A DNA stretch of 34,191 bases from Acidobacteriota bacterium (lineage in GTDB: Bacteria > Acidobacteriota > Thermoanaerobaculia > Multivoradales > J023). Shown one piece after another: positions 1 through 34,191 of this stretch; positions within the stretch are counted from its first letter, which is position 1; each line of letters starts with the position of its first letter. The notes beneath the pieces were generated by a model, which had not been told where the DNA came from, did not search any database, and saw only the letters and a list, made by a program, of their open reading frames with translations. The translations under genes and the position numbers were made by a program. Where the stretch lies: positions 1 to 34,191 of the forward strand of contig JAJCXO010000213.1 in NCBI GenBank assembly GCA_029263395.1. Direction: 5' to 3'.

Positions 1-1200
1 ATAGTTGTATGCCCACTGGCCTATCAAAGTGCTTGCGGTGAAGCTCTTCTTCGTACTGACTCCGTAGGAAGTGTTGGCGTACTCCTGGGCCCCCGGCGCA
101 CTAGGCACCTGAGAAACGAAGTCAATGAGCTTGTAGGTCCAATCGTAACGACCTCCGGTGGGTAAACGTAGGCTCTGGATACCGCCAGAGAGGGTTGACG
201 AGGACTGCGTGTAGTACAGCATGGTGTAGGCCGTGCTCTCGGGCTGTTTCAGCTGCTCGAGCAGAGGGACCGTCACCTCCACCGGGACGATATTGGTGTT
301 GTGGCAACCCGGCCTGCCAGTGGCGAAACCTTGACGGTCGATCGAAGTCGGGGTGTGGACCAACTCGTAAGTTGCTTTGGCTTCGTCACTGCCGAGGGCA
401 GCCAACTCGACTTGAGTGATCTTGTCGGCGTCATAGAAAACGGTGTGGTTGCGGTCGTGGGAGTCAGAGATCTTCCACTGACCCGCCATGCTGGTGTAGT
501 CGAAGGTGATGTGGTGGTCGGTGGCGAAGCGGTCGAACATGCGTGTCACGCGCCAGTCGCGGTCTTCTGGTGGCGAACCAGCGGGCGAGAAGTCGTGGAA
601 CTCATGGATGGTGCCGTCGGGGAAATCGATTTGGTAACACGGTGAGGTCTGGTCGACACATGCCGAGGTCTCGTACCGCATCCGCAGGTAGGAGCCATCG
701 GTGGAGAACCAGGTAGCGGACTGATTGCCGTAGCCGGGGTGAAGCTCCTTGCCAAAGAAGATCTCGCCCCCATCGGGGCTGAAGTAGGAACGGAACGACA
801 GCCCCCCGGCGTCTCGCTCCACACCGAGTTTGCCGGGCTGGATGCGCCAACCGAATCCCGCGTTGGTCTGTGGGTCCTGAATCGGAATGCTGTAGCGCAC
901 GGTACTGCCCCCCTCGGAGCAGTCAGCGTTTTCGTGATCCCAGCCGTTGGAGGAGTAAACCAAGGTGAGCTGAAAGGAGAGATTGGGGCCAACCGGATAA
1001 CTCTGGCCGAGAGGGACGGTGAGGGTCAGGTTGCCGTTGAACAGGTTGATGTGGTCGATGTCGCCAATTTGATAGGCGGTGTCGGCATTGAGGCCCCGTT
1101 GTTGGCTGGGGAACTGTTGAGCGTGGACACCGGTGGCGACCGTAAGCCAGCAAGCCAGGACGAATACGGATTTGAAGGTGATCTTGGTGAGGTATGTCAT
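1..1200 (-). CDS. RHS-type secreted protein, N-terminal part (runs off left edge)
   Basis: This frame stays open for 400 codons from the ATG at 1200 to the window edge, so the C-terminus is missing. The first 28 residues form a Sec signal peptide ending in GVHAQQ. The mature part begins with a segment typical of RHS/YD-repeat proteins (NLFNGNLTLTVPLGQSYPVG, then LTLVYSSNGW). Aromatic-rich beta-strand text follows (FGWRIQPGKLGVERDAGG, DFPDGTIHEFHDFS, LRLPTGGRYDWTYKLID). RHS proteins build a large beta-shell and often carry a variable C-terminal toxin or adhesin, which cannot be seen here. The start is supported by GAGG eight bases upstream. The ATG overlaps the TGA of the upstream small gene (ATGA, 4 bases), which suggests translational coupling. 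RHS family assignment is by sequence style; substrate and role are unknown. Confidence 0.8.
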   Translation of the reverse strand, partial: MTYLTKITFKSVFVLACWLTVATGVHAQQFPSQQRGLNADTAYQIGDIDHINLFNGNLTLTVPLGQSYPVGPNLSFQLTLVYSSNGWDHENADCSEGGSTVRYSIPIQDPQTNAGFGWRIQPGKLGVERDAGGLSFRSYFSPDGGEIFFGKELHPGYGNQSATWFSTDGSYLRMRYETSACVDQTSPCYQIDFPDGTIHEFHDFSPAGSPPEDRDWRVTRMFDRFATDHHITFDYTSMAGQWKISDSHDRNHTVFYDADKITQVELAALGSDEAKATYELVHTPTSIDRQGFATGRPGCHNTNIVPVEVTVPLLEQLKQPESTAYTMLYYTQSSSTLSGGIQSLRLPTGGRYDWTYKLIDFVSQVPSAPGAQEYANTSYGVSTKKSFTASTLIGQWAYNY

Positions 1201-1607
1201 CGCCCGTCCTCTACATCATCCCAACGGGTGGTATCGCCGGTCTCGAAGCTGTCTTTGAACAGCAGACCGGTGCTGTGGATGTTGACAACCGCGGTATCGG
1301 TCCCCTCTCGACCGTCATCGATTTTGTAAGTAATGACGCAGCTCTCGGATGAGTCGATATCCGGCGTCAGCATGACGGTGCCAAAGCTTTCGGTGACATC
1401 ACCTGAACAGTCTTCGTCGGTGACGGTGACAGCTAGGTCGTCACCGTCTAGATCCGAGTCGTTGGCGAGCACATGGATGATGAGCGGATCGCCGGTGTGG
1501 AAGATCTCGTCGTTGGTGGCGCTGGGCGCACTGTTACATTGGGCATATCCGACGGACGGGGCGAACAACGCCAGGGCCACGAGTAGGTAAAGGACTGTTT
1601 GATTCAC
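1197..1607 (-). CDS. Small exported cadherin/Ig-like domain protein with C-terminal FETGDT motif
   Basis: A 136-residue protein starting at GTG 1607, with AAGGAG nine bases upstream. Residues 1-22 are a Sec signal peptide (LYLLVALALFAPSVGYA). Residues about 27-110 form one cadherin-like/bacterial Ig-like domain with the hallmark HVLANDSDLDGDDLAVTV and a later ITYKIDDGREGTDTAVV, as in VCBS/Big_9-type tandem adhesin repeats, but here as a single copy. The C-terminus, LFKDSFETGDTTRWDD, resembles the DGFESGDTSAW tail seen at the ends of many exported proteins of Gammaproteobacteria and Acidobacteriota, whose role I do not know. The stop overlaps the RHS start, so the two are probably co-translated and may work together at the cell surface. 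The exact function is not known. Confidence 0.75.
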   Translation of the reverse strand: MNQTVLYLLVALALFAPSVGYAQCNSAPSATNDEIFHTGDPLIIHVLANDSDLDGDDLAVTVTDEDCSGDVTESFGTVMLTPDIDSSESCVITYKIDDGREGTDTAVVNIHSTGLLFKDSFETGDTTRWDDVEDGR

Positions 1608-1721
1608 TTGCCGTTTCTCCTTCGGCCACAGAAAAGTGGTTGATATTTATTGGATAAAACGACCGTAACAGTCTTCCAAGTCCGTAACCGATCAATTCAG
1701 AAATTCAACCGGTCGGTAGGC

Positions 1722-2864
1722 TCATGTGATTCTCTTGCTTCTCTTGAGACAGCAACCGCCGGGGCCGATGCGGGCCTCAATGGTTTGGCGGGTTCTTATC
1801 GTGAGGTCGTCCGTCAGTGTGCGCATTCTGGCCGCATCCATCCACAGAGAGAGCGCGGCTATTGACTCCGTGTCGGCAGCCAGCAATCTGAATAGCCTGT
1901 AGGTTGCAGTAGCGAGAATCTCAAGCTTGGACCACTCCCCGTTGTGATGGTAGATTGCCCCCAGATCAAGCGAAACCAGAGCGATCTCAAACGGTAGGCG
2001 TAGCGCCTGGAATCCTTCCAAAGCAACCTTAAATGCTTTCTCGGCTCGGCTGTGGGTACCTATCTTGGCCCACAACAGCCCCTCGACCCACAGCAGACGA
2101 TACCGCGCCACGCTTCGCCGTCCGCCTTTGACTTCGGCCCGTGCTTTGCGAAGGTACGCAAAAAACAAATTAAAGTCAGCCGAGTTCACGTGCGCTTGAT
2201 CGTTGATCGACTGTGCAAGGTTGTGACAGATCGACCGATGCAATCGTTGGTCAGCCGCTGACCCTTTGTCGGGATTACCGGCCATCGTCAGAGCTTCGCC
2301 GAAACAATCGCCAGCCTCAGAGAATCTCTCGACAGTAGCGAGTGCGTAACCCCTGGCGATGAGAGCGCGTGCCCTAGCTTTGTTGTCGTCCACAGTGCGT
2401 AGTAGTTCAACAGCGACGTCGGCCAGAGCTAGCGCCTCATCGTGCTTCTTTTGGCATGCCCGTAGCGTCGACAGTCGCCGGTAGTAGTCCACCTGGACTA
2501 GCGACGGGATCGATTCGGATTCGATTAGGCGCAGCGCGTGTTCGTAGGTCCGGTCTGAATTGGTGTGCTCGCTGGCCGCTCTATATGCCGAGCCCAGGAC
2601 CACCCAGGCCAACACAAGCCGGCTATGGTGCTCCTGGCACCCCTTTAGGCCCGCGGTCTTCGGTACGGCTAGCGCTAGGGTTGGGGCAATCTTGGCCCAT
2701 TTGAGTGCCTTCTGTGGATCGTTATAGATCTGGTTGTCGAGATCCTGGAGAAAGAATCGCATAAATGTGGCGTCTGCATAAGTCCCAATGCGACTGAGCA
2801 CAACGCTGGGATCGGCTGGCAATTCCCGCCATAGTCTTCTTGCCCATTCCTCCTTATGTGCCAT
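1722..2864 (-). CDS. TPR-repeat protein, no recognised output domain
   Basis: About 380 residues, almost all helical and built of TPR-like pairs. The clearest are GSAYRAASEHTNSDRTYEHA, ARALIARGYALATVERFSEA, AEKAFKVALEGFQALRLP and VSLDLGAIYHHNGEWSKL. I see no signal peptide, no membrane segment, no HTH and no kinase or CHAT domain. I prefer the ATG at 2864 because GAGGG lies eight bases upstream; an in-frame ATG at 2879 would add five residues but has no ribosome site. The gene stands alone on the minus strand. A terminator and a 19-codon ORF lie just upstream and two palindromes abut the start. Size and architecture recall peptide-binding TPR regulators of the Rap/RRNPP type, but that is analogy only; a generic scaffold is equally possible. 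Codon use looks less G+C-biased than in the neighbours. Confidence 0.8.
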   Translation of the reverse strand: MAHKEEWARRLWRELPADPSVVLSRIGTYADATFMRFFLQDLDNQIYNDPQKALKWAKIAPTLALAVPKTAGLKGCQEHHSRLVLAWVVLGSAYRAASEHTNSDRTYEHALRLIESESIPSLVQVDYYRRLSTLRACQKKHDEALALADVAVELLRTVDDNKARARALIARGYALATVERFSEAGDCFGEALTMAGNPDKGSAADQRLHRSICHNLAQSINDQAHVNSADFNLFFAYLRKARAEVKGGRRSVARYRLLWVEGLLWAKIGTHSRAEKAFKVALEGFQALRLPFEIALVSLDLGAIYHHNGEWSKLEILATATYRLFRLLAADTESIAALSLWMDAARMRTLTDDLTIRTRQTIEARIGPGGCCLKRSKRIT

Positions 2865-2880
2865 TACGTCATCCCTCATT

Positions 2881-2899
2881 GTTGAGTCAACTTGATCAA
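2881..2899. promoter_or_regulatory. Adjacent palindromes in the TPR gene leader
   Basis: GTTGAGTCAAC (2881-2891, 5+1+5) is followed directly by TTGATCAA (2892-2899, perfect 8-base palindrome). They lie between the upstream terminator and the start of the TPR gene, touching its alternative ATG. This is a reasonable operator or RNA-structure candidate; no binding protein can be named. Confidence 0.35.
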
Positions 2900-2908
2900 A
2901 AGTAGCAC

Positions 2909-2936
2909 AAAAGAGGCGAGCTTTTTCAAGCTCGCC
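2909..2936 (-). terminator. Rho-independent terminator between short ORF and TPR gene
   Basis: On the minus strand GGCGAGCTT-GAAA-AAGCTCGCC forms a perfect 9-bp stem closed by a GAAA tetraloop and is followed by TCTTTT. The tail lies only on the minus-strand side, so it ends transcripts coming from the short ORF at 2951-3010, about 14 bases after its stop and before the TPR gene. It could be a simple terminator or an attenuator for the TPR gene. Confidence 0.8.
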
Positions 2937-2950
2937 CAGGTCAACAGACC

Positions 2951-3010
2951 TCAGCCTTCGGGCACGATGTAAGGGCCGTGGCCAGATCTAACCAACGTTT
3001 TTACAGTCAT
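2951..3010 (-). CDS. Candidate 19-residue peptide (MTVKTLVRSGHGPYIVPEG)
   Basis: This short ORF starts at ATG 3010 and stops at TGA 2951-2953. AAAGGAG lies eight bases upstream of the ATG, one of the best ribosome sites in the window. An intrinsic terminator begins about 14 bases after the stop, so start, stop and terminator form a compact unit. The peptide has a basic N-terminal half (K4, R8) and a Gly/Pro-rich end (GHGPYIVPEG). It is too short for family assignment. It could be a leader peptide governing the terminator, a signalling peptide for the TPR protein downstream, or a chance ORF in a decayed element. Evidence is purely from layout; expression is unproven. Confidence 0.45.
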   Translation of the reverse strand: MTVKTLVRSGHGPYIVPEG

Positions 3011-3071
3011 TTAACGCACTCCTTTGCTCCAGCGACTCTCAGCGGTATTGCCGGATCGCCCCCATAGACTC

Positions 3072-3095
3072 CCACACCGTAAAACGACAATTCGA
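3072..3095. repeat. 24-base direct repeat, copy 1
   Basis: This copy begins CCACACCGTAAAACGACAAT and ends TCGA. It matches the copy at 3176-3199 at 23 of 24 positions; only T/G at position 9 differs. The start-to-start distance is 104 bases. See the matching copy for interpretation. Confidence 0.8.
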
Positions 3096-3175
3096 CCGAC
3101 CAGGCAGTAGGTAAACCGCAAACGCACAGATCCCCTGGCAGATCAGACCTTCGTGATCCTCAGGAGATCCACTCG

Positions 3176-3223
3176 CCACACCGGAAAACGACAATTCGAG
3201 AGAACCCAAAGAATGTCGAATTG
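3176..3223. repeat. 24-base direct repeat, copy 2, plus inverted copy of its core
   Basis: Copy 2 is 3176-3199 (starts CCACACCGGAAAACGACAAT). Its last eight bases CAATTCGA (3192-3199) recur inverted as TCGAATTG at 3216-3223 with a 16-base spacer, giving a perfect 8-bp inverted repeat. The arrangement could be an operator for the flanking genes or the remains of an insertion-sequence end; IS21-family ends carry several repeats of this general kind. No transposase is visible nearby. Confidence 0.6.
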
Positions 3224-3257
3224 ACCGGCCTCGGAGGCGATCCGCTGGTAGCGTTTT

Positions 3258-3707
3258 GTGCTCATGAGAAGCAGAACACCACTGGAACCGCTCGCCTTGC
3301 TCGAGGCGGTTGCCAGCGACCACCCGACACAGCTGCGCTATCTCCTCGGCGTCATCCTGTCGAGCCCAGAACAAGTCCGCTTGCGCGAGGTTGCAAGCCG
3401 CTGGGGTGTCGATGGCTTTCAGCTTGCCGACGTCATCATCGATGCGGTCTCCCAGCTCGATACATACCAGCGGCGCGGCTGCTGGCAGCCGACGAACGGC
3501 CCAGTCTTGCCGCTGTTACAGCTCGCGCAACTCCGCATCGAGCGGACCAGCATCAGAGCGCGGCGTGTACGCCTCGAGCGACTTGCGAGAAAGCTCATGA
3601 ACCTACACCAACTCGAGACAGCTCGACTGACCGTCAATCGATGGCTAGGAACTAGACCGCTCGCTCTCTCATCAGCGGCGAAGGGGATCCCAGACAATGC
3701 GGCTTAG
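3258..3707 (+). CDS. Hypothetical protein, helical, unrecognised
   Basis: A 149-codon ORF from GTG 3258; an in-frame ATG at 3264 is the other plausible start, and neither has a well-spaced Shine-Dalgarno. Third codon positions are strongly G/C, like the confirmed genes, which argues for real coding. The protein appears mostly alpha-helical and amphipathic (LALLEAVASDHPTQLRYLLG, REVASRWGVDGFQLADVIID). Arg/Leu-rich helices follow (RIERTSIRARRVRLERLARK). It has no signal peptide, no membrane segment and no motif I recognise. Its stop codon overlaps the start of the next gene by one base, so the pair is probably co-translated. It lies downstream of the 24-base repeats and the CAATTCGA inverted repeat, which may control it. 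Confidence 0.6.
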   Translation: MLMRSRTPLEPLALLEAVASDHPTQLRYLLGVILSSPEQVRLREVASRWGVDGFQLADVIIDAVSQLDTYQRRGCWQPTNGPVLPLLQLAQLRIERTSIRARRVRLERLARKLMNLHQLETARLTVNRWLGTRPLALSSAAKGIPDNAA

Positions 3708-3964
3708 TGGCAGGCTCACCTGGTTCGCCGATGGCTGACACTCTGGACGAACGGCTAACCGACATCGAGCGACGGTTAACGATCGTCGAGCGTTACCTCG
3801 AGACTATTTCAGGAAGCTCGAGGCAAACGACCAACAGAGTGGAGATCCACACGCTACCGGGCAACATTGGCGCGTTCGTGAATCGCCTACATGACGAGCG
3901 AAACCCTGACGACGAAGATACCGCGCCGGCATTCCCGACGCGGCCAAAGTCTTCAAGCGGCTGA
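3707..3964 (+). CDS. Small hypothetical protein with N-terminal coiled coil
   Basis: An 85-codon ORF from GTG 3707, overlapping the TAG of the gene before by one base; ATG 3731 is an in-frame alternative that would give MADTLDERLTDIERRL. Residues about 9-31 have heptad spacing (LDERLTDIERRLTIVERYLE) and should form a short coiled coil. The rest is polar and probably disordered, ending in DEDTAPAFPTRPKSSSG. No family is recognised. The overlap with the previous gene suggests a small bicistronic unit. Convergent with the VWFA gene, with a 37-base gap and no evident terminator. Confidence 0.5.
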   Translation: MAGSPGSPMADTLDERLTDIERRLTIVERYLETISGSSRQTTNRVEIHTLPGNIGAFVNRLHDERNPDDEDTAPAFPTRPKSSSG

Positions 3965-4001
3965 CGCAGAGTCAGCCGTTCTCTCCGGACGAGGCTACCG
4001 A

Positions 4002-5105
4002 TCAGGCGTCGCCCGAGCTTCCGTAGAGGTACCCTTTGCGCGCCCGCACTTTGATCTTCTTGTCGCGGGCCTTCACCTTCACCTTTTGGTAACCGGATTC
4101 GGCTGCCGGGTGCTCGCTCTGATAGCTGAGCACGTAGTAGCCGACGTTTTCGGCAGCGATCTCGGTAAGCGGGGTGATGAAGTTGAGGAAGGTGCCGTAA
4201 TAATAACCACCGGTATCGGTTGCCAGTTCACTCATGAACTCACGCTGCGCGTGGTCGAATTCGGTGGGCGTGAGGTCGATGGTGTAAACCGCGACGTTGG
4301 CGTCGTTGAGCGCTTGTTCCATCGGCGGGTAGAACCGCGGATCACCGGTCGGGAACGGGGTGCCGTTGCGGAACTCTCCGAAGCCGATGGTGAACATCAG
4401 CATGTTCTTGCGACCGACAATGTAGGCCGAGGCATCGGCCACCAAGCGGATGCCGTCGTAGATGCGTTTGGTTTCTTTGCGCAGCTCTTTGCCTTGTGGC
4501 AAGTGGCGCAACAGCGAAGGTGCCCCGCTGGGCGGCAGCCGGCGCCCTTGCCGACCCACGTTCTTCTCAGGATCACGATTGCGTGCTGCATTGTCGATCG
4601 CTTCCAGAATCTGGTAACGATCCTGCGAGTAGTCGATCTGGACTTTGAGCTTGACGTCGTAACTGACGACCGCAACCCAATCCGACGGCAACATCTGCTC
4701 TTCGACCCAGCGCCGGCTCTGCCGACTGGCGTCGAGCTGCTGGCGGACCAGTCGATTACCGATCGAGCTACCCGTACGCAGCTGGTCGTGGAAGAAAAAG
4801 ATGAAATAACGACTCGACGGGACGTCGCCATCTTCGACCACAATCTCGCCGTTGGGATCGTAACGGGTGGTGTAGTAGCTGACACCGGAAAGATCAACCG
4901 GCTCACCGTTCTCTAGGACAATGAAGTCGTCTTTGCCGAGACCACGGACCGCATCACCCGAGCTGTCGACGGCGACAACGTCGAGCAACACCTCAGTCAC
5001 CTCGACCATGCCTTCGAACTCTGCCGATGGATCTTGCGCCATCGTCATCCAAGGTGCGGCTATGAAGCTCACCACCCACAGCAGAAAGAGGGTCTTCTTT
5101 GACAT
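4002..5105 (-). CDS. Acidobacteria-type VWFA-related secreted protein
   Basis: A 367-residue protein. The start at ATG 5105 is chosen because GGAGG lies seven bases upstream and it gives a clean Sec signal peptide (LFLLWVVSFIAAPWMTMA, residues 1-23); the frame is open upstream but that extension has no signal. Residues about 35-75 are the N-terminal strand typical of the family (VTEVLLDVVAVDSSGDAVRG, LGKDDFIVLENGEP). The VWA fold follows, with FIFFFHD at 101-107 where classical VWA domains have DxSxS, so the metal site looks degenerate. The C-terminus has the family signature YYVLSYQSEHPAAESGYQKV and KIKVRARKGYLYG. These proteins match the VWFA-related Acidobacterial domain (TIGR03436), are abundant in that phylum, and have no defined function; an envelope or extracellular binding role is likely. 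Confidence 0.85.
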   Translation of the reverse strand: MSKKTLFLLWVVSFIAAPWMTMAQDPSAEFEGMVEVTEVLLDVVAVDSSGDAVRGLGKDDFIVLENGEPVDLSGVSYYTTRYDPNGEIVVEDGDVPSSRYFIFFFHDQLRTGSSIGNRLVRQQLDASRQSRRWVEEQMLPSDWVAVVSYDVKLKVQIDYSQDRYQILEAIDNAARNRDPEKNVGRQGRRLPPSGAPSLLRHLPQGKELRKETKRIYDGIRLVADASAYIVGRKNMLMFTIGFGEFRNGTPFPTGDPRFYPPMEQALNDANVAVYTIDLTPTEFDHAQREFMSELATDTGGYYYGTFLNFITPLTEIAAENVGYYVLSYQSEHPAAESGYQKVKVKARDKKIKVRARKGYLYGSSGDA

Positions 5106-5306
5106 CACGCACCTCCGTGGTTGTATCTTGAGTCCATCGTTGTTGACGAACAGGTAGGTAGTAGCAAGAAGCATACCTGTCATTGGACGCCACCGCCGGC
5201 ATCTACGGGGCAATCATCGAGCTTACCGGTATGGGTTTGGGGACGTCACTGTACCCTGCCGCGGACTTTGCAACTGACCGTGCCCCTTGCTGAGCTTGGC
5301 GGCTTG

Positions 5307-6074
5307 CTACCCCGGCGCCAACGCGGTACGTATCAGCTGGAGCTTCTTCTTGACTTCGCGGGCGTTGGCTGGCCCCATCCGCAAGAGATGTTTCTGCACC
5401 GGGCTCGCATTTTCGAGCTGCGGGTCGACATATCGATAGTTCATGACCCGTTTCTTGACCTCAACTTCGCCGGTGGGGATCGGAGCTTCGAGCAGCTGGT
5501 CGATCGCGCTCAGCAGTGCCGGTTCAAAATCTCCGGCTGGGTAGCCCAACTCGCTATAGGCCTGGTCGAAGAGTGGCTTCATACCTCGGTAGAGACGCAG
5601 GCCGGCTGCAGTGTCGAGCGAGGAGAACACCGCAATCACACGATCGTACCGGGCGTAGGACTGCGGATCGATAATCAGCCGCCCTTGGGATTCCGTGACT
5701 TTGAAGCTGCCCGCCGGTTTCAGGTAACCGACGTGCGGCCGCGGAGTTTCATCGTTGGCGACATTGACCACCGCAGCAACAAATTTCCTAACCAGATCCT
5801 CGGGGGCTAGCCAAGCCGCCAACTGAGGATGATCGGACAGGGTTTCGGCCAAAGACCGGATGACCTCGTCACTGGCATCCAACGGCGGTACTTCGATCGC
5901 GGGCCGCGTCGGCCGCGGTTCGGGTGGCGGATCGGCCGGTGTCTGTGCCACTGGGTCCGGCGTTGCCGTCGGCTTGATACCGCCAATGATTTGGTAATAG
6001 ACGAAGGCGCTGCAGGCCAAAATGCCGAGAATAATCAGCCCGATGACGGGCGGTGACATGCCTTGTCGTGCCAT
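5307..6074 (-). CDS. DUF3014 family membrane-anchored protein
   Basis: A 255-residue protein starting at ATG 6074 behind AGGAGG. Residues 6-30 form one transmembrane helix (PPVIGLIILGILACSAFVYY). A proline-rich linker follows (VAQTPADPPPEPRPTRPAIE). The periplasmic domain carries the marks of DUF3014: LAETLSDHPQLAAWLAPEDL, RKFVAAVVNVA, YARYDRVIAVFSSLD and DFEPALLSAIDQLLEAP. Function is unknown; members are inner-membrane anchored. The gene starts 23 bases after the ABC-F stop on the same strand, so the two are probably one operon. The frame extends upstream of 6074 but would overlap the ABC-F gene and lacks a ribosome site. Confidence 0.8.
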   Translation of the reverse strand: MARQGMSPPVIGLIILGILACSAFVYYQIIGGIKPTATPDPVAQTPADPPPEPRPTRPAIEVPPLDASDEVIRSLAETLSDHPQLAAWLAPEDLVRKFVAAVVNVANDETPRPHVGYLKPAGSFKVTESQGRLIIDPQSYARYDRVIAVFSSLDTAAGLRLYRGMKPLFDQAYSELGYPAGDFEPALLSAIDQLLEAPIPTGEVEVKKRVMNYRYVDPQLENASPVQKHLLRMGPANAREVKKKLQLIRTALAPG

Positions 6075-6097
6075 GGGACCTCCTGACGCACTTGAAT

Positions 6098-8029
6098 CTA
6101 CCCGACGGCTTCTGCCGTCAGCTGGTTGAGCTCTTCCTCGACCTCTTCCCAACTCGTCATCAACTCTTCGACTCTATTGGAGAGCTCTTTTTGCTCTTTT
6201 TCGAGCTTGCGGACCTCGGGTTCGGGGGTCTTGTCGAAAAATCCCGGGTTGCAAAACATCTCGTTGATCGAATCGACCCGCTTTTCGGCTTCTTCGATAT
6301 CCTTGGTCAACCCATCGCGCCGTTTGACCAGGCGATTACGCTGGCGCTGCAGCTGTTTCTCGTCCCCCGGGCTGACCACTCGCCCCTTGCCTTTGCGTTT
6401 GTCGCGACGCGCCTTGAGCACTGCGTTTTCGACATCGAGATGGTCGTCACCACAGCGTTCGACATACTCGTCGTAGGTCCCTTGAAACGCGTTGATCCCA
6501 GTCGGGGTGATCTCCACCACACGGTCGGCGAGCTGCGACACGAACCAGCGATCGTGAGACACCAGGATGAGCGTGCCGTCGAATGCCTTGAGACCGGCAA
6601 CCAGCGCCTCGATCGCCTCCAGGTCGAGGTGGTTGGTGGGCTCATCGAGCAGCAGCACATTGGGCTTCTCGACCCCCAGCCGCGCAAACACCAAACGTGC
6701 GGCCTCGCCCCCTGACAGGCTACCTAGCTGCTTTTTGGCTTCGTCGCCCGAAAACAGCACCAGCCCCAGGCGGCCCCGAACGAAGCCGATCTCTTCCCCC
6801 GGGCAGATATCCCACAGCCACCCTTCGACACTGGTCTTGCCACCCTCGAAGAAGGACGCATGGTCCTGAGCGAAGTAACCCGGATGGGTTTCATAACCCC
6901 ATTCAGCCTCGCCCGCGTCCTTTTCGACCTCACCGACCAGAATCTTCAACAGGGTCGACTTACCGATCCCGTTGGGGCCAATAATGGCGATGCGATCCCC
7001 ACGGTTGACGGTCAGGGAGACGTCTTCCAGAACCTGTTTGTCGTCGTAAGCCTTCGATAACCCCTTGATCTCGAGCACTTGTTTACCGCTCGGACGACAG
7101 GCATCAAAACGAAACGTCGGATACCGCCGCGAGCTGGTGGGCAAACGCTCGATCACCAACTTTTCCATCTTCTTGGCTTTGCTCTGCGCTTGCCGGGCTT
7201 TGGTGGCCTTGGCTTTGAAACGATCGATGAACGCTTTGTGCTCAGCAATCTGTTTCTCCCGCTTGCCGATCTCGGCCTCTTTACGGGTGCGCTCTGCAAC
7301 TTTGGCCTTGAGGAAGGCCTGATAGTTGCCTGGGTAGGTGAGGATCGTCTGGTAGTCGACGTCGACGATGTGGGTACACACGTTGTCGAGGAAACGATGA
7401 TCGTGGGAAATCACCACCGCCAAACCAGCGTATTCGCTGAGGAACACTTCGAGCCAGCGAATCGACAGGATGTCGAGATGGTTGGTGGGCTCGTCGAGCA
7501 GCAGGCAGTCTGGATCCGCAGCCAACACCTGAGCCAACAACACCCGCAGCTTGAAACCACCGGACAAGGTGGACAACGGCAACGGATGGCTCTCGGTGGG
7601 GATGCCGAGTCCTTCCAGGACTTCACCAGCGCGCGCTTCGAGCGTATAGCCGTCTTGCTGCAGGATGAGATCTTCGAGCTCGGCATAACGTTCGCCGTCG
7701 AATTCCACATCGGCGTGCTCGAGCAACTTGTCCTTCTCTTCCATCGCCTGCCAGAGCTCTTTTCGCCCCATCATGACAACGTTGAGAATCGGCACCTCTT
7801 CGTAACGAAAGTGGTCTTGTTCGAGGACACCCAGGCGTAATCGCTTAGGCATCGAAATGGTTCCTTCCGAGGGCAGCTCTTCGCCGGAGAGCATCTTGAG
7901 GAAGGTAGACTTACCGGAGCCATTGGCGCCCACCAAACCGTATCGATTGCCCGGATTGAGCTGAAACGATACGTCTTCGAAAAGGGTTTGGGGGCCAAAA
8001 GATTTGGCGAGATTAGAAACAGAGATCAT
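6098..8029 (-). CDS. ABC-F family ATPase, YbiT-like, with extra C-terminal coiled coil
   Basis: A soluble, duplicated ABC ATPase of 643 residues. Domain 1 has Walker A GANGSGKST (34-42), signature LSGGF (155-159) and Walker B LLLDEPTNHLD (176-186). The charged inter-domain linker spans about 240-300. Domain 2 has GPNGIGKST (351-359), LSGGE (438-442) and LLLDEPTNHLD (459-469). There are no membrane segments. Several stretches follow E. coli YbiT closely (GNRYGLVGANGSGKSTF, GRKELW, EARAGE, KLRVLLAQ, YFAQDH). ABC-F proteins bind the ribosomal E site and relieve translation stalls. YbiT is about 530 residues; here about 110 residues are added, mostly a Lys/Glu-rich coiled coil (540-643), resembling the C-terminal domain of Uup-type members. 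The start has no Shine-Dalgarno; a palindrome lies 12 bases upstream. Confidence 0.92.
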   Translation of the reverse strand: MISVSNLAKSFGPQTLFEDVSFQLNPGNRYGLVGANGSGKSTFLKMLSGEELPSEGTISMPKRLRLGVLEQDHFRYEEVPILNVVMMGRKELWQAMEEKDKLLEHADVEFDGERYAELEDLILQQDGYTLEARAGEVLEGLGIPTESHPLPLSTLSGGFKLRVLLAQVLAADPDCLLLDEPTNHLDILSIRWLEVFLSEYAGLAVVISHDHRFLDNVCTHIVDVDYQTILTYPGNYQAFLKAKVAERTRKEAEIGKREKQIAEHKAFIDRFKAKATKARQAQSKAKKMEKLVIERLPTSSRRYPTFRFDACRPSGKQVLEIKGLSKAYDDKQVLEDVSLTVNRGDRIAIIGPNGIGKSTLLKILVGEVEKDAGEAEWGYETHPGYFAQDHASFFEGGKTSVEGWLWDICPGEEIGFVRGRLGLVLFSGDEAKKQLGSLSGGEAARLVFARLGVEKPNVLLLDEPTNHLDLEAIEALVAGLKAFDGTLILVSHDRWFVSQLADRVVEITPTGINAFQGTYDEYVERCGDDHLDVENAVLKARRDKRKGKGRVVSPGDEKQLQRQRNRLVKRRDGLTKDIEEAEKRVDSINEMFCNPGFFDKTPEPEVRKLEKEQKELSNRVEELMTSWEEVEEELNQLTAEAVG

Positions 8030-8041
8030 CGTTGCCAGAGG

Positions 8042-8060
8042 ATATCAGGGCGCCTGATAT
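8042..8060. promoter_or_regulatory. Palindrome between ABC-F and histidine kinase genes
   Basis: ATATCAGG-GCG-CCTGATAT is a perfect 8-bp inverted repeat with a 3-base spacer, in the 215-base gap between two divergent genes and 12 bases from the ABC-F start. Its position suits an operator that would act on the ABC-F transcript. I see nothing else definite in the gap. Confidence 0.45.
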
Positions 8061-8244
8061 GGTGCTGTAGACATCTGGCAATTTGGAGCACGATGCAATC
8101 GACTCATCTATTAGGGCGAGAGGACGCGCCAGCTGCCCAACCGCCTACCCGGCGGAGGTGGATGCTCGGAGGAATCCTCTGTGGCCTACCGCTGCACCTG
8201 GACGAGATCAAAGGCGTCGGTGGGTTCAGCCGTAAAGCCACGGC

Positions 8245-10170
8245 ATGTTGAAGCTTTGGACCCAAAGCCTACGCGCTCGCCTGGTTGGGCACTTCCTGCT
8301 GCTCTCTTTGATGATTGTTGCGCTGGCGGGTTATCTGGCGTTTGTCGGTGCCCGCAGGGCATTGGAGCAGTCGGTCACCGAACGCCTGACGATGACCGCC
8401 AACCTCGACGAGGACCAACTCAGGCGTTGGGTGGAAAGCCAACGTCAAGACGTTGTGTTTATCGCTTCGCTGCCCGAGATCCGCAACCTGACCGCCACGA
8501 TCCTGGATCCGCAACTGACCGAGGACGCGCTCGCCGCCGCCAACTCCCGCCTGCGACAGCGGCTCGAAGAGACCCTCGTGATCAAGAAGAATCTCGAGGA
8601 AATCCTGATCTTGTCGGACGTCGGTGGCCTCATCGTGCTCTCGACCAATCAGGAGCACGAAGGCCAATATCGGGTGCGGGACAGCTTCTTCACCCAGGGT
8701 CGTACTCAAACCTACGTCCAGAACGTTTATCCCTCGCCACTCGAGTTCAAACCGACGATGACAATCTCGTCTCCGTTACTCGATGTTAGTGGCCAGACCC
8801 TCGGCGTCCTGGCCGCCCATGTCAACCTCGATGAGCTCGACAGCATCACCCTGGGTCGCGCCGGCTTCGGATCCACCGGCGAGATCTACATCATCGACCG
8901 CTACAACGATTTCGTGTCTGGCTCTCGGTTCGGCCGAGAGCAGTACCCCCGTGGCGTCCACACCGTGGGTATTGATGCGGCCGCTGGTGGTTTGGACGGC
9001 TCGGGGCGTTACCAAAACTACGATGGGGTCCCTGTTCTCGGGGTCTATCGCTGGGTCGACGATCTCGAACTCGCACTGCTGGTCGAGATCTCTCAAAGCG
9101 AAGCCTTCGCACCGGCGCGTCGAATCGGCCGAGTCATCTTCGGTATCGGACTCGGCTTGGCTCTGCTACTGACTGCCGGCACCATCTTGCTGGCACAACA
9201 GATTGCACGACCCATCAAACGTATTTCCGAAGCTTCGTTGCGGATTGCCGACGGCGATCTCACCGTCCGTGCTCCGATCCTGACCTACGATGAGATCGGC
9301 GTGCTGGCACGATCTTTCAACAAGATGACCGAACGCCTGCAATCACTCTACGACGAACTGCGCCAGGAGATCACCGAACGTCGCGAAGCGCAGGAGGAGC
9401 TCGAGGCCAAAAATGCCGAACTGGAGCGCTTCACCTACACCGTCTCACACGATCTCAAGAGTCCATTGGTCACCATCAAGGGATTCCTGGGTATGCTGCA
9501 GAAAGACCTTGCGAGCGGCAACATCAAACGAGTCAACTCGGATATCCAACGAATTCTCGGGGCTGCGAATACCATGGCGCAGCTGCTCAGCGAGCTGCTC
9601 GAACTCTCTCGGATCGGGCGCCAAATCAATCCGTCCGAGGATGTCGACTTGAACGAGCTGGTCAATGAAGCAGTCGGGCTGGTGACCGGAGATGCCGCCG
9701 GCTGTGAGATCGTAATCGAACCGAACCTGCCAGCAGTGTATTGCGATCGGGTCCGGCTGCTCGAGGTGTTTCAGAACCTGTTGACCAACGCCGCAAAATT
9801 CATGGGGGATCAAGCCGCTCCAAGGATCGAGGTCGGAGCGCATCGCAAACCAGGTGGCTGGACTTGCCACGTGCGCGACAACGGCATCGGTATCAAGCCG
9901 GTTTATCACGAGAAGATTTTTGGCCTGTTCGAACGACTCGATGGCCAAGTTGAAGGTACTGGCATCGGCTTGGCCTTGGTCAAACGGATCATCGAGACCC
10001 ACGGCGGGCGCATTTGGGTCGAATCGCTGGGCGAGGGCCACGGTGCCACGTTCGTCTTCACGCTTCCCGACCCTAACTCTGGCCCTGACTCCGATCCCGG
10101 CCCTGACTCCGACCCCAGCCTTGACTCCCGGCCCAAGCCCCGACCGGTCAACGTCTCTGCCCAGGGTTGA
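8245..10170 (+). CDS. Membrane sensor histidine kinase (Cache-HAMP-HisKA-HATPase)
   Basis: A 641-residue sensor kinase. TM1 covers about residues 11-33 (LVGHFLLLSLMIVALAGYLA). A periplasmic region of roughly 260 residues has the look of a double Cache ligand-binding domain (EIYIIDRYNDFVSGSRFG; ALLVEISQSEAFAPARR). TM2 (FGIGLGLALLLTAGTILLA) leads into a HAMP domain ending DEIGVLARSFNKMTERL, then a coiled coil. The phospho-acceptor is H402 in TVSHDLKSPL. ATP-binding boxes are NLLTNAAKF (N), DNGIGI (G1) and GTGIGLALVK (G2). It should phosphorylate a response regulator, none of which is encoded in the window. The last 40 residues are a Pro/Asp/Ser tail encoded by an 18-base tandem repeat. ATG 8245 has no clear ribosome site. 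Confidence 0.92.
   Translation: MLKLWTQSLRARLVGHFLLLSLMIVALAGYLAFVGARRALEQSVTERLTMTANLDEDQLRRWVESQRQDVVFIASLPEIRNLTATILDPQLTEDALAAANSRLRQRLEETLVIKKNLEEILILSDVGGLIVLSTNQEHEGQYRVRDSFFTQGRTQTYVQNVYPSPLEFKPTMTISSPLLDVSGQTLGVLAAHVNLDELDSITLGRAGFGSTGEIYIIDRYNDFVSGSRFGREQYPRGVHTVGIDAAAGGLDGSGRYQNYDGVPVLGVYRWVDDLELALLVEISQSEAFAPARRIGRVIFGIGLGLALLLTAGTILLAQQIARPIKRISEASLRIADGDLTVRAPILTYDEIGVLARSFNKMTERLQSLYDELRQEITERREAQEELEAKNAELERFTYTVSHDLKSPLVTIKGFLGMLQKDLASGNIKRVNSDIQRILGAANTMAQLLSELLELSRIGRQINPSEDVDLNELVNEAVGLVTGDAAGCEIVIEPNLPAVYCDRVRLLEVFQNLLTNAAKFMGDQAAPRIEVGAHRKPGGWTCHVRDNGIGIKPVYHEKIFGLFERLDGQVEGTGIGLALVKRIIETHGGRIWVESLGEGHGATFVFTLPDPNSGPDSDPGPDSDPSLDSRPKPRPVNVSAQG
10081..10134 (+). repeat. 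18-base tandem repeat in the kinase C-terminal tail
   Basis: Three in-frame 18-base units: GGCCCTGACTCCGATCCC, GGCCCTGACTCCGACCCC, AGCCTTGACTCCCGGCCC. The first two differ at one base and the third is diverged. They encode GPDSDP-type hexapeptides at the end of the histidine kinase, a likely disordered tail that may vary in length between strains. Confidence 0.85.
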
Positions 10171-10278
10171 ATCTCGTCCCAGGGGGCATCTCGGCGCAGG
10201 GCATTCTGATCCCGCGAAGACTCGGCATGTAAGCCTGGTAGATCGGCATCATTCCTGCACATACTTGGCGACGAACAG

Positions 10279-12711
10279 ATGGCTACTCGACGCTCAACCA
10301 CCAAGGCTCCCCGCCAGCAGGCCCGACGTCCACAGGTCTCCCGTCGACGCCAAGGCAAAAAACGCCCATGGGGCAGGATTCTGGCGCTGCTGTTGCTGAT
10401 TACCGGCGCCGTCCTGGCGGCGTTGATCTGGCCGTTTTGGCAGCTGTCCGGGCAGTTTGGGACTGAGGCCGCCAAGCAGCCTTCGCGGCTCTACGGTCGG
10501 CCGAAGGTCATTCAAACCGGCACCTCGTTGACCGCCGATGAGCTGGTGGGTGAACTCCAGACGTTGGGTTACAGCGACGCTGCGGCGTCCGGTCGACTGA
10601 TCCCCGGGTCCTATCGCCGCGCTGACGGCCGACTCGAGGTGTTTCGACGCCGTTTGCCGATCCCAGGCGCCGACCGCGGGCAGGATCGCCTGCGCTTCTC
10701 TTTCCGAGCCGGAGCGGTCTCACTGATCGAAAACGCCGACACCACTCTGCGGTCGGTAGCGCTCGATCCACCATTGATCGCCTCGTATTATGGCCCCGAG
10801 TTGCGCGAACGGCGCCCGATCGGGCTCGACGAGCTGCCGGAAGAACTGATCATGTGCGTGCTGGCTGCCGAGGACGCCTACTTTCTCGAGCACTCCGGCT
10901 TGTCGTTGATCGGCATCCTGCGGGCAGCATGGGTAAATTTCCGCGCCAAGGAGGTTCGCCAGGGTGGCAGCACCTTGACTCAACAGCTGGTCAAGAACCT
11001 CTATCTGACCCATCAACGCACCTACATTCGTAAGCTGCGGGAGATGGTGCTGGCCTTGTTCCTGGAGATGCGCTTCGACAAGCGTGCCATCCTTCAGGCT
11101 TATCTCAACGAGATCTATTGGGGTCGTTCGGGCAGTATCGACCTCATGGGGGTGGGCGCCGCAGCACACGCCTACTTCGGCAAACACGCCGCGCAGCTCG
11201 ATCTTGCCGAGTCAGCCCTGCTCGCCGGAATGATTCAATCGCCGGCCACTCTGTCACCCCTCATCCATCCAGAAGCAGCCATGGCTCGCCGAGACTTCGT
11301 GCTTGGACGCCTGGCTCAGCTCAAATGGGTTTCGACGGATCGTCTGGAGCGCGTCAGCCAGCAAAAGATGATGCTCGCGAATGAACCCTTGGTGACCCGG
11401 AAGGCACCGTTTTTTGCGGCCGCCGCGGAAACGGAGGCACGCAGGAGGTTTGGCGTCACATCCCTAGACGATGCTGGCTACGTGTTGTTGTCCACTCTTT
11501 CCGTCGATGACCAGAAATGGGCCGAAGAGGCTATCGGCTGGGGCGTCGTAGCGCTCGAAAAGGGATGGGAGAAGGGGCGAACCCACGGGGCTCCGCTGGA
11601 GGCTTCGTTGATTTCGGTAGACCCTCGAACTGGTGACGTCCTCGCCTATGTCGGTGGCCGCAACTTTGGCCGCAGCCAATTCGACCGCGTCGTCAACGCT
11701 CGGCGCCAAGCCGGCAGTGTGTTCAAGCCCATTGTTTATGCCGCTGCCTTTGCCGACCACAAGGCGACCCCGGCAACGTTCTTACAGGACTCACCGCTGG
11801 CGGTCCCTTCAGATGGACGCACCTGGCGTCCCAGGAACTCAGACGGGAAGTACCGGGGCAGGATCACCACCCGGACCGCGTTGGAAAAGAGTCTCAACGT
11901 GCCAACCGCACGGTTGGCACTAGACGTCGGGCTCGATCGCATTATTGGGCTGGCCCGCGATCTTGGCATCGAGGGACCTATCGCCCCCTACCCTGCGCTC
12001 GCCCTCGGCGCGATGGATGTGAGTCCCCTCGAAATGGCCACCGTGTACGCCACCTTCGCCAGTGGTGGAATGAAGCCTTCACTGCACCGCTTGACCCAGG
12101 TGTTTGATCGCCGGTCCCAAGAGGTTGCAGGAACGCCGATCGATCCACCCCGTCGCGTGCTGGATGAGGGCACCGCTTTTGTGGTCAGCAATGTGTTGCA
12201 AGGGGTGCTCGATCGGGGCACCGGTCGAGGCGCCAGAGAGCAAGGAATCGAGGATCCACTAGCGGGTAAATCCGGCACCACCAACAGTCGACGCGACAGT
12301 TGGTTCGCCGGCTACTCCCCGGATCGCATCACCCTCGTCTGGGTAGGTTACGACGACAACTCCACCACCCGTCTCTCAGGGGCGCGTGCCGCCTTACCGA
12401 TCTGGTCGCGGTTCACCCATCGGGTGCGGCCGGCCGGTGGTTATGCCAACTTCGAGATTCCAGATAGCGTCGTGATCGCCCTCGTCGATCCAACCACCGG
12501 TGCCCTGGCCACGGACCGTTGCCCCAAGTGGCAAGAAGAAGCCTTCCTGGCCAGCTTCGTGCCGCGGGGTTTGTGTCCAATACACAACGGCTTTCGCGCC
12601 CGCCCCATGGATCAGCCCGACGACGTCCAGGTCGAACCCCAGAAACATCCCTTCAAACGCTGGCTGAAAATGCTCAACGAGCGACGGAAGAAAAACCGCG
12701 GCGTGACTTAG
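10279..12711 (+). CDS. mrcB: Class A penicillin-binding protein, PBP1B type
   Basis: A bifunctional peptidoglycan synthase of 810 residues, normal for PBP1B. A basic cytoplasmic tail (1-32) precedes a single membrane anchor (about 33-53, ILALLLLITGAVLAALIW). Residues about 68-150 resemble the UB2H regulatory domain of PBP1B (LYGRPKVIQTGTSLTADELV). The GT51 glycosyltransferase has its catalytic glutamate at E198 in EDAYFLEHSG, then GGSTLTQQLVKNLYL and EIYWG. The transpeptidase has S480-VFK (nucleophile S480), a downstream SLN motif and K664-SGTTN. It polymerises lipid II and cross-links glycan strands in the periplasm. It ends in a short basic tail. It follows the histidine kinase by 108 bases; a CATACT hexamer 13 bases before the ATG could be its own -10. 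Confidence 0.93.
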   Translation: MATRRSTTKAPRQQARRPQVSRRRQGKKRPWGRILALLLLITGAVLAALIWPFWQLSGQFGTEAAKQPSRLYGRPKVIQTGTSLTADELVGELQTLGYSDAAASGRLIPGSYRRADGRLEVFRRRLPIPGADRGQDRLRFSFRAGAVSLIENADTTLRSVALDPPLIASYYGPELRERRPIGLDELPEELIMCVLAAEDAYFLEHSGLSLIGILRAAWVNFRAKEVRQGGSTLTQQLVKNLYLTHQRTYIRKLREMVLALFLEMRFDKRAILQAYLNEIYWGRSGSIDLMGVGAAAHAYFGKHAAQLDLAESALLAGMIQSPATLSPLIHPEAAMARRDFVLGRLAQLKWVSTDRLERVSQQKMMLANEPLVTRKAPFFAAAAETEARRRFGVTSLDDAGYVLLSTLSVDDQKWAEEAIGWGVVALEKGWEKGRTHGAPLEASLISVDPRTGDVLAYVGGRNFGRSQFDRVVNARRQAGSVFKPIVYAAAFADHKATPATFLQDSPLAVPSDGRTWRPRNSDGKYRGRITTRTALEKSLNVPTARLALDVGLDRIIGLARDLGIEGPIAPYPALALGAMDVSPLEMATVYATFASGGMKPSLHRLTQVFDRRSQEVAGTPIDPPRRVLDEGTAFVVSNVLQGVLDRGTGRGAREQGIEDPLAGKSGTTNSRRDSWFAGYSPDRITLVWVGYDDNSTTRLSGARAALPIWSRFTHRVRPAGGYANFEIPDSVVIALVDPTTGALATDRCPKWQEEAFLASFVPRGLCPIHNGFRARPMDQPDDVQVEPQKHPFKRWLKMLNERRKKNRGVT

Positions 12712-12732
12712 CAGCGTAACGCTGGCACAAAC

Positions 12733-15096
12733 CTAGAAGGGCCAGACGATGGGCAGCACCACCAACACGACGACAAGGCAGATCAAGGTCAACGGCAGAC
12801 CCACCTTGATGTAGTCGGTGAAACGATAACCTCCCGGCCCCATGATCAGAATATTGGCCGGGTGGGCAACTGGACTCATGAAACTCGCCGAAGCGGAGAG
12901 GGAAACCGCCATCAGCAGGGTGTGGGGAGAGATGCCGAGATCTTGGGCGGTATTGAAGGCGATGGGTGCCATCAAGATCGCGACGGCAGCGGTTGGCATG
13001 ACCTGGGCACCGAGGGCGGTCACGAGATAGATGGCGGCGACAACAGCATAGGGACCATAGCCCCCCACCGCTCCGACCACTTGGCTGGTCAGGAAGGTGG
13101 CAGCACCGCTGGCTTGTAACGCGCCTCCCAATGGCAACATGCCAGCGATCAGAAAAACTGCTCGCCATTCGATGTATTCGTAGGCCTCGTCCATGGTCAG
13201 GCAACCGGTCAGGATCATCAGGGTGGCGCCGAGGATGGCCGACAGATAAATCGGCAGCCAGCCCAAGATCACCGGCACTAGCACCAAGCCCATGATTGCT
13301 GCCGCCAACGGCGCCTTCTCGAGACGCAGCGGTTCTTGTGCCTCTTCGGTCAGCACGATGAAGTCGGGCTCGCTGCCAAGTAGCTTGATCTTGCGGCGCG
13401 TGCCATAAAGCAGCAATGCGTCGCTATAACCCAAGGGCATATTGCGCAGGTTGCTTCGGATCGCCTCTCCCTGGCGATAAATCGCGATCACGTTGAGGCC
13501 GTACTTCTCCCGAAAGTGGATCTCTTGCAAGGTCTTGCCAGCCAGCGAGGTCCGCGGCGACAGCACCACCTCGGTGAAGCCAGCCTGGTCGGATTCCAGC
13601 TCGTCGAGGGCGGGAGCAGGCCCGGGTTCGATTTCGAGCTTACGCAGCGCCTGAACCTTGGCGACGTTCACCGGGCTGCCTTCCACCATCAAAATGTCGC
13701 CGATGTCGAGGGTCGCCTCGGGCGAGGTGATCAATTCACGGGTACCGTCGCGGGCAATTCCCAACACGGTCAAACCGGCGGCGTCGCCGAGGCGCGCTTC
13801 CTTGAGGGTCTTACCCAACAGTGCAGACTCCCCGGGAACATGGACAATCATCAGGCGGTCATCGAGTCCGTACGGAGTTAGATCCTCAGCCTTGGAAACA
13901 GCCAACTCATCGGCGGCTTCGATGGCAGCAATCTGCCGCTCGTCACCATGGACGAGCAACACATCGGCGGCTCGTAACTCGAGGTTGGCGAGGTTGGTTC
14001 GCTCGGGCTGCCGGTCCCGCAAGATGGCGAGGACATTGGCGCCGAAACGATCACGAAAGGCCAGCTGGCGCAATGTCTGCCCGATCGCCCGGCTACCTTG
14101 CAGACGGACTTCGTGGAACGAGAACTCCGCCGACAACAACTGAATGAGGGTGTGCGACTCTTCGTCAACCTCGAGGTAGGCATGCCCCTGAAGCTCCCTG
14201 AGTCGATCGAGCGCTCCCTCCACGAGCAGCCGATCACCAGCTGCCAGCACGGTTTGACGATCCGGCGCCAAGCGCGTTTGACGATCGCGGGTCAGGCCGA
14301 TGACATTGATACCGAGGGCCGAACCCAGTCGACTTTCAGCCAATGATTTACCTGCCAGGATCGAATCCTCGGGAATTTGTAAAACCGACAGAAGCTGGCG
14401 CAGGTGGTAAAGCTGAGGGATGTCGTCGTCCGCCGTCGCTCGTGCCGCCAGAGGATTACGCACCGGTAGCATGTGGCGACCGATCAACACCATGTAGAGC
14501 ACTCCGGCGAGCATCACAGCCAGCCCAACCGGAGTGAAGTCGAACAGCCCGAAAGGACGAGCGTCTTCCCCACTCAACAATCCTTGGTCGATGAAATCCT
14601 GCAGTGCATCACTGATCAGGATATTGGGCGGCGTACCAATCTGCGTGACGAGCCCGCCGAGGAGCGAGCTGAACGCCAGTGGAATCAGCAGCTTCGATGG
14701 CGGCACCTTGATCCGCCGTGTGATATCCATCACCACCGGCAACAGCAGCGCAGCCACGCCCACATTGTTCATGAACGCCGACATGCCACCAGCGGTCAGC
14801 ATGATCGCCGCGACCAAACCAATTTCTCGCTCACCCGCGAGACGCAGCACAACGTGACCGATGCGGCTGGCAACTCCGGTGCGAGTGAGACCACCACTCA
14901 GGATGAAAACCGCCCACACCGTAACCACCGCGGGGTTGCTGAAGCCCAAAAGGGCCTCCTTGGGTTCCACCAACCCACACAAAGCGACGCTGAGCAGCAC
15001 CATGAGGGCCACCAGATCCACCCGCAGCTTTTCGGTCACGAAGAGTATGACCGCCACGACCAGAATGCCCAAAACCAACCCGATTTCCAGCGTCAC
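12733..15096 (-). CDS. SLC13-type (DASS) permease with four RCK_C/TrkA_C domains
   Basis: A 787-residue membrane transporter. I choose GTG 15096 because GGAGAG lies six bases upstream and the product starts directly with TM1 (LEIGLVLGILVVAVILFVTE); an upstream ATG at 15168 would add 24 polar residues with no ribosome site. The N-terminal half has SAFMNNVGVAALLLPVV and QIGTPPNILI, and the C-terminal half has PTAAVAILMAPIAF and SPVAHPANILI, the paired re-entrant motifs of the SLC13/CitT family. Between the halves (about 210-560) are four RCK_C-like domains, each with the pattern GKSL/GKTL...GxxVxxI...L..GD..L. Relatives move sulfate, dicarboxylates or other anions with sodium; substrate cannot be read from sequence. 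Convergent with the PBP gene (21-base gap). Confidence 0.88.
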   Translation of the reverse strand: MTLEIGLVLGILVVAVILFVTEKLRVDLVALMVLLSVALCGLVEPKEALLGFSNPAVVTVWAVFILSGGLTRTGVASRIGHVVLRLAGEREIGLVAAIMLTAGGMSAFMNNVGVAALLLPVVMDITRRIKVPPSKLLIPLAFSSLLGGLVTQIGTPPNILISDALQDFIDQGLLSGEDARPFGLFDFTPVGLAVMLAGVLYMVLIGRHMLPVRNPLAARATADDDIPQLYHLRQLLSVLQIPEDSILAGKSLAESRLGSALGINVIGLTRDRQTRLAPDRQTVLAAGDRLLVEGALDRLRELQGHAYLEVDEESHTLIQLLSAEFSFHEVRLQGSRAIGQTLRQLAFRDRFGANVLAILRDRQPERTNLANLELRAADVLLVHGDERQIAAIEAADELAVSKAEDLTPYGLDDRLMIVHVPGESALLGKTLKEARLGDAAGLTVLGIARDGTRELITSPEATLDIGDILMVEGSPVNVAKVQALRKLEIEPGPAPALDELESDQAGFTEVVLSPRTSLAGKTLQEIHFREKYGLNVIAIYRQGEAIRSNLRNMPLGYSDALLLYGTRRKIKLLGSEPDFIVLTEEAQEPLRLEKAPLAAAIMGLVLVPVILGWLPIYLSAILGATLMILTGCLTMDEAYEYIEWRAVFLIAGMLPLGGALQASGAATFLTSQVVGAVGGYGPYAVVAAIYLVTALGAQVMPTAAVAILMAPIAFNTAQDLGISPHTLLMAVSLSASASFMSPVAHPANILIMGPGGYRFTDYIKVGLPLTLICLVVVLVVLPIVWPF

Positions 15097-15300
15097 GTCG
15101 ATCTCTCCAGGTAGCGGAACGGGCTGCTGGCAGGCAAACCGCCCTTCCGATCTCTCACTGCGGTGCAAGTTTGTTCAGACCAAGATCTAAACACTAGCGA
15201 GCTTCCACGGTCAATGAAGGGTCGGCACGTACTGGATCAACCAGGACATCTGGAATAGCGATATACTCGCAGGCTACATTCTCAACTTGGCGGACCTTCC

Positions 15301-17040
15301 ATGAACAAAGAACGCCTCCATCTGCTCGAAACTATCCGTGATTCTTTAGTGGGCGAAGACCGAGCTATCGATGGCCCCTATGGACTTCGGCGGGTCACCT
15401 ATGCCGACTACACCGCATCGGGACATTCGCTCTCGTTCATCGAAGATTTCATCCGTGCCGAGGTTCTGCCCCTGTACGCCAACACCCATACCGAAACTTC
15501 GCGTACCGGCTTCCAGACCACTCGCTTCCGAGAGGATGCGCGGCGGATCATCAAGCAAGCGGTTGGCGGCTCGGACGAGGATGTGGTGATCTTTTGCGGC
15601 TCAGGGGCAACCGGCGCCATCCACAAGTTGATCGACGTGCTCAATCTTCGCATTCCGGCAGATCTCAACTCGCGGTACAAATTGGCCGAGCAGATTCCGC
15701 TGGAAGAGCGCCCGGTAGTTTTCATCGGCCCCTATGAGCATCACTCCAACGAACTACCATGGCGTGAATCGATTGCTGATGTTGTGGTCATCAACGAAGA
15801 CCTCAACGGGCAGATCGATCTCGACCATCTCGAACGAGAGCTGCAACGTTATCAATCCCGCTCTTTGTTGATCGGCAGCTTTTCCGCTGCGTCGAACGTC
15901 ACCGGGATCGAATCCGACGCTGATGCCATCGCTGCCATGCTCCATCGGCACGACGCGCTGTCCTTTTGGGACTATGCCGCAGCCGGCCCGTACGTCGAGA
16001 TCAACATGCATCCCGAAGGTAATGAGATCGCCAGCAAAGACGCGGTTTTCCTTTCGCCGCACAAATTTGTCGGCGGCCCGGGAACCCCAGGGTTGCTGAT
16101 TGCCAAGAAGACGTTGTTCAGCAATCGTGTCCCCGCTGTCCCTGGCGGCGGCACAGTAGCTTACGTCAACCTTGAAGAACACTGTTATCTGAAGAACATC
16201 GAACTGCGGGAAGAAGGTGGCACGCCGGCGATCGTCGAGTCGATTCGCGCTGGGCTGGTGATCCAGCTCAAAGAAGCCGTCGGAACCGAGCTCATCCAGG
16301 AGCGTGAACGGGACTTCATCCAACGAGCCATCAGCGTATGGGATGCCCATCCGGGTCTGGAAATCTTGGGCCACAAGGAAGCCGAACGCCTTTCGATCGT
16401 CTCGTTCATCGTCAGACACGGCAACGGTTACCTCCACCACAATTTTGTTGTTGCGCTTCTCAACGATCTCTTCGGAATTCAGACTCGAGGCGGTTGCTCC
16501 TGCGCCGGCCCCTATGGCCATCGGCTCCTCGGGATCGACCTCACCACCTCGCGAGAGTTCGAGCAGGAAATCTTGCTGGGTTGCGAAGGCATCAAACCAG
16601 GCTGGATTCGGGTCAACTTCAACTACTTCATCTCCGAAACCACCTTCGAATTCTTGCTGGACGCGGTGCGTTTGATTGCCGATCAGGGCTGGAAGCTGCT
16701 GCCGCAGTACACGTTCGACCCGAATACCGGCGAGTGGGAACACCGCCACGGTCACCCGGCTCCTCCCATGGGCCTCGGAGACGTCACCTACAGGTCGGGC
16801 AAGATGGAGTATCGCTCTCGCCGCGCCACCGATCCGGAGTCAGCCTTGGCCGACTATCTGGTAGAAGCTCAGCAGATCTTCGAGCAGGCTGAGCAGGGCG
16901 AACACGTCCAGCTGCCTGATATGGCCGCCCCGTCGGCGGGATTCGAGCGTCTACGCTGGTTCCCACTACCGCAAGATGTCGCCAGTGATCTCAGAGGGCA
17001 AACCAAAGCTCCACCAGCCTCGGGCTTGCTCCATCTTTGA
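15301..17040 (+). CDS. Class-V PLP-dependent aminotransferase / cysteine desulfurase-like enzyme
   Basis: A 579-residue fold-type I PLP enzyme, longer than SufS/CsdA (about 400). The cofactor lysine is K255 in SPHKFVGGPGTPG, in the place used by SufS-type enzymes. Upstream are FCGSGATGAIHKLID (phosphate cup) and the PLP-ring aspartate in FWDYAAAGPY. A cysteine loop RGGCSCAGPYG (396-406; C399, C401) sits where cysteine desulfurases hold the persulfide cysteine, so sulfur chemistry is plausible. No IscU/SufU scaffold gene is nearby. The last 100 residues are an extra polar region (HGHPAPPMGLGDVTYRSGKM). A TATACT hexamer around 15261 could be a -10. The substrate is unknown; selenocysteine lyase or a specialised aminotransferase remain possible. 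Confidence 0.88.
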   Translation: MNKERLHLLETIRDSLVGEDRAIDGPYGLRRVTYADYTASGHSLSFIEDFIRAEVLPLYANTHTETSRTGFQTTRFREDARRIIKQAVGGSDEDVVIFCGSGATGAIHKLIDVLNLRIPADLNSRYKLAEQIPLEERPVVFIGPYEHHSNELPWRESIADVVVINEDLNGQIDLDHLERELQRYQSRSLLIGSFSAASNVTGIESDADAIAAMLHRHDALSFWDYAAAGPYVEINMHPEGNEIASKDAVFLSPHKFVGGPGTPGLLIAKKTLFSNRVPAVPGGGTVAYVNLEEHCYLKNIELREEGGTPAIVESIRAGLVIQLKEAVGTELIQERERDFIQRAISVWDAHPGLEILGHKEAERLSIVSFIVRHGNGYLHHNFVVALLNDLFGIQTRGGCSCAGPYGHRLLGIDLTTSREFEQEILLGCEGIKPGWIRVNFNYFISETTFEFLLDAVRLIADQGWKLLPQYTFDPNTGEWEHRHGHPAPPMGLGDVTYRSGKMEYRSRRATDPESALADYLVEAQQIFEQAEQGEHVQLPDMAAPSAGFERLRWFPLPQDVASDLRGQTKAPPASGLLHL

Positions 17041-17078
17041 GATTCCTCGCTGGATCGCCGGTTGGCAAAAAGACCCCA

Positions 17079-17101
17079 AATTGGGACCCATAGTCCCAAT
17101 T
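17079..17101 (+). terminator. Hairpin downstream of the aminotransferase gene
   Basis: AATTGGGAC-CCATA-GTCCCAATT is a perfect 9-bp inverted repeat with a 5-base loop, 39 bases past the stop. No T-run follows on the plus strand, so it is not a canonical intrinsic terminator. It may be a processing/stability hairpin or an operator for the DUF922 gene. Confidence 0.4.
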
Positions 17102-17248
17102 AGGTTGCAATCGGCAACACCACAAAGGATCCGCAAAGGCCTTCTGGTAAAATCCGACCAGATGGTATGGAACACTCGATTCCGAGGGGCTCTTCACAGC
17201 GAGGTGCACAAACGTTTGGATTGCCGCAGACGTTGGAGGCACCAAACT

Positions 17249-17875
17249 GTGCCAGCAATCACCTTGGCTCTGGTGCTACTTGCGCTGCCGGTGACAGCGA
17301 GAGAGTACGACACCGTCGTCGAAACCACCCATCGCAAGGTCACGTGGGACGATTTCAAGGGCAAAGAGTTTCGCGGCGCCCGCTGGGACGATGGGTCGTG
17401 GGCTCATCTCGCCTCCGCCATGGTTATCGACAGCACCCGGATCGAGCCACGGCAAACCGAGGACAAGGGCTGGATCGCCTTGCTCAGCCGACCAGCTGAA
17501 GTCTACGCCGTCATGGACAAGGACATGTCGGGCGCCGCTCCCGGCGCCTCGAGTCCCGAGTTATTGGCCCATGAACAACTCCATTTTGACGTCACTGAAG
17601 CCTTTGCCCGACGGTTGACTCTGCAACTGGTTCCTCTCGAAGGGCGAGGCCAAGATGCAGCGAGCGCGGCGGAGGATCTTCAGGCCCAGATGCAAGCGGC
17701 CTATGACAAGGCTGTCGCCGAGTTACTCGTTTATCAGAACGCCTACGATTCTGAGACCCGACACGGGACGCGACGCAAAATCCAGAAGAAGTGGAGCGAG
17801 AAAGTGGCTCAGCTGTTCGCCGAGGTCACCACCGAGCTCGAGCAAGCTCGCGCTGACGGCATGCTTTCTCGATAA
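17249..17875 (+). CDS. DUF922-family putative zinc metalloprotease, exported
   Basis: I choose GTG 17249, nine bases after GGAGG, giving a 208-residue protein with a short hydrophobic leader (ITLALVLLALPVTA) that would be cleaved before REYDTVVE. The upstream in-frame ATG 17162 would add 29 Arg-rich residues; a TAAAAT hexamer eight bases before it might make that a leaderless start, so the choice is open. The mature protein has the DUF922 hallmarks: VTWDDFKGKEF near its N-terminus and HEQLHFDVTEAFARRL, with a HExxH zinc-binding motif at 108-112. The family is annotated as of unknown function with a predicted metallopeptidase motif. The protein is probably periplasmic. It lies upstream of the DUF3311/symporter pair on the same strand, 28 bases apart. 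Confidence 0.8.
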   Translation: MPAITLALVLLALPVTAREYDTVVETTHRKVTWDDFKGKEFRGARWDDGSWAHLASAMVIDSTRIEPRQTEDKGWIALLSRPAEVYAVMDKDMSGAAPGASSPELLAHEQLHFDVTEAFARRLTLQLVPLEGRGQDAASAAEDLQAQMQAAYDKAVAELLVYQNAYDSETRHGTRRKIQKKWSEKVAQLFAEVTTELEQARADGMLSR

Positions 17876-17903
17876 AGATCAGACTCGGGTTATCATCGGC
17901 CCG

Positions 17904-18119
17904 ATGATCGACGAACCCCGCCGGCATCGCCGCTACATGGTTTGCGTCGGCCTGGTGATTCTGGCCACGGCACCAACGCCTTTTATCGGCCGTGACACGG
18001 TCCTGATGATGGGGCTGCCGCTGTGGCTATGGTGGAGTTTCGGCTTCACCGCCGCCCTGTCCGGGCTCACCGCCTACGGCATGCTGCGCTTTTGGCGCGA
18101 CGACTCGGACGAGTCTTAG
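17904..18119 (+). CDS. DUF3311 small membrane protein
   Basis: A 71-residue protein from ATG 17904 with two transmembrane helices: YMVCVGLVILATAPTPF and LPLWLWWSFGFTAALSGLTA. Between them is the NR/GR-x-x-x-L-M-G-L-P-L turn (GRDTVLMMGLPLW) typical of DUF3311/YhdT-like proteins. The family almost always sits directly before a sodium:solute symporter gene, as here (stop TAG at 18117-18119, symporter ATG at 18127), and may be an accessory subunit of the transporter. No Shine-Dalgarno is visible; TATCAT eight bases upstream of the ATG could be a -10 of a leaderless transcript. A longer frame upstream belongs to an out-of-frame reading of the DUF922 gene. Confidence 0.8.
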   Translation: MIDEPRRHRRYMVCVGLVILATAPTPFIGRDTVLMMGLPLWLWWSFGFTAALSGLTAYGMLRFWRDDSDES

Positions 18120-18126
18120 AGGTTTG

Positions 18127-19671
18127 ATGGATACCGCCATCACCGTCGCCACCGGTGGGTACATCGCTTTCTTGCTGGTGATGGGATTAATCGGTCGCCG
18201 TTCGATGCCGCGGCAAACGCTCAGCGAGTTTTATCTCGCTGGCCGCTCGATCGGCTTCCTGGTGCTCCTCTTGACGCTCTTCGCAACCCAATACAGCGGT
18301 AACTCACTGTCTGCATTCCCGGGCAAAACTTATCGTGCCGGCCTTTCCTACTTCATGAGTGTGACCTTCATGGTCGGCATCATCGCGGGGTTCTTGCCTT
18401 TTGTTCCGCGGCTGGCGGCGCAAGCCAGGAAAAAGCTCTTCCTGACTCCGACCGACTTTCTCGCCGACCGCTTCGGTCACAAAGCCCTCAACTACCTCTC
18501 GGCCCTGATCTTCTCGATTACCTTGTGCAACTTTCTGCTGGCTCAACTCATCGCTATGGGGCACGCTTTTTCGGGTATCACCGAGGGGCGTATCCCGCAT
18601 TGGGCCGGCGTCCTCGGTGGCGCGATGGTGATCCTGATTTACGAGTGTTTGGGAGGTATGCGTGCAGTAGCGTGGACGGACGCCTTCCAAGGCTTGGTAC
18701 TGCTGGCCGGCTTGGCGATGGTGGTTGTCCTGATCATCGTCGAAATCGGGACGCCAGCCGCGATTGTTGCCACGGTTAGTCAAACGGCGCCGGAGAAGAT
18801 CGACAACCCTGATCTGAAGACCTGCATTACCTGGCTGAGCACTTTCTTGCTGCTCGGCCTCGGCGGCCCGCTTTATCCACAAGCGCTGCAGCGGATCTAC
18901 GCCGCCCGCAAGCTGTCTGAGTTACGGCGCGCATTAGCGGTGATGGCGGTTATCCCTCTGTTCGCCATCACCACGGTCGTTTTCATCGGCTTGACCGGCA
19001 TAGCCTTGTTTCCTGGGCTCGATAATGTCGCTTCAGATCGCGTGACCTTCAAGGTACTGGCTCATCTCGTCGAGCTCGAGCCGCTGGCGTCTGTACCAGT
19101 CATCATGGTGATGATGGCGGTACTGGCTGCCATCATGTCGACCGCCGACTCCGCGCTGCTGTCTTTGTCGTCGATTCTCACCAAAGATGTCGCGGCACGG
19201 TTTGCGGGACTCCAAGGCGCACAGATCGAGCGGCTCAGCCGCTTTGGCCCTCTGATCAGCGCCTCCGTACTACTGGTTCTAGGTGCCATTGCGATGCAGC
19301 CGCAGCTGACCCTGTGGCGTTTGCTGGAGATCAAATTCGAGATTTTGATCCAGCTGTCGCCGGCTTTCATTCTCGGCACTCTCCACGAGCGAAATGCCCC
19401 AGGCAGCTTCTCCGCCCGCGATATCCTGACAGGTCTGATCGTCGGCTTGATGGTTGCTCTTGGGTTGTGGGCAGCGGGCGTTCGATCGATGTATGGCCTG
19501 CACCCTGGAGTACTCGGGGTGGCAGCCAACTACCTGGCTGTCTTAGTCAGCAGAGCACTGTTTTCAGGCGGGAACCAGTTTTCGGGCGAGGACCTGTCTT
19601 CAGGCGGGGACCTGTCTACCAACGGGGACCTGTCTACCACCACTTCCAGAGGCGCATTCGCGAAGGATTGA
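18127..19671 (+). CDS. Sodium:solute symporter (SSS/SLC5 family)
   Basis: A 514-residue multi-spanning transporter starting at ATG 18127 behind AGAGG. It shows the SSS hallmarks: TLSEFYLAGRSIGFLVLLLT then LFATQYSGNSLSAFPGKTYR in TM2-TM3, PTDFLADRFGH, YECLGGMRAVAWTDAFQGLV in the middle, and the sodium-site region AIMSTADSALLSLSSILTKD in the TM9 area. It should import a solute together with sodium; pantothenate, proline and sialic acid carriers belong to this family but the substrate is not evident. The C-terminal 35 residues are a Gly/Asp/Ser tail (GGNQFSGEDLSSGGDLSTNG) encoded by 18-base repeats. It is probably coexpressed with the DUF3311 protein and ends five bases before the convergent beta-propeller gene. 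Confidence 0.9.
   Translation: MDTAITVATGGYIAFLLVMGLIGRRSMPRQTLSEFYLAGRSIGFLVLLLTLFATQYSGNSLSAFPGKTYRAGLSYFMSVTFMVGIIAGFLPFVPRLAAQARKKLFLTPTDFLADRFGHKALNYLSALIFSITLCNFLLAQLIAMGHAFSGITEGRIPHWAGVLGGAMVILIYECLGGMRAVAWTDAFQGLVLLAGLAMVVVLIIVEIGTPAAIVATVSQTAPEKIDNPDLKTCITWLSTFLLLGLGGPLYPQALQRIYAARKLSELRRALAVMAVIPLFAITTVVFIGLTGIALFPGLDNVASDRVTFKVLAHLVELEPLASVPVIMVMMAVLAAIMSTADSALLSLSSILTKDVAARFAGLQGAQIERLSRFGPLISASVLLVLGAIAMQPQLTLWRLLEIKFEILIQLSPAFILGTLHERNAPGSFSARDILTGLIVGLMVALGLWAAGVRSMYGLHPGVLGVAANYLAVLVSRALFSGGNQFSGEDLSSGGDLSTNGDLSTTTSRGAFAKD
19561..19632 (+). repeat. 18-base tandem repeat in the symporter C-terminal tail
   Basis: Four in-frame units: TTTTCAGGCGGGAACCAG, TTTTCGGGCGAGGACCTG, TCTTCAGGCGGGGACCTG, TCTACCAACGGGGACCTG, then a partial TCTACC. 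They encode the tail hexapeptides FSGGNQ, FSGEDL, SSGGDL, STNGDL. Unit length equals that of the unrelated repeat at 10081-10134. Confidence 0.85.
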
Positions 19672-19676
19672 TCTTC

Positions 19677-20876
19677 TCAGACCGTCAAGACTTTCATCCA
19701 CTCGGGGGTCGCAGGTAGATCGATCTGCCCCAAGACATTCAGGCTCTTGGTATGGACCGCGGTCAACGTTTTGTCCGGCGGGTTAGTCACGAAGGCAACC
19801 GATCGGTCGCGGGAGAATGCGACATCGCGATCGAAGAACCCTTGATGTCCTCGCCCGACCTTCACTTTGCCGATGAAGCGGTTCGCTGGGATATCAAAAA
19901 GACAAACATGGTTCGACGAATGCGAGCCACAGGCACCCATCTTGCCGTCAGGCGAGATGCCGAGAGTGCCGAGCTGTTCGCCAGCTTCGATCTTCAACAG
20001 CTCGTCTTTTTCCATATCGACCACCGTCAGCCAGGAAGCAAAATGATCTCCGGGGTACCACGTTTGATCATGGCTGAAGCGTGACCCCTGGGGCGTCCAA
20101 CAGAACCAGCTTCGCTGCCCACGCACCGAAGGTTCGAGCACTCCCAAATGCTGACCTAGGGACTCTGCTCGTAAACTCACTATGTGCATGCCGTCGTTCG
20201 ACCAGACGAAGGCCCGCTCGGTCTTGTCATTCACCGTGACGCCATGCCCCCAGCCACCAGCGGCCGTCTCGGACAAGATCTGACCGCTGGCACGATCGAC
20301 CACTCGTAGGGTTGTGCCATCTTTCAAGCGATCAGTTGCCACCAACCATTGATCATGGTTGTAGAACGCCATATTCGAATGTTTGCCGCCGCCCTCGAAT
20401 GATTCTAGTTCCAGGGTTCGGGTGTCCAAGACATGCAGCAGTTTGTCACCGATCGTGTTGTATTGGATCAAGCTGTGGCTTCGATTCGGTTGCCAATGGA
20501 GCGGCCTGCCGCCACCGATCTCTTGTACGCCGACAACGCTCCATGCCTCGGTGGCCGGATTGACCTCCACAGCCATCAACACACCGATCTGCTTGCGCAT
20601 GTCCATGCCATGCACAAAGAAGCGATTTAGGCCTTCGACCGGAACCACCGCATGGGAGGCGTGGAAATCTTGAAAGGTATGCAGGATCCTGCCACTACGC
20701 AACGAGATCAGATCGACGCGAAAGCGATCCTTCTCCCGTGACGTCACCATCGCCACGCCAACAAGTCCTGTTGAACTCTCCCCCCGAAGTTCTCCTCCGA
20801 GCATCGAAACACCCACCGTGGCAGCGATGGAACCCCTGAGAAATCCTCGGCGGGAAATGTCGCGGGGTTTGCTCAT
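19677..20876 (-). CDS. Tat-exported beta-propeller protein
   Basis: A 399-residue protein starting at ATG 20876, six bases after GGGAG. The N-terminus carries a twin-arginine signal (S8-RRGFLRG, then IAATVGVSMLGG), so it is exported folded. The remainder reads as a seven-bladed propeller of the YVTN/WD-like kind, with blade-like stretches such as KLLHVLDTRTLELESFEGGG, WLTVVDMEKDELLKIEAGEQ, LGTLGISPDGKMGACGS, HVCLFDIPANRFIGKVKVGR and DVAFSRDRSVAFVTNPPDKT. Tat export often implies a cofactor, but I see no metal or quinone motif; a role as a periplasmic binding or redox-accessory protein is a guess. It follows the E1 dehydrogenase gene on the same strand after a 91-base gap. Confidence 0.8.
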   Translation of the reverse strand: MSKPRDISRRGFLRGSIAATVGVSMLGGELRGESSTGLVGVAMVTSREKDRFRVDLISLRSGRILHTFQDFHASHAVVPVEGLNRFFVHGMDMRKQIGVLMAVEVNPATEAWSVVGVQEIGGGRPLHWQPNRSHSLIQYNTIGDKLLHVLDTRTLELESFEGGGKHSNMAFYNHDQWLVATDRLKDGTTLRVVDRASGQILSETAAGGWGHGVTVNDKTERAFVWSNDGMHIVSLRAESLGQHLGVLEPSVRGQRSWFCWTPQGSRFSHDQTWYPGDHFASWLTVVDMEKDELLKIEAGEQLGTLGISPDGKMGACGSHSSNHVCLFDIPANRFIGKVKVGRGHQGFFDRDVAFSRDRSVAFVTNPPDKTLTAVHTKSLNVLGQIDLPATPEWMKVLTV

Positions 20877-20967
20877 CGGGTGCTCCCTGGACTGCGTCGG
20901 TCGTCAGAAATCCGGTACCAAGGTTACGGTGGGCCTCCACCGGCGGATGTGCTGGGACGAAACGTGC

Positions 20968-23133
20968 TCAGAAATCCAACAACTCACGGGCTGCAGCCAA
21001 CACCTTGTCGGTCGACGGCAAGAGGGCTTGTTCGAGATGCTTGGCGAAGGGCACTGGTCGGTCAGGATAGGCAACACGCTTGACCGGCGCGTCGAGCCAC
21101 GCGAAAGCCTGGTCGGCTATGCGCGCCACCACTTCGCCGCCAAAACCAGCGGTTTCTTGAGCTTCGTGCACCACCAGAGCTCGACCGGTCTTGCGCACCG
21201 ACGACAACACGGTTTCCTCGTCGAGAGGTACTAGGGTACGCAGATCGACCACCTCGGCCTCGACCCCTTCCTTGGCCAGGGCATCCGCAGCCTCGAGACA
21301 GGTCCAGACGCCAGAACCGTAGGTCACCATGGTGAGATCGGTACCTTCCCGTCGCACGGCGGCGACGCCAAGCTCGAAGACATCGTCGGGTCCGGGGAGT
21401 ACAGCTTTGATCCGTCGGTAGAGAAATTTGTGTTCGCAGTAGACCACCGGATTGGGATCTCGGATGGCCGCTTTCAACAAACCCTTGGCGTCCTCGGCAG
21501 TTGCTGGACAGACCACTTTGAGACCGGCGACGTGGGCAAACCAAGCCTCCGGGTTCTGGGAATGGAACGGTCCAGCGCCAACACCACCACCGGCAGGCAG
21601 GCGCACGACCAGTGGGCACGGCACCTGCCAACGGTAGTAGAACTTGGCGATGACGTTGACCATTTGATTGAAGCCGCAGGAAATGAAATCGCCAAACTGC
21701 ATCTCCACCACTGGACGGTAGCCCAACAAGGCGGCTCCTGCAGCAATTCCCAAGGTACCGCTTTCCGCGATCGGTGTATCGAGTACCCGTTCCGGCCAAC
21801 GCTTCCACAGTCCGCGGGTAATGCGAAAAGCGCCCTCGAATGCAGCGATATCCTGACCCATGAGTACCACACGATCATCACGCTCGAGCTCTTCCTGCAT
21901 CGCCTGGTGGATACCTTCCACGTAGGTCTCGAGAGGCGCGGCGTCAGCGACTGGTGATTCAGACGGTGCATCGTCAGACGGCGCTGGGTCAGAGAGTGCT
22001 TCCTCGGAGAGGTCTATTTCGAGCTCTTCAGCTTCTGCCAACAAATCAGCGTCTGCCGTCGGCAGTTCGTCGGCCAGCTGCAACGTCCCAGACGGCGCCA
22101 ATGCTGGACGGAACGCGGTCTCGACCTCGGGACCAGGGGCCTCGATCGCCCGCGCTACCGCCTCTTCTACCAGCTCAGAAATCCTCGCTTCGAGCCGCGC
22201 CAGCAGCTCGCTGTCGAGTACCCCAGCGGTGTCGAGCTGACGCGCATACCCGGGCACCGGATCTTCGTTCATGTAGGTTTCGAGCTCGGCTTCGGGAACC
22301 ACTTTGAGCGAGTCATCGCCTTCGCTGTGGCCGCGCATTCGCCCCAGCATCGCTTCGATCAAGGTTGGACCCGAGCCTGAACGAGCACGCTCCACCGCTC
22401 GAGTCATCGCTGCGCCGACACTCTCGGGATCATTGCCATCGACAGTGATCGCCGCCATGCCGTAGCCAATCCCTCGGTCACTCAGGCGCTCGGCGGCATA
22501 TTGCGCAGAGGTTGGCGTCGAAAAAGCGTAACGATTGTTCTCGATGACCAAGATCAACGGCAGCTTCCACACCGCGGCCATGTTGAGGCCTTCGTGAAAG
22601 TCACCGGTGGAGGTACCACCATCGCCGATAAAATTCAGCGCGACGCGATCGGTGCCAGCTTGCTTGAGCGCGAAGGCTGCGCCAGCTGCGACCGGAATCA
22701 TCGAGCCTAGATGGCTGATCATGCCAATATGACGAATACCTCGGCTGGGATCCAGGTAGCCGTAATGAAAAGATCGCTCGACACCATTCGAGAAGCCATC
22801 GCCACGGCCGAGCAATTGGCAGCACAGCCGGTAGAGCAACTCTCGCGGCTCTGGACGAAGGCCATCGGGCTCACCAAACCCGAAGTCGGGAAAGGTCCGG
22901 GCCGGATCGAGATAGGTCGCCAGGATGGCACCGAGATCGCGGTGCAGGGAACAGAGAACGTCACCGCGCCGGAGGCTCAGCCCAGCAGCAACAGTTGTTG
23001 CTTCGCTGCCGATCTGGCTATACCACTTGGACAGTCGGCCGGTACGCAGCAGCATCGCAAACCGCGTATCCAAGTCGCGCGCAAACCGCATGTAGGCGTA
23101 ATGTAGCAGCCGTATCTGATCAAGATTGCTCAT
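20968..23133 (-). CDS. Fused E1 alpha-beta subunit of a 2-oxoacid dehydrogenase
   Basis: A 721-residue fusion of the two E1 chains that are usually separate. The alpha part (1-345) has the ThDP motif GDGGTSTGDF...ENN (170-200), the conserved HYGYLDPS loop, and RMRGHSEGDD in place of the usual phosphorylation loop. A Glu/Ala/Pro-rich linker (about 345-400) joins it to the beta part, which starts ETYVEGIHQAMQEELERDD and contains EGAFRITRGLW, PIAESGTLGIAAGAALLGYR and RLPAGGGVGAGPFHSQNPEA. It decarboxylates a 2-oxoacid (branched-chain or pyruvate) and passes the acyl group to an E2 lipoyl enzyme; no E2 or E3 gene is in the window. TTGCCG (23166-23171) and TACACT (23143-23148) with a 17-base spacer lie so close to the ATG that the message may be leaderless. 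Confidence 0.92.
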   Translation of the reverse strand: MSNLDQIRLLHYAYMRFARDLDTRFAMLLRTGRLSKWYSQIGSEATTVAAGLSLRRGDVLCSLHRDLGAILATYLDPARTFPDFGFGEPDGLRPEPRELLYRLCCQLLGRGDGFSNGVERSFHYGYLDPSRGIRHIGMISHLGSMIPVAAGAAFALKQAGTDRVALNFIGDGGTSTGDFHEGLNMAAVWKLPLILVIENNRYAFSTPTSAQYAAERLSDRGIGYGMAAITVDGNDPESVGAAMTRAVERARSGSGPTLIEAMLGRMRGHSEGDDSLKVVPEAELETYMNEDPVPGYARQLDTAGVLDSELLARLEARISELVEEAVARAIEAPGPEVETAFRPALAPSGTLQLADELPTADADLLAEAEELEIDLSEEALSDPAPSDDAPSESPVADAAPLETYVEGIHQAMQEELERDDRVVLMGQDIAAFEGAFRITRGLWKRWPERVLDTPIAESGTLGIAAGAALLGYRPVVEMQFGDFISCGFNQMVNVIAKFYYRWQVPCPLVVRLPAGGGVGAGPFHSQNPEAWFAHVAGLKVVCPATAEDAKGLLKAAIRDPNPVVYCEHKFLYRRIKAVLPGPDDVFELGVAAVRREGTDLTMVTYGSGVWTCLEAADALAKEGVEAEVVDLRTLVPLDEETVLSSVRKTGRALVVHEAQETAGFGGEVVARIADQAFAWLDAPVKRVAYPDRPVPFAKHLEQALLPSTDKVLAAARELLDF

Positions 23134-23142
23134 GGCGCGCAG

Positions 23143-23171
23143 AGTGTATGGCGAGCGGTATGCGGCGGCAA
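23143..23171 (-). promoter_or_regulatory. Putative promoter of the fused E1 gene
   Basis: On the minus strand TTGCCG (23171-23166), a 17-base spacer and TACACT (23148-23143) resemble a housekeeping -35/-10 pair. The -10 ends nine bases before the ATG at 23133, so transcription would begin at or just before the start codon. No ribosome site is present. Confidence 0.4.
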
Positions 23172-23204
23172 GAACTTTATGAGACCCAGGCCGCGTTCAG
23201 TTCC

Positions 23205-24119
23205 TCACGCCGCCGCTGAGGGTAATTGAGTCAACGTTTCACAAAGCTGAGAGAACCATGTTTCGTCGGACACATCTTTGGGTTGATCGATTAGCCGATC
23301 GAGATCGGATGCTCTTCCCGACAACCATTGCAGATGATCCAGGATCGCGTCAGACATACCGCTATCCCGCACCTGGAAAGCGGTCCACATCAGCAGTTGA
23401 TGGTCGAACTCGATCAATTCGGCACGGTGATTGATCTCGGTGACGTAGTCGTTGAATCTCACAATCTCCGACCAGATCTCCATCGCTGGCTCGGGTTGAC
23501 GATCTCCTTTGAGCCACTGATCCACTTGATCGCTGACCAAGTGACACCGCATCTGCTCATCGAGACGAATCTCCGCGAACGTCGGCGAACTCTTGATCCA
23601 AGCGAAGCCCCGCGCCGCCGTCGCCAGACGCTCGGCAATTTCCTCGTCGGCCACTTCTTGATCAAGCCTGAGTCGCAGTCTGAATTTCCCGAAGATCCGC
23701 CGAATACGAATCGCCGAGGCCACCGCGGCACGCTGATCTCCAGAAGGCGGGCCATCACTCCGCGCTTGTTGGATGTCGAAGTCCGGAACGTGCACTGCTG
23801 CCTGAGCCTGCTCGCCTGCATCAACGCCATTCTGTTTTCGTTCCTGGTAGCGCGCGGCGCGTTCCAGCGTGCTTTCGATAACCCGGGCATGCTGCTCTTT
23901 CATCGCCGTCCGCACCGCGTCCTCGTCGAACGGCCGACGGGTCAACAGCTGGTGCTCGCGGGTTGCGACGATCTTGCCTCCAACAAAAACTTCGGTGCGG
24001 ATATACAGGTCAACCTTGCGGGTGAGTTCCGTCTGAAAATGGAACGTCCGCCCGAGAACGGTGACCTCTTCATTCAAGCCGCTAATCATCGTACCTGCAT
24101 CGTATCTGGACTGAGCCAT
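23205..24119 (-). CDS. Hypothetical protein, second gene of a two-gene operon
   Basis: A 304-residue soluble protein from ATG 24119, four bases after the stop of the TPR-like gene upstream, so almost certainly co-transcribed. The N-terminus (SGLNEEVTVLGRTFHFQTEL, then LYIRTEVFVGGKIVATREHQ) resembles a small beta-rich module I associate with proteins of Acidobacteria and Deltaproteobacteria that read GxxFHVQTED near their start. A middle Ala/Gln-rich stretch (about 95-130) looks disordered, and residues about 140-300 are helical with repeated acidic/aromatic patches (EIWSEIVRFNDYVTEINHRA). No signal peptide, membrane helix or catalytic motif is seen. Function unknown. Confidence 0.7.
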   Translation of the reverse strand: MAQSRYDAGTMISGLNEEVTVLGRTFHFQTELTRKVDLYIRTEVFVGGKIVATREHQLLTRRPFDEDAVRTAMKEQHARVIESTLERAARYQERKQNGVDAGEQAQAAVHVPDFDIQQARSDGPPSGDQRAAVASAIRIRRIFGKFRLRLRLDQEVADEEIAERLATAARGFAWIKSSPTFAEIRLDEQMRCHLVSDQVDQWLKGDRQPEPAMEIWSEIVRFNDYVTEINHRAELIEFDHQLLMWTAFQVRDSGMSDAILDHLQWLSGRASDLDRLIDQPKDVSDETWFSQLCETLTQLPSAAA

Positions 24120-24123
24120 TTTT

Positions 24124-25206
24124 TCAGAGCGATCGAACTCGATTTTCGAGTTCTGCTAGTCGCGCCGGGTCGAGTTCGAGGTTGGCGAGCAGTTTGAGTG
24201 CCAACTCGGCATTGTGACGGTCACCGCTTGCCACGAACCGTTCGAAGGCGGCTAGGCCTTCCTCCAGGCTCTGCTGGCGACGCTGGGCAGCCTCGTGCTC
24301 GTTGACTTGGCTGAACAGGACGGCGCCGCGAGGACTGCTAGGGAACCGTTGACTGTGACGCTGGGCCACTTCGCGAGCCGTTGGCCACTCACCTGCTGCC
24401 AAGTAGTGCTCGAACTCGGAGATGATGCGGTTCGACTCAGCCTCGTCTTGCACCCGCCCGCGGTGATCCGCTAGACGCTTGCGCAGGAAATCGATGGTGA
24501 CTTTTGGGATATCCATTTGGCCGAGCTGCTCCATCTCTTGCTCGGCAGCGTCGAACTCCCCCTTCGCCAGCAGCTCCTCCAAACGCTGTTTGGCACGCTC
24601 GATATCTGCACTTTGTGCCTGCCCCTGCTGGGCTTGTACCAGCTCGGCCGCCAATTGCTCGGTAGCGCGGGCCGCCGGATCGACTTTGTTCAACGTCTCG
24701 AGATGTTTTGCTGCCTTGGCGAAATCTTCGCTGATTACCGCCGCCCGCCCAGCGGCAAGCAGCTCGTCGGCCCGCCGCTGCAATTCCATCTCTTGATCGA
24801 GGTCCGCCACCCAAGTTGTGTAGTCGGTCCGTCGTGGGTGGTTCGGAGCTAGTTCGATCAAGGTCGTCAACGCCATATTGGCCAATGGCTTCTTGCGCTG
24901 TTGGATGTAGCGCGTCAGCATTTCTTCCGTCGCTTTCAAGTTGGCTTGCTGCTTTTCAGCGCGAGCCGTAGCTTCGACTCGCTGCTGATACAGATCTAGG
25001 CCAGGCAGACGCGGGGCTTTCTTCTGCAGTTGTTTCAAGATCCGCTGCGCTTGATCGAGATGACCATCCTTGAGGGCTTGTTCACCGCGTTGAAGAATTC
25101 GCTCGGCCGAAATCGTCCGGCTCGATTGCCGCTCGAGTTGCGCCAGCAACTCCTTACGTTCTTCCTTAGTCAAGCGAACGCCGCTCTTGCGTTGCCCCTC
25201 CGACAC
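24124..25206 (-). CDS. TPR-like / coiled-coil hypothetical protein
   Basis: A 360-residue soluble, highly helical protein starting at GTG 25206 after GGAGGAGG (spacing ten). It begins with a Lys/Arg-rich segment and then TPR-like helical hairpins: RILQRGEQALKDGHLDQAQR, DELLAAGRAAVISEDFAKAA, RLEELLAKGEFDAAEQEMEQ and EFEHYLAAGEWPTAREVAQR. Ala, Gln, Glu and Leu dominate, and parts may form coiled coil. No signal peptide or membrane helix. It heads a two-gene operon with the hypothetical protein at 23205-24119; the two may form a complex. A scaffold role is likely from the repeats, but the process is not identifiable. Confidence 0.75.
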   Translation of the reverse strand: MSEGQRKSGVRLTKEERKELLAQLERQSSRTISAERILQRGEQALKDGHLDQAQRILKQLQKKAPRLPGLDLYQQRVEATARAEKQQANLKATEEMLTRYIQQRKKPLANMALTTLIELAPNHPRRTDYTTWVADLDQEMELQRRADELLAAGRAAVISEDFAKAAKHLETLNKVDPAARATEQLAAELVQAQQGQAQSADIERAKQRLEELLAKGEFDAAEQEMEQLGQMDIPKVTIDFLRKRLADHRGRVQDEAESNRIISEFEHYLAAGEWPTAREVAQRHSQRFPSSPRGAVLFSQVNEHEAAQRRQQSLEEGLAAFERFVASGDRHNAELALKLLANLELDPARLAELENRVRSL

Positions 25207-25275
25207 GCCTCGGTAACCTCCTCCGTGTAATGGTCCTCTGGCTCGGCATCACACAACGCCGCGAGCCGCTACCAT

Positions 25276-25304
25276 TGTAGGACAGACCGAGGCCATGTAG
25301 GACA
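25276..25304. promoter_or_regulatory. Direct repeat TGTAGGACA x2, 20 bases apart
   Basis: TGTAGGACA occurs at 25276-25284 and 25296-25304, a 20-base period (about two helical turns), within the 158-base gap between the divergent TPR-like operon and the VanZ-like gene. The spacing suits a dimeric regulator binding one DNA face. No regulator is assigned. Confidence 0.4.
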
Positions 25305-25364
25305 AACAGCCGTGTTTCGTACGACCTGCGTTGAGATGCCATACCCTGTTAGCATTCCGGGCTC

Positions 25365-26498
25365 GTGAAGCGTTACCTCCCACCGGCCCTGCTGGTTGTC
25401 GTCATCGTCGTTGCCGCTCCGTTTATGGGAGTGATTCGAGATGTCTTGTTCGAGCGCTTCGAGTCTGCCACGATCCGCTACCTGGCTCGACTCCTGCTAC
25501 TGCTCGCCGCCGCCGCCTTCCTTTACGCCCTGGCCCGCATTCGGGAACATCGTGCTTGGCGTTATGCCGGACTCCTTGCAACCGCCGGCCTGCTTTGGAT
25601 CGAGAGTGCTTACCTGAGCTCTCCGATCTCCAGTGGCGGTATCGCAGCCCGCGTCAGCATCGCGGAAAAGATCCACTTGGTTGAATATGGGCTGCTTGCG
25701 TTGTTGTTCTATCAGGCCTGCAAACCGACCCGCGATCTCGCCTTACTGATGCTGCCGCTGCTGGGGGTGACATGCGCCGGTGTGTTGGACGAGAGCATAC
25801 AGTGGTGGGTGGCGACCCGTACCGGAGATATCGAAGACATTTGGCTCAACATCTACGCTGGGCTTTGCGGCCTGCTGTTCAGCGTATCTCTCGATCCACC
25901 TGGCAACCTGCGCTGGCGGTTGTCTCCAGCCAGCCGCCGCCAAGTCACCGTCAGTGCCATGGTAACCGTCGCCAGCCTGGGTTTGTTCTTCGACACAGCC
26001 CATCTTGGATATGAGCACCACGATCCGACCATCGGCCGCTTCCTCTCTTGGCACACGCTCGATGAGCTGCGAGCTGCCGACGCCGATCGGGCAACTCGTT
26101 GGCGTGTCGATCCACCGACGGATCCTTCACCTTGGCGGGCGGAAGATCGATATCTCGCCGAAGCCGGCTGGCATGTTGGCCATCGTAACGAGCGCTACGA
26201 TGCTGGCGACTTTTATCTCGCCGCCCAGGCCAACCGCATTGTCGAACGTTACTTCGGCGCATACCTCGATCTGGAGTTTTTTCGTGGCAGCGCCAAACAA
26301 CGGTACCCACCTGAGGTCCGCCGCGAGCTCGAAGCGAAGGCGCCCGCCCCCAACCCGACTGAGTATCTGAGCCCGGTGCTGACCCAGCGGATTTACCCGA
26401 AGCCGTCAAGGCCCCTGTTCTACACAAGCCTAGCGATCATTCTTCTGCTGATCTGGGCAGTACCGCGACTGCTGTTCAGAAACGACCGGGCTTCCTGA
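25365..26498 (+). CDS. VanZ-like membrane protein with extra-membrane C-terminal domain
   Basis: A 377-residue membrane protein from GTG 25365. No ribosome site is seen; TAGCAT nine bases upstream of the GTG may be a -10 for a leaderless message. The first 180 residues hold about five transmembrane helices with VanZ-family marks: EKIHLVEYGLLALLFYQACK, then LDESIQWWVATRTGDIEDIW and LNIYAGLCGLLF. VanZ itself confers low-level teicoplanin resistance by an unknown route, but most relatives are uncharacterised. A further helix (QVTVSAMVTVASLGLFFDTA), a polar domain of about 150 residues (about 205-350, WHTLDELRAADADRATRWRV) and a last helix (FYTSLAIILLLIWAVPRLLF) follow; this part is not typical of short VanZ proteins. 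Confidence 0.75.
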   Translation: MKRYLPPALLVVVIVVAAPFMGVIRDVLFERFESATIRYLARLLLLLAAAAFLYALARIREHRAWRYAGLLATAGLLWIESAYLSSPISSGGIAARVSIAEKIHLVEYGLLALLFYQACKPTRDLALLMLPLLGVTCAGVLDESIQWWVATRTGDIEDIWLNIYAGLCGLLFSVSLDPPGNLRWRLSPASRRQVTVSAMVTVASLGLFFDTAHLGYEHHDPTIGRFLSWHTLDELRAADADRATRWRVDPPTDPSPWRAEDRYLAEAGWHVGHRNERYDAGDFYLAAQANRIVERYFGAYLDLEFFRGSAKQRYPPEVRRELEAKAPAPNPTEYLSPVLTQRIYPKPSRPLFYTSLAIILLLIWAVPRLLFRNDRAS

Positions 26499-26584
26499 AC
26501 GGTGGGTCGTCCAACACAGCCCCACCAATTTCGTTCAAACTACATTCTGTGGCATCCTCGGGCCGTCACCTGAAGGAGCTTACA

Positions 26585-28834
26585 ATGACGAATAAAGTTG
26601 CTACGGCGTCGGTCGGCGCCGCATCACAGGGGTTGGGATTTGGCACCGCTCCGGTCTTTCTGGCGTCGATCAGCACGATCCTGGGCGCTATCCTGTTTTT
26701 GCGCTTCGGCTACGCGGTCGGCAGCGTCGGCGTGCTGGGTGCGCTGCTGATTATCATCCTCGGGCACCTGGTCACCATCCCGACCTCGCTGGCAATCGCT
26801 GAGATCGCCACCAATCGCCGGGTAGAAGGCGGCGGCGAATACTTCATCATCTCGCGTTCCTTTGGTACCACTATCGGTGGCGCCATCGGTCTCGCTCTTT
26901 ACATGTCACAGGCAGTGTCGGTGGCCTTCTACATGATCGCCTTTGCCGAAGCCTTCCGGCCACTAGCGCCGTGGTTGGAGAGTCAGCTGAACCAACCCTT
27001 CGACCCACGGATGGTGTCGGTGCCGGGGACCTTGCTGCTGATCCTCTTGATGGTGACCCGTGGCGCCGCTCTCGGAGTCAAAGCCCTGTGGGTCGTCGCC
27101 ATGGTGCTCGGAGCCTCACTGCTGCTGTTCTTCCTGGGATCACCCTTGGAAGGGACCGACCCCGGCCTCCACCTGATGAACCCCATTAACGACGCCGATC
27201 CCTTCATGCTGGTGTTTGCGATCGTCTTTCCTGCCTTCACCGGGATGACGGCCGGAGTTGGACTCTCGGGTGATCTTGCCAATCCGCGCAAGTCGATCCC
27301 CCGCGGCATCCTCTCCGCCACCCTCGCTGGCATGGTGATTTACGTCGCCATCGCGTTCAAGCTGGCGAGCGCCGCGCCGCCCGAGATCTTGGCCAACGAC
27401 CAGCTGGTGATGGCACGTATTGCTCTATGGGGGCCGATCATCCCAATCGGATTGGCTTGTGCCTGCATCTCGTCGGCGATCGGTTCGATCCTGGTGGCAC
27501 CCCGCACTCTGCAGGCGCTGGCGGCTGATCGCGTCGTCCCGGCCGACCGAATCAATCGTTTCCTGGCGGCCGGCGTTGGTGAGGCCAAGGAGCCACGTAA
27601 CGCCACCTTGCTCACCGCAATTTTCGCCTTCGTCACCGTCGCGCTTGGCAATGTCGACTTCGTGGCACGGATCATTTCCATGTTTTTCATGGTGACCTAC
27701 GGCTCGCTGTGCGCGATCAGCTTTCTCGAGCACTTCGCCGCCCGCCCGAGCTACCGTCCGAGCTTCCGGTCCAAGTGGTACCTCAGCCTGCTCGGCGCCT
27801 TCACCTGCCTGTTTCTGATGTTCCAGATGGATCCGCTCTATGCACTGATGGCGATCGTCGCCATGTTGGGTCTGTACACGCTGATTCGAGCCAGCAAGAA
27901 AGGTGAGGCCGATGACCTCGGGGTCATCATCCAAGGCGTCATGACCCAGGCCACTCGCTTCCTCCAGGTCAAGCTGCAGAAGAAGACCCCGAGCTCGCGC
28001 GAAGAGTGGCGACCATCAATCATCATGGTCAACGGCCGCACCTTCGATCGGAAGTCTCCATTACAATTCCTCAGCTGGTTGTGCGACCGCTACGCCGTCG
28101 GCACCTATCTGCACTTCATGCCCGGCCAGCTCAATCGCGAGACTTTCGCCGATGGCCGCCGCAAGCTCTCCGAGTTGATCGATTCGATGCAGCTCGATCG
28201 TAGCAACCTGTTCGTCGAGACCATGATCAGCCCTTCGATGCGCTCGGCTCTCGCTCAGAGCCTGCAAGTACCTGGGGTCTCCGGGGTCGAAAACAACACC
28301 GCTTTGTTCGAATTCTCGCAGCACGACCCAGAGGATGTACTCGAAGAGGTCCAGGATGGCTGTCACATGGCTTGGGGTACCGCCATGGATACCTTGGTGT
28401 TACGCCACGGCGATCACTTCTTTGGGCACCGCCGTCGCGTCCACCTATGGCTCACCTGGCATGACGACCGCAACGCCAACCTAATGATTCTCCTCGCCTA
28501 CATCCTGCTCGGCCATCCTGATTGGCACAACGCCGAGATCAGCGTTTTCGCCGCCTACCCCAAAGAACAAGTCAAGACCGAGAGCGCCAAACTGCTCGAG
28601 ATGGCACAGACCGGTCGAGTCTCGATCAGCCCGCGGAACCTCACAGTCATCGCCACTGACGACCGGGGCAACTTCGACGAACTGGTCGCCAAGCGCTCCG
28701 CCAAAGCCGACTTGGTCATCCGCGGCTTCGTTGAAGAGAAGCTCCGCGAGCACGGCTGCAAGTTTTTTCAGCGCCATCCCGAGCTGAGAGACGTACTCTT
28801 TGTCGCCGCCCGCCAGCGCATCGAGATCGACTAA
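26585..28834 (+). CDS. SLC12-type cation-chloride cotransporter homologue (APC superfamily)
   Basis: A 749-residue permease. ATG 26585 is chosen because GAAGGAG lies six bases upstream; the frame is open to 26549. Residues about 15-420 hold about twelve transmembrane helices. TM1 reads STILGAILFLRFGYAVGSVG, close to the FLR-W motif of NKCC/KCC proteins, and GGEYFIISRSFGTTIGGAIG, FPAFTGMTAGVGLSGDLANP and CACISSAIGSILVAPRTLQAL match the same family. The cytoplasmic C-terminal domain (about 450-749) has WRPSIIMVNGRTFDRKSPLQ and the USP-like end GCKFFQRHPELRDVLFVAAR, also like SLC12 tails. Eukaryotic members move Na/K with Cl; bacterial ones may carry amino acids or ions. Substrate here is unproven. 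Confidence 0.88.
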   Translation: MTNKVATASVGAASQGLGFGTAPVFLASISTILGAILFLRFGYAVGSVGVLGALLIIILGHLVTIPTSLAIAEIATNRRVEGGGEYFIISRSFGTTIGGAIGLALYMSQAVSVAFYMIAFAEAFRPLAPWLESQLNQPFDPRMVSVPGTLLLILLMVTRGAALGVKALWVVAMVLGASLLLFFLGSPLEGTDPGLHLMNPINDADPFMLVFAIVFPAFTGMTAGVGLSGDLANPRKSIPRGILSATLAGMVIYVAIAFKLASAAPPEILANDQLVMARIALWGPIIPIGLACACISSAIGSILVAPRTLQALAADRVVPADRINRFLAAGVGEAKEPRNATLLTAIFAFVTVALGNVDFVARIISMFFMVTYGSLCAISFLEHFAARPSYRPSFRSKWYLSLLGAFTCLFLMFQMDPLYALMAIVAMLGLYTLIRASKKGEADDLGVIIQGVMTQATRFLQVKLQKKTPSSREEWRPSIIMVNGRTFDRKSPLQFLSWLCDRYAVGTYLHFMPGQLNRETFADGRRKLSELIDSMQLDRSNLFVETMISPSMRSALAQSLQVPGVSGVENNTALFEFSQHDPEDVLEEVQDGCHMAWGTAMDTLVLRHGDHFFGHRRRVHLWLTWHDDRNANLMILLAYILLGHPDWHNAEISVFAAYPKEQVKTESAKLLEMAQTGRVSISPRNLTVIATDDRGNFDELVAKRSAKADLVIRGFVEEKLREHGCKFFQRHPELRDVLFVAARQRIEID

Positions 28835-28844
28835 CGCTTTGAGG

Positions 28845-29201
28845 CTAACGTTCGAGCTTCGCCGTCAAGTACTCGACGAGAGCCGACGCATTGGAATAAC
28901 GCTCGGCCTTGGCACCGAACAGTAGAGTGACAGGCCCCTCTTTGACCCGGGCTATCAGGTCGGCCACTGCCTCGGGCTGGGCGTCGAGCTCTAGGAAGTA
29001 ACGCACTTTGAATTCCGACCACTTGGCCGGATCGTGCTGAAACCAACGCCGCAGCTCAGTGCTGGGGGCGACCTCTTTGAGCCAGACGTCGAATTGGACC
29101 TGATCTTTCCTCAGGCCGCGCGGCCACAACCGATCGATGAGGACCCGGTAACCCTCGTCGCCCCCCGGGGATTCGTAGATTCGTCGGATGCGAAGCATCA
29201 T
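28845..29201 (-). CDS. DUF488 family protein (YeaO-like)
   Basis: A 118-residue cytoplasmic protein of the usual YeaO size. The start is ATG 29201 or the next ATG 29198 (MMLRIRRIYESPGGDEGYRV); AAGGT lies roughly ten bases upstream. Family marks are LIDRLWPRGLRKDQ, WLKEVAPSTELRRWFQHDPAKW and VTLLFGAKAERYSNA. Members are small DUF488 proteins of unproven function. Monocistronic, convergent with the SLC12-type gene (10-base gap) and divergent from the thioredoxin reductase fusion. Confidence 0.88.
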   Translation of the reverse strand: MMLRIRRIYESPGGDEGYRVLIDRLWPRGLRKDQVQFDVWLKEVAPSTELRRWFQHDPAKWSEFKVRYFLELDAQPEAVADLIARVKEGPVTLLFGAKAERYSNASALVEYLTAKLER

Positions 29202-29239
29202 GGTGATCCGACCTTTCTCAGTGTTGGTATCAGCATAAC

Positions 29240-29294
29240 GGTCACGTCAGTAGACAGGTGTAACGCCAGCAGAACGGTGTAACGTCAGCGGACA
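29240..29294. repeat. Three tandem ~19-base repeats upstream of the Grx-TrxR gene
   Basis: Units are GGTCACGTCAGTAGACA (29240-29256, shorter), GGTGTAACGCCAGCAGAAC (29257-29275) and GGTGTAACGTCAGCGGACA (29276-29294), head to tail. They occupy the 141-base intergenic gap, about 50 bases before the ATG. They look like an array of binding sites controlling the redox gene or the divergent DUF488 gene. Confidence 0.5.
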
Positions 29295-29342
29295 GTACGA
29301 CATCATAGTAGGCGTCCAACCAATATAACCGGGGAGAAGGTC

Positions 29343-30527
29343 ATGGCAGACGACAAGCTCGAACTGTACGGCGCCAACTGGTGTGGCGATTGCCGACGAG
29401 CCAAGAAGTTCTTGGGCGAGCAACGGATTCACTACGACTGGCTCGACATTACCGACAACGACGAGGCGATCGCTTTCGTGGAAAGCGTCAACGACGGTAA
29501 ACGTCGTATTCCCACCATTGTCCTGCCGGATGAGCGGGTCTTGTCCAATCCCACCAACGCCGAGTTGGCGGCCGCACTAGGGCTGCGTACCCAGGCGGCG
29601 ATGAGTTACTACGACGTGATCATCGTCGGCAGCGGGCCGGCTGGCCTCACAGCGGCGCTCTACCTGGCCCGGGAGGGCAACGAGGTTTTGGTGATCGAAA
29701 AGAGTGGCCTTGGTGGCCAAACCGGTATCACCGACCGCCTCGACAATTTCCCAGGTTTTCCCGAAGGGATTACCGGTAGTGAGTTCGCAGACCGACTGGT
29801 GCAACAGGCGAAACGTTTCGGCGTCGAGATTTTGCAAGCACAGGCGGTGACCAGCCTCCGCACCGAAGCTGAATCTCGCTACGTCACCACGTCCGATGGC
29901 CAGGAATATGGGGCGAAAGCCGTGGTGATCACCACCGGTTCAACCTACCGTCGACTCGAAGTCCCCGGTGAAGAGCAACTGCTCGGCGCTGGCGTGCACT
30001 TCTGTGCCACCTGCGATGGTCCGTTCTACCGTGGAGAACACGTCGCGGTGGTTGGTGGCGGCAACAGTGCTGCCGAAGAGAGCTTGTTCCTGACCCGGTT
30101 CGTCGATCGTGTCACCTTGCTGGTTCGTGGCGAAGCCCTCAAAGCCGCTCCCCTGGTCATCGACAAAATCCACGACAACGACAAAATCGAGGTGCGCTAC
30201 AACACCAGCGTGCGGGAGTTGCGGGGTGACACCAAGCTCGAAGGTTTGGTGGTGGGTGCGACGGCCGACGCGAACGCCACCGAGATCCTGAACCCGGCGG
30301 CGGTTTTTCTCTTCGTCGGCCTGTCCCCCAACAGCGACTGGCTGCCGAACGCCGTCGAACGTAACGAGCACGGTTTTCTGTGCACCGACAAGACGCTGGA
30401 AACCTCAATCGGTGGCGTTTTTGCTGCCGGTGATGTCCGCCTTGGTGCAACCAACCAGGCTGCCAGCGCCGCGGGGGAGGGAGCTACCGTCGCGCTGATG
30501 GTGCGGGAGCACCTGAAGACGACCTGA
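29343..30527 (+). CDS. Glutaredoxin/mycoredoxin-thioredoxin reductase fusion
   Basis: A 394-residue fusion starting at ATG 29343 behind GGAG. Residues 1-80 are a glutaredoxin-type domain with the redox centre C14-GD-C17 in WCGDCRRAKKFL and the cis-proline stretch RRIPTIVLPD; the layout is like mycoredoxin/NrdH. Residues about 87-394 are thioredoxin reductase: FAD motif GSGPAGL (96-102), redox pair C221-AT-C224, NADPH motif GGGNSA (238-243) and C-terminal FAD motif GGVFAAGDVR. The reductase domain probably passes electrons from NADPH through C221/C224 to the fused domain in place of a free thioredoxin. No other thioredoxin gene is nearby. The gene is monocistronic; tandem repeats lie in its upstream gap. 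Confidence 0.93.
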   Translation: MADDKLELYGANWCGDCRRAKKFLGEQRIHYDWLDITDNDEAIAFVESVNDGKRRIPTIVLPDERVLSNPTNAELAAALGLRTQAAMSYYDVIIVGSGPAGLTAALYLAREGNEVLVIEKSGLGGQTGITDRLDNFPGFPEGITGSEFADRLVQQAKRFGVEILQAQAVTSLRTEAESRYVTTSDGQEYGAKAVVITTGSTYRRLEVPGEEQLLGAGVHFCATCDGPFYRGEHVAVVGGGNSAAEESLFLTRFVDRVTLLVRGEALKAAPLVIDKIHDNDKIEVRYNTSVRELRGDTKLEGLVVGATADANATEILNPAAVFLFVGLSPNSDWLPNAVERNEHGFLCTDKTLETSIGGVFAAGDVRLGATNQAASAAGEGATVALMVREHLKTT

Positions 30528-30585
30528 GGAAACGCGGCCTCGGCCTTGGGCACGAGTCACGGCCGATCTATGCCCTCACCAAATC

Positions 30586-30607
30586 CCACGGGCCTTTAGG
30601 CCCGTGG
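30586..30607. repeat. Perfect hairpin with CCACGGGCC arms
   Basis: CCACGGGCC-TTTA-GGCCCGTGG is a 9-bp perfect inverted repeat in the convergent gap after the Grx-TrxR gene. No T-run follows on either strand, so it is not a standard terminator. The form recalls REP/RAYT or IS200/IS605-type end hairpins, or it may protect the 3' end of the message. Confidence 0.45.
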
Positions 30608-30642
30608 TGGGGAGTTGGTCGTGCGTCATGCCTGCTCAACGC

Positions 30643-30674
30643 AAAAACCGCCTGCCGGAATGACCGGCAGGCGG
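30643..30674 (-). terminator. Rho-independent terminator of the tail-fibre-like gene
   Basis: On the minus strand CCGCCTGCCGG-TCATT-CCGGCAGGCGG forms a perfect 11-bp stem followed by TTTTT. It lies 36 bases after the stop of the tail-fibre-like gene and ends its transcript; on the plus strand no T-run follows. Confidence 0.88.
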
Positions 30675-30709
30675 CGAAAAGGCGACGAAGCGGCGAGGCT
30701 TTGGATGCC

Positions 30710-32116
30710 TTACTCGGTGACGGGGCGTGCGATCCAGCTGACCTCGAACAACCGTGAGGAGGGTTTACCAAGAGTGACCATAAAGCCATTCGGACCCTTA
30801 TCCATCAGTGTCGGGTTGTAGGTGGCATCGGGTCTAGTGCTTTGGCCGCTCATCACCACCACATAGTTGGTACCGGCAGGAAAAGGTGTGGCGAATGTCA
30901 CGGTCCCGATTCCAAGAGGACCATTGAAGACACTGCGGTCGGCCAGGCCAACTTTGGTCAGATCTTCGGTGATCCCGAGGTTGGCGCGGGCCGTGGCGAT
31001 ATCACTGGCACCGGTGCCACCCTGGGCAACCGAAATCGGCAGTTCGGAGGGGATGTTGGAGTGATCGAAGGTGGCTTCGTGGGCGGCGAGCGCGGCGGCG
31101 ACAGCGGCGTCCGCGGTACCTGCCGGATCGGCACCGATCTGGCCGGCGGTCACTTGGTGCGGGTTGTCAGTGGCGGCGACGTGGGCGTCGAGGGTGCTGC
31201 CGTCGGCAGCGATGTCGCGGCTGTCTACTGTGCCGGTCACTACGATGTCACCGCGGACGTCGAGCGTGGCATCGGGCTGATTGGTACCGAGGCCGATATT
31301 GCTTTCAGAATCGATGTATAGCGCATTGGTAGACGCGCCAGGCTCGATTCGAAAAGGCAGCTGGCTGGCGTTCGTACTGTCGCGAATGAAGAAGTTCACT
31401 TCGTTGCCGGCGACATCCCAAACTTGCTCACTGAAACCGGCAGAGCCATCCTGTTCGAGACGCAATGACGGGGTGTTGCCATTCAACGTGTGGATGTCGA
31501 GCGCTGGGGTTGAGGTGCCGAGGCCAAGATTGCCATTATTACTGATGAAAACAGCGCTCTCGGGGGCTCCTGCCATCAAGGTAAACGGCGTCGTGACGGT
31601 GGTCGGATCGCATTCGGAGCTGCCGGTGCCGCAATCCTGAATCATGAAGGCGTTCGCACCACCATTGGCCGTTTCGTTCATCGTCAGGGCCCAATCGTTG
31701 CTGGCGAACTCGGCGATGTTGCTGGTGTCTTGGAACATCAGGCGGGTGTTGTTCTCTTTCACTTTGAGGGTCATGAAGCCGAAGGCCTCGCCTTCGACCC
31801 AATCGAACCCAACGCAGGTGCTGCCTGCGACAGAGAGATCTTCGACGATCAGCTGCTTGTTGAGCAGCTCGCCTTCTCGCAGGTCCGTCGCCACGAAGAT
31901 GCCTTCTTTGATCGAGAAGAAGCCAGACTTCAGCAACACTTCCTTACCCTCGGGAGCATTTTCCTCGGGGGCCAAGCGACCGTGCAACTCGTAGCTGTAG
32001 AGGCCGTCGACGCGGGTTTTACCGTCCTCGGTGGCCAGGCCATAGTAGAGCAACTCGCAGAACGCCTCTGAGTTCTTCGCCTTGATATGGACAGACAAAA
32101 CTTTAGATGAGGTCAT
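30710..32116 (-). CDS. Phage tail-fibre-like repeat protein without phage context
   Basis: A 468-residue protein from ATG 32116. The N-terminal part (1-160) is a beta-rich region I do not recognise. From about residue 185 it has the wording of tail fibres and tail-spike-like adhesins: ISNNGNLGLGTSTPALDIHT, SNIGLGTNQPDATLDVRG, DNPHQVTAGQIGADPAGTAD (the HQVTA motif of tail fibres), and VAQGGTGASDIATARANLGI. No C-terminal endosialidase-type chaperone (peptidase S74) is visible; the end is GPNGFMVTLGKPSSRLFEVS. It has no Sec signal peptide, so export would need another route. There are no other phage genes in the window; a contractile-injection or surface adhesin role is possible. It has its own terminator and is divergent from the sigma factor. 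Confidence 0.75.
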   Translation of the reverse strand: MTSSKVLSVHIKAKNSEAFCELLYYGLATEDGKTRVDGLYSYELHGRLAPEENAPEGKEVLLKSGFFSIKEGIFVATDLREGELLNKQLIVEDLSVAGSTCVGFDWVEGEAFGFMTLKVKENNTRLMFQDTSNIAEFASNDWALTMNETANGGANAFMIQDCGTGSSECDPTTVTTPFTLMAGAPESAVFISNNGNLGLGTSTPALDIHTLNGNTPSLRLEQDGSAGFSEQVWDVAGNEVNFFIRDSTNASQLPFRIEPGASTNALYIDSESNIGLGTNQPDATLDVRGDIVVTGTVDSRDIAADGSTLDAHVAATDNPHQVTAGQIGADPAGTADAAVAAALAAHEATFDHSNIPSELPISVAQGGTGASDIATARANLGITEDLTKVGLADRSVFNGPLGIGTVTFATPFPAGTNYVVVMSGQSTRPDATYNPTLMDKGPNGFMVTLGKPSSRLFEVSWIARPVTE

Positions 32117-32278
32117 CCTTCGAATCCTGCGCTTTACAGACTAGAAGCTCGACCAAATCTCTAGTGCTCCCTATCCCATGTCGAGGCAGCCGAGCTCACC
32201 CGCACCCATAAAGGCCGCCTTCGGCGATAAAGTTTCGAAAACCACGGACCTAGGCCCAGACAACCACGGACCCAAACC

Positions 32279-32845
32279 ATGACTGGAGCGACTTCTCCCG
32301 GACATGTCACCCGTCTCTTCTCACGCTGGCGCGCTGGCGATGAGGATGCCTCGGTGGAGCTTTTGCCCCGCGTTTACGACGAGCTACGCCGACTCGCCAA
32401 CAGTTATCTGCGTCGCGAGCGGCCGGGACATACCCTGCAACCTACCGAGTTGGTGAACGAGGCCTTTCTGCGGCTGATCGACAACGATCTAGAGGCCCTC
32501 GACCGCGCCCACTTTTTTGCCCTGGCAGCACGAGCGATGCGGCGCGTCCTGGTAGATCATGCCCGGCGGCTGCAAGCCAACAAACGCTTCGCGCCGGAAG
32601 ACAGGGTCACGTTGCTCACCCGTATCTTGTCGGCGAAGGACGAGAGCGTTGATCTGCTCGACATTCACCATGCGCTCGAGCGTTACATCGAGATCGCGCC
32701 ACGACCAGCCGAGCTGGTCGAGCTGCGCTATTTCGGCGGCCTGACCAACCCAGAAGCGGCCGAAGTACTCGGGGTCTCGCTCGGAACCATCGAGCGGGAC
32801 TGGAGGCTAGCTCGCGTCTGGCTGCGACGGGAGCTGGCTCGCTAG
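32279..32845 (+). CDS. ECF-type RNA polymerase sigma factor
   Basis: A 188-residue sigma factor from ATG 32279. Region 2 covers about residues 12-90, with DELRRLANSYLRRERPGHTL, QPTELVNEAFLRLID and FFALAARAMRRVLVDHARRL. Region 4 covers about 125-188, with ELRYFGGLTNPEAAEVLGVS and the HTH end GTIERDWRLARVWLRREL. The LQPTELVNEA and MRRVLVDHARR wording is typical of the TIGR02999/ECF_sigma70 group common in Acidobacteriota and Planctomycetota. In that group the gene is often followed by a Ser/Thr kinase; here the next gene is an opposite-strand DsbA-like protein. There is no clear anti-sigma gene. No ribosome site is evident; a hairpin terminator follows. Confidence 0.9.
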   Translation: MTGATSPGHVTRLFSRWRAGDEDASVELLPRVYDELRRLANSYLRRERPGHTLQPTELVNEAFLRLIDNDLEALDRAHFFALAARAMRRVLVDHARRLQANKRFAPEDRVTLLTRILSAKDESVDLLDIHHALERYIEIAPRPAELVELRYFGGLTNPEAAEVLGVSLGTIERDWRLARVWLRRELAR

Positions 32846-32889
32846 TCTGCATCGGGGCACCATCGGTGCACACGATGTGGAGAGCGAGT

Positions 32890-32912
32890 GGGCGCACCGG
32901 TGTGCGCCCTTT
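32890..32912 (+). terminator. Hairpin terminator after the ECF sigma gene
   Basis: GGGCGCAC-CGGT-GTGCGCCC is a perfect 8-bp stem with a 4-base loop followed by TTT, 44 bases past the sigma-factor stop. The T-run is short, so termination may be partial; it could also act on the convergent DsbA-like gene. Confidence 0.55.
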
Positions 32913-32950
32913 AGAGCAAACGATGTCGTCACATAGGACGACGACGCTCG

Positions 32951-33883
32951 TTACTTGCCAGCAGCTTTTTTGGCTGCCTCGATCAACGGCTCGAAGGCTG
33001 CCAACGGCTGGGCGCCGTTGATGAAATGGCCATTGACGAAGAAGCCGGGGGTGCCGGAGACACCGCGCTTGCCACCGTTGGCCATCGAGGCATCCACCGC
33101 CGCCAACGCGTCTTTGTACTCGGCGGACTCTTTGTCCTCGGCACACGCGGTGTACTTGGCCATGTCGATGCCGCTCTCGGCCAGGTACTCTTTGGTCTTC
33201 TCCAACACGTTCTCAGGCGTCAGCGCCTTCTGATTGGCGAAGTAGCTGTCGTGTAGGCTCCAGAACGCATCACCGTTCTGCATGCCGACACAGTGTGCAG
33301 CCACCGCGGCAGGCTTGGCCCAAGGATGGAACCCCAGCGGGAAGTGCTGGAAAACAACCTTGACATCTTCCGGGTACTTCTCGAGGATCTCGTCAACGGT
33401 CGCAGCGCCGCGGGCACAGTAGGGGCACTGGAAGTCCGAGTACTCGACGATCGTCACCGGCGCGTCTGGGTTGCCGCGAAAGGGTAGCCCAGCAATCTCG
33501 GCCTCGAGCTCTGTGGCGAGCTCAGCCGCCTTGACGGCAGCTTCGGCCTCCTGCTTGGCAGCCTCGGCCGCGAGCTCGTCGGCATTGCGGCTGACATCGA
33601 TCGGATCCGAAATCATGAACAGTGCCGTGTCGTCAGCGGCGACCAGGAACTTCTGGGTCTGCCGATTGTTGATCGTGAAACTGCCACGATCGAGAGTGCC
33701 GTAGCCAGAGTTCTCGAGATCACCCATGGTGATGCTGGCCTGCTTGAGCTGCGGGAACTTCGACTGCAAGTTGGCGAGGATATTCGCTTTACGCTCTTCG
33801 CTGTTGTCAGTCTCGGCGAAAGCAGCTGTGCTGAGACCCAGGCAGAGGATCGTCAGTAGCAGCAACGTAGACACTTTTTTCAT
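32951..33883 (-). CDS. DsbA-like thiol oxidoreductase with N-terminal extra domain
   Basis: A 310-residue exported protein. I choose ATG 33883 because AAAGGAG lies seven bases upstream and a clean Sec signal follows (STLLLLTILCLGLSTAAFA); the frame is open to 34090. Residues about 25-100 are an N-terminal domain, with ASITMGDLENSGYGTLDRGS and TQKFLVAADDTALFMISDPI, recalling the dimerisation region of DsbC/DsbG-type proteins but not clearly matching it. An Ala/Glu-rich helix (about 101-130) links to a DsbA/Thioredoxin_4 fold: VTIVEYSDFQCPYCARGA with the C153-PY-C156 active site, FPLGFHPWAKPAAVAAHC, and the cis-proline GTPGFFVNG. It probably makes or isomerises disulfides in the periplasm. Convergent with the ECF sigma gene. 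Confidence 0.88.
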   Translation of the reverse strand: MKKVSTLLLLTILCLGLSTAAFAETDNSEERKANILANLQSKFPQLKQASITMGDLENSGYGTLDRGSFTINNRQTQKFLVAADDTALFMISDPIDVSRNADELAAEAAKQEAEAAVKAAELATELEAEIAGLPFRGNPDAPVTIVEYSDFQCPYCARGAATVDEILEKYPEDVKVVFQHFPLGFHPWAKPAAVAAHCVGMQNGDAFWSLHDSYFANQKALTPENVLEKTKEYLAESGIDMAKYTACAEDKESAEYKDALAAVDASMANGGKRGVSGTPGFFVNGHFINGAQPLAAFEPLIEAAKKAAGK

Positions 33884-34126
33884 GTTCGAGCTCCTTTCGG
33901 GAGTGTGAAGAGGCAAAACTCGGCGGCAGATCGGTCGCCTGCCAAAACTGAAATCTGGATTGCGCGAGGAGGGGCTGACGGCGTAGGAAGCGCTCGGTCG
34001 CAGAGCATCCACGGCGTGCGCGGCGCGTTCCTGGGCCTGATCGGATGCAAAGCATAGACCAAACCCCTGACTGCGGCCTAGAAAAGCCACATCACAGGGG
34101 GTAAAAAATCCGTAAAAGGGTCGCAG

Positions 34127-34191
34127 CTAGAAGTTGATCGTCCGATTGTCGACCGCCAACGCGGCCTCTTTCACCGCCTCCGCCAAGGTGG
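34127..34191 (-). CDS. C-terminal end of an unidentified gene (runs off right edge)
   Basis: The minus strand is open from the edge to TAG at 34127-34129, giving the last 20 residues TLAEAVKEAALAVDNRTINF. Codon use fits the neighbours and a helix followed by a short tail is plausible, but this is too short to name a family. The 243 bases between this stop and the DsbA-like start hold nothing else I recognise. Confidence 0.4.
   Translation of the reverse strand, partial: TLAEAVKEAALAVDNRTINF

What the first reader, a model, noticed from the sequence alone, without database searches (positions are those of the whole stretch)
1722..3010. Short peptide, terminator and TPR protein: a candidate peptide-receptor or attenuation unit
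Seen: a 19-codon ORF with AAAGGAG eight bases upstream, then an intrinsic terminator (9-bp stem, GAAA loop, TCTTTT), then two adjacent palindromes and a TPR-only protein gene, all on the minus strand. Known: TPR proteins such as Rap/PlcR bind short peptides encoded beside them. Inference: the peptide may be the TPR ligand, or its translation may decide read-through into the TPR gene. The TPR protein has no HTH, unlike most RRNPP regulators, so a direct copy of that system is not claimed.
Basis: partly seen in the sequence, partly recalled or inferred. Interest (0 to 1): 0.68.

Follow-up and report, generated by a model that had tools for sequence, protein, structure and literature searches.

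The report
Acidobacterial peptide and TPR-receptor signalling pairs
A 19-amino-acid peptide gene and its neighbouring TPR-protein gene are one copy of a repeated family of peptide/TPR gene pairs in uncultured Acidobacteriota, and they look like an undescribed peptide-signalling system in a Gram-negative phylum.

Summary
In this genome and a same-genus one, many related TPR genes have their own short peptide gene with a like ending, G-P-x-[IVL]-x-P-x-G-stop. I count 27: 14 in front of a TPR gene, 12 convergent with one, 1 orphan. Third codon positions are saturated while positions 1 and 2 are held, so the translated peptide is selected. The convergent pairs speak against a general attenuation role. 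Across the order, longer precursors ending in G-x-x-[ILM]-D-P-x-G, many with a signal-like N terminus, lie beside TPR genes (strict post-hoc motif: 21 near, 0 far). Nine of 13 co-directional promoters examined share a palindrome core; its exact form TACCGATCGGTA occurs three times in 10.7 Mb, each time before such a peptide gene. The modelled receptor resembles peptide-binding TPR proteins, Rap and NprR among them. Best reading: peptide ligand plus cytoplasmic TPR receptor, working like RRNPP systems but not filed as a member. Binding, export and output are inferred. New variant of a known kind.

The parts
2951..3010 (-). 19-aa peptide gene, MTVKTLVRSGHGPYIVPEG, stop included
   Evidence: family alignments; profile searches; codon constraint
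3019..3025 (-). Shine-Dalgarno AAAGGAG of the peptide gene, 8 bases before ATG
   Evidence: read directly; an SD-like motif precedes the 19-aa start in 15 of 16 19-mers
2914..2937 (-). intrinsic-terminator-like hairpin between peptide and TPR gene
   Evidence: a hairpin after the peptide stop stands out in 20 of 27 peptide genes
1722..2879 (-). TPR-only protein gene (385 aa), proposed peptide receptor
   Evidence: AF2 model mean pLDDT 91.7; fold matches
3258..3707 (+). divergent gene 'Div' (149 aa), helical, recurrent partner of these units, function unknown
   Evidence: homologs at 8 other loci of the two genomes (three copies in one of them) plus two weak ones; no Pfam or NCBIfam match; no close fold
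3093..3104 (-). degenerate half-site CCTGGTCGGTCG at the position (about -94) where relatives carry a TACCGATCGGTA-like palindrome
   Evidence: read; palindrome core at 91-100 nt before the peptide start in 9 of 13 co-directional loci examined; genome count
3072..3094 (-). direct repeat copy CGAATTGTCGTTTTACGGTGTGG in the promoter region
   Evidence: read; similar sequence before the TPR paralog L002
3176..3198 (-). second copy of that direct repeat, CGAATTGTCGTTTTCCGGTGTGG
   Evidence: read
2881..2899 (-). two adjacent small palindromes before the TPR gene; probably incidental
   Evidence: read; not seen in the paralogs read

Best explanation
The unit is a peptide/receptor pair. A short gene makes a peptide whose C-terminal motif G-P-x-[IVL]-x-P-x-G, ending at the free carboxylate, is the signal. 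The neighbouring TPR protein is its cytoplasmic receptor, and binding would change what the TPR solenoid does to a partner (a DNA-binding protein, a sigma factor or the divergent gene's product). Shown by computation: translation-level conservation of the peptide, its linkage to TPR genes in two orientations, a recurrent hairpin behind the peptide gene, signal-like N termini and repeats in relatives, a shared promoter palindrome in part of the units, a TPR solenoid model. Inferred: separate transcription, binding, export and re-import, the partner and the target genes. The window's own peptide has no signal sequence, so it may leave by an unidentified transporter or act inside the cell.
For: Own genome: of 13 TPR places at E<=1e-10, 8 have a motif peptide beside them and 1 a variant; same-genus G001: 7 of 10. 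A peptide profile (A2, 11 rows) found 12 loci at E<=0.1 in these two genomes that were not used to build it; 11 of 12 lie beside a TPR gene. In 148 genomes of the class only these two have hits at E<=0.01. Codon divergence of sixteen 19-mers at positions 1/2/3 is 0.40/0.32/0.71, flanks 0.70-0.74 at all positions; the six found by reading upstream of TPR paralogs give 0.42/0.31/0.72. Order-wide, 60 stretches with TPR genes from 23 genomes: loose motif 27 near TPR, 4 far; strict motif, chosen after that, 21 near (199,837 b) and 0 far (192,106 b), p 1e-6. 20 of 30 candidate precursors of 40 aa or more have a strongly hydrophobic N-terminal segment. TACCGATCGGTA: 3 sites in 10.68 Mb, all 3 before such peptide genes. 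Peptide and TPR identities correlate (Mantel r 0.49, p 0.002, n 10). Conserved polar residues: 6 in 126 A-helix positions, 2 in 112 B-helix positions. Fold matches include RapI, Rap with Phr* and NprR. Six OppA-like binding proteins.
Against: No binding, expression or export data. The closest TPR paralog L002 (49% identity) has no recognisable peptide, nor do three more of the 13 places in G000 and three of 10 in G001. In the order sample 36 of 60 stretches have no motif peptide near TPR even with the loose motif. Of 14 homologous TPR loci in other orders, 12 have no match and 2 one chance-looking match each (L269; L275, whose 24-aa ORF ends GPSFFPAG about 0.8 kb away). The window's peptide lacks a signal sequence. 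The best fold matches are generic or eukaryotic TPR proteins (LGN, Z 19.7) ahead of RapI (18.2). The Mantel correlation can come from shared descent. OppA-like proteins occur in 11 of 14 control genomes too, so they say little. No TPR gene was detected on the short contig of one 19-mer (L100).
Confidence: 0.7

Rival explanations
1. Leader-peptide attenuator: translation of the short ORF decides read-through of the terminator into the TPR gene.
For: In the window and 13 other units the order is peptide then TPR on one strand, and in those printed a hairpin lies close behind the peptide stop codon.
Against: In 12 of 26 pairs the peptide gene is convergent with TPR, four of them with the same 19-aa type (L067, L068, L099, L101). 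Third codon positions are free, no run of one codon is seen, and the conserved part is the amino-acid C terminus; relatives carry signal-like sequences and repeats. Alternative antiterminator folds were not tested.
Confidence: 0.1
2. The peptide is an intracellular ligand or inhibitor of its TPR partner, not a cell-cell signal (a narrower form that overlaps with the best explanation).
For: None of the 19-mers has a signal-sequence layout by my reading; 14 of 16 have low hydropathy, while L072 and L108 reach 2.3 because they are V- and A-rich. A 19-mer needs no processing to expose its C-terminal motif.
Against: Units L112 and L076, with the same TPR family and palindrome, have a 64-70 aa precursor with a signal-like N terminus and a like C terminus, and 20 of 30 longer precursors look exported.
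Confidence: 0.2
3. The peptides are precursors of a modified natural product or antimicrobial, and the TPR protein is its regulator or immunity factor.
For: Repeated motif units in several precursors (L116, L117, L129, L142, L143, L155); Acidobacteriota lineages can be rich in biosynthetic clusters (PMC13083261, passages seen).
Against: No maturation enzyme was noticed to recur in the maps of 12 co-directional units (read by eye; only ten neighbour proteins of six loci were put to Pfam); no NCBIfam family for 15 precursors tested beyond two sub-threshold, unrelated matches.
Confidence: 0.08
4. Chance short ORFs beside an abundant TPR family.
For: TPR genes are numerous in these genomes and short ORFs are common.
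Against: Codon-position pattern, profile specificity, near/far linkage.
Confidence: 0.02

Closest known systems
RRNPP(A) quorum sensing of Firmicutes (Rap-Phr, NprR-NprX, PlcR-PapR, AimR-AimP)
   Same: Adjacent small peptide gene and TPR receptor of 250-500 aa; receptors with and without DNA-binding parts; signal-like precursors and tandem repeats in relatives; two copies beside conjugation genes (L073, L074).
   Different: Acidobacteriota, not Firmicutes; a different, shared C-terminal motif G-P-x-x-x-P-x-G; the 19-aa form lacks a signal sequence; relatives pair with sigma-70-like genes and zinc-finger-like N termini (the latter my reading); a divergent orphan gene recurs; binding untested.
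PatS/HetN peptide inhibition of HetR in cyanobacteria (recalled, no call)
   Same: Very short peptide of a Gram-negative with the activity in its C terminus.
   Different: HetR is not a TPR protein; no sequence relation tested.
TPR recognition of peptide C termini (carboxylate clamp, recalled; APPBP2 with RxxGP degron)
   Same: A TPR solenoid reading a conserved peptide end; APPBP2 is among the fold matches.
   Different: Eukaryotic, and its ligand is part of a protein; resemblance of fold only.
Leader-peptide attenuation units (recalled)
   Same: Short ORF with SD, then terminator, then gene.
   Different: Convergent copies, free third codon positions, no run of regulatory codons.

Membership tests
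RRNPP(A) quorum-sensing systems | small propeptide gene (10-100 aa) directly beside the receptor gene | tested here: met
   19 aa, 71 bases before the TPR ORF; criterion from passages of PMC10075063
RRNPP(A) quorum-sensing systems | receptor of 250-500 aa with TPRs | tested here: met
   385 aa, TPR_12 above cut-off; TPR solenoid model
RRNPP(A) quorum-sensing systems | propeptide exported by Sec (signal sequence) | tested here: not met
   Window peptide: highest 12-residue hydropathy 0.32 (no SignalP available). L112, L076 and 18 others have a strong hydrophobic segment. PptAB-type export is not excluded.
RRNPP(A) quorum-sensing systems | receptor homologous to known RRNPPA receptors | tested here: inconclusive
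   Profile of 14 receptors hits Rap105 E 7.5e-7 and NprR 6e-5, but designed, eukaryotic and AfsR TPR proteins score as well or higher; fold: RapI Z 18.2, rmsd 5.3, 307 aligned, beside LGN 19.7
RRNPP(A) quorum-sensing systems | peptide binds receptor and changes its activity | not testable with these tools
   needs experiment
RRNPP(A) quorum-sensing systems | described range: Firmicutes and their mobile elements | tested here: not met
leader-peptide attenuator | short ORF in the 5' leader of the regulated gene | tested here: not met
   met in the window and 13 other units, not met in 12 of 26 pairs, which are convergent
leader-peptide attenuator | conserved regulatory codons or codon choice | tested here: not met
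   third-position divergence 0.71, as in flanks
leader-peptide attenuator | alternative terminator/antiterminator folds | not tested
   only hairpin stability behind the stop was computed
RiPP precursor | maturation enzymes encoded nearby | tested here: inconclusive
   none noticed in the gene maps of 12 loci; Pfam run on ten neighbours only

The most novel reading that the evidence does not exclude
An order of Acidobacteriota runs a many-channel peptide communication system of its own: in one genus a dozen or more TPR receptors per genome, each with a private peptide ending in G-P-x-x-x-P-x-G, wired to sigma-like, XRE-like or orphan partners and in part carried by conjugative elements; a Gram-negative counterpart of RRNPP that arose separately.
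Probability: 0.4. Interest if true: 0.92.

Novelty: new variant of a known kind. Interest (0 to 1): 0.8.

Why it matters
Intracellular peptide signalling through TPR receptors is described for Firmicutes (PMC10075063 and PMC9765709, passages seen). A family of this plan in a Gram-negative, mostly uncultured phylum would widen where such communication exists, give short testable ligands for a large set of unexplained TPR proteins, and raise the question of how such peptides cross two membranes. In the listings of my library searches I saw no paper that describes it; most subscription papers and all bioRxiv preprints are not held.

Tried and rejected
Attenuation as the general role: not supported because of convergent pairs and free third codon positions. 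The two palindromes before TPR as a conserved operator: not seen in the paralogs read. Div as the DNA-binding factor for the palindrome: not supported, since L109 has the palindrome but no Div hit; the Div model's best Foldseek match in the PDB has E 0.3 and its best VIA-align Z is 6.0. The 11-mer ACCGATCGGTA is not specific: 15 distinct sites in G000 and 11 in G001, of which 4 and 2 lie at such peptide genes; its reversed control has 1 and 3 matches. Only the 12-mer is confined (G000). Known RNA families at gathering threshold and tRNAs in the window: none. TPR protein on plasmid records: no match. Genome-contig scan with A5: 129 pattern matches, none confirmed. Peptide-profile hits C156 and C164 (E 0.47 and 5.3) and two in G018 have no TPR gene near: taken as chance.

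Rows dropped before counts: one further L117 ORF ending GAAILPSGD was left out of the 27 as spurious, and the two long precursors of other genera (L082, L084) are not among the 27. The four far matches of the loose motif look spurious, as do some near ones (for example in L138 and L147), hence the strict form, which is therefore post hoc. The 55 ORFs hold spurious ones: L067 second, L128 and L163 second (under 40 aa), L082 first and L122 second (over 40 aa, so among the 30); its script chose starts by hydropathy, so L100, L101, L099 and L115 appear there longer than. In one search the upstream control used the 14 loci with 60 bases available.

Selection: the 60 stretches are part of the matches listed, taken mostly in order of E-value, with G000, G001, G003, G004 and G006 handled apart. 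In one search, 13 of the 14 co-directional loci were examined (L079 was left out), and 4 convergent ones, two of them with under 60 bases upstream. The Mantel test used 10 of the 11 co-directional 19-mers (L111 left out because its TPR gene is frameshifted).

Full report
What is there. The window is contig C213 of a 10.68-Mb, 291-contig genome.

Paralogs carry their own peptide. Searching the genome with the TPR protein gave 29 places at E<=1. Reading upstream of the best ones showed further short ORFs of the same plan: MHVTTAVRSGHGPGIIPSG (L003), MQVHTNVVAGLGAAVVPIG (L004), MLVKTALQSGAGPGVTPIG (L005), MLVSTAVRAGSGPSLIPSG (L007/L017, whose TPR gene is frameshifted), MHVQTSVIAGHGPLMDPEG (L013). 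With the window's these six are 19 aa long with invariant M1, V3, T5, G10, G12, P17, G19. L008 has a 64-aa precursor with a signal-like N terminus and the ending GPVIYPTG; L016, L018, L020 and L011 have longer or multi-copy ORFs with the ending, convergent with TPR genes. Of the 13 own-genome TPR places at E<=1e-10, 8 have such a peptide, one (L009) has a variant inside a longer ORF, and 4 have none, among them the closest paralog L002.

Independent finding by the peptide. A profile of 11 peptide ends (A2) was searched against the own genome and a set of 59 genomes, the own one included. At E<=0.1 it hit G000 15 times, the same-genus G001 9 times and G018 twice; the other 56 had none. Class-wide, 2 of 148 genomes have hits at E<=0.01, again G000 and G001. 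Setting aside rows used to build the profile and repeats within one precursor, 12 new loci remain in the two genomes (3 and 9), and 11 of them lie beside a TPR gene; the exception is L100 on a 4-kb contig, where no TPR gene was detected. In all I have 27 motif peptides in these two genomes: 14 in front of a TPR gene on the same strand, 12 convergent with one, 1 orphan.

The peptide looks translated and selected. Over sixteen 19-mers the pairwise divergence at codon positions 1, 2, 3 is 0.40, 0.32, 0.71; 60 bases up- and downstream give 0.70-0.74 at every position. These sixteen were partly found by motif, so I repeated it on the six found by reading upstream of TPR paralogs: 0.42, 0.31, 0.72 overall, and 0.45, 0.34, 0.71 in codons 2-11, outside the C-terminal motif. 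Four closer pairs show 7/5, 6/4, 7/6 and 4/6 synonymous/non-synonymous codon differences, too few for a formal rate test. SD-like motifs precede 15 of 16 of the 19-mers. A hairpin behind the stop stands out in 20 of 27 (z below -1.5) against 36 of 264 control windows.

Not a leader in general. Twelve of 26 pairs are convergent, including four with the 19-aa type (L067, L068, L099, L101), so there the peptide cannot be a leader of the TPR message. In the window, read-through control remains possible.

Promoter element. At 91-100 nt before the peptide start, 9 of 13 co-directional loci examined carry a palindrome with the core CCGNNCGG. The exact form TACCGATCGGTA occurs three times in the whole genome, each time upstream of such a peptide gene (L003, L005, L008), and the reversed control pattern is absent. 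The window has only a half-site at that position, and L073, L098 and L114 have no site of this form. The shorter 11-mer is not specific. A divergent gene, 149 aa in the window, recurs at 8 other loci of the two genomes, with two weak further matches; it has no Pfam or NCBIfam match and no close fold.

Wider family. I fetched 60 stretches with TPR genes from 23 other genomes of the order. With a loose motif within 8 residues of the ORF end, 27 ORFs lie within 800 bases of a TPR gene and 4 beyond, in 24 of 60 stretches. With the stricter G[PAS]x[ILVMFA][DE]PxG, chosen after that look, it is 21 and 0 over nearly equal lengths. Many precursors look exported, for example those of L122, L135, L142, L143, L145 and L155: 20 of 30 candidate ORFs of at least 40 aa have a strongly hydrophobic N-terminal segment by hydropathy (SignalP was not available). 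Eight hold two to four copies of the motif. Neighbours include sigma-70-like proteins (Pfam, L145 and L129; homologs of the L145 protein in 21 of 100 loci; 'ECF' is my label) and XRE-like proteins (homologs of two queries in 11 and 9 loci; Pfam supports them only weakly). Many of these TPR proteins begin with an H-x3-C-x2-C-like segment (consensus), which I read as a zinc-binding anti-sigma-like domain; no call names it. Of 14 homologous TPR loci in other orders of the class, 12 have no match to looser patterns and two have one chance-looking match each, L275's ORF ending GPSFFPAG about 0.8 kb from TPR.

Receptor. The AF2 model (14 sequences) has mean pLDDT 91.7 and pTM 0.88. Leading fold matches are TPR proteins: LGN Z 19.7, RapI 18.2, Rap with CSF 17.9, NprR 16.7; a shared TPR fold does not prove function. 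By sequence the receptor profile hits designed TPR proteins best, with Rap105 at 7.5e-7 and NprR at 6e-5 further down. Among 14 receptors, polar residues conserved in at least 85% are R100, R135, R212, N220, W264 and W346 on the A helices and Y112 and E195 on the B helices (the A/B assignment is mine from the DSSP helices). Peptide and receptor identities correlate (Mantel r 0.49, p 0.002, n 10; without L013/L087 r 0.51, p 0.016, n 8), as expected for pairs, though shared descent alone can do this. The genome has six OppA-like binding proteins, and 11 of 14 control genomes have at least one, so import is possible but this is not specific.

Mobile context. Two G001 units lie beside conjugation-type genes: an S26-type peptidase and a coupling protein in L073, a coupling protein and a ParA-like ATPase in L074. 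This recalls RRNPP control of conjugation. Ten of the window's neighbours to the right were run against Pfam and include transport, cell-wall and metabolic genes, no mobile ones.

Mechanism. Most likely the peptide's free C terminus is read by the TPR groove, and the loaded or empty receptor acts on a partner that controls the palindrome promoter or the divergent gene. Shown by computation: linkage, selection, hairpin, palindrome in part of the units, fold. Inferred: binding, export, import, partner, output. It works like RRNPP, but I do not file it there: the window's peptide has no signal sequence, the host is not a Firmicute, and receptor homology is inconclusive.

Literature. PMC10075063 and PMC9765709 (passages seen) treat such systems in Firmicutes; of PMC13083261 I saw passages. 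Of all other papers I saw search listings only. The listings showed no paper describing peptide/TPR signalling in Acidobacteriota.

Noticed in passing
window 3258-3707 +, and L106, L108, L111, L112, L072, L074, L076, L107: Recurrent divergent orphan gene family of about 150-180 aa, helical, without Pfam, NCBIfam or close PDB fold match; three copies in a row in L072.
   Followed up: partly
L143, L155, L142, L129, L173, L160: ORFs beside TPR genes carrying tandem repeats such as GAGMDPDG; all but L160 (not tested) have a signal-like N terminus.
   Followed up: partly
L145 2107-2634 +, L129 4240-4803 -: Sigma-70-like (ECF-sized) genes directly beside TPR and peptide genes; homologs of the first in 21 of 100 loci.
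   Followed up: partly
L073 4008-5499, L074 2-1027 and 4608-5264: Two peptide/TPR units of the same-genus genome lie beside conjugation or partition genes.
   Followed up: partly
L114 4423-4893 + and L098 1952-2422 +: An XRE-like gene (my reading) convergent with the TPR gene is conserved between the two genomes.
   Followed up: no
window 3176-3198 and 3072-3094: Direct repeat of 23 bases in the promoter region, with a similar sequence before the peptide-less paralog L002.
   Followed up: no
window 1722-1772 (TPR C terminus): Several of these TPR proteins end in a tail like RIGPGGCC or APGSC, of low model confidence in the window's protein, reminiscent of the peptide's GP motif; meaning unknown.
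   Followed up: no
L014 889-1490: Repeats of GGTGAGGA-like units beside a TPR gene fragment near a contig end.
   Followed up: no
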